From contig NZ_KB907546.1 in assembly GCF_000382125.1 (NCBI RefSeq), forward strand, positions 124,001 through 188,000: 64,000 nucleotides of DNA, in the 5' to 3' direction. Each line of letters starts with the position of its first letter. Positions within the stretch are counted from its first letter, which is position 1. Shown here piece by piece: positions 1 through 64,000 of the stretch. Under the pieces are notes generated by a model, which saw nothing but the letters and a program-made list of their open reading frames with translations, was not told where the DNA came from and did no database searches. Origin of the DNA: Eudoraea adriatica DSM 19308 (GTDB lineage: Bacteria > Bacteroidota > Bacteroidia > Flavobacteriales > Flavobacteriaceae). Made by a program: the position numbers and the translations under genes.

Positions 1-208
1 ACATAGACTTTTTAAAGAACCAGCTGATAATTGGATTTCCCCGTTTGTCAGGTTTTTTATTTTTAATTGCAGCCTTTATGAATATCTGGCAATGCCACAG
101 CATTTGCCCAACACTCATTTTACCCCACAAACCAACGGATTCCGCATTTAGCTTATTAAAACGTTCCAGAACTTCTTTATAGGTAACTTCATCAAAAATG
201 GATTTCAT
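1..208 (-). CDS. DUF1569-like protein, partial (3' end outside window)
   Basis: Reading leftward from the ATG at 208 gives 69 codons without a stop before the window edge. The start reads MKSIFDEVTYKEVLERFNKL, followed by a GKMSVGQMLWHCQ stretch. This resembles the N-terminus of the DUF1569 / DinB-like four-helix family, in which the WHC histidine belongs to a putative metal site. The function of the family is not established. The gene is divergent from radC with only 66 bases between the two starts. The C-terminal half lies outside the window, so length and completeness cannot be judged. Confidence 0.7.
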   Translation of the reverse strand, partial: MKSIFDEVTYKEVLERFNKLNAESVGLWGKMSVGQMLWHCQIFIKAAIKNKKPDKRGNPIISWFFKKSM

Positions 209-262
209 GAATTCATACTTAGGAATTTATGATTGAAATTTACAATAATTTTTTTTGTTGAT

Positions 263-270
263 TATCTTTA
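263..270 (+). promoter_or_regulatory. Putative -7 promoter element of radC (TATCTTTA)
   Basis: TATCTTTA matches the Bacteroidota -7 consensus TAnnTTTG at seven of eight positions. It sits only four bases before the radC ATG. No good -33 TTTG is seen 19-20 bases upstream. The same arrangement recurs before rlmB and queE, which raises confidence. Confidence 0.45.
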
Positions 271-274
271 GGGC

Positions 275-973
275 ATGCAACAAAAACCTTCTTCTTTTTC
301 CATTAAGGATTGGTCTGACGATGACAAACCAAGGGAGAAATTGGTGCAAAAGGGGCGTGCAGCTCTTTCTAATGCAGAACTTATTGCAATTTTGATTGGT
401 TCGGGGACAAAAAATGAAACTGCCGTAGCTCTTTCCAAAAGGATTTTATCTTCAGCAAATAATAACCTGAACGAATTAGGCAGGGTATCCTTAAAACAAT
501 TAATGAAATTTAAAGGTATTGGCGAGGCCAAAGCGGTATCAATTGCAGCAGCTATGGAGATAGGGAGAAGGAGGCAAAATGAGAAGGCCGTCTCGAAGGC
601 ACAGATCTCAGGGAGTAAGGCAGTTTTCAACCTTTTGCAGCCCCTTATTGCTGACCTTCCACATGAGGAGTTCTGGATTGTTTACTTAAATAACTCAAAT
701 AAGGTTATTCATAAAGCTCAGTTGAGTAAGGGGGGTATTACCGGCACATTGGTAGACATTCGCTTAGTCATGAAACAAGCACTGGAATTTGGTGCGGTGT
801 CCCTAGTATTAGCACACAATCACCCGTCGGGAACACTTAAACCCAGTGAGGCTGATAAAAAAATTACAAAAAAACTTCAAAAAGCTTCGGAAGCCCTGGA
901 TATCAGGGTGCTGGATCACGTAATTATTACCCAAAACAATTACTATAGCTTTGCAGATAATAATTTGATATAG
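275..973 (+). CDS. radC: RadC family protein (JAB1/MPN domain)
   Basis: The 232-residue protein has an N-terminal UPF0758 region with a helix-hairpin-helix-like segment (FKGIGEAKA, about residues 79-87). A C-terminal MPN/JAMM domain follows with HNHPSG at 181-186 and an aspartate at 194, the zinc-binding signature of the family. Length is normal. RadC was named for DNA repair, but its biochemical role remains unclear; the fold suggests a metal-dependent hydrolase. It is the first gene of a tight operon, with the next start two bases after its stop. The start is supported by a -7 element directly upstream, which would leave almost no 5' leader. Confidence 0.95.
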   Translation: MQQKPSSFSIKDWSDDDKPREKLVQKGRAALSNAELIAILIGSGTKNETAVALSKRILSSANNNLNELGRVSLKQLMKFKGIGEAKAVSIAAAMEIGRRRQNEKAVSKAQISGSKAVFNLLQPLIADLPHEEFWIVYLNNSNKVIHKAQLSKGGITGTLVDIRLVMKQALEFGAVSLVLAHNHPSGTLKPSEADKKITKKLQKASEALDIRVLDHVIITQNNYYSFADNNLI

Positions 974-975
974 AT

Positions 976-2271
976 ATGCTTCTGATATATACCCATAAAA
1001 TTACTTCGCGTTTCAGTTACACTATGAAGCAGATTTTCACAAGGATACTTGGGATAGATATCATTTTTACTACAAAGGTTGAAGATTTTATAAAACATAC
1101 CGGCCCTAAGATTACTTATAGTAAACAGCCTTTGCAGAATGAGTTTTTTGTTAGAAGTAATGATTTGTTATTTGTACATGGAATAAATGATTTGGAAATA
1201 AATGTTCAGGATTGGGAAGGTACACCTTGTTTTTTCAGGACAACTGACCCTAGTGCCATTCCCTACGATATTTTTTCGGCAAGTTTTTATCTTTTAACCA
1301 GATACGAAGAATATTTACCATACTTAAAAGACATACATGGCAGATTCCCGCCCTCTGAAAGTATTGCATATAAAAATAATTTTTTGCAATTACCTGTGGT
1401 AGATATTTGGGCATACAGCTTTCTTGAAAAGCTCAAAGAACGTTTTCCGGACATAAATGTTAAAAATCGAAAGTTTCAATATACTTCTATTATTGATGTT
1501 ACTTCATCGCATTGTTATGCACACAGAGGACCCATGAGGGGCATAGCTGGATTGTTGTATGACTTGGGGACCTTTAAATTGAAACGCGTGGCACAGCGCA
1601 CTTCTGTTTGGCTAAAAATCAGAAAAGATCCTTATAATAACTACGACAGCCTTATAGAAATGCACAAGAAATATAAAGTGAAAAGTATATTCTTTTTTCA
1701 GTTCGCCAATTATTCAACCTATGATAAAAATGTTTCACCCGAAAACAATAATTTCAAATACCTGATTAAGTCTGTGGCAGACTATAGTATGGTATCTCTG
1801 GCGGCGTCCTATAGTTCTTTTAAGAATATAGAATTATTAAAAGAAGAGAAAAAAAGATTGTCAAATGTTGTAAACAGGCCAATAAATAATTCCAGGATGC
1901 GATATAACAGGGTGGATATTCCTTATACCTACAGAAACCTTGTTGAAGCAGAATTCACAGATGATTACACTATGGGATATACCCATGAAATGGGATTTAG
2001 AGCCGGCACATGTACGTCTTTTAACTTCTACGATATTGCAATGGAAGAAAAACAACCAATAAAAATTCACCCCTTCGCTGTTCACGACTATGCATTGCTT
2101 AATTCCTATTCGGAAGAAGAAGCACTAAAAAAAATTCAGACTTATTATGATCAGGTTAAAAAAGTTAATGGTCACTTTATAACCATTTTCTCAAATGAAT
2201 TATTAGGAGGAGATCAGGAAATTAACTGGCTAAGTTTATACCATAAAGTAATTCAAAAGTATCATGTATAG
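976..2271 (+). CDS. Polysaccharide-deacetylase-like protein (DUF7033 type), probably catalytically inactive
   Basis: The 431-residue protein resembles a Bacteroidota family with an N-terminal DUF7033-like domain (about 1-150) and a C-terminal NodB-like deacetylase domain (about 160-425). The segment YRNLVEAEFTDDYTMGYTHE followed by GFRAGTC is typical of that family. From memory, active relatives carry TIDxD, a GIHPSF-type motif and an SRQHFLKL-type motif. Here the matching places read IIDVTSSH, VSLAASY and SRMRYNRV, so one aspartate and two histidines seem lost. It lies between radC (2-base gap) and the phosphatase gene (8-base overlap), so all three are probably co-transcribed. The family assignment is fairly firm; loss of activity is inferred. 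Confidence 0.72.
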   Translation: MLLIYTHKITSRFSYTMKQIFTRILGIDIIFTTKVEDFIKHTGPKITYSKQPLQNEFFVRSNDLLFVHGINDLEINVQDWEGTPCFFRTTDPSAIPYDIFSASFYLLTRYEEYLPYLKDIHGRFPPSESIAYKNNFLQLPVVDIWAYSFLEKLKERFPDINVKNRKFQYTSIIDVTSSHCYAHRGPMRGIAGLLYDLGTFKLKRVAQRTSVWLKIRKDPYNNYDSLIEMHKKYKVKSIFFFQFANYSTYDKNVSPENNNFKYLIKSVADYSMVSLAASYSSFKNIELLKEEKKRLSNVVNRPINNSRMRYNRVDIPYTYRNLVEAEFTDDYTMGYTHEMGFRAGTCTSFNFYDIAMEEKQPIKIHPFAVHDYALLNSYSEEEALKKIQTYYDQVKKVNGHFITIFSNELLGGDQEINWLSLYHKVIQKYHV

Positions 2272-2953
2272 TCAAAGTATTTCAGATATATTTTTTGATT
2301 TGGATCATACACTTTGGGATTTTGAAAGAAATTCTGCATTGACATTCCAAAAAATATTTCACGAAGCTGAAATTGAGGTTAGCCTCTCCAAATTCCTGGA
2401 GGTATATGTGCCATTGAATCTCGCATTTTGGAAGTTATATCGCGAAAATAAAATTAATAAGACGGAATTGCGTTACCAAAGGTTAAAAACAGCATTTGAT
2501 TCTATTGGATACGAGATCAATGATGAAGTTATAGATATTCTATCTGCTGCCTATATTACAAACCTGGCGGCTTATAATAACCTTTTACCGAATACTGTTG
2601 AAATATTAGATTATTTAAAGCCCAAATACAAACTTCATATTATTACCAACGGATTTGAAGAAGTCCAGACCAGAAAATTGGTGAACTCAAATATATCCGG
2701 ATATTTCAACCAGGTTATTAATTCTGAAATGGCAGGAGTAAAAAAGCCAAATCCCGAAATTTTTGAACTTGCCCTTCATAAGGCCAATGCCAGGGCTGAC
2801 AGGTCATTAATGGTGGGGGATAATATTGAAGCTGATATACTGGGAGCGAAGGCCGTAGGATTTCATGCTTTGCATTTCAATGCTCATAATGACCCTAAAC
2901 ATGAACATTGTGTTATGATTCATGATTTACGTGAAATAAAAAACTATTTATAG
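2264..2953 (+). CDS. YjjG-family noncanonical pyrimidine nucleotidase (HAD phosphatase)
   Basis: This 229-residue haloacid-dehalogenase-type phosphatase has all four HAD motifs: FFDLDHTLWD near the start (D12, D14), ITNG (T128, N129), lysine within GVKKPNPEIF (about 160) and GDNIEADILGA (D186, D191). The overall pattern fits the YjjG group, which dephosphorylates nucleoside monophosphates and helps clear noncanonical pyrimidine nucleotides. The start overlaps the upstream stop by eight bases, which suggests translational coupling. The exact substrate cannot be read from sequence. Confidence 0.88.
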   Translation: MYSQSISDIFFDLDHTLWDFERNSALTFQKIFHEAEIEVSLSKFLEVYVPLNLAFWKLYRENKINKTELRYQRLKTAFDSIGYEINDEVIDILSAAYITNLAAYNNLLPNTVEILDYLKPKYKLHIITNGFEEVQTRKLVNSNISGYFNQVINSEMAGVKKPNPEIFELALHKANARADRSLMVGDNIEADILGAKAVGFHALHFNAHNDPKHEHCVMIHDLREIKNYL

Positions 2954-3041
2954 AGTTATATAGGGGAGAATAATATAGGAGGCAATACCTATTTAGGTGG
3001 TAAAAGTATATAATTAACCATTTTAAAACTGGTATAAAGCA

Positions 3042-3590
3042 ATGAAATATATCCCGAAATCTATACTTGCAATTCTTTTTTGCACAGGAATCTTTAGTTC
3101 CTGCGCCGAAAAACAGGATTTTGATCAATTAGATGATCTTGACATTACTCCGACAGCTGAAGCCAGTATTCTTTATGTTGAGACCCCAGAGGATTTAATA
3201 AATCAGGATCCCGGAACCTATTTTTATTCCCAGACATTTAATTTCGATGCGTTTAACGAAGAATTTGTTGCTGATAATATTCTCGATGGAGTTATTACTT
3301 ATGAACTTGAAAATACTACAAGCAAACCTCTCGATATAACTTTCGAGTTCTTGGATGAGGCAGGTAATACATTAGATTCCGAAAATTTTATGCTCAATGC
3401 AGCCCCCACTGCAATATTAACGAGAGAAATTGCTTATGGGCCAGCGGGTAGAAGTCTCGATATTATTAGAAATACATCAGCCATTAGGGTAAGTACCACA
3501 AATTTAGGGGATAATACCAGTGTGTCTTCTTTACCAAACCCCACAGTTTTCTTAAGGTCCAGCGCAAAATTCAGGATCCTTTTACAATGA
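3042..3590 (+). CDS. Hypothetical lipoprotein, first gene of an envelope cluster
   Basis: The 182-residue protein has a signal peptide ending in the lipobox GIFSSC (cysteine 21), so it is probably an outer-membrane lipoprotein. No catalytic motif is recognised; the body is acidic and beta-rich, with a stretch (about 85-130) that reads like an immunoglobulin-type sandwich. Its last codons overlap the start of the DUF5723 barrel gene by four bases (ATGA), so the two are translationally coupled and probably work together at the outer membrane. It is known to me only as a flavobacterial hypothetical protein. Confidence 0.75.
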   Translation: MKYIPKSILAILFCTGIFSSCAEKQDFDQLDDLDITPTAEASILYVETPEDLINQDPGTYFYSQTFNFDAFNEEFVADNILDGVITYELENTTSKPLDITFEFLDEAGNTLDSENFMLNAAPTAILTREIAYGPAGRSLDIIRNTSAIRVSTTNLGDNTSVSSLPNPTVFLRSSAKFRILLQ

Positions 3591-5023
3591 TAAGGACGTT
3601 AGGCTTATTAAGTATCCTGCTTTTGGGGTACATGACCTCCTTTGCGCAAAATAAGGAGGTGCTGTACGATTTTCAGGAGATTCCTCAGGCAATAATGGTT
3701 AACCCCGGGATAAATACTATTTATAACTGGTATGCCGGAATCCCTTTTATATCAGGGATATATGCAAAAGGAGCAACAAGCGGACTTACCGTAAACGATA
3801 TTTTTGCTGCTGATGGACTCGATATTAACCAGAAAGTTAGAGATCGGGCACTGAATTCTTTGAGTGAACGTGATGAGGTAAATGGAATATTCCAGGTTGA
3901 TGTACTTAACGGTGGTTTTCGAAGTCAAAAAAACCCGGCCAATTTCTTTTCATTTGGAATGTATATTGAAGGATATGCACTAAATTATTGGCCAAAAGAT
4001 CTGGCAATTTTAGCTTATGAAGGCAATGCTGACAGGCTGGGGCAAAGATTTGATCTAAATGATCTTAATGCCAGTGGGCAATTTATTAATGTCCTGCATT
4101 TTGGAATTAACAGACAAATTAAAAATAATCTCACTTTAGGAGCTCGAATTAAGTTGTATTCGGGTATCCTGGATATTAAGTCTACAAATAATAGTGGTTA
4201 TTTCGAGACTACCCTGGGTGAGAACAATTTGCTGAGGAATACCCTGGTTTCGGATATGCGATTAAGAACTTCCGGACTGGATGCCCTTTTAGATGCCAAT
4301 GATAATGGTAGTAGTGTAGCAGGTTTATTCACAAAAAGAGGCCTTTTTGGTGGTGATCCCGGCCTCGGATTCGATTTGGGGGTTACGTATAATCTCAATG
4401 ATCAAACCGTTATTACAGGAAGCTTGTTGGATATCGGATTATTGTACCATACTTCTGATGTAACAAATTACACGCTTAAAGGTAGTGCAAGTATTGAGGG
4501 GGTTGAAATTATTTTGCCGGATGCCCTTAATGATCCGAATGCTGATGTTTGGGAAGATCTTGTGAATGAAATTGAAGAGCTGGTTCCATTTGAAGAGAAC
4601 AATAACAATTATGTAAGCTTCAGGCCCATAAAATTTTATTCCTCCATTCGCTATAATTTTGGCAAGCAGGGAGAGCCTGTTGCGGATTGCGATTGTGATT
4701 ATAAACCCAATAGCGGAGACAGATCTTTATATTATCTGAATAGTGTAGGCGCGCAATTGTATGCCATAAACAGACCCCGTGGCCCGCAGTTTGCCCTGAC
4801 CGCATTTTATCAAAGAAGATTTGCCAAAGTCCTGACTTTAAAAGCAACGTATACCGTTGATAAGTTTACCCCCACAAACGTAGGTTTAGGCATGAGTCTC
4901 CAGGCAGGCCCGGTTAACTTCTATATCATGGGAGATAATCTATTCTCATACGGTAATATAGCCGATAGCAATTATGCTTCTTTTCAATTAGGATTAAATA
5001 TTATATCTTGGGAGAGAAACTGA
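3587..5023 (+). CDS. DUF5723 family outer-membrane beta-barrel protein
   Basis: The 478-residue protein begins with a cleavable signal peptide (GLLSILLLGYMTSFAQ). The mature start VLYDFQEIPQAIMVNPG is typical of DUF5723, a Bacteroidota family predicted to form an outer-membrane barrel distantly like PorP/FadL proteins. Alternating hydrophobic strands run to the C-terminus. A short Cys/Asp cluster (DCDCDYKPNSGD, about 367-378) could be a loop with a disulfide or metal. The gene overlaps the upstream lipoprotein gene by four bases, and the next gene starts 12 bases downstream, so a three-gene operon is likely. Substrate and function are unknown. Confidence 0.8.
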   Translation: MIRTLGLLSILLLGYMTSFAQNKEVLYDFQEIPQAIMVNPGINTIYNWYAGIPFISGIYAKGATSGLTVNDIFAADGLDINQKVRDRALNSLSERDEVNGIFQVDVLNGGFRSQKNPANFFSFGMYIEGYALNYWPKDLAILAYEGNADRLGQRFDLNDLNASGQFINVLHFGINRQIKNNLTLGARIKLYSGILDIKSTNNSGYFETTLGENNLLRNTLVSDMRLRTSGLDALLDANDNGSSVAGLFTKRGLFGGDPGLGFDLGVTYNLNDQTVITGSLLDIGLLYHTSDVTNYTLKGSASIEGVEIILPDALNDPNADVWEDLVNEIEELVPFEENNNNYVSFRPIKFYSSIRYNFGKQGEPVADCDCDYKPNSGDRSLYYLNSVGAQLYAINRPRGPQFALTAFYQRRFAKVLTLKATYTVDKFTPTNVGLGMSLQAGPVNFYIMGDNLFSYGNIADSNYASFQLGLNIISWERN

Positions 5024-5035
5024 ACTATATTCTAA

Positions 5036-5887
5036 ATGAAGAATTTATTTTCCTGCCTGTTTCTGGTTTTTACATTTTCAATAGGACTCCAGGCCCAACT
5101 GAATGACTATAAATACATTATTGTGCCAAAAACTTTTAAGGGCTTTAAAGATGAAAATCAATACAAGACCAGCACGCTGTTAAAATATCTTTTTACAAAT
5201 AAGGGATTTGAAACTTATTATGAAGATGACCTGCCATCGGACTTAAATTCCAATAGATGTCTTGGGCTCCTGGTACAATTGGATCATAAAACCAGTATGT
5301 TCGTTACTAAAGCATCCATTATTCTTGAGGATTGTAATTCCAATATAGTTTATACAAGTCTGGAAGGCAGGAGCAAGGAAAAAGATTACATATCCAGTTA
5401 TAAGGAAGCCATTGAAATGGCTTTTGCATCGATTAATTCTCTGGCCTACAAGTATAATCCCGCGGCGACCAAAAGTGCCACCACCGCAGCAGTCGTAGCT
5501 GATGCAAAAGTTAAAAAAGAGCCATCAGCAAATAGGGGCGGGCAAACCAAAAATGCTGTTGAGGAGAATTTAGCCCAACCCGAAATAGCCCCGAAGGCAA
5601 AATCGGGCGTCATCGAAAATGCAGCCGCAGCTGCAGTAAGCACGGGTGCTATTTCCAAGACTTCAGATTCCTATGTATTGTATGCCCAGGAAATTCCGAA
5701 TGGATACCAACTAGTGGACAGTACCCCAAAAATTCGTTTAAAAATATACAATACATCCATGCCGGAGGTTTATATAGGAGTCAATGAAAAAGGAAATGGC
5801 GTAGTTTATAAACGCGCAAACCAATGGTATTTTGAATATTATGTTTCGGACCAATTGCAAATAGAAGAAATTGCAATAAAATTCTAG
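5036..5887 (+). CDS. Hypothetical secreted protein with Ala/Lys-rich linker
   Basis: The 283-residue protein has a signal peptide ending near GLQAQ. A conserved-looking N-terminal domain follows (about 22-140), with a start (LNDYKYIIVPKTFKGFKDEN) I recognise from other flavobacterial hypothetical proteins. Residues about 142-212 are a low-complexity Ala/Lys/Glu linker, and a small C-terminal domain (about 215-283) follows. It is last in the cluster with the lipoprotein and DUF5723 barrel, so an envelope role is likely but unproven. Its TAG stop shares the palindromic CTAG with the stop of the convergent rarA gene. Confidence 0.7.
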   Translation: MKNLFSCLFLVFTFSIGLQAQLNDYKYIIVPKTFKGFKDENQYKTSTLLKYLFTNKGFETYYEDDLPSDLNSNRCLGLLVQLDHKTSMFVTKASIILEDCNSNIVYTSLEGRSKEKDYISSYKEAIEMAFASINSLAYKYNPAATKSATTAAVVADAKVKKEPSANRGGQTKNAVEENLAQPEIAPKAKSGVIENAAAAAVSTGAISKTSDSYVLYAQEIPNGYQLVDSTPKIRLKIYNTSMPEVYIGVNEKGNGVVYKRANQWYFEYYVSDQLQIEEIAIKF

Positions 5888-7155
5888 TATTTATCTTTCC
5901 ATAGCTTTTTAAGAAATTCCTTGAGGGCATTTTCTCTTTTATTATTTCCCGGGATATAAAAGGAAGTCCCTTTTATTTGATCAGGCAAGAATTCCTGTTC
6001 CGTAAAATTATCCTCAAAGTCGTGGGCATATTTATAGTTCTCACCATAACCCAGTTCTTTCATTAACTTGGTGGGTGCATTCCTCAAAGGCAATGGAACA
6101 GAAAGGTCTCCTGTATCCTTAACATACTCCTGTGCTTTTTTGATAGCCAAATAACTTGCATTGCTTTTTGGAGAAGTTGCCAGATAAATTGTGCATTGGC
6201 TTAGCAGTATCCGGGCCTCGGGATATCCAATAGTACTAACCGCCTGAAAAGTAGAATTGGCGATAACCAATGCAGTAGGGTTGGCCATGCCAATATCTTC
6301 AGAAGCCGATATTAATAAACGTCGCGCTATAAACTTAACATCTTCACCAGCTTCAATCATTCTGGCAAGCCAGTAAACTGCCCCATTGGGATCACTGCCA
6401 CGAATAGATTTTATAAAGGCCGAAACAATATCGTAATGTTGTTCTCCCGTTTTATCATATAAAACAGTGTTTTTCTGGACCTTTTGGATTACGAGTTTAT
6501 CTGTTATAATGATATCCTTTTTATCTTCAGAGGAGACCACCAGTTCGAATATATTAAGTAATTTTCTGCCATCCCCTCCAGATAGACGCAAAAGAGCTTC
6601 TGTTTCTTTAAGCGTAATATTTTTCGACTTTAACATTATATCTTGAGCCATAGCCCTTTGCAACAATGCTTCCAAATCCTCCTTTCCAAAAGATTTGAGG
6701 ATATAAACCTGGCAACGCGACAGGAGTGCAGGAATAACTTCAAAACTTGGATTTTCCGTTGTTGCCCCAATAAGTGTTATCCAGCCCTTTTCAACGGCTC
6801 CCAGTAAAGAATCCTGCTGTGATTTGCTAAACCGATGTATCTCATCAATAAAAAGTATTGGATTTTTCGAAGTAAATAAACCACCACTTTGTTTGGCTTT
6901 TTCTATTACTTCCCTGATATCCTTAACGCCACTGTTTATAGCACTTAATGTATAAAAGGGCCGTTCGCTTTCATTTGCTATAATATGTGCCAGGGTAGTT
7001 TTTCCCGTGCCAGGGGGCCCCCAAAGAATCAGGGATGGGATACTGCCTTTTTTTATCTGGGTTGTTAAAGAACCATCTGCACCAACTAAATGATGCTGAC
7101 TAATATAGTCTTCAAGTGTTTTTGGGCGTACGCGCTCGGCAAGTGGCTCATTCAT
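5884..7155 (-). CDS. rarA: Replication-associated recombination protein A (RarA/MgsA AAA+ ATPase)
   Basis: The 423-residue protein has a Walker A motif GPPGTGKT (46-53), a Walker B DEIH (104-107) and the sensor segment [11 protein letters not shown] (about 129-139) that is diagnostic for RarA/MgsA. The C-terminal part contains the family's SDPNGAVYW and [12 protein letters not shown] signatures. RarA acts at stalled replication forks as a tetrameric clamp-loader-like ATPase. Length and motif order are normal. The gene is monocistronic and convergent with the envelope cluster, overlapping it by four bases at the stop codons. Confidence 0.95.
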
Positions 7156-7305
7156 ATGATAAATGTAATAAATACGTTTTTACCTTGTACGATATCTTAA
7201 TTTATTCCAGGGCACCTTAATTTATAATTTAAATATTGCCCTGACAATTTATCATGTTTTGTATTTATGGCCAATAAATTGAGAAATATAATATAACTTA
7301 ATCTT

Positions 7306-8052
7306 ATGTCTGAGGATAACTATTTTAAATTTTCCAATAGAGTGCTTCTTGTTCCCATGATAGCAATGCTGTTGATCTGGACTGTTTTTTGGGTGGAGGT
7401 TCGATTTCAGATAAATTTGAATCAATATGGGGTGTTTCCGAGAACTCTGAAAGGATTAAGAGGCGTGTTTTTTAGTCCTTTTTTACACGGCTCCATTGAG
7501 CATCTATACAATAACACCATACCAATTGCCATTCTAACTGCTTCTTTGGTCTATTTTTATAGAAGTGTCTCCTTCAAAGTCCTGCTGTGGGGTGTGCTAT
7601 TTTCGGGATTATTAACCTGGGTTATAGGAAGGCCGTCTTATCATATTGGCGCCAGCGGTTTGATCTATGTATTGGCCAGCTTTATTTTTTTTAAAGGAAT
7701 CTTTACCAAACATTACAGGCTGGTAGCACTTTCATTAATGGTTGTATTTATATACGGAAGTTTATTGTGGTTTATATTTCCATTAAAGGACGATATTTCC
7801 TGGGAAGGCCATTTGTCCGGATTTGTTACCGGATTGCTCCTTGCAGTATTTGTAAAGGCAAAAATACCAGCTGTGAAAAAATATGCCTGGGAGTTGGAAA
7901 ATTACAATGAAGAGGAGGATGAATTTTTAAAGCACTTTGATGAGCATGGTAATTTCATTGAAAGTAAAAACGAAGATTTAGAAGCACAGGAAAGGACTTA
8001 TAAAATAAAATATCATTTCAGGAAGGATAAAACCAATGACCCTGGCAATTGA
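7306..8052 (+). CDS. Rhomboid family intramembrane serine protease
   Basis: The 248-residue membrane protein has about six hydrophobic segments. The catalytic pair is present: serine 117 in GASG (115-118) and histidine 169 in WEGHLSG. The HLYNN motif at 66-70 fits the histidine/asparagine-rich TM2 region of rhomboids. A charged C-terminal tail (about 190-248) is cytoplasmic by inference. Rhomboids cleave membrane proteins inside the bilayer; the substrate is unknown. It converges with rlmB, with one base between the two stop codons. Confidence 0.9.
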   Translation: MSEDNYFKFSNRVLLVPMIAMLLIWTVFWVEVRFQINLNQYGVFPRTLKGLRGVFFSPFLHGSIEHLYNNTIPIAILTASLVYFYRSVSFKVLLWGVLFSGLLTWVIGRPSYHIGASGLIYVLASFIFFKGIFTKHYRLVALSLMVVFIYGSLLWFIFPLKDDISWEGHLSGFVTGLLLAVFVKAKIPAVKKYAWELENYNEEEDEFLKHFDEHGNFIESKNEDLEAQERTYKIKYHFRKDKTNDPGN

Positions 8053-8053
8053 A

Positions 8054-8791
8054 TTAAGTGGTTCTTTGTCTTACGGCTTCATATAAAAAAACCGCGCAGG
8101 CTACTGATACATTAAGGGAGGCTATTTCACCTAAAAGAGGCAATTTGGCCTTATGGTCTACGGTTTTTAATATTGATGGTGATATGCCTGAATCTTCAGA
8201 GCCCATAATAATGGCGCAGGGCACCTTAAAATTTATATCGTAAATACTGTGTTCCGTTTTTTCTGTAGCGGCAATTACCTGAATTCCTGACGACTGTAAA
8301 TAAAAAACGGCGTCTTTCAGATGATCTATTTTGGCTATAGGGACCTTAAAAGCCGCTCCGGCCGATGTTTTTATGGTATCTTCCGTTACAGGTGCTGCAC
8401 CTTTTTTTTGAATGACTATGCCATCGACGCCGGTACATTCAGCAGTTCGTATTATGGCGCCAAAGTTTCTAACATCAGAGAGTTGGTCTAAAAGGAGAAA
8501 TAAAGGCGCTTCCTTCTTTTCCAGTACTTCTTCAACTAATGTTTCGAACTCGTAAAACTCAATAGGCGAGATATTGGCAATTACCCCCTGGTGGTTATTT
8601 CTGGTAAGCCTGTTAAGTTTTTCTATGGGCACATAGGAGAAACTTATCCCATTTTCACGGATCAGGGATTCTAATTCTTTGTAAAGACTTCCGCCAAGAC
8701 CTTTTTGAATAAAAATTTTATCTATGGTGCTTTTAGAATTAATAGCTTCAATAACAGCTCTTATACCGTAAATCCGGGAGGTTTTTTGCAT
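8054..8791 (-). CDS. rlmB: 23S rRNA 2'-O-methyltransferase, RlmB/TrmH SPOUT family
   Basis: The 245-residue protein has an N-terminal substrate-binding domain (about 1-75) with the family start YGIRAVIEAI. A SPOUT methyltransferase domain follows with three motifs: DVRNFGAIIRTAECTG (motif 1), AIIMGSEDSGIS (motif 2) and LPLLGEIASLNVSVACAVFLYE (motif 3, forming the trefoil knot). This matches RlmB, which methylates the ribose of G2251 in 23S rRNA using SAM. Paralogous TrmH-family enzymes look similar, so the exact position is inferred. A TATCTTTA element lies four bases before the start codon. Confidence 0.88.
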   Translation of the reverse strand: MQKTSRIYGIRAVIEAINSKSTIDKIFIQKGLGGSLYKELESLIRENGISFSYVPIEKLNRLTRNNHQGVIANISPIEFYEFETLVEEVLEKKEAPLFLLLDQLSDVRNFGAIIRTAECTGVDGIVIQKKGAAPVTEDTIKTSAGAAFKVPIAKIDHLKDAVFYLQSSGIQVIAATEKTEHSIYDINFKVPCAIIMGSEDSGISPSILKTVDHKAKLPLLGEIASLNVSVACAVFLYEAVRQRTT

Positions 8792-8795
8792 GCCT

Positions 8796-8803
8796 TAAAG
8801 ATA
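8796..8803 (-). promoter_or_regulatory. Putative -7 promoter element of rlmB (TATCTTTA)
   Basis: Read on the minus strand, TATCTTTA ends four bases before the rlmB ATG, in the same geometry as before radC. It matches TAnnTTTG at seven of eight positions. Transcription would start at or next to the start codon. Confidence 0.45.
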
Positions 8804-8939
8804 GATAAATACTGACCATTTATAAGGACTGTTTTCACTTATTCAGCGGATAGAGGCAGTTCTGAAATGAAATAGTACAGAAGGTTTAATATTTAATATC
8901 CAGGTACTTTAATTTCAGACACTTCTTCATTAACAAAGT

Positions 8940-8986
8940 AAAAAAGCTATAAATCAATTATATAAATAATCGAAATATAGCTTTTT
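8940..8986 (-). terminator. Putative intrinsic terminator after the SusC/SusD operon
   Basis: An 11-base perfect inverted repeat (AAAAAGCTATA at 8941-8951 and its complement at 8976-8986) encloses a 24-base AT-rich loop. On the minus strand the second arm ends in a run of six T, as expected for a terminator. The structure is nearly symmetrical and could also stop rightward transcripts. Confidence 0.5.
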
Positions 8987-8997
8987 AAAGATATATA

Positions 8998-9031
8998 TCT
9001 GGAAGTATCTTGATAATCAGACACTTCCAGA
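8998..9031 (-). terminator. Stem-loop immediately downstream of the leftward lipoprotein gene
   Basis: TCTGGAAGT (8998-9006) pairs perfectly with ACTTCCAGA (9023-9031) around a 16-base loop. It lies 14 bases past the stop of the last gene of the SusC operon. No good T run follows it directly on the minus strand. It may protect the 3' end or work together with the terminator at 8940-8986. Confidence 0.45.
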
Positions 9032-9044
9032 CTAAGTTATTAAA

Positions 9045-9860
9045 TTAGTTAACACATTTTCCGGGACTAGGACCGTAGTCGCCGTAAAATTCACCGTCCG
9101 GTGAATAAAGTTGGAAAGTATTTTCTGAATCAAATTCTCCATTGGTATAAAAGATCTCTAATACAGCACCTGAAGGCACTTCCGGTTCATGTGTTGCTTC
9201 AGCTCCTTGATCTGCTGAAATTGTGTAGGCTGTTGTTGCCCCGTCAATACTAAAGACTAAGGTTGCACCATTCCAACCATCACCAAAACTATCTTGCATT
9301 TCAACCAACCAGGTCCCTCCGGTTTCAACATCCGTAATAGGCGCACAATCAACTAATACACCAAAAGCAAAGCCATTGCGCTGTGCTAGTTGCCCGGTAA
9401 TATCTCCCGTAAAATTACTAGCTGTCCAAAACCTCCCGTCCTTTCCAATACAAGTACCTATAAATTGGAAAAAATCTCCACCACCTATATCATCGATACT
9501 AATCCCTATTAAATCACATAGTTCCGCATAAGTATATGAGATACTTGTCGGAAATTCGGTAATAGTAATTAATGGAATAGTATCATACTCACCACTACCA
9601 CTTCTTAAAGTAAAGCTTAGATCATACTGGGCAACATTGTCAACCGGTACATCTACGGTTGCTTCAAAAGAAGCATCCTTAATATCTTCTACAAGATAAA
9701 GATATTGATTAACAACCGTACGGACAAAAGCCGCCTTGTTGGCTTCATCCAAATTAACACTAAGTGGATTCTTGTCTTCATCTCTTTCACAGGATGCAAT
9801 TGTTAAGGCAACGGCAAGAATCCCTAAAATGATTTTATTTATATTTTTCATATTTTTCAT
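9045..9860 (-). CDS. Hypothetical lipoprotein with a GDGWNG motif, SusC/SusD operon
   Basis: The 271-residue protein has a signal peptide ending in lipobox TIASC (cysteine 24). The C-terminal half (about 170-271) contains SFGDGWNGATLVFSIDG, a motif I associate with repeats in secreted Bacteroidota proteins, and a closing cysteine near the C-terminus. The gene follows susD by 14 bases and is the last of three genes transcribed leftward. In such loci the extra lipoprotein is usually a surface glycan- or ligand-binding accessory, but here the ligand is unknown. An alternative start lies at 9851. Confidence 0.75.
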   Translation of the reverse strand: MKNMKNINKIILGILAVALTIASCERDEDKNPLSVNLDEANKAAFVRTVVNQYLYLVEDIKDASFEATVDVPVDNVAQYDLSFTLRSGSGEYDTIPLITITEFPTSISYTYAELCDLIGISIDDIGGGDFFQFIGTCIGKDGRFWTASNFTGDITGQLAQRNGFAFGVLVDCAPITDVETGGTWLVEMQDSFGDGWNGATLVFSIDGATTAYTISADQGAEATHEPEVPSGAVLEIFYTNGEFDSENTFQLYSPDGEFYGDYGPSPGKCVN

Positions 9861-9874
9861 TTTTTATAGATATT

Positions 9875-11602
9875 TTAATTTACAAAACCAGGAGGGTTGG
9901 TATCCCAGAATACTGCAGTATCCGGATTTGCCTTCTGTGTAATATTGGTATTGTTATCTGAAGCCGTTTGTGGATACCACATGGATCTCAGAAAGTTACC
10001 GGGATTCTCAACTAAAGTAGCAGGGCTTAAATTATCTGGCTGTCCTGTTCTTCTATAGGTGTTATACGCACTCATTCCATCACACCAGGAAGCAATAAAA
10101 ACCTGCTCCGCTATGATTCGCAGTTTTCCAGTATTGTCAGCATCATCATAAGCGGCTAATATCCTCGCAATATGGGCATCAATAAGTACAGGAGTAGCTT
10201 CCAAACCAGTTCCGGTTGCCACTGGAGCTCCAAAGGCTGCAACTTTGTTCATAGATTCTCTGACACCCGTTTCCAAATAAGTTCTGGCATCTCCGGCGGT
10301 TCCAAGCTCAAGAGCAGCTTCTGCTAACATTAAATGTGTATTGGCAGCCAAAAGCATAGGAGAAATACCTGCTCCGGCCAAACCTTCGCTAACCGCAGTA
10401 GAACCAGACACATTTCTGAAATCTTCTGCATCAAAAGGACCCCCTATAGGATATACACCATGGATGGTTCTAAAAGCGTCATCTGGTGGAATACCATCAG
10501 GATCCATGTGGTTTCTTCCCCAAAGACCGCCATATCCATTAGGTGCGGGTACTATGCAATAGTAATTAAAACCTGTCCACCAACTAGGCACTAGTGGTTC
10601 ATTTATACATTCTTTGGTAATATTATCAGCCCCGTCATAATTACTTTGTTGTCTGTACATATAGTAGCGAATACGCGGGTCAATAGCACTATACTGATTC
10701 GCCATTAAATTCATAAAGTAATTACAGGTGTAATAATCTGAACTTGGTCCCTGACCGTCATATAAAGCATCAAAATAAGGATGTCTGCTATCCGGTGCTG
10801 CGTTACTTGTACCCCACTGGAATTGAAGATCATCTTCAGAGGAAGCGATAAACTGACCGCCACTAACAATACTATTGATGGTAGCTGCAGACGCAGCCGG
10901 ACTTACCAACCTGCTCTGGACGGCCAAACGCAATCTCATAGTGTTAGCAGCTTTGATCCATTTACTTTCATCTCCTCCATAATATAAGTCATTGGATGGA
11001 AGGGTCAATTCGGCTTTTTGAAGATTAGCAACAGCATCCTGCAAAAGGGCATCTAATGCTGCATAAATATCTGCGCCTGAGTCAACAGCCGGATTAAAAA
11101 TTCCCTCCACACCTCTGGCGGCTTCGGAGTAAGGAACATCTCCAAATAAATCTACCATGTTCATCATGGCATAAGCTTCTATAATCTGTCCAATTGCCAC
11201 ATGTGTAAACAATTCTGATTCTTCCGCTAAAGGAGTCATTGTTCTGATATCGATCAGTAATTCTGAATACATATCATCCCAAATCTGGTCAAAATCTCCC
11301 GGATCATAAAATTCCCGGTAAGTAGGACCAAAACCGTGTTGCATTCTTACGGGTTCCATTCCAAACTGTGCCCATCCATTTTCACCACGACCTTCGGTTC
11401 CTGAATGCAAATTAGCTAATCTTATCTGAATGGAATTCAGGAAAAAATCAATATCCGATTGCTCCGGGCTTAAAAAGTTAGGATTCGGCTGAACATTCAG
11501 TTCAGTGGTTTCGCATCCATTTATTAGTAACATTGATGTGGCAATAAATGCCAAACCAATAAACTTAAACCTGTTTTTCATAATATTCGTTATATTTTTC
11601 AT
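9875..11602 (-). CDS. SusD/RagB family nutrient-binding outer-membrane lipoprotein
   Basis: The 575-residue protein has a signal peptide ending in the lipobox INGC (cysteine 30). The N-terminal region contains LSPEQSDIDFFLNSIQIRLA, and a TPR-like helical body follows (YSEAARGVEG, ADIYAALDALLQDAV, KWIKAANTMRLRLA), matching the SusD-like group 2. SusD proteins cap the SusC barrel and bind the substrate at the cell surface. The gene is 12 bases downstream of susC. No glycoside hydrolase, peptidase or sulfatase lies nearby, so the substrate cannot be inferred. A second possible start, giving a shorter signal peptide, lies at 11581. Confidence 0.92.
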   Translation of the reverse strand: MKNITNIMKNRFKFIGLAFIATSMLLINGCETTELNVQPNPNFLSPEQSDIDFFLNSIQIRLANLHSGTEGRGENGWAQFGMEPVRMQHGFGPTYREFYDPGDFDQIWDDMYSELLIDIRTMTPLAEESELFTHVAIGQIIEAYAMMNMVDLFGDVPYSEAARGVEGIFNPAVDSGADIYAALDALLQDAVANLQKAELTLPSNDLYYGGDESKWIKAANTMRLRLAVQSRLVSPAASAATINSIVSGGQFIASSEDDLQFQWGTSNAAPDSRHPYFDALYDGQGPSSDYYTCNYFMNLMANQYSAIDPRIRYYMYRQQSNYDGADNITKECINEPLVPSWWTGFNYYCIVPAPNGYGGLWGRNHMDPDGIPPDDAFRTIHGVYPIGGPFDAEDFRNVSGSTAVSEGLAGAGISPMLLAANTHLMLAEAALELGTAGDARTYLETGVRESMNKVAAFGAPVATGTGLEATPVLIDAHIARILAAYDDADNTGKLRIIAEQVFIASWCDGMSAYNTYRRTGQPDNLSPATLVENPGNFLRSMWYPQTASDNNTNITQKANPDTAVFWDTNPPGFVN

Positions 11603-11614
11603 TTCTCTTATCTA

Positions 11615-14600
11615 TTAAAAGGAAGCTCTTATCGTAAATCCGTATCTTCTTGAAGAAGGTCCCGTAAAGAAGTCAATCCCCTGACCATTACCAACACCCG
11701 TACTAGAAGAGTTTGTGTCATAGTTTACATCAGATGGCATATTAATCGCTTTAAACCAAAGGTTTTGACCTGATAAAGTGAAAGACAAACTTCCAAATGG
11801 AGTCTGATCTAATGTCTTAGAAGGTAAAGCATAAGTTAAGGAAGCTTCCTGAATTCTAAACGTACTTCCATCATATACGGTAAAAGTATTATTACCATCT
11901 GCAAAGTATACGTCAAAACCAAGTTGCGTAGCACTAATGGCCGTTTGGTTTGGTAGTCCGGTTGCCTGGCTGATACCAGGAAGGACGTATTGAGCTTCTC
12001 TTTGAATTGGGTTGTTATCATCTACTACGCCACGACCAATGAGAGCTGTGGCTGTGTTAGAATAGATATCCCCACCATGGCGGTATTGAAAGTTAGCCGA
12101 CAGTGAAAAATTCTTATAAGAAATAGTAGGAATAACAGCTGTGTTCCAGTCCGGGTTTGGATCTCCAATTTCCTTAATATTATTATCTATTATGTATCTA
12201 CCTGCATCATTTATCAAATCATTCCCGTTTTCATCCTGAAGTGTTGATGTTCCTAAAAATACACCAAATGGCCTGCCTTCCACAGCATAGTTAGCTGCTT
12301 CTCCGGCAATAGCATCAGTAAGAAGGATATTGTTTGTTCCTTCTGCCAGGTCTGTTACGGTAGTTTCTATGGCGGTAAAGTTAGCTGCAATATTAAATCC
12401 TACTCCATTTTCATATTCTTTTAGAATATCAATATTCGTATCTACTTCGATACCTTTAGATTTAATTTCTCCGATATTTACTGTTGTACCTGTAAAACCG
12501 GTCGAGCTATCTAATGGTCTGTTAGTAATTAAATCGGTAGTTTTCTTATCAAACACACTCACGTTTAAATTCCAGATATTGAAGAGTCTGGTATCTATTC
12601 CTAATTCTATTTCTGCCACTCTTTCCGGTTGTAAATTTGGATTCCCCAGGGAATTATCGACCGAGTTAGAGGAAACAACATTTCCATTAAGATCAACCAG
12701 AGCACGAGAATTTAAGCCCAATACATTTCTGGTATTATAAGGTGTTGGGAAACCTGCAGAAGATCCATATCCAAAGCGAAATTTCATATAGTTAAGTGCA
12801 TCCCCCTGAATCCCATCAAAAATTGAGGTGGGTACAAAAGAAACACTGGCTCCGGGATAGAATAAAGAATTATTCCCTGTTTCTAAAGTAGAAGACCAGT
12901 CATTTCTACCAACCACGTTTACATAGATCCAATCCTCATAGCTAAAGGTCAAATCCAAATATGCTCCTATAAGGTTTTCTTCAAAAGTTTGTGCCAGATT
13001 GGCATTACCTGTTCTAACAAAAGAGTTTTGAGCAGATGGCGTGGTAAAGTTAAAGTGTTCCAATACCCCGAATACCAATTGCCCCTGGCTTTCGAGCCCA
13101 TCAGAGTTGAAAACATCACGTCTGGCATTTAAACCGGCAATAGCTTTTAAATTTAAGTTCTCTGTTAAATTCTTATCTGCCGAAAAAATTATATCATGGT
13201 TCCAGATAGTATTTCTAACAGCGCGGGTTCTTAAAAGCCCCAAAGGCTGCCCGTCTACTCCTCCTTTGTTTTGCCCGTATTTGTTAAATTCCGTATAGGT
13301 ATCTAAACCAATTCTATAGGACAAGTTCATAAAGTCGTTGATCTCATAACCAATGGAAGTGTTCCCGATAAAACGGTCTGTATCCTGGCTTGTTTTAACG
13401 TTTGCAACTGTCCAGTAAGGATTTTGAATGTCGTTACCGGAACGGTAATACATGCTTCTTCCATCTGCCGCCTGAAAAGGAAGGCCTGATAAATCAACCG
13501 ACCGGGGTGTGTACAGAACATCTCCAAAAACAGACCCTCCGTTAAAGGCAGCTCCACTTCCCAAAGATGGGGCTACCGGTGGCGAGTTGAAGTCTGTTTT
13601 GATAAACTGGAAAGAACCCTGAATGGTAAACTTGTTATTTAGTCTTGCATTACCACCTAAAGAAAAGTTATTTCTTAAAACCCGGTTTCCAGGAGTGATA
13701 CCCTGATCTTCTGTTCTGCCGTAGTTGAAGTTAAAGCTGGCATTTTCATTACCCCCTCTTAAGTTAATTGAGGTACTTGTAACATAACCGGTTCTAAAGA
13801 ATTCTTCAACTCCATTGTAAGGTCTATATAAATAAGGTTGCGCTGCAATATCTTCATAACCAGCTACCAATGATTGGTCTGCCAGGAAATTCAAAGGACT
13901 GCTTAATTGTGCAAAACCAGATGGGTTACCTAAAAATTGTCCGGCCAGAGATACACCATCATCATCTGTCCTGTCAAACCTTGGACCCCAGTTACTGAAG
14001 AAGAAACCAAATCCCTGGTGGAAACCACCTCCGTAGTTATCCTGGTATTTAGGTAGAATTGCGTCAGAAATAAAGGCTGAAGTACTTACGCTAACTTCCA
14101 TTTTGCTGGGAGCATCGCCTGTGGTGGAACTTTTAGTAGTTATAAGGATTACCCCGTTCCTACCTCTGTTACCATAAAGGACAGTTGCACTTAAACCTTT
14201 AAGGACGTTTACTTCCTTAATTGTATTTGGATCCAAATCTAAGAACCTACTTGAAGCCGTATTACCATCTAAGATGGATCCCTGGTTATTGGTTCCTGAA
14301 TCAATTGGCACCCCATCCACAACAAAAAGTGGCTGGTTAGATTGGGTTACAGATGTGTAACCTCTGATAATTATGTTCGTACCTGAACCTGAAAGGCCAT
14401 TACTGGCGGTGATATTTACCCCGGCTACTTTTCCTTGCAGTACCCGACCTATGTCTGCTTCCGGTCTTGATTCAATTGACCCTTCATCTACGGTTGATAC
14501 CGCATAACCTAAGGATCTTTCCTCTCTCTCGATACCCTGGGCAGTTACTACAACCTCTTCAAGTGCCTGTGCATCTTCTTCCATCTGCACGTCTATGGTA

Positions 14601-14866
14601 TTCGAAGCACCAACTACAATTCTTACATCTCTTTGTCCGATGTAAGTGAAGAGCAATGCCTGGCCTTCACTTGCAGAGATGGCGTAATTACCATCGAAAT
14701 CGGTTTGGGTACCCGTTGTTGTACCTTCAACAACGATGTTCACCCCTGGCAGGGGCAAACCTTCAAAATCGGTAACCGTACCCGAAATCGTTTTGTCTTG
14801 CGCAAAGGATAAATGCACAACAAACGCCAATAGTAGCGTCAAGATTCCATTTAAATTTGTTCTCAT
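11615..14866 (-). CDS. SusC/RagA family TonB-linked outer-membrane protein
   Basis: The protein has about 1083 residues from the ATG at 14866, chosen because it opens a proper signal peptide (MRTNLNGILTLLLAFVVHLS, then FAQ). An upstream in-frame ATG at 14911 would place 15 polar residues before it. After the signal come a carboxypeptidase-regulatory-like domain (ISGTVTDFEGLPLPGVNIVV), the SusC-type TonB-box region (LEEVVVTAQG), a plug domain (GRVLQGKVAGV, then IIIRGYTS and PLFVVDGVPID), and a 22-strand barrel ending in the aromatic residue of RASF. SusC imports the substrate bound by SusD, powered by TonB/ExbBD. It is first in the operon with susD and a lipoprotein. Confidence 0.94.
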   Translation of the reverse strand: MRTNLNGILTLLLAFVVHLSFAQDKTISGTVTDFEGLPLPGVNIVVEGTTTGTQTDFDGNYAISASEGQALLFTYIGQRDVRIVVGASNTIDVQMEEDAQALEEVVVTAQGIEREERSLGYAVSTVDEGSIESRPEADIGRVLQGKVAGVNITASNGLSGSGTNIIIRGYTSVTQSNQPLFVVDGVPIDSGTNNQGSILDGNTASSRFLDLDPNTIKEVNVLKGLSATVLYGNRGRNGVILITTKSSTTGDAPSKMEVSVSTSAFISDAILPKYQDNYGGGFHQGFGFFFSNWGPRFDRTDDDGVSLAGQFLGNPSGFAQLSSPLNFLADQSLVAGYEDIAAQPYLYRPYNGVEEFFRTGYVTSTSINLRGGNENASFNFNYGRTEDQGITPGNRVLRNNFSLGGNARLNNKFTIQGSFQFIKTDFNSPPVAPSLGSGAAFNGGSVFGDVLYTPRSVDLSGLPFQAADGRSMYYRSGNDIQNPYWTVANVKTSQDTDRFIGNTSIGYEINDFMNLSYRIGLDTYTEFNKYGQNKGGVDGQPLGLLRTRAVRNTIWNHDIIFSADKNLTENLNLKAIAGLNARRDVFNSDGLESQGQLVFGVLEHFNFTTPSAQNSFVRTGNANLAQTFEENLIGAYLDLTFSYEDWIYVNVVGRNDWSSTLETGNNSLFYPGASVSFVPTSIFDGIQGDALNYMKFRFGYGSSAGFPTPYNTRNVLGLNSRALVDLNGNVVSSNSVDNSLGNPNLQPERVAEIELGIDTRLFNIWNLNVSVFDKKTTDLITNRPLDSSTGFTGTTVNIGEIKSKGIEVDTNIDILKEYENGVGFNIAANFTAIETTVTDLAEGTNNILLTDAIAGEAANYAVEGRPFGVFLGTSTLQDENGNDLINDAGRYIIDNNIKEIGDPNPDWNTAVIPTISYKNFSLSANFQYRHGGDIYSNTATALIGRGVVDDNNPIQREAQYVLPGISQATGLPNQTAISATQLGFDVYFADGNNTFTVYDGSTFRIQEASLTYALPSKTLDQTPFGSLSFTLSGQNLWFKAINMPSDVNYDTNSSSTGVGNGQGIDFFTGPSSRRYGFTIRASF

Positions 14867-14921
14867 TTTTTGATTATTTGAATTAGCTAACTGCGAAAAT
14901 CCAAATTTCATGTTAATAATC

Positions 14922-14929
14922 CAAACATA
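14922..14929 (-). promoter_or_regulatory. Putative -7 promoter element of the SusC/SusD operon (TATGTTTG)
   Basis: On the minus strand TATGTTTG matches the TAnnTTTG consensus perfectly. Transcription from here would begin near 14916 and give a leader of about 50 bases before the ATG at 14866, which also argues against the longer ORF start at 14911. No clear -33 element is seen at the right spacing. Confidence 0.5.
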
Positions 14930-15241
14930 TTTTATTAAAACTTTAAGATATAGTACAGAAATAAAACAATGCTCCGGCCAATTGTTAAATTATTTAATAA
15001 AAAAATTGTTAAAAAAGCGTCATATAATTTGAATAATTCTTAATAAAGTAAGAATAATAGGATTCCTTAAGAAAATCATAATGAAGTTGACAATTATGGC
15101 TGTAAAATTACCAAACAGGATTGGTATATATATTAAGGTATAAACTACGTATTAATGGAGCGTAAAAATGGCTACGGTAAGTAATTACAAGCCCCTGTTA
15201 AAAAGAGTGGAAAAAAAAACGCAGAAAATTATAGGATAGCA
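14930..15241. other. Intergenic region between divergent susC and rpsL
   Basis: Together with the flanking promoter elements this is the longest stretch without a gene in the window (about 450 bases between the two start codons). It is very AT-rich. I see the SusC promoter at its left edge and the rpsL promoter at its right edge. Between them I found no tRNA, no convincing small RNA and no repeat. Confidence 0.6.
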
Positions 15242-15272
15242 TTTGAATTATAATGAATAATTACTACATTTG
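15242..15272 (+). promoter_or_regulatory. Strong housekeeping promoter of the ribosomal-protein run (TTTG-N19-TACATTTG)
   Basis: TTTG at 15242-15245 and TACATTTG at 15265-15272 are separated by 19 bases. This is a full match to the Bacteroidota sigma-A promoter (-33 TTTG, -7 TAnnTTTG). The rpsL ATG lies 42 bases downstream of the -7 element, so a leader of about 35 bases is expected. Confidence 0.75.
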
Positions 15273-15314
15273 CCAGCCCTTAAAAGAGGGTAGTATTTAT
15301 ACATATATATTAGT

Positions 15315-15689
15315 ATGCCAACAATTTCACAATTAGTACGAAAAGGAAGGGCCACAATTACCAAGAAGAGTAAATCGGCTGCTTTGGATTCGTGCCCCCA
15401 GCGAAGAGGGGTTTGTACGCGGGTTTATACCACTACACCAAAGAAACCAAATTCTGCAATGCGAAAGGTTGCCAGGGTAAGGTTAACCAATGGTAAAGAG
15501 GTAAACGCTTACATACCGGGCGAGGGTCACAATCTCCAGGAGCACTCGATAGTATTGGTTAGAGGCGGAAGGGTGAAAGATTTGCCGGGAGTTAGATATC
15601 ATATTGTCCGAGGGGCTTTAGACACGGCAGGAGTTGCCGGAAGGACCCAAAGAAGATCTAAGTACGGAGCAAAACGCCCTAAAAAGTAA
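15315..15689 (+). CDS. rpsL: 30S ribosomal protein S12
   Basis: The 124-residue protein is full length, with the family signatures [10 protein letters not shown] (43-52) and [13 protein letters not shown] (84-96). It lies at the decoding centre. Lysines at 43/44 and 88, where streptomycin-resistance changes occur in other bacteria, are unchanged; aspartate 89 is the position that RimO methylthiolates in other species. It is the first gene of the str cluster and of the whole ribosomal-protein run, directly behind a strong promoter. No Shine-Dalgarno sequence precedes the ATG. Confidence 0.98.
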
Positions 15690-15711
15690 TCTAAACTTGT
15701 AAGAAGAAAAG

Positions 15712-16188
15712 ATGAGAAAAAGACAGGCGAAAAAAAGGCCACTATTACCAGACCCGAGGTTTAATGACCAGCTGGTAACACGTTTTGTGAACATGTTAAT
15801 GTGGGATGGAAAGAAATCTGTTGCCTTTAAAGTATTCTACGATGCTATTGATATTGTGGAAGAAAAGAAAACAGATGAAGAGAAATCCGCTTTGGAATTG
15901 TGGAAAGAAGCACTATCCAATGTTATGCCTCATGTAGAGGTTAGAAGCAGAAGAGTGGGGGGCGCAACTTTTCAGATCCCTATGCAGATAAGACCGGATC
16001 GAAAAATTTCAACTTCCATGAAGTGGCTTATAAGCTTTGCGCGAAAGCGCAATGAAAAATCAATGGCTCAAAAATTGGCCGGAGAAATACTTGCCGCTTC
16101 CAAAGAAGAAGGTGCAGCGGTTAAAAGGAGAGTGGATACTCATAAAATGGCAGAAGCAAATAAGGCATTTTCCCACTTTAGATTTTAG
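15712..16188 (+). CDS. rpsG: 30S ribosomal protein S7
   Basis: The 158-residue protein has the normal length for S7 and typical segments such as [16 protein letters not shown] and the C-terminal [16 protein letters not shown]7 nucleates assembly of the 30S head and touches the E-site tRNA. It follows rpsL by 22 bases and precedes fusA by five. In proteobacteria S7 represses its own operon; whether that holds here is not visible from the short gaps. Confidence 0.98.
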
Positions 16189-16193
16189 ATAAA

Positions 16194-18320
16194 ATGGCAA
16201 GAGATTTAAAATATACAAGAAATATTGGTATTGCGGCGCACATCGATGCTGGTAAAACTACCACTACAGAACGAATTTTATTTTACACAGGTGTAAGTCA
16301 TAAAATTGGTGAAGTACATGATGGAGCTGCTACTATGGACTGGATGGAACAGGAGCAGGAGCGCGGTATTACAATTACCTCGGCGGCCACTACCTGTACC
16401 TGGGATTTTCCTACGAAGAACGGTCAGTTAGTGCCCGAGTCTAAACCCTACCATTTTAATATTATAGATACCCCCGGACACGTGGATTTTACCGTTGAGG
16501 TAAATCGTTCCTTAAGGGTGTTAGATGGTTTGGTTTTTCTTTTTAGTGCGGTAGATGGTGTAGAGCCACAGTCTGAAACTAACTGGAGATTGGCAGACAA
16601 TTACAAAGTACCGAGAATGGGCTTTGTTAATAAGATGGACAGACAGGGTTCCAACTTCCTTATGGTTTGTAATCAGGTAAAGGATATGTTGAAATCTAAT
16701 GCTGTGCCAATTGTATTACCAATTGGGGATGAGGCAGATTTTAAAGGTATTGTTGACCTTGTTAAGAACCGTGCCATAGTATGGCATGAAGAAGATATGG
16801 GCTCTACTTTTGATATCATTGATATTCCGGAGGATATGAAGGAGGAGGTACATGAATATCGTGCTGCCTTAATTGAAGCTGTTGCGGAATACGACGAAAC
16901 TTTAATGGAGAAGTTCTTTGAAGATGAAGACTCAATTACCGAAGATGAAGTGCATGCGGCACTGAGGGCTGCTGTCATGGATATGAGTATCATTCCCATG
17001 ATTTGTGGTTCTTCCTTTAAAAATAAAGGAGTGCAGTTCTTGCTGGATGCAGTATGTCGTTACCTTCCTTCCCCGATGGATAAAGAAGGAATTACGGGAA
17101 TAGATCCGAAAACAGGCAATAAGGTTTTAAGAAAGCCGGATATAAATGAGCCTTTTGCTGCATTGGCTTTTAAAATTGCAACAGATCCTTTTGTTGGTCG
17201 TTTGGCCTTCTTTAGAGCTTATTCCGGTAAGTTGAATGCAGGATCTTATGTGCTGAACAATCGCTCCGGAAATAAGGAAAGAATTTCAAGGATTTACCAG
17301 ATGCATTCCAACAAACAGAATGCGGTTGAATCTATCGCAGCTGGTGATATTGGTGCGGCAGTAGGGTTTAAAGATATCAAAACAGGGGATACGCTTTCAG
17401 ACGAAAAGCATCCTATTATTCTGGAAAGTATGAATTTCCCGGATCCGGTTATTGGTATTGCGGTTGAGCCCAAGACAAAAGCCGATGTGGATAAATTGGG
17501 GATGTCTTTGGCTAAATTGGCTGAAGAAGATCCTACTTTCGTGGTTAAAACAGATGAAGCCTCCGGACAGACTATTATTTCAGGGATGGGCGAGCTGCAT
17601 CTAGATATTATTGTGGATCGCTTAAGAAGGGAATTTAAAGTTGATGTCAACCAGGGGAAACCACAGGTAGAATATAAAGAAGCAATTACAAAAAGTGCGG
17701 ATCACAGAGAAGTTTACAAAAAACAAACAGGTGGACGTGGTAAATTTGCAGACATTGTATTTACAATGGAGCCTAGAGAAGACGGTAAAGCCGGATTGGA
17801 ATTTGTGAACATTATCAAAGGGGGTAATATTCCCAGGGAATATATTCCATCAGTAGAAAAAGGTTTTAAAGAGGCAATGAAAAATGGTCCTTTAGCCGGA
17901 TTTGAAATGGATAGTATGAAAATCACCCTAAAGGATGGATCTTTCCACCCTGTGGATTCAGATTCTCTTTCCTTTGAACTGGCTGCAAAAATTGGATATA
18001 AAGAAGCTGCCAGGGCTGCGAGAGCAGTGCTAATGGAGCCTATTATGAAGTTGGAAGTGCTTACGCCCGAAGAAAATATGGGTGACATTGTCGGAGACCT
18101 TAACAGAAGGAGAGGACATGTTAATAATATGGACGACAGAGCAGGTGCCAAAGTTATTAAGGCTGAAGTGCCCCTTTCAGAAATGTTTGGGTATGTAACG
18201 GCACTCAGGACTTTGTCTTCAGGTAGGGCTACTTCAACCATGGAATTTTCACATTATGCTGAAACTCCATCAGGTTTGGCAGAAGAGATAGTAAAAGCAG
18301 CAACAGGTGTAACTGCCTAA
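16194..18320 (+). CDS. fusA: Elongation factor G
   Basis: The 708-residue translational GTPase has G1 AHIDAGKT (15-22), G3 DTPGH (92-96) and G4 NKMD (146-149), followed by domains II-V. It catalyses translocation on the ribosome. Position between rpsG and rpsJ is typical for Bacteroidota; tuf, which follows fusA in many other bacteria, is absent from this cluster. The start sits five bases after the rpsG stop. Paralogous EF-G copies exist in many genomes, but this one in the str operon is expected to be the main one. Confidence 0.98.
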
Positions 18321-18331
18321 ATTTTAGTATA

Positions 18332-18637
18332 ATGAGTCAGAAAATTAGAATAAAACTAAAATCATACGATCATAACCTGGTAGATAAATCTGCTGAGAAG
18401 ATTGTGAAAACGGTAAAAACGACTGGCGCTGTGGTTACAGGTCCGATACCTTTACCAACGCACAAAAAGATATTCACAGTTTTGCGTTCACCCCATGTGA
18501 ATAAGAAATCGAGAGAGCAGTTCCAGTTAAGTTCTTATAAGAGGCTGCTGGATATTTATAGTTCCTCTTCGAAAACTATTGACGCACTTATGAAGTTAGA
18601 GCTTCCAAGTGGTGTTGAGGTGGAGATAAAAGTGTGA
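18332..18637 (+). CDS. rpsJ: 30S ribosomal protein S10
   Basis: The 101-residue protein matches S10, with [15 protein letters not shown] at the start and the [20 protein letters not shown] loop that reaches into the 30S head. In other bacteria S10 (NusE) also serves in antitermination with NusB. Here it is the last gene of the str part: a 157-base gap with a hairpin and a terminator-like element separates it from rplC, although they belong to one run by gene order. Confidence 0.98.
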
Positions 18638-18645
18638 TAGAACAT

Positions 18646-18666
18646 TCCGTTTCAGTATGAAACGGG
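18646..18666 (+). promoter_or_regulatory. Hairpin in the rpsJ-rplC leader
   Basis: CCGTTTC (18647-18653) pairs perfectly with GAAACGG (18659-18665) around a five-base loop, with a possible closing U-G pair outside. It starts nine bases after the rpsJ stop and is GC-richer than its surroundings. It may be part of a regulatory leader RNA with the terminator-like element 50 bases downstream. Confidence 0.5.
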
Positions 18667-18716
18667 TAACATGTCCGGAGCGTTTCGCAAAGGAAAAACG
18701 GCAACAAAAATATATT

Positions 18717-18749
18717 CGGGATCGAATTGTTTTTGATCCTGTTTTTTTT
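18717..18749 (+). terminator. Terminator-like element (possible attenuator) between rpsJ and rplC
   Basis: Positions 18717-18726 can pair with 18732-18741 in a ten-pair stem (core GGATC/GATCC, two G-U pairs) with a five-base loop, followed at once by eight T (18742-18749). This is a complete intrinsic-terminator shape. It lies 45 bases before rplC, within the S10 gene order, and no consensus promoter is visible after it, so partial termination (attenuation) is more likely than a true operon end. Confidence 0.65.
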
Positions 18750-18794
18750 GCAAAAGGAATAGATTAAGAATAATTAATAATAAATAGTAATAAT

Positions 18795-19412
18795 ATGTCT
18801 GGGTTAATAGGAAAAAAAGTAGGTATGACCAGCATTTTTGATGATAACGGGAAAAATATTCCCTGTACCGTCATAGAGGCAGGACCATGCGTAGTTACCC
18901 AAGTCAGAACCGAAGAGGTAGACGGGTACAATGCCCTTCAGCTTGGTTTCGATGACAAGGCAGAAAAGCGTGCTAATAAGGCCGAAACAGGCCATTTTAA
19001 AAAAGCAGGTTCTTCCACCAAAAAGAAAGTCGTTGAATTCCGGGATTTTGAAGGTGATTTTAAATTAGGTGAGACCATTGGTGTCGACGTATTTGTTGAA
19101 GGCGAATTCGTTGATGTATCGGCCACATCTAAAGGAAAAGGTTTCCAGGGGGTTGTTAAGCGTCATGGATTTGCAGGAGTCGGACAGGCAACTCATGGTC
19201 AGCACAACAGGTTAAGAGCGCCTGGTTCAATTGGTGCTGCTTCGTATCCCGCAAGAGTTTTTAAAGGAATGAAAATGGCAGGAAGAATGGGTGGTTCCAA
19301 AGTCACTGTTCAGAACCTCAGGGTATTAAAAATTGTACCGGAAAAGAACCTTTTGGTTTTAAAAGGTTGTGTACCGGGTCATAAAAATGCTTACGTAACC
19401 ATAGAGAAGTAA
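18795..19412 (+). CDS. rplC: 50S ribosomal protein L3
   Basis: The 205-residue protein carries the L3 central extension that reaches the peptidyl-transferase centre, including [20 protein letters not shown] and [14 protein letters not shown] glutamine in this loop is methylated by PrmB in some bacteria. It is the first gene after the attenuator-like leader, and its stop codon overlaps the rplD start by one base (TAATG). Confidence 0.98.
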
Positions 19413-20041
19413 TGAAGGTAGCAGTTTTAGATGTTAAAGGGAAAGAAACTGGACGGAAGGTAGACCTTTCGGATGCAGTTTATAAGATAGAACCTAATAA
19501 TCATGCAATTTATTTGGATGTTAAACAGTACATGGCTCATCAAAGACAAGGTACGCACAAAACCAAAGAAAGGGCAGAGATTGTTGGAAGTACAAGAAAG
19601 ATCAAAAAGCAGAAGGGAACTGGTACGGCCCGTGCGGGAAGTATTAAATCTCCGATTTTTCGCGGTGGAGGAAGAATTTTTGGGCCAAGACCTAAAGATT
19701 ATTCTCAAAAGCTGAATAAAAATGTAAAGAGATTGGCGAGAAAATCTGCACTAAGTCTGAAGAATCAGGATAAGGCAATTATGGTTGTAGAAGACTTCAA
19801 TTTTGATTCCCCTAAGACCCAGGATTTTATTCAGGTTTTGAAATCCCTGGGATTGGAAAACAAAAAGTCTTTGTTTGTGTTGGGTGGTTCAAATAATAAC
19901 GTATATTTGTCGTCGCGTAATTTGAAAGGTTACGAAGTTGTAACTAATTCAGAATTAAGCACTTACAAAATTCTTAATGCAAATCAAATTGTTCTTCTTG
20001 AAGGATCTATAGAAGGAATTGAAGCGAACTTAAATAAATAA
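19412..20041 (+). CDS. rplD: 50S ribosomal protein L4
   Basis: The 209-residue protein matches L4, with the exit-tunnel loop ([20 protein letters not shown], about 68-87) and the [20 protein letters not shown]-like stretch after it. In E. coli L4 also represses the S10 operon by promoting attenuation. That is of interest because a terminator-like element lies one gene upstream here; autoregulation by L4 in this organism is only a hypothesis. The start overlaps the rplC stop by one base. Confidence 0.98.
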
Positions 20042-20048
20042 GGTAGTC

Positions 20049-20339
20049 ATGAGTGTGTTGATAAAGCCAATAATAACGGAAAAAATGACAGCAGATAGCG
20101 AGTTGTATAATCGCTATGGCTTTGTTGTGAATCCTAAGGCCAATAAACTACAGATCAAAGATGCCGTTGAAGCAGCTTATGGTGTTTCAGTGAAAAAAGT
20201 TCGAACAATGAATTATGGACCTTCTCGCAAAACCCGTTTTACAAAAACCGGGGTTCAGCACGGGAAATCTAATGCATTTAAGAAAGCCATTGTTGATGTG
20301 GAAGAAGGAGAAGTAATCGATTTTTACAGTAATCTATAA
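20049..20339 (+). CDS. rplW: 50S ribosomal protein L23
   Basis: The 96-residue protein has the L23 core (IIKPIITEKMT, FVVNPKANKLQIKDAVE, VKKVRTMNYGP). L23 sits at the tunnel exit and is the docking site for SRP and trigger factor. It is seven bases after rplD and nine before rplB. Length is normal. Confidence 0.98.
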   Translation: MSVLIKPIITEKMTADSELYNRYGFVVNPKANKLQIKDAVEAAYGVSVKKVRTMNYGPSRKTRFTKTGVQHGKSNAFKKAIVDVEEGEVIDFYSNL

Positions 20340-20348
20340 AGACACCAA

Positions 20349-21173
20349 ATGTCAGTTAGAAAATTAAAACCGATCACTCCAGGACAGCGATTTAAAGTAG
20401 TAAATGGGTTTGACGCCATTACTGCTGATAAGCCGGAGAAAAGCTTGCTTGCTCCGTTAAAAAGGTCTGGAGGTAGAAACAGTCAAGGAAAAATGACCAT
20501 ACGCCATAGAGGTGGTGGGCACAAAAGGCGGTATCGAATCATTGATTTCAAACGAGATAAACAGGATGTTACTGCAGAAGTAAAGTCTATCCAGTACGAT
20601 CCGAATAGAACGGCCTTTATTGCCCTGGTGGAATACAAGGATGGTGAAAAGCGATATATTATTGCTCAGAACGGTCTGCAGGTAGGACAAAAAGTTTCAT
20701 CCGGAGAAAAGGCTGCACCTGAGATAGGTAATGCCCTTCCGTTGAGCAAAATTCCTTTGGGAACTATTATTTCCTGTATTGAATTGCGTCCTGGTCAGGG
20801 AGCAATAATGGCAAGAAGTGCCGGAACTTTCGCTCAGTTAATGGCAAGGGAAGGAAAATATGCTACGATTAAATTACCATCGGGTGAGACCAGATTGGTA
20901 CTGGCAAATTGCCTTGGCACTATTGGTGCGGTTTCCAATTCAGACCAGCAGTTAATTGTTTCGGGTAAAGCCGGACGAAGCAGATGGCTGGGCAGGAGAC
21001 CTAGAACCAGACCTGTAGCAATGAACCCTGTAGATCATCCAATGGGTGGTGGTGAAGGAAGAGCCTCAGGAGGTCATCCAAGATCTAAAAATGGAATTCC
21101 TGCCAAAGGATTCAGGACAAGATCGAAGACCAAGGATACAAACAGGTATATATTAGAACGTAGAAAGAAATAA
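20349..21173 (+). CDS. rplB: 50S ribosomal protein L2
   Basis: The 274-residue protein is a full-length L2. It shows [12 protein letters not shown] in the N-terminal part and the C-terminal [18 protein letters not shown] loop with the conserved histidine important for peptidyl-transferase activity. L2 joins the subunits and is needed for subunit association. The gap to rpsS is 13 bases. Confidence 0.98.
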
Positions 21174-21186
21174 AAAGTAGAAAGAA

Positions 21187-21465
21187 ATGGCACGTTCACT
21201 AAAAAAAGGACCATACATACATCATAGTTTGGATAAAAAAGTCCAAATGAATATACAATCTGGCAAGAAGTCTGTAATAAAGACCTGGTCCAGAGCATCG
21301 ACAATTAGTCCCGACTTTGTAGGTCAGACCATAGCAGTGCATAACGGAAGACAATTTGTTCCTGTTTATGTTACTGAAAATATGGTAGGGCATAAATTAG
21401 GGGAATTTTCTCCTACAAGATCTTTCCGGGGTCATGCAGGTGCAAAAAATAAAGGTAAAAAGTAA
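21187..21465 (+). CDS. rpsS: 30S ribosomal protein S19
   Basis: The 92-residue protein is a typical S19, starting [18 protein letters not shown] and containing [23 protein letters not shown]19 forms a complex with S13 in the 30S head. It is seven bases upstream of rplV in the S10 cluster. Confidence 0.98.
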
Positions 21466-21472
21466 GTAAGCT

Positions 21473-21880
21473 ATGGGAGTTCGAAAAAAACAAATGGCCG
21501 AAAGACTAAAGGCTGAAAAGCAGAAAATAGCTTTTGCGAAACTTAATAATTGTCCAACTTCACCAAGAAAAATGCGTTTGGTAGCAGATTTGGTGCGTGG
21601 TGCTGAAATAGAAAAGGCGCTGGCGATTCTTAGATTTAGTCCAAAAGAAGCTTCTCGTAGATTAGAAAAATTATTGCTTTCTGCAATTGCTAACTGGCAG
21701 GCTAAGAATGAAGAGGCGAATATCGAAGAAGCCGATCTTTTTGTGAAAGAAATAACGGTAGACAGCGGGCGAATGCTTAAAAGATTAAGACCGGCTCCAC
21801 AGGGCAGGGCACACAGAATAAGAAAACGTTCCAACCATGTAACCTTGGTATTGGGATCTAACAATAATACACAAAGCTAG
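21473..21880 (+). CDS. rplV: 50S ribosomal protein L22
   Basis: The 135-residue protein matches L22: [19 protein letters not shown] near the start and a beta-hairpin reaching into the exit tunnel ([20 protein letters not shown], about 102-121). A 10-20-residue N-terminal extension ([17 protein letters not shown]) is common in this phylum. The gene is ten bases upstream of rpsC. Confidence 0.98.
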
Positions 21881-21890
21881 AATTTTTAGT

Positions 21891-22607
21891 ATGGGACAAA
21901 AAACAAATCCAATCGGAAATCGTCTAGGAATAATCAGAGGATGGGAATCTAACTGGTACGGAGGAAACGATTATGGCGATAAACTATCCGAAGACGATAA
22001 GATAAGAAAATATGTTCATGCACGATTGGCGAAGGCTAGTGTATCCAGAGTAATTATTGAGAGAACTTTAAAGTTAATTACGGTTACAATTACGACTGCA
22101 AGACCCGGTATCATTATTGGTAAAGGCGGACAGGAAGTGGATAAATTAAAGGAAGAGCTCAAAAAAATTACGGATAAGGAAGTACAGATAAATATTTTTG
22201 AGATTAAAAGACCTGAAGTTGATGCAAATCTTGTAGCAGCAAGTGTGGCCCGTCAGATAGAGAATAGAATTTCATACAGAAGGGCTATTAAAATGGCAAT
22301 TGCCGCAGCAATGAGAATGAATGCTGAGGGAATTAAAATACAGATTGCCGGAAGATTGAATGGTGCGGAAATGGCGAGAACGGAATCTTATAAAGATGGT
22401 AGAATTCCTTTATCCACTTTTAGAGCCGATATAGACTATGCAATGCATGAGGCTCATACCACCTATGGAAGATTAGGTATTAAAGTATGGATTATGAAGG
22501 GCGAAGTGTATGGAAAAAGAGAGCTATCTCCTTTAGTTGGAATGTCTAAAGGGCAGTCTAAAGGAAAGCAAAATGATGGAGGCAAAAAACAACGTCGCAG
22601 AAAGTAA
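21891..22607 (+). CDS. rpsC: 30S ribosomal protein S3
   Basis: The 238-residue protein has the S3 N-terminal domain with a KH fold ([21 protein letters not shown]) and the C-terminal domain ([20 protein letters not shown]). It lines the mRNA entry channel. A basic/glutamine-rich tail (about 218-238) extends the C-terminus. It sits between rplV and rplP as in most bacteria. Confidence 0.98.
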
Positions 22608-22631
22608 TAATTAAAGAAGAAGCTAGAGATT

Positions 22632-23054
22632 ATGTTACAGCCAAAAAGAACGAAGTTTCGCAAAGCGCAGAAAGGACGTATGAAGGGAAATTCCGGTAGA
22701 GGGCATCAGCTGTCCAATGGAATGTTCGGAATTAAATCCCAGGATTCCTGCTTTCTTACTTCCCGCCAGATTGAGGCGGCTCGTATTGCTGCGACCAGAT
22801 ATATGAAAAGACAGGGGCAATTATGGATTAAAATTTTCCCGGATAAGCCAATTACCAAAAAGCCCTTGGAGGTTCGTATGGGTAAGGGTAAGGGAGCTCC
22901 GGAATATTTTGTAGCGGTAGTTAAACCAGGAAGAATTATGTTCGAGGTTGCCGGTGTACCAATGGATATAGCGAAGGAGGCCTTAAGGCTTGCTGCTCAA
23001 AAATTACCGGTGAAAACAAAATTTGTAGTAGCCAGGGATTACGAAGAGGCATAA
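22632..23054 (+). CDS. rplP: 50S ribosomal protein L16
   Basis: The 140-residue protein begins [20 protein letters not shown] and carries the [20 protein letters not shown] segment near the A site. L16 helps position A-site tRNA. Length and position before rpmC are normal. Confidence 0.98.
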
Positions 23055-23071
23055 TTTTTATAATTAGTATG

Positions 23072-23263
23072 ATGAAACAATCAGAAATAAAAGAATTTTC
23101 GGTAGAAGAATTGAAGGAAAAAATGGCACAGTTTAAGAAGCAACATGCGGATCTTAAAATAGCCCACTCCGTCACTCCGCTTGAAAACCCACTTCAAATC
23201 AGAATGGCAAGAAGAACTGTGGCACAATTGGCTACTGAATTAACAAAAAGGGATAACCAATAA
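23072..23263 (+). CDS. rpmC: 50S ribosomal protein L29
   Basis: The 63-residue protein is two helices in a hairpin, with [15 protein letters not shown]-like and [19 protein letters not shown] segments typical of L29 at the tunnel exit. Two ATG codons follow each other (23069 and 23072); the second gives the usual MKQSEIKE start and is chosen here. Confidence 0.96.
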
Positions 23264-23276
23264 TTGGTTCTGCTTT

Positions 23277-23534
23277 ATGGAAAAAAGAAATTTAAGAAAG
23301 GAAAGAATAGGCGTTGTAACCAGCAACAAAATGGAGAAATCTATTGTGGTTTCTGAAGTTAAGCGCGTTAAGCATCCTATGTATGGTAAGTTCGTACTGC
23401 GAACAAAAAAGTATGTTGCACACGATGAAACCAATGACTGCAATATTGGAGATACTGTTAAGATAATGGAGACACGTCCATTGAGTAGAACCAAATGCTG
23501 GAGACTGGTTGAAGTCCTAGAAAGAGCCAAATAA
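23277..23534 (+). CDS. rpsQ: 30S ribosomal protein S17
   Basis: The 85-residue OB-fold protein shows [19 protein letters not shown] and [22 protein letters not shown], both standard for S17. It is an early assembly protein of the 30S body. It ends two bases before rplN. Confidence 0.98.
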
Positions 23535-23536
23535 TT

Positions 23537-23905
23537 ATGTTACAGCAAGAATCAAGATTAAAAGTAGCAGACAATACTGGGGCCAAAGAGGTATTAACCA
23601 TTCGTGTACTTGGAGGTACTAAAAGGCGATATGCTTCTGTCGGTGATAAAATTGTAGTTACTGTCAAAGAGGCCACTCCAAACGGTGGTATAAAGAAAGG
23701 TACAGTTTCAACAGCGGTTGTTGTCCGAACAATAAAAGAGGTAAGAAGGCAAGATGGTTCTTACATTCGTTTTGATGATAACGCCTGTGTTTTGTTAAAT
23801 CCTACAGGGGAAATGAGAGGAACTCGCGTCTTCGGGCCGGTTGCCAGGGAATTGCGGGATAAACAATTCATGAAAATTGTTTCATTAGCTCCAGAGGTGC
23901 TATAA
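23537..23905 (+). CDS. rplN: 50S ribosomal protein L14
   Basis: The 122-residue protein starts [19 protein letters not shown] and contains [14 protein letters not shown], as in all bacterial L14. It lies at the subunit interface and forms bridge B8 and the RsfS binding site. It begins two bases after the rpsQ stop. Confidence 0.98.
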
Positions 23906-23916
23906 AATATTGTAAG

Positions 23917-24228
23917 ATGAAATTAAGAATAAAAACGGGAGATACAGTTCGGATAATTGCAGGTGACCACAAGGGAACCGAAGGTAAAGTTACCCTTGTA
24001 GACCGTGAAAAAAATAAGGCCATCGTGGAAGGTGCCAATATGGTTTCCAAACACGAAAAGCCAAGTGCTCAGAACCCTCAGGGAGGTATTGTAAAAAAAG
24101 AAGCTCCTATTAACTTATCTAACTTATCACTTATTGATTCCAAATCAGGAGAAACAACAAGAGTAGGTTATGAGGTAAGAGACGGGAAGAAAGTACGATT
24201 TTCCAAAAAATCTAACGAAGTAATTTAG
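23917..24228 (+). CDS. rplX: 50S ribosomal protein L24
   Basis: The 103-residue protein has the KOW motif near its start ([20 protein letters not shown]) and the [19 protein letters not shown] core. L24 is an assembly-initiating protein near the tunnel exit. It is two bases before rplE. Confidence 0.98.
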
Positions 24229-24230
24229 TT

Positions 24231-24782
24231 ATGGCTTACGTACCAAGATTAAAGCAAGAATATAAAGAGCGAATTGTTTCGGCTCTAAAAGAAGAATTTG
24301 GTTACAAGAATGTAATGGAAGTGCCAAAGCTGCAAAAAATTGTTGTTAGCAGGGGAGTTGGTGCTGCTGTAGCTGATAAAAAACTGGTAGATCATGCCCT
24401 GGATGAACTGACCTTAATTACTGGTCAAAAGGCGATATCAACCATGTCTAAAAAAGATGTTGCGGCTTTTAAACTCAGAAAGGGGATGCCCATAGGGGCT
24501 AAAGTTACTCTCAGGGGTGAACGCATGTATGAATTTTTAGATAGACTGGTAACTACTGCCTTGCCAAGGGTAAGAGATTTTCAGGGAATTAGAGCAACTG
24601 GTTTTGACGGAAGAGGAAATTACAACCTGGGCATTACAGAACAGATTATATTTCCGGAAATTAATATTGATAAGATCAATAGGATTAATGGTATGGATGT
24701 GACATTTGTTACTACTGCTGAAACGGATAAAGAAGCAAAATCATTGTTAACCGAATTGGGATTACCTTTTAAAAAGAATTAG
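24231..24782 (+). CDS. rplE: 50S ribosomal protein L5
   Basis: The 183-residue protein matches L5, with [28 protein letters not shown] and [15 protein letters not shown]. It binds 5S rRNA in the central protuberance. It ends one base before the rpsN start. Confidence 0.98.
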
Positions 24783-24783
24783 T

Positions 24784-25053
24784 ATGGCTAAAGAATCAAT
24801 GAAAGCCCGGGAAAGAAAAAGGGCTAAAGCTGTAGCGAAATATGCAGAAAAGAGAAAGGCTTTAAAAGAAGCCGGAGACTATGAGGCTCTGCAAAAACTG
24901 CCAAAAAATGCTTCTCCTGTTCGTATGCACAATAGATGTAAATTAACGGGAAGACCCAAGGGATATATGAGAACTTTCGGTATTTCTCGTGTAATGTTCA
25001 GGGAAATGGCTAACAAAGGTTTGATTCCCGGAGTTAAAAAAGCAAGTTGGTAA
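24784..25053 (+). CDS. rpsN: 30S ribosomal protein S14, zinc-independent form
   Basis: The 89-residue protein is the longer S14 form, which lacks the CxxC zinc ribbon; a single cysteine is present in [15 protein letters not shown]. The C-terminal motif [18 protein letters not shown] is typical. Gene position between rplE and rpsH is standard. Being the zinc-free form, it does not depend on zinc supply. Confidence 0.97.
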
Positions 25054-25074
25054 TCCAATATAAAAGTTAAGAAG

Positions 25075-25473
25075 ATGGTTATAGATCCAATAGCAGATTA
25101 TTTAACAAGAATTAGAAACGCCAGCAGAGCGGGTCATAGGGTAGTTGAGATTCCTGCTTCTAATTTGAAAAAAGAAGTAACTAAAATATTATTCGATCAA
25201 GGATATATTTTGAGTTATAAATTTGAAGATGATAAGGTGCAGGGCATTATTAAAATTGCCTTAAAATACGATAGGTTGACAAAAGAACCGGTTATCAGGG
25301 AGATCCAACGTATAAGTACGCCAGGTCTTAGAAAATATGCCAGTTCCGGAGATATGCCCAGAGTACTTAATGGCCTGGGAATAGCTATTGTGTCTACTTC
25401 TCATGGGGTTATGACAAGCAAACAGGCTCAGAGAGATAATGTTGGTGGCGAAGTTTTATGCTACGTTTATTAA
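25075..25473 (+). CDS. rpsH: 30S ribosomal protein S8
   Basis: The 132-residue protein has the N-terminal start DPIADYLTRIRNASRAGH and the C-terminal GIAIVSTSHGVMT segment of S8, which bind helix 21 of 16S rRNA. In E. coli S8 represses the spc operon; no matching leader can be seen here. The gap to rplF is 19 bases. Confidence 0.98.
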   Translation: MVIDPIADYLTRIRNASRAGHRVVEIPASNLKKEVTKILFDQGYILSYKFEDDKVQGIIKIALKYDRLTKEPVIREIQRISTPGLRKYASSGDMPRVLNGLGIAIVSTSHGVMTSKQAQRDNVGGEVLCYVY

Positions 25474-25492
25474 GAAATAAAGAAACAGGAAA

Positions 25493-26035
25493 ATGTCTAG
25501 AATAGGTAACAATCCAATAGAGATTCCGGAAGGAGCCACAGTTGAAGTGCAGGATAACATAATTACTGTAAAGGGTAAGTTGGGTGAATTAACTCAGGAA
25601 TATTCAGGGGTTTCCATAAAAGCAGAAGATGGTCAGGTTGTCGTAACAAGGCCTTCTGAATCTAAAGAACATAAAGCCAAACACGGTCTTTACAGATCTT
25701 TGATTTCCAATATGATATTGGGAGTTACCAATGGATGGACAAAAGAGCTTGAATTGGTGGGGGTTGGCTACAGAGCCACTAACCAGGGTCAAAAGTTAGA
25801 TTTGGCATTGGGGTTCTCACATAATATTGTACTCGATTTAGCTCCTGAAGTTAAAGTGGAGACTATTTCTGAGAAGGGAAAAAACCCTATTATAAAGCTT
25901 ACCTCTCATGACAAACAATTGGTAGGCCAAATTGCAGCTAAAATAAGAGCATTCCGCAAACCTGAACCTTACAAAGGAAAAGGGATAAAATTTGTCGGAG
26001 AACAATTAAGAAGAAAAGCCGGTAAATCCGCTTAA
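25493..26035 (+). CDS. rplF: 50S ribosomal protein L6
   Basis: The 180-residue protein has the two related domains of L6, with SRIGNNPIEIPEGATVEV at the start and the C-terminal EPYKGKGIKFVGEQLRRKAGKSA. It lies near the GTPase-associated region. Position and length are normal. Confidence 0.98.
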   Translation: MSRIGNNPIEIPEGATVEVQDNIITVKGKLGELTQEYSGVSIKAEDGQVVVTRPSESKEHKAKHGLYRSLISNMILGVTNGWTKELELVGVGYRATNQGQKLDLALGFSHNIVLDLAPEVKVETISEKGKNPIIKLTSHDKQLVGQIAAKIRAFRKPEPYKGKGIKFVGEQLRRKAGKSA

Positions 26036-26045
26036 GAATTGAATT

Positions 26046-26402
26046 ATGGGATTATCAAAAACTGAAAGAAGAGAGCGTATTAGAAAAAGGATTAGAAAAG
26101 TATCCTTTGGTACTGCTGAGAGACCAAGATTATCTGTTTTTAGGAGCAATAAAGATATTTATGCCCAATTAATTGATGATAATAAAGGTATTACGCTGGT
26201 TGCGGCTTCATCAAGGGATAAAGAATTAAGCAAAGCTAAAGGCACCAAGATTGAGATTGCCAGGCTTGTGGGTAAAGCAGTAGCTGAAAAAGCTGTCAAA
26301 TCCGGCATAGAAGCCGTTGCTTTTGATCGCGGGGGTAATTTATATCATGGAAGAGTTAAATCATTGGCTGAAGGAGCCAGAGAAGCTGGTCTAAAATTTT
26401 AA
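26046..26402 (+). CDS. rplR: 50S ribosomal protein L18
   Basis: The 118-residue protein shows [20 protein letters not shown] and the C-terminal [24 protein letters not shown] of L18, which binds 5S rRNA together with L5. It precedes rpsE by eight bases. Confidence 0.98.
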
Positions 26403-26410
26403 TAGAAAAT

Positions 26411-26935
26411 ATGTTCGGGAAATACAAAAATGTAGAAACTGTAAAACCGGGAGGTCTTGAACTCAAAGACAGATTGGTTGGTGTTCAAAGAGTTACCAAA
26501 GTAACCAAAGGGGGTAGAGCTTTTGGTTTTTCTGCGATCGTGGTAGTAGGTGATGAAAATGGTGTAGTAGGTCATGGTCTTGGTAAGTCAAAAGAAGTGG
26601 CTACTGCAATAGCCAAGGCTATAGAGGATGCTAAAAAGAACTTAATTAGAATACCACTTAGTAAGGCAACTGTGCCACATGAGCAGAAAGGAAAGTTTGG
26701 AGGAGCCCGTGTATATATTCAGCCCGCTTCCCATGGTACCGGTGTAATTGCCGGAGGTGCAGTTAGAGCTGTATTGGAATCAGTTGGGGTACAGGATGTA
26801 TTATCCAAGTCTCAGGGATCTTCCAATCCCCATAATGTAGTTAAGGCCACATTCGACGCTTTACTGCAATTGCGTGATGCCAGGACTGTTGCAAAGCAAA
26901 GAGGTGTTTCGTTAGAAAAAGTCTTTAAAGGATAA
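26411..26935 (+). CDS. rpsE: 30S ribosomal protein S5
   Basis: The 174-residue protein carries [20 protein letters not shown], the proofreading-related N-terminal domain of S5, and [15 protein letters not shown]. It lines the mRNA entry channel and affects accuracy. It is followed after 11 bases by the short rpmD gene. Confidence 0.98.
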
Positions 26936-26946
26936 GTAGAAAGAGT

Positions 26947-27126
26947 ATGGCAAAGATTAAAGTTAAGCAGGTAAGAAGTAGCATTAAAAGGCCGCAAAAT
27001 CAGAAAAGAACACTGGAGGCACTTGGATTGCATAGGATTGGTCATGTTGTGGAGCATGAAAACACACCCAATATTATGGGTATGATCGACAAAGTTAAAC
27101 ACTTGGTTTCTACAGAGGAAGCTTAA
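26947..27126 (+). CDS. rpmD: 50S ribosomal protein L30
   Basis: A 59-codon ORF starts at the ATG at 26947 and ends with TAA at 27126. It begins MAKIKVKQVRSSIKRPQNQK and continues with LEALGLHRIGHVVEHENTP, which is standard for L30. Position between rpsE and rplO is the usual one. It is easily missed because of its small size. Confidence 0.96.
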   Translation: MAKIKVKQVRSSIKRPQNQKRTLEALGLHRIGHVVEHENTPNIMGMIDKVKHLVSTEEA

Positions 27127-27138
27127 AAAATATTTGTA

Positions 27139-27591
27139 ATGAATTTAGGGAATTTAAAACCAGCTAAAGGGTCTGTTCATAAAGCCGGGAAAACCATAGG
27201 CCGTGGCCAGGGTTCTGGTAAAGGAGGTACTGCAACAAGAGGTCATAAAGGTGCCAAATCCAGATCAGGGTATTCCAGGAAAATCGGCTTTGAAGGAGGT
27301 CAGATGCCTTTGCAAAGAAGGGTGCCCAAATTTGGTTTTACCAACATTAACAGAAAGGAGTATCAGGGCGTAAATCTGAACAAACTTCAGGAACTGGCAG
27401 ACAAAGGACTGGTTAAAAAAACCGTAACTGTTAAAGATCTTGTAGATAACGGAATGGCTCATAAAAACGATTTGGTTAAAATACTTGGAGGCGGCGAATT
27501 AAAGGCGCCTCTAAAAATAACCGTTCATAAATTTACTGCAACTGCAAAAGCTGCTATTGAAGCTGCCGGAGGGGAAGCGATAAATTTATAA
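27139..27591 (+). CDS. rplO: 50S ribosomal protein L15
   Basis: The 150-residue protein has the glycine-rich N-terminal tail (GRGQGSGKGGTATRGHKG) that threads into 23S rRNA, then GFEGGQMPLQRRVPKFGF. Length is normal. It precedes secY by 12 bases. Confidence 0.98.
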   Translation: MNLGNLKPAKGSVHKAGKTIGRGQGSGKGGTATRGHKGAKSRSGYSRKIGFEGGQMPLQRRVPKFGFTNINRKEYQGVNLNKLQELADKGLVKKTVTVKDLVDNGMAHKNDLVKILGGGELKAPLKITVHKFTATAKAAIEAAGGEAINL

Positions 27592-27603
27592 GTAAAGGAA
27601 ACT

Positions 27604-28947
27604 ATGAAGAAATTTTTTGAGGTTATATCAAATATCTGGAAAATTGAAGAACTAAGGAACAGAATTATTGTTACCCTTGGACTTTTGCTTGTGTATCGGT
27701 TCGGTGCTCAGGTGGTTCTTCCCGGTATTGATACTTCTCAATTGGCTGAATTATCTTCAAATACAGAACAAGGTATATTAGGTATTTTAAATGCCTTTAC
27801 GGGCGGTGCATTTGCTAATGCCTCTGTATTTGCCCTTGGAATTATGCCTTATATTTCTGCCTCCATTGTGGTTCAATTAATGGGGATTGCTGTACCATAT
27901 CTTCAAAAGTTAGATAAGGAAGGTGAAAGTGGAAGAAAAACAAAGAACCAGATTACAAGATGGCTTACTATTGGCATCTGTGTTGTTCAGGCCCCTGCCT
28001 ACCTTTATAGTCTAAGTGCATTGGGTGTTCCGGATAGCGCTTTTATATTGGGTAAAGGCTTGAATTTTATTGTACCAGCAGTAATTATCCTGGTAACAGG
28101 TTGTGTTTTTGCCATGTGGTTAGGAGAAAAAATTACAGATAAAGGTATTGGAAATGGTATTTCCCTTCTTATTATGATAGGAATTATAGCCACAATGCCA
28201 CAATCTTTTGTTCAGGAGTTTATTTCCAGAACGGCTAATAATACGGGAGGATTAATGTTTATGCTTATTGAAGTTATCCTTTGGTTTCTCGTTATTCTGG
28301 CCAGTGTTCTCTTGGTCATGGCTACGAGGAGAATACCGGTTCAATATGCAAGGAGGACTGCTTCGGGCGGATATGAAAAAAATATCGCTGGTTCAAGGCA
28401 ATACATTCCTTTAAAATTAAATGCCTCCGGGGTAATGCCCATAATTTTTGCACAGGCCATTATGTTTGCGCCGGGCTTATTAGGAAGAACTTTTAATAAT
28501 ACAGCGGTTGGTCAATGGATGGAAGTACAGTTTCAGGATATTTTTGGACTGGCTTATAATATCTTGTTTGGCTTGCTGATTATAATATTTACATATTTCT
28601 ATACCGCCATTACGGTTCCAACGAATAAAATGGCTGATGATTTGAAACGAAGTGGTGGTTTTATACCGGGCATCAGACCAGGTAAAGAGACCGGTGATTT
28701 TCTGGACAAGATAATGTCATTAATTACTTTGCCGGGATCCGTTTTTCTGGCCTTATTGGCAGTACTACCTGCCGTAGTGGTTAAGTTAATGGATATTCAG
28801 GCCGGATGGGCATTATTTTATGGCGGCACATCACTATTGATTATGGTAGGGGTGGCAATTGATACTGTACAGCAGGTAAATAGTTATTTGTTGAACAGAC
28901 ATTATGATGGACTAATGAAATCAGGTAAAAACAGAAAAGTTGCATAA
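27604..28947 (+). CDS. secY: Protein translocase subunit SecY
   Basis: The 447-residue protein has about ten transmembrane helices and the SecY signatures IMPYISASIVVQLM (near TM2), the cytoplasmic RRIPVQYARR loop and a KSGGF/RSGGFIPGIRPG-type loop (DDLKRSGGFIPGIRPGK). It forms the channel of the Sec translocon in the inner membrane. It is encoded between rplO and infA, without adk or map between, as in other Bacteroidota. Confidence 0.97.
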   Translation: MKKFFEVISNIWKIEELRNRIIVTLGLLLVYRFGAQVVLPGIDTSQLAELSSNTEQGILGILNAFTGGAFANASVFALGIMPYISASIVVQLMGIAVPYLQKLDKEGESGRKTKNQITRWLTIGICVVQAPAYLYSLSALGVPDSAFILGKGLNFIVPAVIILVTGCVFAMWLGEKITDKGIGNGISLLIMIGIIATMPQSFVQEFISRTANNTGGLMFMLIEVILWFLVILASVLLVMATRRIPVQYARRTASGGYEKNIAGSRQYIPLKLNASGVMPIIFAQAIMFAPGLLGRTFNNTAVGQWMEVQFQDIFGLAYNILFGLLIIIFTYFYTAITVPTNKMADDLKRSGGFIPGIRPGKETGDFLDKIMSLITLPGSVFLALLAVLPAVVVKLMDIQAGWALFYGGTSLLIMVGVAIDTVQQVNSYLLNRHYDGLMKSGKNRKVA

Positions 28948-28950
28948 GTT

Positions 28951-29166
28951 ATGGCTAAGCAGGCACCCATAGAACAAGACGGTAGCATAATAGAGGCTTT
29001 ATCCAATGCAATGTTTCGGGTAGAACTTGAAAACGGGCATGTGGTTACTGCTCATATTTCCGGGAAAATGCGCATGCATTATATAAAATTGTTGCCCGGA
29101 GATAAAGTAAAACTGGAAATGAGCCCATACGATTTAACAAAGGCGAGAATCACATATAGATACTAA
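28951..29166 (+). CDS. infA: Translation initiation factor IF-1
   Basis: The 71-residue protein is a single OB fold of the S1 type, with [20 protein letters not shown] and [27 protein letters not shown]-1 occupies the A site during initiation. It starts three bases after secY and is followed by rpmJ. Confidence 0.98.
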
Positions 29167-29176
29167 CATAGAAAGA

Positions 29177-29293
29177 ATGAAAGTTAGAGCATCCATAAAG
29201 AAAAGAAGTGCCGACTGCAAAATAGTACGCAGAAAAGGCAGATTGTACGTAATAAATAAAAAGAATCCTAGATTCAAACAAAGACAAGGGTAA
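29177..29293 (+). CDS. rpmJ: 50S ribosomal protein L36, zinc-independent form
   Basis: A 38-codon ORF from the ATG at 29177 to TAA at 29293 begins [20 protein letters not shown] and ends [10 protein letters not shown]. This is L36. The classical version has a C-x2-C...C-x4-H zinc ribbon; only one cysteine (C14) remains here, which is the zinc-free type. It sits between infA and rpsM, two bases before rpsM, as expected. Confidence 0.95.
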
Positions 29294-29295
29294 TT

Positions 29296-29670
29296 ATGGC
29301 AAGAATTGCAGGTGTAGATATACCAAAACAAAAAAGAGGTGTCATAGCGCTTACCTATATTTTTGGTATCGGTAAAAGCAGGGCACAAGAGATATTAGAG
29401 AAAGCCCAGGTAAATCAGGACAGTAAGGTATCGGACTGGAATGATGATGAAATTGGTCGCATTCGGGATGCTGTTTCCTCCTATAAAATTGAAGGAGAGC
29501 TTCGTTCAGAAAATCAGTTGAATATTAAGCGTCTTATGGATATTGGCTGTTACAGGGGTATCCGTCACAGATCCGGACTTCCTCTAAGAGGTCAAAGGAC
29601 CAAAAATAACTCCAGGACCAGGAAAGGAAAAAGAAAAACGGTTGCGAATAAGAAAAAAGCAACTAAATAA
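29296..29670 (+). CDS. rpsM: 30S ribosomal protein S13
   Basis: The 124-residue protein starts [20 protein letters not shown] and has the C-terminal [20 protein letters not shown] tail that touches P-site tRNA. It begins the alpha cluster. It is 10 bases before rpsK. Confidence 0.98.
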
Positions 29671-29680
29671 TTAGCATAGT

Positions 29681-30073
29681 ATGGCAAAGACAAGTACCAA
29701 AGGAGCTAAAAAGCGAAAGGTTATCGTTGAATCGGCTGGTGAAGCCCATATAACGGCTTCCTTTAATAATATAATAATTTCCTTGACCAACAAAAAGGGC
29801 GATGTTATTTCATGGTCTTCTGCGGGCAAGATGGGATTCAGAGGTTCTAAAAAGAATACGCCTTATGCTGCTCAGGTAGCGGCCGAAGAATGTTGTAAAG
29901 TGGCACATGAAGCAGGATTAAGAAAGGTGAAAGTTTATGTAAAGGGACCGGGCAACGGAAGAGAATCTGCAATTCGTTCAATACACAATGCTGGTATAGA
30001 AGTTACAGAAATTATAGATGTAACACCACTGCCACATAATGGTTGCAGACCCCCCAAGAGAAGAAGAGTTTAA
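29681..30073 (+). CDS. rpsK: 30S ribosomal protein S11
   Basis: The 130-residue protein has [21 protein letters not shown] and the C-terminal [18 protein letters not shown], which is strongly conserved in S11. It forms part of the platform next to the E site. An unusually long 100-base gap follows before rpsD. Confidence 0.98.
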
Positions 30074-30173
30074 TTAAGTTTCAATATTTAAAAAGGTTAA
30101 TTCACAGGAAGTGCAATTACGATTATCGAAGGATAAGCCTTAATTCATAATCACATTTCCAAATTAAAAGAAG

Positions 30174-30779
30174 ATGGCAAGATATACAGGACCTAAATCA
30201 AAGATCGCACGAAAATTCGGCGAAGCAATTTTCGGAGACGATAAAGCTTTCGAGAAAAAAAACTATCCCCCGGGACAACACGGAAATAACAGACGTCGGG
30301 GTAAAAAATCTGAGTATGCTATTCAATTGATGGAAAAGCAGAAAGCTAAATATACTTATGGCATTCTGGAGCGTCAATTTAGAAACCTCTTTGCGAAAGC
30401 GAACAGGAGTAAAGGCGTAACCGGCGAGGTACTCCTCCAGTTATGTGAAGCACGTCTTGATAATGTAGTTTACAGGATGGGCATTGCAAATTCCAGAAGA
30501 GGCGCAAGACAGCTTGTTTCTCACAGGCACATTACCGTTAATGGAGAATTAGTTAATATTCCTTCTTATTCACTGAATGCTGGTGATGTCGTAGGGGTAA
30601 GAGAAAAATCAAAATCACTGCAGGCTATTCAGGATGCACTCAGTGCAAATAGCAGTGTTTATGAATGGTTGACATGGAATAATGATAAAATGGAAGGAAA
30701 CTTTGTTTCCGTTCCGGAAAGGATTCAGATTCCTGAGAATATCAAAGAACAATTAATCGTGGAGTTATACTCTAAATAA
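30174..30779 (+). CDS. rpsD: 30S ribosomal protein S4
   Basis: The 201-residue protein carries the S4 N-terminal domain without the zinc-binding cysteines, then the S4 RNA-binding domain ([30 protein letters not shown]). S4 starts 30S body assembly. In other bacteria it represses its own synthesis; the 100-base region before the gene could hold a leader but shows only a weak hairpin. Confidence 0.98.
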
Positions 30780-30798
30780 AAACATCACAAAACCGACT

Positions 30799-31791
30799 AT
30801 GGCATTATTAAATTTTCAGAAGCCCGATAAAGTTATAATGATTGATTCTTCAGATTTCGAAGGCAAATTTGAGTTTCGCCCTTTGGAACCTGGTTATGGT
30901 TTGACTGTTGGTAACGCCTTACGAAGAGTATTGCTTTCTTCTTTGGAAGGATTTGCAATTACATCTGTAAGAATAGATAAAGTAGAGCATGAATTTTCGG
31001 TTATTGAAGGTGTTGTGGAAGATGTGACCGAAATCATCCTGAACCTGAAACAAATTCGATTTAAAAGACAAATTGAAGATGTTAATGAGGAAACCGTTTC
31101 CATATCAGTAAGTGGCAAGGAGCAGCTTACCGCCGGAGATTTTCAAAAGTTCATCTCTGGTTATCAGGTATTAAACCCTGACCTCGTTATTTGCAACATG
31201 GATCCTAAGGTGAGCATAAATATGGAGGTAATCATAGAAAAAGGTCGTGGTTATGTTCCTGCAGAAGAAAATAAAAAGTCAAATGCGCCTCTAGGCAGTA
31301 TAGCTGTTGATTCAATTTTTACCCCGGTAAAAAATGTAAAGTACAGCATTGAAAACTTCCGTGTTGAACAAAAAACAGACTATGAGAAATTAGTATTTGA
31401 GATTGTTACCGATGGCTCTATTCATCCAAAAGATGCATTGACTGAAGCGGCAAAAGTCCTGATACACCATTTCATGTTGTTTTCGGATGAGCGCATTACT
31501 CTTGAAGCTGATGAAATTGCTCAGACAGAGACCTATGATGAAGAATCGCTGCATATGCGTCAGCTGTTAAAGACCAAACTGGTTGATATGGATCTTTCCG
31601 TAAGAGCATTAAATTGTTTAAAAGCGGCAGAAGTGGATACACTGGGCGATTTGGTTTCGTTTAATAAAAACGATTTAATGAAATTCAGGAATTTTGGCAA
31701 GAAATCATTGACAGAATTGGAAGAGCTGGTAATAAATAAAGGCCTCAATTTTGGGATGGATCTATCAAAATACAAATTAGACAAGGATTAA
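30799..31791 (+). CDS. rpoA: DNA-directed RNA polymerase subunit alpha
   Basis: The 330-residue protein has the N-terminal dimerisation domain ([20 protein letters not shown] at the start, about 1-235) and the C-terminal domain (about 250-330) with [20 protein letters not shown] and [16 protein letters not shown], which contacts upstream DNA and activators. Length is normal. It is followed after 56 bases by rplQ. Confidence 0.98.
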
Positions 31792-31802
31792 TAAAAAACT
31801 AA

Positions 31803-31821
31803 ACCAGGGACATTACCTGGT
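31803..31821 (+). other. Hairpin between rpoA and rplQ
   Basis: ACCAGG (31803-31808) pairs with CCTGGT (31816-31821) around a seven-base loop. No T run follows, so it is not a terminator. It may affect processing or stability of the transcript between the two genes; chance is also possible. Confidence 0.3.
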
Positions 31822-31847
31822 ATTAGTAAGAATTTATATAAGTAACG

Positions 31848-32531
31848 ATGAGACACGGTAAAAAAGTCAATCATTTAGGGAGAAAGTCGGCTCATAGAAA
31901 AGCTATGTTGGCTAATATGGCTTGTTCTTTGATTGAACATAAAAGGATTAATACAACTGTCGCAAAGGCGAAGGCTTTAAAACAGTTTATAGAGCCATTA
32001 ATTACTAAATCCAAAGCTGAGAATAACCAGACAACGGAGAAAGGAACACATAACAGACGTATCGCATTCAAGAATTTAAGGGACAAATATGCGGTTACAG
32101 AATTATTTGGAAGTGTTTCAGACAAGGTAGGTACACGGCCAGGGGGCTACACCCGAATCATTAAATTGGGAAATAGACTTGGTGATAACGCAGATATGGC
32201 AATGATAGAGCTCGTAGACTATAATGAGGTTTACAATGCCGGAAAGCCTGCTAAAAAGAAAACTACCAGAAGAAGCAGAAGAGGAAAAAAGGACGATCAG
32301 GCAGTTGTTGAAAAAGCTACGGAAAATGTTGTTGAAGAATCTGTGGAAGAGGCTAAGGAAACTAAGGCTGTTGAAGAGGTAACCGAAGAGATTAAGGAAA
32401 CTGAGGAAGTAACTCAGGAAATAGAAGAGGTTAAAGAACCAAAGGCAAGCGAAGAAGAAGTTTCAGAACCTGAAACAACAGAGCAGGAAGAATCCGAATC
32501 TGAAGAAAAGAAAAATGATTCCGAAGCATAA
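31848..32531 (+). CDS. rplQ: 50S ribosomal protein L17 with long acidic C-terminal extension
   Basis: Residues 1-130 are a normal L17 ([20 protein letters not shown], then [15 protein letters not shown] and [20 protein letters not shown]). The protein continues to residue 227 with a basic linker (133-148, rich in Lys/Arg) and an acidic tail (149-227) made of Glu/Val/Thr-rich near-repeats such as [10 protein letters not shown] and [11 protein letters not shown]17 near the tunnel exit is normally about 120-160 residues; Bacteroidota often have a tail, and this one is long. It is the last gene of the ribosomal-protein run and is followed by a strong terminator. Confidence 0.95.
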
Positions 32532-32560
32532 ATTGTTTATAAAATCTTTAATATTTAAAA

Positions 32561-32591
32561 AAGGATAGACCTAAAAGTCTATCCTTTTTTT
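32561..32591 (+). terminator. Intrinsic terminator after rplQ
   Basis: GGATAGAC (32563-32570) pairs perfectly with GTCTATCC (32577-32584) around a six-base loop and is followed by seven T. Flanking A and T lengthen the stem by two pairs. This marks the end of the ribosomal-protein run. Confidence 0.88.
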
Positions 32592-32626
32592 ATGTTTATT
32601 TGTCAAACGTAATCTTATAACGCAAT

Positions 32627-33754
32627 ATGAAATATCAATCTAAAAAGAAAGCACTATTATTATTGGAAGACGGGACTATTTTCTATGGCAAGGCCGTGGG
32701 AAATAATGAAGGAACCGCATATGGAGAAGTTTGTTTTAATACCGGGATGACAGGTTATCAGGAAATATTTACAGATCCTTCCTATTTTGGTCAACTCATG
32801 GTTACTACAAATGCACACATAGGTAATTACGGGACCAACGTGGATGAGGATGAATCCGGTTCTGTAAAAATAGCGGGGTTGATATGTAAGAATTTTAGTT
32901 ATGAGTATTCAAGACCCATTGCAGATCACAGCCTGGAAGAGTTTTTGCGCAATAGCAACCTATTTGCCATCTCTGATGTAGATACGAGGGCCCTGGTGAG
33001 TCATATTAGGGATCAGGGTGCTATGAATGCTGTAATCTCAACGGAAGTAGAAGATATTGAGAAATTAAGGGAATCCTTGAAAAAAGTGCCAAATATGGAA
33101 GGTTTGGAACTTGCTTCCAAAGTTTCAACCAAGGAACCTTATTTTTTTGGGAATCCCGATGCGCAATATAAAATAGCAGCATTGGATATTGGAATAAAAA
33201 ACAACATTTTAAGGAATCTGGCCAAAAGAGATGCATACATCAAGGTTTTTCCATACAATGCTACCTTTAAGGAAATGAACGATTGGCAACCTGATGGCTT
33301 TTTTATCTCCAATGGTCCGGGAGATCCGGAACCGTTGCATGAGGCTGCAGAGGTAGCTAAGGAGATCATGGCTAACAATTATCCTTTATTTGGCATTTGC
33401 CTTGGTCATCAGGTTATAGCCCTGGCAAATGGCATATCTACCTATAAAATGCATAATGGCCATAGGGGGATAAATCATCCTGTATTAAACCTTTTGACGG
33501 GTAAAGGTGAAATTACCTCTCAGAATCATGGGTTTGCAATAAGCAGGGAAGAAACAGAAGCGAATCCTGAAATTGAAATAACGCATGTCCATCTCAATGA
33601 TAAAACCGTGGCCGGGATTAGAGTGAAAAACAAAAATGTTTTTTCAGTTCAATATCACCCTGAAGCAAGTCCGGGACCCCATGATGCAGAATATCTTTTT
33701 GATCAGTTTTTTGAAATGATTGCATCAACAGTTAACAAAGATGCCCTGGTTTAA
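32627..33754 (+). CDS. carA: Carbamoyl-phosphate synthase small subunit
   Basis: The 375-residue protein has the CarA N-terminal domain (FNTGMTGYQEIFTDPSY, 37-53) and a class I glutamine amidotransferase domain with the nucleophile C258 in FGICLGHQ and the H344/E346 pair in QYHPEASPGP. It releases ammonia from glutamine for carbamoyl phosphate, used in arginine and pyrimidine synthesis. The large subunit carB is not in the window, so the two are unlinked here. It starts a new transcription unit after the rplQ terminator. Confidence 0.97.
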   Translation: MKYQSKKKALLLLEDGTIFYGKAVGNNEGTAYGEVCFNTGMTGYQEIFTDPSYFGQLMVTTNAHIGNYGTNVDEDESGSVKIAGLICKNFSYEYSRPIADHSLEEFLRNSNLFAISDVDTRALVSHIRDQGAMNAVISTEVEDIEKLRESLKKVPNMEGLELASKVSTKEPYFFGNPDAQYKIAALDIGIKNNILRNLAKRDAYIKVFPYNATFKEMNDWQPDGFFISNGPGDPEPLHEAAEVAKEIMANNYPLFGICLGHQVIALANGISTYKMHNGHRGINHPVLNLLTGKGEITSQNHGFAISREETEANPEIEITHVHLNDKTVAGIRVKNKNVFSVQYHPEASPGPHDAEYLFDQFFEMIASTVNKDALV

Positions 33755-33815
33755 GGAATTGTTATATTACGTACTTTATCCGGTCCATGATAGGGTTACG
33801 TCTATCTGCCTTTTG

Positions 33816-33823
33816 TATCTTTG
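33816..33823 (+). promoter_or_regulatory. -7 promoter element of eno (TATCTTTG)
   Basis: TATCTTTG is a perfect TAnnTTTG element, 30 bases before the eno ATG. The -33 region holds only a weak GTTA sequence. It indicates that eno has its own promoter after carA. Confidence 0.6.
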
Positions 33824-33841
33824 CCCAATAATTCAACCTAA

Positions 33842-35149
<1,308 letters not shown>

Positions 35150-35168
35150 GCATAAGCCTAAAAAATTA

Positions 35169-35201
35169 TAAAAGCCTTTCTTACTAAGAAGGGCTTTTTT
35201 T
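35169..35201 (+). terminator. Intrinsic terminator after eno
   Basis: AAAGCCTTTCTT pairs with AAGAAGGGCTTT (one G-U pair) around a short ACT/A loop, and the second arm runs into seven T. It closes the eno unit. Confidence 0.85.
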
Positions 35202-35384
35202 GATATGGTTAGATATAGATAAACTGCTATATTTTCTCAAACCTTAACCTAATTTGAACAGGAAATTGCATCAAAAATACTACTGAAAGCAACTATTTTG
35301 AAATAATCATTTATACACCTGTTTGCTAAATAGCCATGTCAACTATTTTTCTTTGAATTTCCCAATTCTTATTGGCCGTAGTAA

Positions 35385-35415
35385 TTGTTAACGTCCTTCC
35401 TTTTTCTTAAATTTA
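35385..35415 (+). promoter_or_regulatory. Putative promoter of gltA (TTG-N20-TAAATTTA)
   Basis: TTG at 35385-35387 and TAAATTTA at 35408-35415 are 20 bases apart; the -7 element differs from TAnnTTTG at the last base only. The gltA ATG is 31 bases downstream. Confidence 0.45.
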
Positions 35416-35446
35416 CAATACCGTTCTATTAATCAAAATCAAGCAT

Positions 35447-36730
35447 ATGTCCGAAAAAGCTACCTTAAAAGTTAATGGGAAAACTTATGAATTTCCTGTT
35501 GTTGAAGGCACTGAAAATGAATTAGCCATTGATATAAAAACTTTACGCTCTTCAAGTGGTGTAATTACTCTGGATCCCGGCTATAAAAATACAGGTTCCT
35601 GTGAAAGTGCCGTTACATTTTTAGACGGTGAGAAGGGTATTCTCAGGTACCGCGGTTATGCCATTGAAGAACTGGCGGAAAAAGCAGATTTCCTTGAAGT
35701 TGCCTACCTGCTAATTTTTGGTGAATTGCCTAATGAAGAGCAACTTATAAAATTTGATAAGGACATTAAGGCGGAGGCTCATGTAGATGAGGAAATGAAA
35801 AAAATCCTTGCCGGCTTTCCTAAATCTGCCCATCCAATGGGTGTTTTATCTTCACTGACCAGTGCCCTGATCGCTTTTAATCCAAGCTCTGTAAATGTTT
35901 CCTCAGAAAAAGATATGTATCATGCAATTGTCCGGATTTTGGGTAAATTCCCGGTTTTAGTAGCCTGGACCTTACGGAAGAAAAAAGGATTGCCACTGGA
36001 ATATGGAAGTAGTTCATTGGGTTATGTAGAGAATATCCATAAAATGATGTTTCGAAGACCTGATCAGGATTATGAAATGAACAAAATTGTCATAGAGGCA
36101 CTTGATAAATTATTGATTCTTCATGCTGATCATGAACAGAATTGTTCTACATCTACTGTTAGAATAGTTGGTTCATCACATGCAGGTTTATTTGCTTCCT
36201 TGTCCGCAGGAATTTCCGCGCTTTGGGGTCCGCTGCATGGAGGCGCAAATCAGGCTGTTCTTGAAATGCTTCAGGCTATAGATGATGATGGTGGTGATAC
36301 AAAAAAATACATGGCTAAGGCTAAAGACAAATCTGACCCATTCAGATTGATGGGATTCGGTCACAGGGTATACAAGAATTTTGACCCAAGGGCTAAGATC
36401 CTTAAGAAGGCGGCTGATGAGGTTTTAGGAGATCTTGGTATTGAAGATCGCATACTGGATATTGCTAAGGGTCTTGAGAAAGAGGCATTGGAAGATCAGT
36501 ACTTTGTAGATCGGAAGTTGTATCCCAATGTTGATTTCTATTCCGGGATTATTTACAGAGCTTTGGGAATACCACAGGATATGTTTACAGTTATGTTTGC
36601 TTTGGGTCGCCTACCGGGTTGGATAGCACAATGGCGGGAAATGCGCTTAAATAGTGAACCAATTGGAAGGCCACGCCAGATATATATTGGAGAAAACTTA
36701 AGACCTTTTAAAAACCTTGAAAAGCGATAG
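35447..36730 (+). CDS. gltA: Citrate synthase, type II (hexameric)
   Basis: The 427-residue protein has the catalytic residues H264 (GPLHGGAN), H306 (GFGHRVYKNFDPR) and D363 (NVDFYSG). The N-terminal extension with a small beta domain (1-45) is typical of the longer type II enzymes. It condenses oxaloacetate and acetyl-CoA in the TCA cycle. The next gene begins 19 bases later, so the pentein-fold gene downstream is probably co-transcribed. Confidence 0.97.
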   Translation: MSEKATLKVNGKTYEFPVVEGTENELAIDIKTLRSSSGVITLDPGYKNTGSCESAVTFLDGEKGILRYRGYAIEELAEKADFLEVAYLLIFGELPNEEQLIKFDKDIKAEAHVDEEMKKILAGFPKSAHPMGVLSSLTSALIAFNPSSVNVSSEKDMYHAIVRILGKFPVLVAWTLRKKKGLPLEYGSSSLGYVENIHKMMFRRPDQDYEMNKIVIEALDKLLILHADHEQNCSTSTVRIVGSSHAGLFASLSAGISALWGPLHGGANQAVLEMLQAIDDDGGDTKKYMAKAKDKSDPFRLMGFGHRVYKNFDPRAKILKKAADEVLGDLGIEDRILDIAKGLEKEALEDQYFVDRKLYPNVDFYSGIIYRALGIPQDMFTVMFALGRLPGWIAQWREMRLNSEPIGRPRQIYIGENLRPFKNLEKR

Positions 36731-36749
36731 CCTTACATAGACGAAACCA

Positions 36750-37664
36750 ATGCTGAATTTAAACGTCTATGATGAGACATCCAGGTTAAGAGCCGTTTTA
36801 TTAGGTACTGCAAAAAGTAATGGTCCCGTGCCTAAGCCGGAAGATGCATATGATCCTAAATCTTTAGAGCATATACTGGCCGGCACCTATCCCCTCGAAG
36901 AAGATATGATTCAGGAAATGGAGGCTTTCGCTGCTGTTTTTCGAAAATATGACGTACAGGTCTTCAGACCGGAGATACTGGCAGATTGTAATCAGATCTT
37001 TTCAAGGGATATCGCATTTGTCATCGAGGATAAACTAATAAAAGCAAATATCCTTCCGCACCGGGAAGAAGAATTTGAAGCAATTTTACATGTTCTGGAA
37101 TATATTGCCCCGGAGAAAATATTGTACCCCCCGGAAGAGGTTCATATTGAAGGTGGCGATGTTATGCCCTGGAAGGATTACATATTTATAGGCACATATA
37201 CCGGTCATGATTACCCGGACTATATAACGGCAAGGACCAATTGGGAAGGGGTAGAATATATAAAGGAAATGTTTCCGCATAAGAAGGTAAAATCTTTTGA
37301 ATTACGCAAGTGTATTGTGAACCCCAGGGAAAATGCCCTTCATCTGGATTGTTGTTTTCAACCTATTGGTCATGATAAGGGCATTATTCATAAAAATGGG
37401 TTCCTGATAGAAGAGGAATACGATTGGCTTGTTTCACATTTTGGCAGAGAGAATCTTTTTGAAATCACCAGTGATGAAATGTATCAAATGTATAGTAATG
37501 TTTTTTCGATAAGCCCGGATGTGATTGTTTCCGAAAGAAATTTTACAAGGTTAAATAATTGGCTTAGAGACCAGGGTTTTACTGTAGAAGAAATTCCATA
37601 TGCCGAAGTCTCCAAACAGGGTGGCTTATTAAGATGCAGCACAATGCCATTAGTGCGCGACTAG
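36750..37664 (+). CDS. Dimethylarginine dimethylaminohydrolase-like amidinotransferase (pentein fold)
   Basis: The 304-residue protein shows the guanidino-modifying catalytic pattern: SRD (D87), EGGD (E134, D137), ALHLDC (H198) and LLRCSTMPL (C296). These give the Cys-His-Asp/Glu set that hydrolyses the guanidino group of arginine or methylated arginine to citrulline. The closest family by appearance is dimethylarginine dimethylaminohydrolase; arginine deiminase or another guanidine substrate cannot be excluded. It follows gltA by 19 bases and precedes ctlX, another pentein enzyme. Confidence 0.8.
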   Translation: MLNLNVYDETSRLRAVLLGTAKSNGPVPKPEDAYDPKSLEHILAGTYPLEEDMIQEMEAFAAVFRKYDVQVFRPEILADCNQIFSRDIAFVIEDKLIKANILPHREEEFEAILHVLEYIAPEKILYPPEEVHIEGGDVMPWKDYIFIGTYTGHDYPDYITARTNWEGVEYIKEMFPHKKVKSFELRKCIVNPRENALHLDCCFQPIGHDKGIIHKNGFLIEEEYDWLVSHFGRENLFEITSDEMYQMYSNVFSISPDVIVSERNFTRLNNWLRDQGFTVEEIPYAEVSKQGGLLRCSTMPLVRD

Positions 37665-37705
37665 CATTTCAGTTCTGATTATTCCTTAAATTTTATATAG
37701 TGGTA

Positions 37706-37722
37706 CCGGGGTAGCTCAGTCG
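37706..37722 (+). other. Short tRNA-like fragment (D-arm consensus)
   Basis: The sequence CCGGGGTAGCTCAGTCG resembles the first 17-20 bases of a tRNA (acceptor strand plus TAGCTCAGT of the D arm). The following bases are an unrelated T-rich run with no anticodon arm, no T arm and no matching 3' acceptor strand. It may be the relic of a lost tRNA gene or chance. Confidence 0.3.
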
Positions 37723-37887
37723 CTTTTTCTCTTCAAATTTTAAGTACACTTATTACAAATAACGGCACCGATTTTTAAGAATTTAAATTGGGCTTTTTAC
37801 TAAACATGACTATTACTTCATAAGTAAAAATTAGTAGTAGAATGAATTGGGAAATGGTTACATTTATCCTGAATTATTCAGTAAATA

Positions 37888-38820
37888 ATGCGGCAAATTA
37901 CCAACACCATTTTGATGATTCGCCCGGTCCGGTTTCGCATGAACGAACAGACCGCGGTGAATAACTATTTTATGGAGGATATAGACCTTAATGACAATAC
38001 AATTAACCTCAAGGCACAGCAGGAGTTTGATGCGTTTGTTGCTGTATTAAGGGCTAAAGGAATAGAGGTTATCGTAGTTGAGGATACTCCTGATCCGGAT
38101 ACACCAGATTCAATTTTTCCAAACAACTGGATTTCTTTTCATTCCAATGGCACGGTAGTGATTTATCCCATGTTTGCCGAAAATCGCAGAAAGGAGCGAA
38201 GAGAGGATATTCTTGATATTCTTGAAACCAAAGGATTTCTCATTGAGAATATTGTGGACTATACTTCCGCAGAAGAAGAAGGCCTTTTTCTGGAGGGCAC
38301 AGGCAGCATATTAATGGACCGTGTAAATCAAAAAGTGTATTGTGCACTTTCAGACCGGGCACATGAAGAACTGGTTATTGAGTTCTGTGAAGACTTTGAA
38401 TGCACTCCGGTTATCTTTACTGCATATCAATCTGTTAATGGAGAACGCCTGCCTATATACCATACCAACGTTATGATGTGTATGGGCGAGGACTATGCAG
38501 TAATTTGTTTAAACTCTATCGATGACATGAAAGAAAGGAAAAATGTGTTAGCTCATCTGAAAGGGGATGGAAAGGAGATTATTGACATTACCGAGGAACA
38601 AATGCATCATTTCGCCGGAAATATGCTGCAGGTTGCAGGAAGATCGGAAGAGCGGTATTTGATCATGAGTTCTGCGGCATACAAGAGCCTGAGATCCGAT
38701 CAGATTAGAACACTGGAAAAGTACAATCCTATAGTACATAGTACTTTGGACACCATTGAGGCCTGCGGCGGCGGGAGTGCCCGTTGCATGATGGCTGAGG
38801 TGTTTTTACCCAGGAAATAG
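37888..38820 (+). CDS. ctlX: Citrulline utilization hydrolase type CtlX (arginine deiminase-related)
   Basis: The 310-residue pentein-fold protein shows FPNNWISFH (77-85), LEGTGS (E136), YHTNVMM (H192) and SARCMMAEVF (C300), the pattern of the CtlX group. CtlX is reported as a hydrolase linked to citrulline use; the chemistry at the guanidino/ureido carbon is shared with arginine deiminase. It lies 223 bases after the DDAH-like gene on the same strand, so both may be part of an arginine/citrulline pathway. The specific substrate here is not proven. Confidence 0.85.
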   Translation: MRQITNTILMIRPVRFRMNEQTAVNNYFMEDIDLNDNTINLKAQQEFDAFVAVLRAKGIEVIVVEDTPDPDTPDSIFPNNWISFHSNGTVVIYPMFAENRRKERREDILDILETKGFLIENIVDYTSAEEEGLFLEGTGSILMDRVNQKVYCALSDRAHEELVIEFCEDFECTPVIFTAYQSVNGERLPIYHTNVMMCMGEDYAVICLNSIDDMKERKNVLAHLKGDGKEIIDITEEQMHHFAGNMLQVAGRSEERYLIMSSAAYKSLRSDQIRTLEKYNPIVHSTLDTIEACGGGSARCMMAEVFLPRK

Positions 38821-38994
38821 TTTTAAAACTTAACAAACCTATCTGTTTTTATTTTTCCGTTATCCCAGATGATGGTCAATCCCGGGACGGCAGAATCCAC
38901 TGAGGTAAACGGAAAACCGATGAATATTATCAAAGCGGAAGGGTAAGGAATTTAATCCAATTCCACAATTTCAGATGTTTTTTGGAACAAAAGC

Positions 38995-40500
38995 CTATTC
39001 ATCCGAAACCGTAAATTCCCGAATAGCTTTATTGGGCTCCATTATATCATATCCCTCCCAGAATTCAGGATTATAGCTGGAAAGGTACGTGGCTTTAACA
39101 GTTTCATTTTCAACAGAATTAGAAAATTCCCCAGTACTGATTAGCTCCGAATCAAAGACAACTAATTCGTATTTTTCCGTATTGAAGTTAACAATATCCA
39201 GCTCCATAGACAATTCATTTTGCTTCCTCCTTCCTTTTACGTATTTGTTTTTCTCAATTACACTCAAAGGCCTTCTCACCCCCATTTTACGGCCAAATAC
39301 CTTGTCAATGAATCGTAAATCATACTTGTTGTTGCTTCCCTTGCTGAAAATTGTAGTTCCTTTATATGTGATTTCCTCATAGGAGAAGCCCAGTAATTTT
39401 ATTCTTTTTAATGAATTTACGTTCTCATAATCTATTCGCATTACTGCAAAGTCTTCAATATTTACATAAATGGTTCCTCTGAAATCTTCTGATCTTTTTG
39501 GGCTGAATCCTATGACATAAACGCCCTCGTCTTCTATGGCAGTATATCCTTTTAAACTGAATTCATAGCGGTTGGATTTGGCAATAAAATTTAGCTTAGT
39601 GTCATCATTATAGAACAGCTCAGAATAAAGATCGTGCAACTGACTTTTCTTGGATGACAGAAAATGTTTGTTTCCATCATCTATAGCTTCATTTTCTAAG
39701 TCTGCCTTATCTTCTGAAGAATCAAATATAGAATCAATCTCTACTTTTTGTCCAAACCAACCCGACTTAATTTTTAAATAAGAATTCGGCTTGACATTTT
39801 CTCTGAAAATTCGCTCTAGTTTGGCTGAAAGGGCTTCCATGGAGCCTTCATTATTTTTATCGTATAGTTCTGCAGCCTTTTCAATATATAACCTGTGTTC
39901 ATCTGGTTTTCTGTAAAAATCACAGAGACTTTCAGTATAGTAAGATGCGTTTCTCGGTAAAATAGAGACTACACTGTCCAGAAATTTTTTATTAAGCTCT
40001 TCAATAGTAGATTCTTCAAATTCAATATCCAGCTTAGTCATGGTATTAAGGCTTGATTGTCTGAAGAACAGGCGCTGCCTTATAGGGTCTCGGTTATAAT
40101 TTACTAATAAATTTTCTTTCACTTTTTCAATGATTTCATCTATGCTGAGATCATTATTAAACAGATATACTTCATTTAATTCTATAGCCTTTGGTTCTAT
40201 GTAAATAACACTATCCAGAGAGGCCTTAAAAGGGACAGCGGTTTTTTTATATCCCATACTGGAAATATAGATGGAATCCTGCTGTTTAATCCCGGAATTT
40301 AAATTGATGCTAAATCTCCCTTCTTCATTGGTGATAATGCCACGATCTTCAGAAAATTGAACCGTCGCATAGGGAATACCTTCATTGGTTTTAATATCTA
40401 CGACCCTTGAGGAAATAGATTGGCATTGCAGGGATATAGAAGTCAGAAGGAATACGTAAATAAAAAAATTAGAAATGGGTTTACTCATCAGACACATCAT
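38995..40500 (-). CDS. Carboxypeptidase-like regulatory domain protein, exported
   Basis: The 501-residue protein has a signal peptide (best from an internal Met at 40488: SKPISNFFIYVFLLTSISLQ). Residues about 30-105 form a CarboxypepD_reg-like domain (VDIKTNEGIPYATVQF, GIITNEEGRFSINL). The rest is a large domain of unknown function with beta-strand character (VIGFSPKRSEDFRGTIYVNIEDFAVMRI, about 320-350), as in a common group of Bacteroidota envelope proteins. No TonB plug or barrel follows, so it is not a receptor. It is transcribed leftward alone and converges with ctlX. Confidence 0.75.
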   Translation of the reverse strand: MMCLMSKPISNFFIYVFLLTSISLQCQSISSRVVDIKTNEGIPYATVQFSEDRGIITNEEGRFSINLNSGIKQQDSIYISSMGYKKTAVPFKASLDSVIYIEPKAIELNEVYLFNNDLSIDEIIEKVKENLLVNYNRDPIRQRLFFRQSSLNTMTKLDIEFEESTIEELNKKFLDSVVSILPRNASYYTESLCDFYRKPDEHRLYIEKAAELYDKNNEGSMEALSAKLERIFRENVKPNSYLKIKSGWFGQKVEIDSIFDSSEDKADLENEAIDDGNKHFLSSKKSQLHDLYSELFYNDDTKLNFIAKSNRYEFSLKGYTAIEDEGVYVIGFSPKRSEDFRGTIYVNIEDFAVMRIDYENVNSLKRIKLLGFSYEEITYKGTTIFSKGSNNKYDLRFIDKVFGRKMGVRRPLSVIEKNKYVKGRRKQNELSMELDIVNFNTEKYELVVFDSELISTGEFSNSVENETVKATYLSSYNPEFWEGYDIMEPNKAIREFTVSDE

Positions 40501-40559
40501 TGATTAAGATATTATTTAAGACGAATCATCTATTTAATTGTTACGTATGTTTTAAAAAA

Positions 40560-41984
40560 TCATGCCTTTGCTATATTCCTAATCATACCACTAAAAATGA
40601 AATAATGAAAAGGCAGTACGCAATACCAATATAACCTGCCCTTTAAGCCTCGTGGCCTGAAAGTAGCTGTCTGATGTAATATATTGTCCTCATCAATTCT
40701 AAACTCCAACCATGCCTCACCCGGCAAGCGCATTTCTGCAAATAGCAGAAGACGGCTGTTTTCCTTGTCCGCTAATAATACACGCCAAAAATCTAAAGAA
40801 TCGCCCGGAAAGATTTTATCGGGATGTGTACGTCCCCGTCTTAGTCCGACACCACCACTAAGTTTATCAATAAACCCTCTTAACTTCCATAGCCAATTAC
40901 CGTAGTACCAACCATTATCTCCACCAATTTTCCATATATTATTTAAAACAGCTTCTTTATCCTCTATTTTAAGATTTTTCTCGTCTTTGAGTACACCATA
41001 TTTAGGTACCTGAATAAACTTTCCCAAATTTTTATTCAGTCTTCCGCTAATCATGCTGTCCTTCCAGCTACTTACAACCAGGTTTTGTTCTATTTTTTTG
41101 AAAGCCATATCTATGGCCTCCTCATACGTATGCGTTTTCATTCCCAGTAATTGCTCTAATTCATTGTCCTTTGCCACCACTTCAATTTTCATACTGTCTA
41201 CAAGGTTTAGCGCCAACTTATAAGAAGTAGAAGTCACAAAATAGAGCCAGTAAGAAGATAGCTTTGGAGTCATAACAGGAACCGTAATAATCCAGTTTTT
41301 AAAGCCTCTTATCTGCGCGTATCGCTGCAACATTTCTTTATAAGTAAGGACATCCGGACCGGCAATATCAAAAGATTTATTATATGTTTTTCTGTTGCCC
41401 AGCACCCCGGTCAGAAAATGCATGACATCCCTGATCGCAATGGGCTGGGTTTTAGTAAGGACCCACTTGGGTGTAATCATAACCGGTAGTTTTTCGCAGA
41501 GGTCGCGAATTATTTCAAAAGACGAGCTTCCCGATCCCACAATAATTCCTGCTCTTAGTACTGTAAGATTAAATTCTCCCTGAGATAAGATCTCTTCAAC
41601 GTTTTTCCTCGACCATAGGTGTTTGGAAAGGGTTTCATCATTTACGATACCACTCAAATATATGACCTGTTCTACCCTTGTCTTATTGATAGAATTATTG
41701 AAGTTATGAGCGGTCCTGGCTTCCATTTCATCAAAATCGCTTGTAGATGCGCTCATGGAGTGAATAAGGAAATAAGCGGCTTCAATGTCCAGAGGTATTT
41801 TTCCTTCTGCAACAGGTTCCAAAAAATCAATCTCAACAATGGATATCTTTGATCGGGTATCAGGATCTATGGAAAGACGTTCTTTGTTTCGAACCGCACA
41901 TATTATTTCATGCCCCTCTTTTAGCAAGAGCGGCAGTAAGCGCATTCCAATATATCCGTTAGCTCCGGTTAATAGTATTTTCAT
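40560..41984 (-). CDS. SDR family oxidoreductase with C-terminal DUF2867 domain
   Basis: The 474-residue protein has an N-terminal NAD(P)-binding Rossmann domain of the atypical SDR type (LLTGANGYIGMRLLPLLL; GANGYIG 7-13) and a C-terminal DUF2867 domain (about 320-474) with SLDFWRVLLADKENSRLLLFAEMR and FRPRGLKGRLYWYCVLPFHYFIF. This fusion is widespread, but its substrate is unknown to me. It follows the 141-residue hypothetical gene by three bases, so the two are probably translated from one message. Confidence 0.85.
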   Translation of the reverse strand: MKILLTGANGYIGMRLLPLLLKEGHEIICAVRNKERLSIDPDTRSKISIVEIDFLEPVAEGKIPLDIEAAYFLIHSMSASTSDFDEMEARTAHNFNNSINKTRVEQVIYLSGIVNDETLSKHLWSRKNVEEILSQGEFNLTVLRAGIIVGSGSSSFEIIRDLCEKLPVMITPKWVLTKTQPIAIRDVMHFLTGVLGNRKTYNKSFDIAGPDVLTYKEMLQRYAQIRGFKNWIITVPVMTPKLSSYWLYFVTSTSYKLALNLVDSMKIEVVAKDNELEQLLGMKTHTYEEAIDMAFKKIEQNLVVSSWKDSMISGRLNKNLGKFIQVPKYGVLKDEKNLKIEDKEAVLNNIWKIGGDNGWYYGNWLWKLRGFIDKLSGGVGLRRGRTHPDKIFPGDSLDFWRVLLADKENSRLLLFAEMRLPGEAWLEFRIDEDNILHQTATFRPRGLKGRLYWYCVLPFHYFIFSGMIRNIAKA

Positions 41985-41987
41985 CCT

Positions 41988-42413
41988 TTATAAATCTTCA
42001 ATAGAGGTAGGTAAATTGTCAGCTTTAAAATCAAGTATTTTCCTAAAGAATTTCTGAATTGCTTTTGTGTCCGATTTGACTTTTATAAAATAATGATCAC
42101 GAAAGATGGAATAAACGGCAAAATCACCTTTATAAATTGTGAGTTTATAATAGGGGATTACCAGGGCATAGGTCTCTAAAAGTGAACGGAATCGTACAAT
42201 TATTCCTTTTGGACGCATTTCCACATTACAAGTGTTCAGATTATTGTCTAAAAGCAGAAGATTCCTAATTTCTGTACTGGTTTCCGTTATTAAAAGTTTG
42301 GGGGAGCCAATTCCTTTTAGGACCCAACGCTCTCTTAAGGTAAAAGGTTTGCCCACTTCACCATCAATTTTCCTTGTAATATCACTATTGTTATAAGAGA
42401 CGTTTACCAGCAT
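41988..42413 (-). CDS. Conserved hypothetical protein, 141 residues
   Basis: There is no signal peptide and no recognised domain. The protein alternates beta-strand-like stretches (EMRPKGIIVRFRSLLETYALVIPYYKLTIYKGDFAVYSI) and ends in a helical, charged C-terminus. It looks like a flavobacterial protein I have seen as uncharacterised. It is immediately upstream of the SDR-DUF2867 gene with a three-base gap, which suggests a shared transcript and perhaps a shared pathway. Confidence 0.65.
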   Translation of the reverse strand: MLVNVSYNNSDITRKIDGEVGKPFTLRERWVLKGIGSPKLLITETSTEIRNLLLLDNNLNTCNVEMRPKGIIVRFRSLLETYALVIPYYKLTIYKGDFAVYSIFRDHYFIKVKSDTKAIQKFFRKILDFKADNLPTSIEDL

Positions 42414-42546
42414 GGTTTTTATTTTATTCTATATTTTTTCGAAAGGGGCAATTTTCCGGAACTACGCAATTCTGAAAAAAGTTGCCTAAAACTGCAAATT
42501 TTTGTAATCACTTAAAGCTTCGAACTATAAAAGTCTAAAAATTCAT

Positions 42547-42554
42547 TAGTTTTG
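42547..42554 (+). promoter_or_regulatory. -7 promoter element of argS (TAGTTTTG)
   Basis: TAGTTTTG is a perfect TAnnTTTG match, 22 bases before the argS ATG. No good -33 TTTG is found at the right distance. Confidence 0.5.
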
Positions 42555-42576
42555 CAGCCTTAATTGGGTAAATTTT

Positions 42577-44364
42577 ATGAATATTCAGGAGGTTATTCAG
42601 ACAAAGGTTATTGAAGCTGTGGCTTCGATCTATGGTACTTCATTACCCACGGTGGAATTTCAACCTACCAGAAAGGATTTTGAAGGAGATATTACCCTGG
42701 TTGTTTTTCCCATGCTTCGCTATATAAAAGGAAATCCCGAACAAATTGGAATTCAAATAGGCTCCTACCTGGAGCGCGAACTAAATGAAGTTCAGGGATT
42801 CAATGTGATAAAGGGTTTTTTGAATTTGGTAATTTCCGATTCGTATTACACAAATTTCTTTAATTCCATCAGAGAGGATGAAATTTATGGTCGCAAACCG
42901 GTGCAGGAGAACAATGCAGTATTAGTAGAATACTCTTCCCCAAACACCAATAAACCATTGCACCTTGGTCATATCCGAAATAATTTACTTGGCTATTCCG
43001 TTGCAGAAATTCTAAAGGCTAACGGAAATAAGGTATATAAAACACAGATCATTAATGACCGGGGCATACATATCTGCAAAAGCATGCTTGCCTGGCAAAT
43101 GTTTGGGAACGGGGAAACTCCGCAAAGTACCGGGTTAAAAGGTGATAAACTGGCAGGTTTGTACTATGTTAAATTTGATCAGGTATATAAAGAAGAGGTA
43201 CAGGATCTTATTGATGCTGGTATGGATAAAAATCAGGCCGAGCGGGAAGCTCCCATACTTTTAAAAGCTCAGGAAATGCTTCGCAAGTGGGAAGCGGGGA
43301 ATTCTGAAGTAGTTGAGCTTTGGAAGAAAATGAATGCTTGGGTATATGCCGGTTTTGATGAGACTTACGCAAATTTGGGCGTAGACTTTGACAAGCTCTA
43401 TTACGAGAGTGATACTTATTTGCTTGGTAAAGACGTGATCGCGCAAGGGTTAGAAAACGGAATATTTTATAAAAAGGAAGATGGTAGTGTATGGATAGAC
43501 CTTACTGATGAGGGACTTGATGAGAAAATAGTTCTAAGGGCAGACGGTACTTCTGTGTATATGACCCAGGACATTGGCACCGCGATTCAGCGCGTAAAGG
43601 ATTTTCCGGACATAGGGGGGATGGTCTATACAGTAGGAAACGAACAGGATTATCACTTTAAGGTATTATTTCTGATACTAAAGAAACTGGGTTATTCCTG
43701 GGCGGAACATTTATACCACCTGAGTTATGGGATGGTAGATTTGCCGGAGGGGAAGATGAAAAGCAGGGAAGGAACCGTGGTGGATGCAGACGACCTGATT
43801 GATGAGATGACGAACACCGCTGCAAAAATCTCTCAGGAATTGGGAAAACTCGAGGATTACTCTGAAGAAGAAAAACAAAAATTATATCGCATTATTGGTC
43901 TGGGAGCTTTAAAGTATTACATATTAAAAGTTGATCCTAAAAAACGAATATTATTCAACCCGGAAGAATCAGTGGATTTTCAGGGAAACACAGGCCCTTT
44001 CATACAATATACCTATGCCAGGATTCAATCTATTCTAAGGAAGGCTGATTTAAGTCCTAAGGAGCTATTGAATGCACCCCGGCAGGATATCAAACTGCAT
44101 CCTAAAGAAAAGGAATTAATAAAACAGCTGGAAGTCTACCCTGAAACTATACAATTGGCAGCTGAAAATTACAGCCCGGCATTGATTGCCAATTATACCT
44201 ATGATTTAGTCAAGGAATTCAATTCATTTTACCAGCAGGTATCCATTTTAGGAGAATCAGAAGAAGCGATAAGGACTTTCAGGATACAGCTGGCGAAGAA
44301 GGTAGGTGAGGTAATTAAATCTGCTTTTCAACTCCTGGGTATAGAGGTGCCTGTTAGAATGTAA
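42577..44364 (+). CDS. argS: Arginine--tRNA ligase
   Basis: The 595-residue class I synthetase has the HIGH-type motif HLGH (129-132) after YSSPNTNKPL and a KMSK-like motif in GKMKSREGTVVDADDLI. The N-terminal Arg-specific additional domain (about 1-100) and the C-terminal DALR anticodon-binding domain (about 470-595, FIQYTYARIQSILRKA at its start) are complete. It charges tRNA-Arg. It is convergent with the TonB-receptor operon. Confidence 0.98.
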   Translation: MNIQEVIQTKVIEAVASIYGTSLPTVEFQPTRKDFEGDITLVVFPMLRYIKGNPEQIGIQIGSYLERELNEVQGFNVIKGFLNLVISDSYYTNFFNSIREDEIYGRKPVQENNAVLVEYSSPNTNKPLHLGHIRNNLLGYSVAEILKANGNKVYKTQIINDRGIHICKSMLAWQMFGNGETPQSTGLKGDKLAGLYYVKFDQVYKEEVQDLIDAGMDKNQAEREAPILLKAQEMLRKWEAGNSEVVELWKKMNAWVYAGFDETYANLGVDFDKLYYESDTYLLGKDVIAQGLENGIFYKKEDGSVWIDLTDEGLDEKIVLRADGTSVYMTQDIGTAIQRVKDFPDIGGMVYTVGNEQDYHFKVLFLILKKLGYSWAEHLYHLSYGMVDLPEGKMKSREGTVVDADDLIDEMTNTAAKISQELGKLEDYSEEEKQKLYRIIGLGALKYYILKVDPKKRILFNPEESVDFQGNTGPFIQYTYARIQSILRKADLSPKELLNAPRQDIKLHPKEKELIKQLEVYPETIQLAAENYSPALIANYTYDLVKEFNSFYQQVSILGESEEAIRTFRIQLAKKVGEVIKSAFQLLGIEVPVRM

Positions 44365-44443
44365 AAATAATTTCTCTGCCTTAGCTTCTTCACTTATAAC
44401 AAACTATTCTTAATTGTCGATTTCTTTTGGAGGGATTCTGGTT

Positions 44444-47032
44444 CTAAAATGAAACGCGAAAACTCAAATTGGGAGTGAACCCCAAAGAAACATTTTCAAT
44501 AGTCACTATTTCATCCCGATCGTTTAACTTATAGTAGGTATTCAATATGTTTTCTTTATTGAATATATTTAAAATGGAAACACCGGCAGTAGCCTTTACA
44601 CCATTGGAAATATTAAAGTTATAAATTGCCGAGGCATCAGCCCTGACGTAATCTGGCAGACGACTGCTATTGGGTTCTTTGTAAATTATCGAAACAGGAA
44701 AAGTTGTGAAATCTACCGAATCGAGCCCGTCAATTGGTTCGGTAAAGGGTTTCCCGGTCCTGTAATTGATGCCAACACCAAGCTTTAGATTTTTATAAGT
44801 GTATGTTCCGGCAAAGGTTATGGTATGGCGAATATCCAGATTGTTGGGAAATACATTCGGAACTATATCTTCGAAAGTGTAATTATTCAGATTATAAGCA
44901 TAGCTAAACCAGGTACTGAAATAGGAATTTTTATAATTTATTAAAAACTCCAGTCCTTTTACATCATATTTACCAATTTCACCATTAAACTGATTTTGAT
45001 TCTGAAAGCCTTGCGTTACTGTGCTGATACCATCTACTTCTTTATAATACCCTTCAAGACCAACAAACCACCTTCCCTTATCATAATTGAGTCCCAGAGA
45101 GCCCTGTTTGCTTTTTACAACGGGTAAATTTGGATTACCGGGAATAGTATCGTTTTTATTGTTAGATAACATCCATCGTCTTTTTTCAATCCCCAGAAAA
45201 TTTTGTTCCAAATCAATTATTTGATTTGTAGTCTGGTTTTTAAACTCCCCCTTCACTTCTAATTGCAGATTTGGATAGAGCGAATAACTGAGGTTTAAAC
45301 GCGGCTCAACAATAAATTCATCGAAATATTGCACATTCACGATATAATTTAATCGACCCCCGCCCCTTGCCACTAATTTCTTGTTGGGGGAGGCATAGGA
45401 AATTTCACTATAGATGGAATTTGTTCGTATGACCCCCTTAATATTGCTCTCAAATGGTGGTTGTGTTACATCTGTAAAATTGGAAATACCCACTTCGGAA
45501 AATTGATACCCGTTTAGCCAGTTTAAATTTGTATTGAGCTGGTAATTGGTATTTAATTTAACCGAAGTTTCTATTACTTCATTTCTTTGATCGAGGATTT
45601 GTTGTCCATTGTTTATTCTGTTTTCGGAATCAAGATTGTAATTGGAATAATAAGCATTAAGCTTTGTTGAGAACCTGTCCGTCCATATGCTTTCCAGAGT
45701 ACCGCCAAAAGAAAGATTGGTTTGGTTTAAGTTGCTCTGATCTGTTCTGGCCAAATTTACTGCAGTTTCTGTGTAATCCAGGTTGTTGTTGATATTGATA
45801 AAACTAAATCGCGCCTTATGCTGCTCATTGATATCATATAGGACTTTAGCCGTGAAATCATAGAAATAGAATGTTTCATCCTGATTGATATTGGTATCGC
45901 TGCTTTGACCCGAAACATCTTCCACGTCTGTATCCTGAAAAGCTCTTTTAACAAACTGATTATAGGTAGGTGTGTTTACCAGGTCTGTTATGGAACGTCT
46001 GGCTGAGAATTGAAACGCTAATTTTTCTGAAATAGGGACTTGTCCATGCACATCAGCACTTATCATATTAAATCCGGCTCCTCCGAAAAAGTTACCTTCA
46101 ATTTTATTTTTTGATTGCATGCTTATGATTCCGCTCACGCCATCCCCGTACTCTGCGCTGGTCCCATCTTTTATAATGGTAACATGCTCCGTTAAATAGG
46201 GGTTAAAGGCAGAAATTAACCCGAAAAAGTGACCAGATTGATACATTTTAATATCATCCCAAAGAATAAGGTTCTGATCGTTTGTGCCTCCTCTTATATT
46301 GATATCTGATACAGTCTCATCAATGCTTTTTATGCCGGGAAGGGCTTGCACAGTTTGCAGAACATCCGGTTCTAAAAGTCCGGGAAGTATTCCAAAATCT
46401 TCAGTATTAACCGTTATACTGCCATCTGTTTGTTTGGTGAGTCCGGTGGTCAGAAATTTAAATACTACAACTTCGTCCAGCTGTTGATAGTTTAAGTTGA
46501 ATAATAGCTTGGAACAGGGGTTTTTACTTACCAGATCCTCTGCGGTTACATATTTTGGTTTAAAACCAAGATGCTTTATTCGTATAGAGGCTTTTCTCGG
46601 GATATTGTCGAGGGTAAACCTGCCGTTTGCATCTGTAACCGTAGAAATACTGCTGCCCAGGACTTCTACCGATGCACCCGGTGCGGAATTCTCACTATAA
46701 TTATCCAGAACATAGGCGCAAATATCTACGGTTGTACTTTTGGATAGTGTATAGTAGCGATTACTAAGCTTCTTGATGATTAATTGGGTCTGATTCCGAA
46801 TATTATCTAAAATAGCTTCAAGAGAACCAGCTTCGGGAGTATCTACCAGTAAAGGTTGAAGATCCTCGTCAACGTAAGAAAATTTAACGTCAAAATCTTT
46901 CTCCAATTGCCGGATATAGGAAACCAGACTAATATTTTTTGGAAATGATTTTACCTGTGCCCTTGAAGAAAAAAGGGCAAGCAAAAGTATCAGGTAAAAA
47001 AGCAGTATACTATTTCGGCGCGTTTTCGGCAT
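44444..47032 (-). CDS. TonB-dependent receptor with N-terminal STN signalling domain
   Basis: The 862-residue protein has a signal peptide (SILLFYLILLLALFSSRAQ), an STN domain (about 33-100: LVSYIRQLEKDFDVKFSYVDE), a carboxypeptidase-regulatory-like domain (about 105-180), a plug (LLEPDVLQTVQALPGIKSID, INIRGGTNDQNLILWDDIKM) and a barrel ending NLSFRVSF. The STN domain normally signals to a FecR anti-sigma factor in the periplasm. It is the last gene of the sigma/FecR/receptor set and overlaps fecR by 23 bases, which suggests coupled translation. No SusD partner follows, so the substrate is open (iron complex, cobalamin or another ligand). Confidence 0.92.
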   Translation of the reverse strand: MPKTRRNSILLFYLILLLALFSSRAQVKSFPKNISLVSYIRQLEKDFDVKFSYVDEDLQPLLVDTPEAGSLEAILDNIRNQTQLIIKKLSNRYYTLSKSTTVDICAYVLDNYSENSAPGASVEVLGSSISTVTDANGRFTLDNIPRKASIRIKHLGFKPKYVTAEDLVSKNPCSKLLFNLNYQQLDEVVVFKFLTTGLTKQTDGSITVNTEDFGILPGLLEPDVLQTVQALPGIKSIDETVSDINIRGGTNDQNLILWDDIKMYQSGHFFGLISAFNPYLTEHVTIIKDGTSAEYGDGVSGIISMQSKNKIEGNFFGGAGFNMISADVHGQVPISEKLAFQFSARRSITDLVNTPTYNQFVKRAFQDTDVEDVSGQSSDTNINQDETFYFYDFTAKVLYDINEQHKARFSFININNNLDYTETAVNLARTDQSNLNQTNLSFGGTLESIWTDRFSTKLNAYYSNYNLDSENRINNGQQILDQRNEVIETSVKLNTNYQLNTNLNWLNGYQFSEVGISNFTDVTQPPFESNIKGVIRTNSIYSEISYASPNKKLVARGGGRLNYIVNVQYFDEFIVEPRLNLSYSLYPNLQLEVKGEFKNQTTNQIIDLEQNFLGIEKRRWMLSNNKNDTIPGNPNLPVVKSKQGSLGLNYDKGRWFVGLEGYYKEVDGISTVTQGFQNQNQFNGEIGKYDVKGLEFLINYKNSYFSTWFSYAYNLNNYTFEDIVPNVFPNNLDIRHTITFAGTYTYKNLKLGVGINYRTGKPFTEPIDGLDSVDFTTFPVSIIYKEPNSSRLPDYVRADASAIYNFNISNGVKATAGVSILNIFNKENILNTYYKLNDRDEIVTIENVSLGFTPNLSFRVSF

Positions 47033-47924
47033 AGAATAGCACGTTGTTCCCTTCTAATTCATACTTTATCTGAGAAGGAGTACTAATACTCTGTAACGCC
47101 AAATTTAAGTTTGTGTTGCTAAAAGAGCCCGTAAATAATTGCCCGAGATTAACATTTTGAGTTTTAACCTCAATATTATATTGTCTTTCAAACTCATTCA
47201 GGACATACTTCAAAGGAATACTTTTAAAAGTACTTTCATTACTCATCCATGAAGGAATACCGTTTTCAGGAGATTCTGTTTTTAAGACTTCCCCGTTAAT
47301 GGCCATAAAGGAATTACCGGCAGGAAGTTTTGTTTCTTTACCCTTAAAAGTAACACTTACAAGGCCTTCATAACAGCTAACCTCAAAAAATCCTTTTCTG
47401 TTTTCAACATTAAACTGCGTACCCAATACGGTAACTAAACCGTCTTTTGTGGCGACTGTAAATTTTTGTCCTTTGGCAACCTTAAAAAAAGCTTCTCCCT
47501 GCAGAGATATGTTTCTTTCTTTATCCCAATTTTTTTCACTGTAGGTTATCCTGGAATCCGCATTTAAGATAATCTCAGAATTATCCGGGAGCCTTACTTC
47601 ACTGCGCTCCGCATATTTAGTAGATACAGATTCATCTAAAGTTGATATGTAAAAGTAGGATGCAACAAAAATAACGGCTACGGCAGCCGCAATGCGCCAT
47701 ATCTTCCGCATTGGATTCATCTTAATTACTTTTACATCTTTTTGAAGCTGATTATTTTTGAAATCATTCAAGGCCTTATCCACATCAAAATCCGGCGCTT
47801 TTAAAGAGCCGCTGACATCGATTAACTTCTCATAAGAGGCATACTCGGCAGATTTTTTAAATGCCGCGAGTTCTTCTCCGGAGAGGTCATTATTCAGCCA
47901 TTTTGCCAGGTAATTTTCTTGCAT
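47010..47924 (-). CDS. FecR family anti-sigma factor
   Basis: The 304-residue protein has an N-terminal cytoplasmic region (about 1-73), one transmembrane helix (WRIAAAVAVIFVASYFYIST, about 76-95), a periplasmic FecR domain (about 105-205: EVRLPDNSEIILNADSRITY, GEAFFKVAKGQKFTVAT, VLGTQFNV) and a C-terminal DUF4974-like domain (about 230-304) with YVLNEFERQYNIEV. It holds the sigma factor inactive until the receptor signals. A promoter-like element shared with the divergent lipoprotein gene lies directly before its start, inside the 103-base gap after the sigma gene. Confidence 0.93.
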   Translation of the reverse strand: MQENYLAKWLNNDLSGEELAAFKKSAEYASYEKLIDVSGSLKAPDFDVDKALNDFKNNQLQKDVKVIKMNPMRKIWRIAAAVAVIFVASYFYISTLDESVSTKYAERSEVRLPDNSEIILNADSRITYSEKNWDKERNISLQGEAFFKVAKGQKFTVATKDGLVTVLGTQFNVENRKGFFEVSCYEGLVSVTFKGKETKLPAGNSFMAINGEVLKTESPENGIPSWMSNESTFKSIPLKYVLNEFERQYNIEVKTQNVNLGQLFTGSFSNTNLNLALQSISTPSQIKYELEGNNVLFYAENAPK

Positions 47925-47936
47925 GATTTCTAGCTT

Positions 47937-47976
47937 TATAACATTAAAACAACTAATAATAAAAAAACCCTACCCT
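47937..47976 (-). promoter_or_regulatory. Putative ECF-sigma promoter of fecR (AGGGTAGGGT-N14-TTGTTTTA-N2-GTTATA)
   Basis: On the minus strand AGGGTAGGGT (47976-47967), 14 bases, TTGTTTTA (47952-47945), two bases and GTTATA (47942-47937) precede fecR by 12 bases. The same three blocks with identical spacing occur before the divergent lipoprotein gene (48585-48624). The AGGGTAGGGT-to-TTGTTTTA spacing fits an ECF -35/-10 arrangement. It does not resemble the TAnnTTTG housekeeping promoter. Confidence 0.72.
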
Positions 47977-48027
47977 CACGATCAAAAATTTTTAAAAACA
48001 TCCGGAACCTATCCCCGGACATGGCGG

Positions 48028-48525
48028 CTAGATTCCTTCTATTTGTTCCCTCAGGGCTTTTAACGCAAGATGCATGCGCTTTTCTATCGCTTTTACACTT
48101 ACACCTTCCATCTCTGCAATTTCTGCATATTTCTTGCCATCAATTCTATTTAACAAAAAAGTGGTTCTTTGATTTTCAGGAAGACTATTTAAAGCCTTAT
48201 CCAGTTTTTCCTTATACTCTTTTTCTTCCAACAAGAATTCTGGTGATTCGTTAGAAGTGTCATTAGACTTGTTTGCATACTTTAAGCGGACCTTTTCTGC
48301 CTTGATTACATTTAAATAAAGGTTATTTGCAACAGTATAGACATACGACTTCGCTTTTTCGGGACTGACTTTTGCGCAATTCTCCCAGAGTTTAATAAAA
48401 GCTTCCTGAACGACGTCATAGGCTTTCTCTTCGTTTCCGAATTTGTAATATATATAGTTAAAAACCGTTTTGGAATTAGTTTTGAAGAGGCTGCTGAACA
48501 CTTCCTCCTCACATACATTGTCCAT
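48028..48525 (-). CDS. ECF-type RNA polymerase sigma factor (FecI-like)
   Basis: The 165-residue protein has sigma region 2 (about 8-80: VFNYIYYKFGNEEKAYDVVQEAFIKLWEN) and region 4 (about 110-160: LNSLPENQRTTFLLNRIDGKKYAEIAEMEGVSVKAIEKRMHLALKAL), with no region 3, as in all ECF factors. By position it is controlled by the FecR protein encoded next to it and answers to the STN-containing receptor. A TATCTTTG -7 element lies 32 bases upstream, so basal expression is probably from the housekeeping sigma factor. Confidence 0.94.
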   Translation of the reverse strand: MDNVCEEEVFSSLFKTNSKTVFNYIYYKFGNEEKAYDVVQEAFIKLWENCAKVSPEKAKSYVYTVANNLYLNVIKAEKVRLKYANKSNDTSNESPEFLLEEKEYKEKLDKALNSLPENQRTTFLLNRIDGKKYAEIAEMEGVSVKAIEKRMHLALKALREQIEGI

Positions 48526-48556
48526 AATTATAGAGTTCTTGTCGTTGGTTCTGTTT

Positions 48557-48564
48557 CAAAGATA
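48557..48564 (-). promoter_or_regulatory. -7 housekeeping promoter element of the ECF sigma gene (TATCTTTG)
   Basis: On the minus strand TATCTTTG matches TAnnTTTG perfectly, 31 bases before the sigma gene start. The upstream region is A/T-only apart from the AGGGTAGGGT block of the divergent promoter. It suggests that the sigma gene is transcribed by the main sigma factor rather than by itself. Confidence 0.55.
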
Positions 48565-48584
48565 TTTTAAAAAAAATTAAAAAA

Positions 48585-48624
48585 AGGGTAGGGTATTTTA
48601 AAAAGTAATTGTTTTAGAGTTATA
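48585..48624 (+). promoter_or_regulatory. Putative ECF-sigma promoter of the divergent lipoprotein gene
   Basis: AGGGTAGGGT (48585-48594), 14 bases, TTGTTTTA (48609-48616), two bases and GTTATA (48619-48624) stand 26 bases before the ATG at 48651. Blocks and spacing are the same as before fecR on the other strand. AGGGTAGGGT was noticed nowhere else in the window. Confidence 0.72.
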
Positions 48625-48650
48625 CGAACAACAAATAAATCCAAATCGTT

Positions 48651-50435
48651 ATGAAAAAGTTTTTTAAATATTCACTGCAAACCCTGCTTCTTGTTGCAGC
48701 ATTTTCTTTTAATGCCTGTCAGGAGGCCTTTGAAGAATTACCACAACCGGATGAACAGCAAACTATAAATGCAAGTTCCTCTACAGCCAAGCTTATTGAA
48801 AACACTGCTTCCAAAGATGGTTCTTTTGACAATATCGTTGATGGTGCCAGTTGCTTTGCGATAGAATTTCCATATACTGTCAAAGCAAATGGCGTTGAAA
48901 TTACCATTGAATCTAAAGAAGGACTTCATTTAATTGAAGAAATTTTCGATGAATTGCAAGATGATGAGGATTTCCTTGAAATTATTTTTCCGATTGTTAT
49001 TACACTTGCCGATTTTACCGTAATTGAAATTGCCGGAATTGATGACCTGCGCGAATTGGCTCAGCAATGTGTTGAGGGTGGCGAGGATGATGATATAGAA
49101 TGTATAGATTTTGTATACCCTATTACGATATACACTTTCGATATCAATGAGGTTGAAACAGGTTCGGTAACGGTAGAATCTGATAAAGATCTTAGAATAT
49201 TTTTTGACGGTCTGGACGATAATGACTTAATCGGAATTGACTTCCCCGTAGCAATGGAATTGTATGACGGGACAAAAATTGAAGTGAGGAACAATGCTGA
49301 ATTGGCAAATGCCATTGAAATGGCTAAATATGCTTGTGACGAGGATGACGATGATGATTACAATGATGATGATTTTACCCAGGAACGTTTAGAAAGTCTG
49401 TTGGTTGAATGCCCATGGTTGATTCACGAAGTTATCAGAGATGAAATAAATCAGTCAGATCAGTACTTTGAATATGTGATGAACTTTTCGGAAGATGGAG
49501 GTGTAACCGTTAAAGATAGAATGGGTAACAACCTAATGGGTGCCTGGAGCACCAGGATTACGGATCATGGGGTACTTATTAATCTTGAATTTGATGTATT
49601 GGTTGATTTTAATCTTGAATGGTTTGTATACGAAATTGGAGAAGGCAAGATTAAACTTTATGCAGAAGGTGGAAACAGGATTATTATGCATAGCGTATGT
49701 GATCTTTTTAACACCGATCCCAATACTCTAAGAGAAATCCTGAAAGAATGCAGCTGGGTTATAAAAAAGGTTAAAAACCAGGGTGTAGAAATAGACAGAC
49801 TGCTGGGTTATGAATTTAACTTTCTGCCGGAAGGAGTTATAACATTGGGTAACGGTGAAAATACTTCTGAAGGAACATGGGAAATTACCATGAACGAACA
49901 AGGCAGACTTGTAATGTCTATTACTATGGGATCTGAGCCGGGAGTTAACTTTGAATGGCCATTATCTGATCTGAGAAATGACAGATTGAAGTTTAAAGTT
50001 GAAGAGATCGGTTACGAGCTGGTACTGCAGAGAGTGTGTGATGATAATGCAAATGATGGCGATGTTGCTGAAATCAGAACCATTATGATGGAAGGTGATT
50101 GGATAGTTAGTCTTTATGAAGACGGCGTAACGAATGAAACTGAAAATTATATAGGATACAACTTCAATTTCATGGCTAACAATTTAATAAATACCACACT
50201 TTCAGAAACGGGTGTTTCTTATCCGGGTCTGTGGAGAGTGCTTAGAAATAGCGATAGTAAGCTTAAAGTATACCTGAACTTCGGAGAAGTAGATATTCTT
50301 GACGAGCTTACGGAAGACTGGGAATTGGATTCAATTACCAATGATAAAATAATACTTAAGGATATTAGTGATGACGCCGGTACTGTGGAAAAGGTGAGTA
50401 CACTTATTTTTGTAAGGCCACAGACAACTCCTTAA
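48651..50435 (+). CDS. Repeat-built lipoprotein divergent from the ECF sigma gene
   Basis: The 594-residue protein has a lipobox FNAC (cysteine 23). It then holds two related A repeats (about 66-140 and 149-229; each begins with a Cys before a hydrophobic strand such as FAIEFPYTV or IDFVYPITI and ends in a Cys), an acidic linker (230-242, mainly Asp) and three B repeats (about 246-350, 358-463, 473-588; each begins LL/IL-x-EC-x-W-like, with WLIHEV, WVIKKV and WIVSLY, and contains GAW/GTW/GLW in the middle). B repeats look lipocalin-like, which is only an impression. It shares a promoter element with fecR, so it probably belongs to the regulon of the adjacent sigma factor. Function unknown. 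Confidence 0.85.
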   Translation: MKKFFKYSLQTLLLVAAFSFNACQEAFEELPQPDEQQTINASSSTAKLIENTASKDGSFDNIVDGASCFAIEFPYTVKANGVEITIESKEGLHLIEEIFDELQDDEDFLEIIFPIVITLADFTVIEIAGIDDLRELAQQCVEGGEDDDIECIDFVYPITIYTFDINEVETGSVTVESDKDLRIFFDGLDDNDLIGIDFPVAMELYDGTKIEVRNNAELANAIEMAKYACDEDDDDDYNDDDFTQERLESLLVECPWLIHEVIRDEINQSDQYFEYVMNFSEDGGVTVKDRMGNNLMGAWSTRITDHGVLINLEFDVLVDFNLEWFVYEIGEGKIKLYAEGGNRIIMHSVCDLFNTDPNTLREILKECSWVIKKVKNQGVEIDRLLGYEFNFLPEGVITLGNGENTSEGTWEITMNEQGRLVMSITMGSEPGVNFEWPLSDLRNDRLKFKVEEIGYELVLQRVCDDNANDGDVAEIRTIMMEGDWIVSLYEDGVTNETENYIGYNFNFMANNLINTTLSETGVSYPGLWRVLRNSDSKLKVYLNFGEVDILDELTEDWELDSITNDKIILKDISDDAGTVEKVSTLIFVRPQTTP

Positions 50436-50480
50436 CGGAAAAAGTATTTAAAAATACCTTATTTGCCCCCTATTTTGCTG

Positions 50481-50520
50481 AAAAGGGTAGCTTCTTAAAG
50501 AAGTTGCCCTTTTCTCTTTT
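50481..50520 (+). terminator. Intrinsic terminator after the repeat lipoprotein gene
   Basis: AAAAGGG (50481-50487) pairs with CCCTTTT (50507-50513), and inner pairs extend the stem to CTT/AAG at 50491-50493 and 50501-50503. A T-rich tract with two C follows. It lies 45 bases past the stop. Confidence 0.7.
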
Positions 50521-50561
50521 ATATTTCTTTCAAGAGCCTTCCATCATCCCATTGTTATTAT

Positions 50562-50569
50562 TAAATTTG
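50562..50569 (+). promoter_or_regulatory. -7 promoter element of ffh (TAAATTTG)
   Basis: TAAATTTG is a perfect TAnnTTTG match, 25 bases before the ffh ATG. The -33 position has only a weak CTTCC sequence. Confidence 0.6.
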
Positions 50570-50594
50570 CACTTCGTCATAATTCGGATAGAAG

Positions 50595-51923
50595 ATGTTT
50601 GATAATTTAAGTGATAAACTGGATAAAGCATTACATGTCCTCAAAGGGCATGGCCAGATAACAGAAATTAATGTAGCTGAAACAACCAAAGAGGTCAGAA
50701 GGGCCCTTCTGGATGCGGATGTTAATTTTAAAATTGCCAAGGAATTTACAAACAGGGTAAAGGAAAAAGCCCTGGGTCAGAATGTTTTGACCACCTTACA
50801 ACCGGGCCAGCTGATGGTCAAAATTGTTAAGGATGAACTTACCCAATTAATGGGTGGGGATGCAGAAGGAATTAATCTTTCAGGTAATCCATCTGTTATA
50901 CTTATGTCGGGTCTGCAGGGATCTGGTAAGACTACTTTTTCTGGCAAGCTTGCAAATTATCTAAAAGAGAAAAAATCTAAAAACCCTTTATTGGTAGCTT
51001 GTGATGTCTACAGGCCGGCTGCCATTGATCAGCTGCATATTGTCGGAGACCAGATTGGGGTTGAAGTATTTTCAGATAAGGAGAATTCGGATCCGGTTGC
51101 CCTTGCAAAGGCCGGATTGGCTTATGCCAAAAGTAACGGATTCAATGTAGTGATAATTGATACCGCAGGACGCCTTGCGGTAGATGAGCAGATGATGACT
51201 GAAATTGCCAACATCCGGGATGCGGTAAATCCGCAGGAAACACTTTTTGTCGTGGATTCCATGACAGGTCAGGATGCAGTGAATACGGCTAAGGCATTTA
51301 ATGATGTGCTTAATTTTGATGGTGTAATTCTGACCAAGCTTGATGGAGATACACGAGGTGGCGCAGCCATATCCATTAAGTCGGTAGTTGATAAGCCCAT
51401 AAAATTTATTGGTACAGGTGAGAAAATGGATGCTATAGATGTTTTCCACCCTGCGCGAATGGCAGATCGTATTCTTGGAATGGGAGATGTTATTTCCCTT
51501 GTAGAACGTGCACAGGAACAATTTGATGAGGAAGAAGCACGTAAGATTCAGAAAAAAATTGCCAAAAATAAGTTTGGTTTTGATGATTTCCTTAATCAAA
51601 TACAGCAGATTAAGAAGATGGGCAGCATGAAGGACCTCATGGGGATGATACCTGGTGCCGGAAAGGCCCTTAAGGGCATGGATATCGATGATGATGCGTT
51701 TAAACACGTTGAAGCCATTATCCACTCTATGACTCCTGATGAAAGATCTAATCCTTCAAAACTGGATGCCAACAGAAAAAAAAGAATCGCCAAAGGAAGT
51801 GGTCGCAGTATACAGGAAGTAAATCAATTGCTGAAACAATTTAATCAAATGAGTAAAATGATGAAAATGATGCAAGGTGGGGGCGGCAAAAAAATGATGC
51901 AGATGATGCAGAATATGAAATAA
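50595..51923 (+). CDS. ffh: Signal recognition particle protein (SRP54 homologue)
   Basis: The 442-residue protein has the N domain (about 1-90), the G domain with GLQGSGKTTFSGKLA (about 105-119), DTAGR, TKLDGDTRGGAA and the C-terminal M domain (about 325-442) rich in methionine (KMMKMMQGGGGKKMMQMMQ). It binds signal sequences and the SRP RNA and delivers ribosomes to the membrane via FtsY. The following gene folD starts 28 bases downstream and may share its transcript. Confidence 0.98.
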   Translation: MFDNLSDKLDKALHVLKGHGQITEINVAETTKEVRRALLDADVNFKIAKEFTNRVKEKALGQNVLTTLQPGQLMVKIVKDELTQLMGGDAEGINLSGNPSVILMSGLQGSGKTTFSGKLANYLKEKKSKNPLLVACDVYRPAAIDQLHIVGDQIGVEVFSDKENSDPVALAKAGLAYAKSNGFNVVIIDTAGRLAVDEQMMTEIANIRDAVNPQETLFVVDSMTGQDAVNTAKAFNDVLNFDGVILTKLDGDTRGGAAISIKSVVDKPIKFIGTGEKMDAIDVFHPARMADRILGMGDVISLVERAQEQFDEEEARKIQKKIAKNKFGFDDFLNQIQQIKKMGSMKDLMGMIPGAGKALKGMDIDDDAFKHVEAIIHSMTPDERSNPSKLDANRKKRIAKGSGRSIQEVNQLLKQFNQMSKMMKMMQGGGGKKMMQMMQNMK

Positions 51924-51951
51924 CAGTTTTAAACCTATAATTAGCTACTAA

Positions 51952-52839
51952 ATGACCATTCTCAACGGAAAAGAAATTGCAAATAAAATTAAAGATGAAA
52001 TTGCCGCTGAGGTTGGCGAAATTAAATCACGAGGCGAAAAAGTCCCGCATTTGGCAGCAGTACTTGTGGGAAATGACGGTGCAAGTCTCACCTATGTAGG
52101 AAGCAAAGTACGCTCCTGTAATCGCATAGGTTTTGAATCTACCCTTAAACACTTACCTGAAGACACATCAGAAGAAGAACTATTAGACCTGGTTAGTGAA
52201 CTTAATAACGATCCGGAAATAGATGGTTATATAGTGCAATTGCCTTTGCCTAAACATATTGATGAACAAAAAGTATTGCTGGCAGTAGATCCGGATAAGG
52301 ACGTAGATGGTTTCCATCCTGCAAATTTTGGAAAAATGGCACTGGATATGGAATCTTTTATACCGGCAACTCCATTTGGCATCATGGAATTATTGCGAAG
52401 ATATAATGTAGAAGTAGAAGGCAAACATGCTGTTGTTATTGGCCGCAGCCATATCGTTGGGAGGCCTATTAGTATATTGCTTAGCCAGAAAGGCAAGTTT
52501 GCCAATGCCACAGTAACCTTAACACATAGCAGGACTAAAGACATAAAAGCCTTGACCCTCCAGGCAGATATTATCGTTTCCGCCCTGGGAGTTCCCGGTT
52601 TTCTTACCGGGGATATGGTACGTGACGGGGCCGTAATTATTGATGTAGGAATTACAAGAGTACCCGATGAGAGTAAAGAGCGGGGCTATTATATAACAGG
52701 CGATGTTGATTTTGAATCTGTTAGTAAAAAAGCATCCTATATTACACCTGTCCCCGGCGGCGTAGGCCCGATGACTATTGCCATGCTTTTGCAAAATACG
52801 CTTCTTGCGCGTAAAAGGAGAACACAAAATAATCGGTAA
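51952..52839 (+). CDS. folD: Bifunctional methylenetetrahydrofolate dehydrogenase / methenyltetrahydrofolate cyclohydrolase
   Basis: The 295-residue protein has the FolD signatures: LAAVLVGNDGASLTYVGSKVRSC with the catalytic tyrosine and lysine, GYIVQLPLPKHID, DVDGFHP, GRSHIVGRPISILL and ITPVPGGVGPMTIAMLL. It interconverts methylene-, methenyl- and 10-formyl-tetrahydrofolate in one-carbon metabolism. Length is normal. It follows ffh, an order I have seen in other flavobacteria. Confidence 0.97.
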   Translation: MTILNGKEIANKIKDEIAAEVGEIKSRGEKVPHLAAVLVGNDGASLTYVGSKVRSCNRIGFESTLKHLPEDTSEEELLDLVSELNNDPEIDGYIVQLPLPKHIDEQKVLLAVDPDKDVDGFHPANFGKMALDMESFIPATPFGIMELLRRYNVEVEGKHAVVIGRSHIVGRPISILLSQKGKFANATVTLTHSRTKDIKALTLQADIIVSALGVPGFLTGDMVRDGAVIIDVGITRVPDESKERGYYITGDVDFESVSKKASYITPVPGGVGPMTIAMLLQNTLLARKRRTQNNR

Positions 52840-52879
52840 AACGGTCTTTTAAATCTGAGCTGAATAATGTGCATAGAAA

Positions 52880-52911
52880 TTTGATCGTATAAGGGAATTG
52901 AGTACCTTTTG
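52880..52911 (+). promoter_or_regulatory. Putative promoter of the esterase-like lipoprotein gene (TTTG-N19-TACCTTTT)
   Basis: TTTG at 52880-52883 is 19 bases before TACCTTTT at 52903-52910, followed by G. The -33 element and spacing are ideal and the -7 element is off by one base shift. The ATG is 18 bases downstream. Confidence 0.5.
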
Positions 52912-52928
52912 TCTCAAATTTAACTTCT

Positions 52929-54665
52929 ATGTTCAGACCTGTTTTGTTGCTTTGTATTTTACTTATTTGTTTATCCGGATGTCAGTCGGCCTCTGAAGAT
53001 AAACCGAATACAACTTTTAAAGTTTCATTTTCAGATGCTATAAGTTCTCAGGCCATGGATGGTCGATTACTGCTGATGCTTTCTACAAATTATGAAAATG
53101 AACCCCGTTTTCAGATAAACAGCGGACTAAACACCCAATTAATATTTGGGATGAATGTGGATGGAATGACTCCCAATTCTGAACAGATTTTTGATGCTGC
53201 AAATTTTGGGTTTCCTTATGCCAGTTTGGCCGAAGTGCCCCCGGGAGTATATTGGGTGCAGGCCTTATTACATGTTTATGAAACCTTTAATTTGAGTACG
53301 GGTCATACGGTGAAGTTGCCCATGGATAATGGGGAAGGCCAGAAATGGAACAAGTCTCCCGGCAATTTTTACAGTAAACCTTTTAAAGTAACCATCCCGG
53401 AAAATGGAGATTTGGAAATAGCTGTTGAAATGGATCAGGTAATACCACCTATTGAAGAACCGGAAGATACAGAATGGATAAAACACATCAAGCTGCGATC
53501 TGAAAAACTTTCAGGGTTTTGGGGCAGGGACATATATTTAGGAGCGCATGTGCTTTTGCCCAAAGGGTTTCAGGATCATCCGGAAGCAAAATATCCGCTT
53601 ATGATATTCCATGGGCATTTCCCTGATGATTTTGGAGGATTCAGAACCGTTCCACCAGATCCAAACCTTGAACCGGAATATGCTGAACGCTTTAAAGTTT
53701 CTGGCTATAATATCATACAGCAGCAAGAAGCCTACGATTTTTATAAAAGATGGAATGAACCTGATTTTCCCAGATTTCTGATCATAGAAATTCAGCACCC
53801 TACCCCTTACTATGATGATTCATATGCGGTTAATTCTGCCAGCCAGGGACCATATGGTGATGCCATAACGCATGAACTAATTCCACATATTGAAAAAGAG
53901 TTCAGGGGTATTGGAGAAGGATGGTCTCGATTTTTATATGGCGGATCTACCGGGGGCTGGGAAGCATTGGCGGTCCAGGTAAAGTATCCCGAAGAATATA
54001 ATGGGTGTTTTGCCGCATGTCCGGATCCAATAGATTTCAGTGCTTATGTTCTTACCAATATCTATGAAGATGAAAATGCCTATTTCTACAAAAGTGAACA
54101 TAAAACACTGGAGGTACCTGCTCACAGGGACTATTTAGGCCAGATTCAATCTACGGTGCGCGATGAGAATCATCTGGAATTGGTTTTGGGAGATAAATCC
54201 CGATCGGGCCAGCAGTGGGATATCTGGGAGGCTACCTATTCCCCTCAGGGAAAAGAAGGATACCCTGAGCGTATATGGGATAAAAAGACAGGAATAATAG
54301 ATTCTGAGGTCGCAAATTACTGGAAAGAGAATTATGACCTGCGCCATATTCTGGAGAGGGACTGGGATAAGTTGGGAGAGAAATTAAAAGGGAAGATTAA
54401 TATTTACTGTGGGGATATGGATAACTATTATTTGAACAATGCAGTTTATAAGATGGAAGAATTCCTCGAAAATACTTCGGATCCATATTATGGGGGAGAA
54501 GTTTTGTATGGCGACAGGGCAGAACACTGCTGGAATGGCGATCCGGATGAGCCCAACCATATTTCGAGACTAAGATACAACAGCATGTATGTTCCAAAGA
54601 TTATGAAACGTATTGCGGTAAGTGCACCGCCGGGAGCTGATCTGAAGAGTTGGCTTTATCCCTGA
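52929..54665 (+). CDS. Alpha/beta-hydrolase-fold lipoprotein (esterase D-like domain)
   Basis: The 578-residue protein has lipobox CLSGC (cysteine 18). An N-terminal beta-rich domain (about 28-170) precedes a hydrolase domain of the putative esterase type (about 185-578). The nucleophile elbow is GGSTGG (S340), with a mainly hydrophobic strand before it; YPLMIFHGHFPDDFGG (222-237) forms the oxyanion-side loop, and the late EHCWNG histidine may complete the triad. The protein is probably anchored at the cell envelope and hydrolyses an ester or related substrate, which cannot be specified. The gene has a good promoter and is followed by a membrane glycosyltransferase gene. Confidence 0.82.
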   Translation: MFRPVLLLCILLICLSGCQSASEDKPNTTFKVSFSDAISSQAMDGRLLLMLSTNYENEPRFQINSGLNTQLIFGMNVDGMTPNSEQIFDAANFGFPYASLAEVPPGVYWVQALLHVYETFNLSTGHTVKLPMDNGEGQKWNKSPGNFYSKPFKVTIPENGDLEIAVEMDQVIPPIEEPEDTEWIKHIKLRSEKLSGFWGRDIYLGAHVLLPKGFQDHPEAKYPLMIFHGHFPDDFGGFRTVPPDPNLEPEYAERFKVSGYNIIQQQEAYDFYKRWNEPDFPRFLIIEIQHPTPYYDDSYAVNSASQGPYGDAITHELIPHIEKEFRGIGEGWSRFLYGGSTGGWEALAVQVKYPEEYNGCFAACPDPIDFSAYVLTNIYEDENAYFYKSEHKTLEVPAHRDYLGQIQSTVRDENHLELVLGDKSRSGQQWDIWEATYSPQGKEGYPERIWDKKTGIIDSEVANYWKENYDLRHILERDWDKLGEKLKGKINIYCGDMDNYYLNNAVYKMEEFLENTSDPYYGGEVLYGDRAEHCWNGDPDEPNHISRLRYNSMYVPKIMKRIAVSAPPGADLKSWLYP

Positions 54666-54714
54666 TAGCTAAGGCAGTATCATATTTGACATAGTCTCTT
54701 AGAATTTTTTTTTC

Positions 54715-56265
54715 ATGACGGCAAACAAGTTCAAATTTTGGATCTCTTCTACGGGGATAATGATCCTTGTCCTGGCTATACTAAAGTTAATGGTGCATAT
54801 AGCTACTTTTGACAACTACGAACTGCATAGAGATGCCTATTTGTACTACGCTTTAAGTGAGCACCTGGCTTGGGGGTATGTAGCGGTACCGCCCTCAATT
54901 GCAATTATTGGAAAGGTGGCAACTACATTATTCGGGAATACCATATTTGGCCTTCGATTCTTTCCTTTTCTATTTGGCGCAATCAATGTGATTATTATCG
55001 GGATATTCACAAGGGACTTAGGAGGAAAAAAAATTGCCATTGCCCTGGCTTGCTTTGCCTATATTTTCTCACCGGCTTATTTACATGCAAATACTCTTTT
55101 TCAACCTGTTTCCTTTAACCACTTTTATTGGTTATTATCAGGCTACCTCTTCTACAAACTGATCTCCAGTGGAGATCTGAAAATGTGGTTATGGATTGGA
55201 TTCGTATTCGGTTTGGGTTTTCTCAATAAATACTCTATCGTTTTCCTTTATACCTCCTTTGGATTTGCAATGCTGTTTACGCGATATCGTAAGCTATATT
55301 CGACGAAATATTTTGTTTTGGCCATAATAATTGCATTGTTGATTATATCGCCAAATCTTTACTGGCAATTTGAAAATAATTGGCCTGTCATGCAGCATAT
55401 GGAGGAGTTGCGACGAACACAACTCGTGCACGTTGAGTCTTTGGGATTTATAGCGGAGCAGTTTCTGATGAATGCCCAGGCTTTGTTGCTTTGGATGGGT
55501 GCGTTGCTCATTTTGCTTTTTAATAAAGAGGAAAGACAGTACCGCATTTTTGCTTATTCCTATATATTTCTTATTGTGCTTCTGCTGGCTGGGAGCGGAA
55601 AGGCTTATTATACTCTTGGGATATATCCTATATTGTTTGTTTTTGGAGCATATTTTGTCCAAAAGTATATCGTGCGATATCTGAATCTGACATTTGCACT
55701 ATTGGTTGCTTTCATGGCAATTGGGTTATATTTTTCACTGCCGTTTGATGGTATTCCATTTAATACTTTTGAGAAATCCTTTAACAAAGGAGCTTTCAGA
55801 TGGGAAGATGGAGAGCAGCACGACCTGCCTCAGGATATGGCGGACATGACCGGGTGGAAGGAAATAGGAGAGGCTGTAAGTGATATCTATTTGGACCTGG
55901 GGGAGGAAAACCGGGACAATTGCCATATATATTGCTATCATTACGGACAGGCCGGTGCTATCATGTTTTATGGCAAAAAACACAATATTACTCAACCTAT
56001 ATCTCCTAATGCAAGTTTCGTTTTCTGGTCGCCGGAAAGCATTAGCAAGGATTATCTGATTTATGTTCATTCTGATTTGGGTAACACTACTAATCCGGAT
56101 AGCCTCTTGCCTACATATTTCGAAGAGGTAGAGCTCAAAAAAGTCATAAATGATCCTTATTTCAGAGAAAATGGGACCCGCATATACCTATGCCAATCAC
56201 CCAATGAAAAAGTTAAGAAAAGGTATAAAGAAATGATGAAGGATCTAAAGGAAAGGTATCGTTAA
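54715..56265 (+). CDS. Glycosyltransferase family 39-type membrane protein
   Basis: The 516-residue protein has an N-terminal membrane part with about nine to eleven helices (to about 345) and a C-terminal soluble part (about 350-516). The first periplasmic loop ELHRDAYLYYALSEHLAWGY, then VAVPPSIA, matches the PMT_2/ArnT-like fold, in which an acidic residue in this loop is catalytic. Such enzymes move a sugar from a polyprenyl phosphate carrier to a protein or lipid. The acceptor is unknown. The start is 49 bases after the upstream lipoprotein gene. Confidence 0.85.
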   Translation: MTANKFKFWISSTGIMILVLAILKLMVHIATFDNYELHRDAYLYYALSEHLAWGYVAVPPSIAIIGKVATTLFGNTIFGLRFFPFLFGAINVIIIGIFTRDLGGKKIAIALACFAYIFSPAYLHANTLFQPVSFNHFYWLLSGYLFYKLISSGDLKMWLWIGFVFGLGFLNKYSIVFLYTSFGFAMLFTRYRKLYSTKYFVLAIIIALLIISPNLYWQFENNWPVMQHMEELRRTQLVHVESLGFIAEQFLMNAQALLLWMGALLILLFNKEERQYRIFAYSYIFLIVLLLAGSGKAYYTLGIYPILFVFGAYFVQKYIVRYLNLTFALLVAFMAIGLYFSLPFDGIPFNTFEKSFNKGAFRWEDGEQHDLPQDMADMTGWKEIGEAVSDIYLDLGEENRDNCHIYCYHYGQAGAIMFYGKKHNITQPISPNASFVFWSPESISKDYLIYVHSDLGNTTNPDSLLPTYFEEVELKKVINDPYFRENGTRIYLCQSPNEKVKKRYKEMMKDLKERYR

Positions 56266-56478
56266 GTCATCAGCGGATCAGAATATCGAATTCAGATTTT
56301 TAGTTCTAATGATTTGGATTTAGAGAATTGGTTGGCTGTTTGAGATAAGATTGGCACTCTTCCGACAGTTGAGTGCAAAAAAAACTTGCTAATTTTCAAA
56401 AGTGTATTGCTCGAATTTTTTTAAGTGGAGAATAGTATTCATTGAAAACATTATATTTAGGAGATAAAAATTGACTTT

Positions 56479-57450
56479 ATGGACTACAGAATTTTTGGAA
56501 GAACAAATTGGAGCGTCAGTGAGATTGGATATGGGATGTGGGGAATGGGTGGATGGAAAGAATCTGATGATATTCATTCTGCAAAATCTTTAGATCTGGC
56601 CGTTGAGCATGGCGTTAATTTTTTTGATACCGCCTGGGGATATGGCGAGGGGCATAGCGAACGACTTTTAGGGCAACTCCTTAAAAGATACCCGAACCGT
56701 AAACTATATACAGCAAGTAAAATTCCACCTAAAAACTTTAAATGGCCTGCAAAACCTGAGTATTTATTTGAGGAGTCCTATCCAACAGAACACATATTGG
56801 ACTATACGCACAGGACCTTGAAAAATTTGGATTCAGAACAGATAGACCTTATGCAATTTCACACCTGGGACGATGCCTGGACAGATAGGGAAGAGTGGAA
56901 ACGGGCAGTGGAGGATTTAAAAAAGGCAGGTAAAATTGCCGCCATGGGAATTAGTGTTAACAGATGGGAACCCGAGAATGGAATAGAAGCCCTGAAAACA
57001 GGATTGTTTGATGCCGTACAGGTAATCTATAATATTTTTGACCAGGCCCCTGAGGATGTTTTATTTCCTTTATGCAAAGAGCATAATATAGCTGTAATTG
57101 CCAGAGTGCCTTTTGATGAAGGTACGCTAACAGGTAATATTACCAGGGAAACAACCTTTCCGGAAGGCGATTGGCGCGGCACCTATTTTGTGCCTGAAAA
57201 TTTAAATGCAAGCGCAGATAAGGCAGATTTGCTCAGGCCACTGGTTCCTCAGGGAATGACCATGGCCGAAATGGCTTTGCGTTTTATTTTAATGAATTCT
57301 GATGTAAGTACGATTATCCCGGGTATGCGCAAACAACGGAATGTATTGTCTAACGTTGGCACCAGCGATGGAAAAGGACTGCCCGGAAAGTTATATGAAG
57401 AACTGCGAAAGCACAGGTGGGAAAGGAAACCTACCGCATGGTCACAATAA
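56479..57450 (+). CDS. Aldo/keto reductase family oxidoreductase
   Basis: The 323-residue protein has the AKR barrel pattern: NFFDTAWGYGEGHSERLLG with catalytic Asp and Tyr, ASKIPP with the lysine, and DLMQFHTWDD with the histidine. The NADPH site is indicated by the C-terminal TIIPGMRKQRNVLSNV. It reduces an aldehyde or ketone; the substrate is unknown. A TATATTTA sequence at 56452-56459 may be a -7 element. Confidence 0.92.
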   Translation: MDYRIFGRTNWSVSEIGYGMWGMGGWKESDDIHSAKSLDLAVEHGVNFFDTAWGYGEGHSERLLGQLLKRYPNRKLYTASKIPPKNFKWPAKPEYLFEESYPTEHILDYTHRTLKNLDSEQIDLMQFHTWDDAWTDREEWKRAVEDLKKAGKIAAMGISVNRWEPENGIEALKTGLFDAVQVIYNIFDQAPEDVLFPLCKEHNIAVIARVPFDEGTLTGNITRETTFPEGDWRGTYFVPENLNASADKADLLRPLVPQGMTMAEMALRFILMNSDVSTIIPGMRKQRNVLSNVGTSDGKGLPGKLYEELRKHRWERKPTAWSQ

Positions 57451-57461
57451 TATATTTAGCT

Positions 57462-57647
57462 ATGGATAAAAGGAAACTCACTTCCCAAACTTTAGCCGCT
57501 ATTTTCTTCTATACTTTATTCTCCGTTATTCTGGAGAAGGATTATTCGCTGGATACCATCATTGACGAATTAAAGGAAGGTGTAATTTTTGGTATAATCT
57601 ACGCTGTTGCGATCTGGTTTTGGGACAGATATAAAAAAAAGAAATAG
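57462..57647 (+). CDS. Small membrane protein, 61 residues
   Basis: The ATG at 57462 gives MDKRKLTSQTLAAIFFYTLF and a second hydrophobic segment (EGVIFGIIYAVAIWFW), ending in basic residues (RYKKKK), so two short membrane passes with a cytoplasmic tail are likely. An upstream in-frame ATG (57417) lies inside the aldo/keto reductase gene and is less likely. It follows that gene by 11 bases and may be co-transcribed. No function is recognised. Confidence 0.6.
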   Translation: MDKRKLTSQTLAAIFFYTLFSVILEKDYSLDTIIDELKEGVIFGIIYAVAIWFWDRYKKKK

Positions 57648-57656
57648 AGAAAGCGT

Positions 57657-58079
57657 TTATTTGGCAAATAACTGGGCCATATCTTTAAAAGCCTTAAATT
57701 CCAGGGCATTTCCCGCAGGATCTAAAAAGAACATAGTAGCTTGTTCACCTACCAATCCCTTAAAACGGATGTAGGGCTCTATGATGAATTTTATGCCCTT
57801 GTCTTCCAGTTCTTTGGCAAAAGTATGGAAAGTATCCCAGGGCAATACCACCCCATAATGAGGTACCGGTACCTCTTTGCCATCCACCGGATTGGAGTGA
57901 AGTTCCTCCGTGGTTTTTGGCTTGTAATGAATTACAAGTTGGTGCCCAAAAAGATTGAAATCAACCCAATGGTCACTGCTACGTCCTTCTTCACATTTAA
58001 GGACGTCTCTGTAAAAAATCCGGCATTCATTCAGGTTATGAACAGGAATGGCGATATGGAATGGCGAAATAGTTGGCAT
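57657..58079 (-). CDS. VOC family (glyoxalase/dioxygenase fold) protein
   Basis: The protein of about 140 residues has the paired beta-alpha-beta-beta-beta modules of the vicinal-oxygen-chelate fold: [20 protein letters not shown] with a metal-ligand histidine at the start, LVIHYKP in the middle, and [15 protein letters not shown] with the glutamate ligand at the end. The start at 58079 is chosen because the longer ORF (58097) overlaps the upstream hydrolase gene. The substrate is unknown. It is ten bases after the alpha/beta hydrolase gene, so probably co-transcribed. Confidence 0.85.
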
Positions 58080-58089
58080 AGAAAGTAAT

Positions 58090-58953
58090 TTAAGCACTAA
58101 AATTAGCCCTTTTCTTTGATTTCAAAAAATCTATAATTTGTTGGTTCAATTCATCCTGATGCATCGAATGACCTAAACCTCTTGTGCTAATTAGCTTGCT
58201 GTTCCTCCAATTGGCATGTACTTTTTCTGAGTTGTGATAGGGAGTAATCGGGTCTTCAATATCATGAATTAATAATCCGGCTATTTGAATTTCCCTGGCA
58301 AATTTCGAAGTGGAAAGATCTCGTATGCCGAATCCAAAGTGTCTCTGAACATAATCGTCCAGGGAACCTAATACCCGCTTATTAAAACCTACAAGCTTTT
58401 GATAATGTTCCATCAGTTCATAATATTCGGAAGGGGCGCCAATGGTCACAATCTTTTGAATGGAATTATGAGGATATATGTATTGGTGATAAACAGCTGT
58501 CATTCCCCCAACCGAGTGTCCGATTATATAAGCGGGATTAAAATGTTTTACAATATGTTGTGTGCATTCAGCATAAAGCGGAACATTAAATATTCCACCA
58601 GATGAATTACCATGAGCTGGCGCATCAAAGGCCACTATGGCAAAATTTGCGTCACTCAAAAACCGTATTAAGTTGCGCCAGCGAAATGAATTGCTTTCCC
58701 AGCCGTGCAGCAATAAAACAGCTTCTTTTGTACCGGTCCAGGAATAAGTTTGTATTTGTTTTCCACCCACTTCAATTCTGATATCTTCGGCGTTTTTTAA
58801 AAAGGCAGCCTGCAAAGGCAGTACATTGCCTTTTCTTGGTGAACTAAACAAGGTAAAAGCCTTTTCTCCGGCAAGTTTTTTTGAGAAAAGCGCAAGGATA
58901 TTGAAATAGGCCCCATAGGCTTTTGCAAAAATAGTATTTACTAAGTCTTTCAT
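58090..58953 (-). CDS. Alpha/beta hydrolase
   Basis: The 287-residue protein has [10 protein letters not shown] (oxyanion loop, about 83-92), a GHSVGG nucleophile elbow (S147), an aspartate in [12 protein letters not shown] and the histidine in [10 protein letters not shown] near the C-terminus. An N-terminal segment of about 55 residues precedes the fold and could be a membrane-associating helix, but no clear signal peptide is seen. Substrate unknown. Confidence 0.88.
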
Positions 58954-59073
58954 TTTAAGTACCAGGTTATCCGTATGGCTTCTAAATTATAGTGCTATTA
59001 TTTAGCAGGTGAAATGTCAAAAATCAAAAGTGTTGTGCTTGCAGGTATTGCCTGATTTTTGTCATAATTTATT

Positions 59074-59628
59074 TCAATCCCAGCCCACCATCATGTACTT
59101 GATTTTAGAATCATCAGGGATTTGTACTTCTTCTATATCAATACTGGTGTCATAGCGCAGGCTTGCAGGCAATTCTTTTTTGTCTATGGTGAAGTATACA
59201 TCGCTATTCTCAATGAAAATGATTACGTTATTCAATGAGGTTACAATTTTCTTTATGGCATATCTGTCTTTTATGTCCTTAAATGTGCTTTGAAGCCCAA
59301 TCCCTTCTTCTGTTCTAAATCTGGGGTCCAATACCTGAATAATCCCGATTTTTGAAATACTATCGCTGTTTGCGGTTAGCTTTAACAATTGCTGCCCTCC
59401 TTTTTCATAGATTCTAATGGTTTTGGAGTTTGGTAACAATGTAGGTTGTAAAGTATCCCTTACGATGGAATCACTGGCAAATAAACGTTCAAGATCAGTA
59501 ATGGTGCTGTTTCGCATTAGTTTACCTACCTGGGAATTGGTGATCAAAAAGGTAGGATCTTTATCCTCTTTACATTGTATTAATGTCAGGGCAAGTAGCA
59601 AAACCCATATAAATTGAATGTTTTTCAT
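59074..59628 (-). CDS. Hypothetical lipoprotein downstream of the HerA-like gene
   Basis: The 184-residue protein has a signal peptide ending in LTLIQC (cysteine 19). No domain is recognised; the sequence has a helical N-terminal half and an EEVQIPDDSKIKYMMVGWD C-terminus. It starts six bases after the stop of the HerA-like ATPase gene, so the two share a transcript, although an ATPase in the cytoplasm and a lipoprotein are an unusual pair. Confidence 0.7.
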   Translation of the reverse strand: MKNIQFIWVLLLALTLIQCKEDKDPTFLITNSQVGKLMRNSTITDLERLFASDSIVRDTLQPTLLPNSKTIRIYEKGGQQLLKLTANSDSISKIGIIQVLDPRFRTEEGIGLQSTFKDIKDRYAIKKIVTSLNNVIIFIENSDVYFTIDKKELPASLRYDTSIDIEEVQIPDDSKIKYMMVGWD

Positions 59629-59634
59629 ATTTTC

Positions 59635-61158
59635 TTATCGTATCACTTTTTTTAATACCCCTAATACACCCCTTATAAAAGTTGCACTCGTTAAAACTTT
59701 TATGACCGGATTTATACGTGTACTTCTTCGTGTTGTCGTTCTTCTTGAAGATGTTCTGCGGCTTTGCTCTTCTCTTTCCGTTTCTTTTTCTGCTTCCCTC
59801 TCAGCTCTCTCAATTTTTTCATTTAAAATCTCGTAGGCACTCTCCCTGTCAATTATATCATTGTATTTCTTTACCAGTTTCGAATTCTTAATTACGGAAA
59901 CCAGTTCACTGTCTGTTAATACATCCATACGGCTCATTGGAGCACGCAGCATTGTAGCCGCAAGGGGAGTAGGCCTTCCTTTTTCATCTAAAGCCGTGAT
60001 CAGTGCTTCCCCTATCCCCAAGGAAGTTAGCACCTCTTTTGTATCATAGTACGGCGACAGAGGGTAGTTTTCAGCAGTTAGTTTAATGGCTTTTCGGTCT
60101 CTGGCGGTGAATGCCCTGAGGGCATGCTGCACTTTCAGACCTAATTGAGCGAGAACTGCATTGGGTACATCTGTTGGATTCTGTGTAACAAAATAAAGCC
60201 CAATGCCTTTAGAGCGAATAAGTTTTACAATACTCTCGATCTGATCTAATAAAGCCTCTGAAGCTTCTTTAAAAATTAAATGGGCCTCGTCTATAAAGAA
60301 TACCAGTTCAGGTCTGTCACTGTCTCCCTGTTCAGGGAATGTAGAATATATTTCGGCCAATAAACTCAGCATAAATGTGCTGAATAATTTGGGCCTGTCC
60401 TGTATATCCGTTAAGCGGACTATATTTATGTAGCCTCTTCCATTTTCATCAATACGGGTAAGATCTTCCACATCAAAGGATTTCTCACCAAAAAACAAAT
60501 CGGCTCCCTGCTGTTCCAATTCTATAATTTTCCTTAGAATAGTTCCTGTGGAGCTTGTTGAAATTCTTCCGTATTCCTTTGCAAATTCTTTTTTGCCTGT
60601 TCCGGTGGCGTATTGCAAAACCTTTTTGAAGTCCTTTAGATCCAGTAAAGGCAGTTTGTTGTCATCACAATATTTAAAAATAACAGCAACAATACCCTCC
60701 TGTACTTCGGAAAGATCAAGGATGCGGGAAAGTAAAACAGGCCCGAATTCTGATACTGTTGCACGGAGCTTTACACCATCTTGTTCTGACAGAGAAAGTA
60801 TTTCTACCGGAAAACTTTTAGGTTCAAAAGGCAGTCCAATCTTTTCATGCCTTTCATCAATTTTAGGATGTCCCGGACTAGGCTGGGCTATTCCGCTGAG
60901 GTCTCCTTTTAAATCCATTAAAAGTACCGGTATTCCTTTATCCGACAGGTTTTCCGCAATTACCTGAAGTGTTTTGGTCTTCCCCGTTCCTGTGGCACCG
61001 GCTATCAGACCGTGTCTGTTCAAAGTTCTTAGAGGAACTTTTACATGGGCCCCGGTAACTGTTTCCCCATCCAGCATCGCCGCACCCATTGTAATAAAAT
61101 CACCTTTAGTGGTATACCCCTTTTCAATATGTGCGTAGAATTCCTCTTTGGTACTCAT
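59635..61158 (-). CDS. HerA-like (DUF853) P-loop ATPase
   Basis: The protein of about 507 residues has the Walker A motif GATGTGKT (54-61) and a Walker B in VFFIDEAHLIF. The segments AKEYGRISTSSTGTILRKI and LLDQIESIVKLIRSKGIGLYFVTQ are typical of the DUF853 group of HerA-related ATPases. The C-terminus (about 440-507) is charged with Arg/Ser/Thr repeats followed by a short hydrophobic segment. Start 61158 (MSTKEEFYAH) is preferred; the longer ORF (61227) would overlap the divergent RidA gene. The HerA superfamily pumps DNA or protein; the role of this subgroup is unclear. Confidence 0.9.
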   Translation of the reverse strand: MSTKEEFYAHIEKGYTTKGDFITMGAAMLDGETVTGAHVKVPLRTLNRHGLIAGATGTGKTKTLQVIAENLSDKGIPVLLMDLKGDLSGIAQPSPGHPKIDERHEKIGLPFEPKSFPVEILSLSEQDGVKLRATVSEFGPVLLSRILDLSEVQEGIVAVIFKYCDDNKLPLLDLKDFKKVLQYATGTGKKEFAKEYGRISTSSTGTILRKIIELEQQGADLFFGEKSFDVEDLTRIDENGRGYINIVRLTDIQDRPKLFSTFMLSLLAEIYSTFPEQGDSDRPELVFFIDEAHLIFKEASEALLDQIESIVKLIRSKGIGLYFVTQNPTDVPNAVLAQLGLKVQHALRAFTARDRKAIKLTAENYPLSPYYDTKEVLTSLGIGEALITALDEKGRPTPLAATMLRAPMSRMDVLTDSELVSVIKNSKLVKKYNDIIDRESAYEILNEKIERAEREAEKETEREEQSRRTSSRRTTTRRSTRINPVIKVLTSATFIRGVLGVLKKVIR

Positions 61159-61215
61159 TTGGTCTATTTTTGATAAAAATAGGGTAATTTTAAGCAACAG
61201 TAAAAACAAAATAGA

Positions 61216-61668
61216 ATGAAAAAACATTTACAATTAGTTGCTATTCTCACATTGGTTTGTTGTTCTGTGCTTAGTTCGCAAGAGGATTCTGCAATTACTT
61301 TTCACGAATCTCATGAAGGAAAGAAAAGAAGTGCACCCTTCAGTGATGTTGTACAGGCAGGGAATATTTATTTCCTGGCCGGGCAGATAGGAATGGACCA
61401 TAAAACGCGAACTATGGTTGTTTCGGGAATCAGAACGGAAACGGAACAGGCAATTAAGAATATTCAGGAAGTTTTAGAACATCACGGGCTAACATTAAAC
61501 AACGTTGTAAAATGTACAGTAATATTGGGTACAATGGAGGATTTCTCAGAATTCAATGAAGTTTACTCCAAATATTTTACAATGAAACCTGCGCGGACCA
61601 CTTTTGCTGCAAGTGGCCTTGCCAGAAATGCCAGGGTTGAGATTGATGTAATCGCAGTTAAAAATTGA
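61216..61668 (+). CDS. Exported RidA family protein
   Basis: The 150-residue protein has an N-terminal signal peptide (KKHLQLVAILTLVCCSVLSS) followed by a complete RidA/YjgF domain (about 30-150): FSDVVQAGNIYFLAGQIGMD, KNIQEVLEHHGLTLNNVVKCTV and the closing PARTTFAASGLARNARVEID with the arginine that binds the substrate carboxylate in enamine deaminases. Cytosolic RidA removes reactive enamines. This copy seems to act outside the cytoplasm, so it may not have that role. It is divergent from the HerA-like gene. Confidence 0.85.
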   Translation: MKKHLQLVAILTLVCCSVLSSQEDSAITFHESHEGKKRSAPFSDVVQAGNIYFLAGQIGMDHKTRTMVVSGIRTETEQAIKNIQEVLEHHGLTLNNVVKCTVILGTMEDFSEFNEVYSKYFTMKPARTTFAASGLARNARVEIDVIAVKN

Positions 61669-61788
61669 AGGTATTCAGGATATAATTGCTTTTGAAATTA
61701 GGACCGGATAGAAGTACTCTTTTCCGCCTGCAAGTTAATTTGTCATTTATTTCCAAAAATTACATCCAAAATACCGTCTGCTATATGT

Positions 61789-61796
61789 TATCTTTG
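61789..61796 (+). promoter_or_regulatory. -7 promoter element of queE (TATCTTTG)
   Basis: TATCTTTG is a perfect TAnnTTTG match and ends four bases before the queE ATG, as at radC and rlmB. If this is the promoter, the transcript would begin at or next to the start codon. Confidence 0.5.
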
Positions 61797-61800
61797 CGGG

Positions 61801-62433
61801 ATGATCAATAAGGAGGTTTTGGAATTGGTAAATGCCGGCCTAATGCTCCCTCTCATGGAAGAATTCTACACTATTCAGGGGGAAGGTTTTCACAAAGGTA
61901 CGGCCGCTTATTTTATAAGGATTGGCGGATGTGATGTGGGGTGCCATTGGTGTGATGTAAAAGAAAGCTGGAATGCCGAAACCCATCCTCCAACGGCAAT
62001 AGAAAGTATTGTTCGTAATGCGGCAAGTTTTTCGGATACCATAGTTGTAACAGGCGGAGAACCTTTGATGTGGGATATGGGGCCTCTGACGAAAGCCTTA
62101 AAAAACAAAAATCTCAGCACACACATTGAAACTTCCGGGGCTTACCCTTTGACCGGTATATGGGACTGGATATGTTTGTCGCCTAAAAAGAACAAATTAC
62201 CTGTAGATGAAATTTACCGGCAGGCACACGAATTGAAAGTTATTGTTTACAATAAGCATGATCTGGTTTTTGCAGAAGAGCAGGCAAAAAAGGTAAGCAA
62301 AACCTGTATTCTGTATTTGCAACCGGAGTGGAGTGTCCGGGAAAAAGTAACCCCTATGATCGTAGATTATGTAATGAAGAACCCAAAATGGAAAGTATCT
62401 TTGCAAACCCATAAATACCTAAATATTCCCTAG
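61801..62433 (+). CDS. queE: 7-carboxy-7-deazaguanine synthase
   Basis: The 210-residue radical SAM enzyme has the three cysteines in GGCDVGCHWCDVKESWN (C44, C48, C51; spacing C-x3-C-x2-C), EFYTIQGEGFHKGTAAYF at the start and TGGEP. It makes the deazaguanine core of queuosine from carboxy-tetrahydropterin. The longer first spacing fits the QueE family. Partner genes queD and queC are not in the window. Confidence 0.95.
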   Translation: MINKEVLELVNAGLMLPLMEEFYTIQGEGFHKGTAAYFIRIGGCDVGCHWCDVKESWNAETHPPTAIESIVRNAASFSDTIVVTGGEPLMWDMGPLTKALKNKNLSTHIETSGAYPLTGIWDWICLSPKKNKLPVDEIYRQAHELKVIVYNKHDLVFAEEQAKKVSKTCILYLQPEWSVREKVTPMIVDYVMKNPKWKVSLQTHKYLNIP

Positions 62434-62519
62434 GTCAAAGTTATCCGCAAGTAATTATTCAATCTGGCTGGCTTTGAAAATCCCAAAAGGGCTAAAAAAA
62501 TGCCAAAAAATAGAGAGAA

Positions 62520-63314
62520 TTATCTACCTCCGTTATTTTGAAGATCAAGGATGCATTCGGCATCCAAAGTGGGAACTGCCACACCTTTGGACAATTTGCT
62601 TTTTTCTAAAACGCTCATCATGCCCCCTCCAAATTCCAATTCGGCGCGCATAAGGCAACCGGCTATATCACAATGGTTCTCGGCATCCGGGTCTTCATGA
62701 GGGTTTACCATTGCAGTGCCAAGATCAACTAAACCAAATAAATGTCCAAATTCGTGGTTAAGGGTTGAGGTTTCCACATCGGATATTGTAATCAGGGCAC
62801 TCCGATTGGCGAGTTTGCGCACAACGCCTTCATGGATAACCATTGATGTGTTTCTGTAAACTGCCCCAAGAGTTACAATACCCTCGTCTTCATCATCAGA
62901 ATCTGATGGTGCATCGGCAAAATAGATATATATGGCCAGGGTCTGCCCGTCGTTGTATGCAGTACGGTTTTCACTTTCCAGATCGGCTATCTCCTGCAGA
63001 GTCAATGTTTCCTCATCAGGGGAAGCTAATTCGCGGTAGACCACCTGTATGTCGTTTTTAAAGGTTCGATTTCTAAGATAGGTTTCAAAATTGTTCATGG
63101 TTTCACTTGTAGGCCGGAAACCGGTAACATAGGCAGCTTCTATTAATAACCTTGAATATGCTGTATTGGATAGAATATCATTGGCAGAATCTCCGGTTGC
63201 CAATAAATTAGCCGATTTATCAATCCCCGAAGGAGTTGTATTGTCACTGTCTTTTGAACAATTTAGGAAGAGTCCAATAGCGATCAATATGGTAAAGATT
63301 CGAAACTTTTTCAT
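62520..63314 (-). CDS. Metzincin-like zinc metalloprotease lipoprotein
   Basis: The 264-residue protein has lipobox FLNC (cysteine 19). The extended zinc motif HEFGHLFGLVD (187-197) fits HExxHxxGxxD, in which aspartate replaces the third histidine, and CLM (220-222) could be the Met-turn. Together they point to a small metzincin of the outer membrane or cell surface. Cysteines at 215 and 220 may form a disulfide. Substrate unknown. The stop lies 86 bases from the convergent queE stop. Confidence 0.8.
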   Translation of the reverse strand: MKKFRIFTILIAIGLFLNCSKDSDNTTPSGIDKSANLLATGDSANDILSNTAYSRLLIEAAYVTGFRPTSETMNNFETYLRNRTFKNDIQVVYRELASPDEETLTLQEIADLESENRTAYNDGQTLAIYIYFADAPSDSDDEDEGIVTLGAVYRNTSMVIHEGVVRKLANRSALITISDVETSTLNHEFGHLFGLVDLGTAMVNPHEDPDAENHCDIAGCLMRAELEFGGGMMSVLEKSKLSKGVAVPTLDAECILDLQNNGGR

Positions 63315-63339
63315 AGCTGTTTTAATTTTCTTTCAGGGC

Positions 63340-63347
63340 CAAAATTA
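63340..63347 (-). promoter_or_regulatory. -7 promoter element of the metzincin-like gene (TAATTTTG)
   Basis: On the minus strand TAATTTTG matches TAnnTTTG perfectly, 25 bases before the start. No clear -33 element is seen. Confidence 0.45.
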
Positions 63348-63380
63348 CATATAAATTACAACGTATTTTAAATACTTCTA

Positions 63381-64000
63381 TTATGATTGCACCTTAAGTC
63401 TTGCCAAATAGTCATAATGCGGTCCTTCACAAATCATCTCACAGCTAAAATTATGCTGCTCAGCGAGCTGTTTTAGGCTATTATAATCCAGATATAGCCA
63501 ATTAAAAGGATCGCTTTTTAAACCTTTATACATCATTCTAAATTCTACTTCACCGTAATATTTGCCATTATTTGGGATCCAATAACCACCATCATCATCT
63601 AACTCAAACATATATATTATATCACTTGAATCCAGCAATATCTGTCCTCCCCGATGCAACATGGATTCTAATTGGGTCATTAAACGATCTGCCTCATTTA
63701 ATGTTCCTGCTATTCCTATGCCATTCATTAACAGCAATATGGTATCAAATTTCATACCAGAATAATCAAAAATATTTGAGTGTATTACATCGCGTACCCC
63801 CCTTAACTTAGCTACGGCAACGGCACCTTCAGATGCATCCAGACCGGTAACTTCAAAGCCCTTTTTTTGCAAATGCAGGCTGTGACTGCCTGAACCACAT
63901 CCCACATCCAATACCTTACCACGGCAGAGATCCAAAGCTTTTTGTTCAATTATGGGCATAGCATCATAATCTCTGAACAAATAAGGCAATGGAAGAACAT
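63381..64000 (-). CDS. Class I SAM-dependent methyltransferase, partial (5' end outside window)
   Basis: The frame is open to the right edge of the window: codons upstream of 63989 read Val-Leu-Pro, and the codon at 63989 is TTG, not ATG. The normal N-terminus (about 35-45 residues in flavobacterial relatives, ending VLPLPYLFRDYD) therefore lies outside. The methyltransferase core is complete, with GKVLDVGCGSGSHSLHLQ (motif I, SAM binding) and DTILLLMNGIG (motif IV). The substrate is unknown. The stop lies 67 bases upstream of the next leftward gene. Confidence 0.88.
   Translation of the reverse strand, partial: VLPLPYLFRDYDAMPIIEQKALDLCRGKVLDVGCGSGSHSLHLQKKGFEVTGLDASEGAVAVAKLRGVRDVIHSNIFDYSGMKFDTILLLMNGIGIAGTLNEADRLMTQLESMLHRGGQILLDSSDIIYMFELDDDGGYWIPNNGKYYGEVEFRMMYKGLKSDPFNWLYLDYNSLKQLAEQHNFSCEMICEGPHYDYLARLKVQS

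Follow-up and report, generated by a model that had tools for sequence, protein, structure and literature searches.

The gene of an ECF sigma factor in Eudoraea adriatica DSM 19308 is flanked on both sides by one promoter core, GTAGGGT followed by 14 bases and TTGTT, and this core is very probably the promoter used by the sigma factor encoded between its two copies. The reading is supported by the conservation of the core, its co-occurrence with the sigma factor, the spacing of its blocks, the promoters found at small-RNA loci and further sites whose downstream genes are the same in other genera. Our wider proposal is plausible but tentative: a surface-signalling system of the Flavobacteriaceae core genome would serve envelope homeostasis and not nutrient uptake, with a conserved small RNA whose 5′ end would stem from the lipoprotein gene of the system itself and tiny membrane proteins placed on the same signal. 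A promoter consensus can be read across dozens of genera together with its likely sigma factor and a regulon that is small and clean, each step being testable. The regulon would connect TonB-receptor signalling with tiny membrane proteins and a small RNA; the latter represents a candidate family, for which a searchable model is provided. To our knowledge, ECF factors are numerous in Bacteroidota and the promoter is known for few of them; likewise, we know of few small RNAs in this bacterial group. No report of a GTAGGGT promoter or of this small RNA was found in a literature search of partial coverage, and novelty is therefore provisional.

The window, the whole stretch of 64,000 nucleotides analysed here, carries four genes of the system. 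The sigma factor (165 aa; 48028–48525, minus strand) is recognized by Pfam Sigma70_r2 (2.2e-11) and Sigma70_r4_2 (2.4e-17), and its best NCBIfam model is TIGR02985, slightly below the family cut-off. Downstream lies the gene of a FecR-type anti-sigma/sigma regulator (304 aa; 47010–47924, minus; FecR 7.1e-21, FecR_C 3.9e-11), whose 3′ end is overlapped by the gene of a TonB-dependent outer-membrane receptor (862 aa; 44444–47032, minus) with Plug, TonB barrel and CarbopepD_reg_2 domains in Pfam. An N-terminal STN-like transducer region is not called in the receptor of the window; one ortholog has a FecR_C/STN-like match at residues 31–95 (2.9e-5), and the matches in the others are weak. Divergently transcribed is a lipoprotein gene (594 aa; 48651–50435, plus) with orthologs at the same place in named relatives.

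A sequence-only reading of this DNA had described the promoter as a long element, AGGGTAGGGT-N14-TTGTTTTA-N2-GTTATA. Two exact 40-mers of this form are indeed found at 47937–47976 (minus) and 48585–48624 (plus), with identical blocks and spacing, 12 bases before the start codon of fecR and 26 bases before that of the lipoprotein gene, as that reading had it. None is expected in shuffles of the 64-kb window, and neither the window nor the 3,904,654-base genome contains a third copy when up to three mismatches are allowed. The extent given to the element was too long. Across 29 other same-family genomes and 80 named relatives, what is kept is GTAGGGT, the 14-base spacer and TTGTT(nTA); the spacer opens with a T-rich sequence in relatives and is otherwise variable. 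The 5′ AGG and the 3′ GTTATA are not conserved, and as judged from this comparison they are accidents of the E. adriatica genome. The cores proper lie at 47948–47973 (minus) before the fecR-receptor operon and at 48588–48613 (plus) before the lipoprotein gene, with predicted RNA starts near 47940 and 48621, respectively. The spacing of the blocks is compatible with the −35 and −10 elements of an ECF promoter, in agreement with the two-block shape noted earlier.

Both cores are conserved in relatives. The lipoprotein core is present in 80/80 (77 exact, 3 with one mismatch), with GTAGGGT invariant throughout, and the fecR core in all 77 relatives with a placeable fecR (72 exact, 5 with one mismatch), a count that leaves out three loci having no fecR within 500 bases downstream. 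The gap from TTGTT to the fecR ATG is 22–24 nt in 76 of the 77 and 112 nt in the remaining one. In shuffled sequence, a match with at most one mismatch is obtained in 4 of 1420 trials. Relatives with both copies represent about 30 genera, for the most part of marine bacteria, among them Eudoraea, Saonia, Flagellimonas/Muricauda, Maribacter, Arenibacter, Zobellia and Robiginitalea, and their flanks have diverged. This bears on the idea that the two copies are merely a recent duplication, or a start-region context shared without regulatory meaning. Both copies are long in E. adriatica and their fixed blocks are identical, as such an origin would have it; their spacers differ, however, and the element is conserved at both places across these genera. 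The idea is refuted and retains virtually no probability, and the motif is a kept one, as first proposed. The shared promoter of fecR-receptor and lipoprotein likewise holds across the 30 or so genera and follows the presence of the sigma ortholog.

The sigma gene itself would be transcribed differently. Its upstream region carries TATCTTTG (48557–48564, minus), correctly located by the sequence-only reading, as the −7 box (TAnnTTTG) of a putative housekeeping promoter, which stands back to back with that of the lipoprotein gene. The TAnnTTTG box is found in 78/80 relatives, whereas an ECF motif directed at the sigma gene is present in none of the 79 scored, which upholds the proposed housekeeping type. 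In all 78 relatives having the box, it is separated from the GTAGGGT of the lipoprotein promoter by 20–24 bp. This geometry suggests that polymerases at the two promoters exclude each other, and since the promoters overlap back to back, active sigma factor probably lowers its own transcription.

The motif is linked to this particular sigma factor by its distribution. Orthologs of at least 74% identity are encoded in 47 of 299 family genomes, with that of E. adriatica counted. All 46 other ortholog genomes contain the core motif, in 264 sites (5.7 per genome), against 51 sites (1.1 per genome) for a reversed-pattern control in the same genomes. By comparison, 20 same-family genomes without a sigma match at E ≤ 1e-30, which may contain very diverged orthologs, have 5 core sites altogether, or 0.25 per genome. 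The ortholog genomes probably form one clade, so the co-occurrence reflects shared descent in part and Fisher values overstate its independence. In a second group, with sigma factors of about 57% identity, the motif is found on one or both sides of the sigma gene, fecR and the receptor gene adjoin it, a lipoprotein homologue is present in 6/7, and argS or ffh stands beside most; because motif and neighbourhood are kept, these sigma factors are probably diverged orthologs. In one genome with a sigma factor of 62% identity (G218) the motif occurs 23 times, roughly fourfold the usual figure; tiny frames and lipoprotein genes follow some of these sites, and the regulon would be an expanded one.

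The core could instead be bound by a transcription factor encoded elsewhere, or serve a different ECF factor as its promoter, with the flanking sigma gene merely a neighbour. Binding by the sigma factor is a prediction, and E. adriatica encodes other ECF factors (seen as second match in the sigma ortholog search), which could use the same promoter. We give this alternative little credence. It is opposed by the fixed 14-base spacing of the blocks and the fixed distances to the fecR start and the RNA 5′ end, by the near absence of the motif from genomes without the sigma factor, and by its persistence beside the sigma gene in the 57%-identical orthologs. In addition, no ECF gene is found beside the unlinked core sites of E. 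adriatica whose surroundings were read.

The regulon appears from these sites to exceed the fecR-receptor operon and the lipoprotein gene. The latter had been proposed as the fourth member of the system, and its inclusion stands; membership is larger, with a small RNA, two tiny membrane proteins and a second lipoprotein as further candidates. In the whole genome, the long pattern matches only its two sites, while the core GTAGGGT-N14-TTGTT matches five sites exactly and one nearly so. All six fall between genes, and for five of them a site ahead of the corresponding gene is found in other genera as well; the scan yields no scatter of core sites at unrelated genes or inside genes. Besides the two at the locus, exact sites are found at C3:386927 (plus), before a 61-aa membrane protein gene; at C4:207638 (minus), before the apparently untranslated RNA; and at C11:10424 (minus), before the gene of a 257-aa lipoprotein adjoining mnmE. 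The one-mismatch site at C1:414324 (minus) precedes a 27-aa hydrophobic frame between DinB-like and cyclophilin genes. Five other one-mismatch sites were read (eight more exist besides); three lie inside genes and none is promoter-like. Three of the four unlinked sites, those of the RNA and the two tiny membrane proteins, recur in other genera, in a comparison that left out the C11 lipoprotein.

In other genera the motif precedes the same 55-aa protein at five loci, a tiny membrane frame adjoining the cyclophilin gene at eight and the RNA at fifteen; the 40 fetched sites were mostly picked for AT-rich spacers, and the promoter-like share among them is not unbiased. The two conserved tiny membrane proteins preceded by the motif are about 27–49 aa and 55–61 aa long. 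The 55-aa protein is found in 38 of the 47 ortholog genomes versus 2 of 252 others. Two genomes (G270 and G096) encode it though a close sigma ortholog is absent. In some genera (loci L088 and L113), the motif is seen before a gene whose product, a large secreted protein, looks by eye like a PQQ-type sugar dehydrogenase.

The RNA, about 100–165 nt long, constitutes a candidate small-RNA family (loci L129–L158) in which the terminator covaries and a GU-rich block is kept. The E. adriatica member lies at C4:207511–207630 (minus) and adjoins a pyridoxamine-oxidase-like gene. A covariance model built from the transcript only, with the promoter sequence left out, matches 40 of the 47 sigma-ortholog genomes and 0 of the 252 others at E ≤ 1e-5 (Fisher 7e-43, relatedness of the genomes ignored). 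Although the model does not contain the promoter, GTAGGGT-N15-TGTT is found upstream of 30/30 fetched RNA loci, 25 with the exact core and 5 with GTGTT, at −32 to −35 in 29 of them and at −92 in the other, where an insertion is present. The layout begins with a conserved 5′ end, AAATTGCTATGAAAAAG; a middle part that varies, a kept block with the consensus TTCATGTGTTTAGGTTGGTTTT and the terminator follow. In the terminator stem, 94.4% of cells are paired and both-side changes are observed in 61 cells versus a shuffle mean of 18. No consistent fold is predicted other than the terminator, and four loci containing the RNA gave no above-threshold match in Rfam. A conserved peptide was considered and rejected, since the short frame that follows ATGAAAAAG is not of constant length and an ATG is missing there in several relatives.

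The RNA 5′ end (CAAATTGCTATGAAAAAG at L129) agrees at 16 of 18 positions with the consensus of the lipoprotein start region, CAAATCGTTATGAAAAAG (window 48642–48659), while among the other genes of the window the highest agreement is 14 of 18 consensus positions. It is possible from this likeness that the RNA 5′ end derives from, or mimics, the start of the lipoprotein gene. The same likeness would be expected if the conserved RNA were a decayed copy of the lipoprotein gene that kept promoter and terminator and regulates nothing, and a search for conserved targets gave none. Complements of the conserved block with at most two mismatches number 20 in the E. adriatica genome against 34 for the reversed control, and 4 of 19 non-self hits lie at most 40 nt upstream of a start codon, as do 4 of 30 control hits. 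The best candidate, a 15-mer with one mismatch located 23 nt upstream of the gene of a membrane protein, was rejected as it is not kept in relatives. A decayed copy is nevertheless improbable, because decay would not preserve the block TTCATGTGTTTAGGTTGGTTTT, which is strongly kept across genera past the variable middle, or a covarying terminator.

In the mechanism we propose, the sigma gene would have basal transcription from its housekeeping TAnnTTTG promoter, and its product would be held or activated by the FecR-type protein until a signal through the TonB-dependent receptor frees or activates it. The active sigma factor would then transcribe the fecR-receptor operon as feedback, the divergent lipoprotein gene and, elsewhere in the genome, the small RNA, the two tiny membrane proteins and the second lipoprotein. 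In the ferric citrate system of Escherichia coli, transcription of fecIR depends on sigma-70, while the fecA promoter is served by FecI (PMC9249621). The present system shares with FecI/FecR/FecA the ECF sigma factor, the FecR regulator and a TonB-dependent receptor, which here may have a transducer region at its N terminus. As read here from sequence, it also shares the placement of the sigma gene under a housekeeping promoter and of the receptor under an ECF promoter. Unlike in E. coli, fecR belongs to the ECF-driven operon and is not transcribed with the sigma gene, the promoter sequence differs, the regulon includes unlinked genes and an RNA, and iron genes are not seen beside the locus. 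The system would thus work like FecI/FecR/FecA signalling, as a variant with an envelope-type regulon.

Nearer relatives offer partial parallels. In Bacteroides thetaiotaomicron, of the same phylum, ECF-linked promoters carry TGTT near −10 (PMC12596196), and SigW-1 and SigH-1 are described with a non-canonical −30/−10 motif (PMC12596196, PMC7366714). The likeness to our core, in a comparison of the −10 half, is TGTT at about −10, and SigW-1 and SigH-1 differ from the present system in controlling sulfatase or stress genes. Within the same family, the SM6 motif of Flavobacterium psychrophilum contains a CGT box and controls the expression of an ECF/anti-sigma pair, of secretion genes and of the putative RNA Rfp11 (PMC9723704). 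SM6 is thus similar as an ECF-driven regulon with a putative regulatory RNA and its own sigma/anti-sigma genes, and through Rfp11 an ECF-driven RNA has a precedent in the family. Unlike here, where TTGTT or GTGTT is found in the aligned sites, SM6 has the CGT box at −10; it also controls type IX secretion genes, and its promoter drives the sigma gene itself. The envelope-stress regulon of E. coli sigma-E includes the small RNAs MicA and RybB. The present system would resemble it as an envelope-responsive ECF factor driving small RNAs and envelope proteins. The type of anti-sigma factor and the promoter are different, a TonB receptor is absent in sigma-E, and the RNAs were compared via Rfam only.

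The role in the envelope is suggested by the putative targets, which are lipoproteins, tiny membrane proteins and an RNA, and by a locus in which no nutrient genes are present. The architecture of a FecI/FecR/TonB-receptor system, together with a co-regulated lipoprotein gene adjoining the receptor operon, would also fit ordinary nutrient-uptake signalling (PUL or iron), in which the lipoprotein would bind substrate as a partner to the receptor, with the unlinked sites as minor additions. We consider this unlikely, though it is the strongest of the alternatives. Neither SusD, a SusC/SusD pair nor carbohydrate enzyme genes are found at the locus in the window or in relatives, where the housekeeping genes argS and ffh/folD flank it instead, and the unlinked sites before the RNA and the tiny membrane proteins are conserved across genera. 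Moreover, the lipoprotein is predicted, in a model of moderate confidence, to be lipocalin-like and not SusD-like.

The lipoprotein has no family in Pfam or NCBIfam. Its AlphaFold2 model, based on 40 orthologs, has a mean pLDDT of 77 and a pTM of 0.42, which allows individual domains to be used but not the way they are arranged. The model is read as two N-terminal alpha/beta repeats followed by three lipocalin-like repeats, and the best credible Foldseek matches, which cover part of the protein only, are the lipocalin-like structures 4nw4, 4kh8, 4qrl and 5byp. After the lipid cysteine is the acidic stretch QEAFEE, as expected of surface-exposed lipoproteins in Bacteroidota. In one relative (L114, G231:C47:93900-97900), the lipoprotein gene is tandemly duplicated, and the second copy has its own promoter motif.
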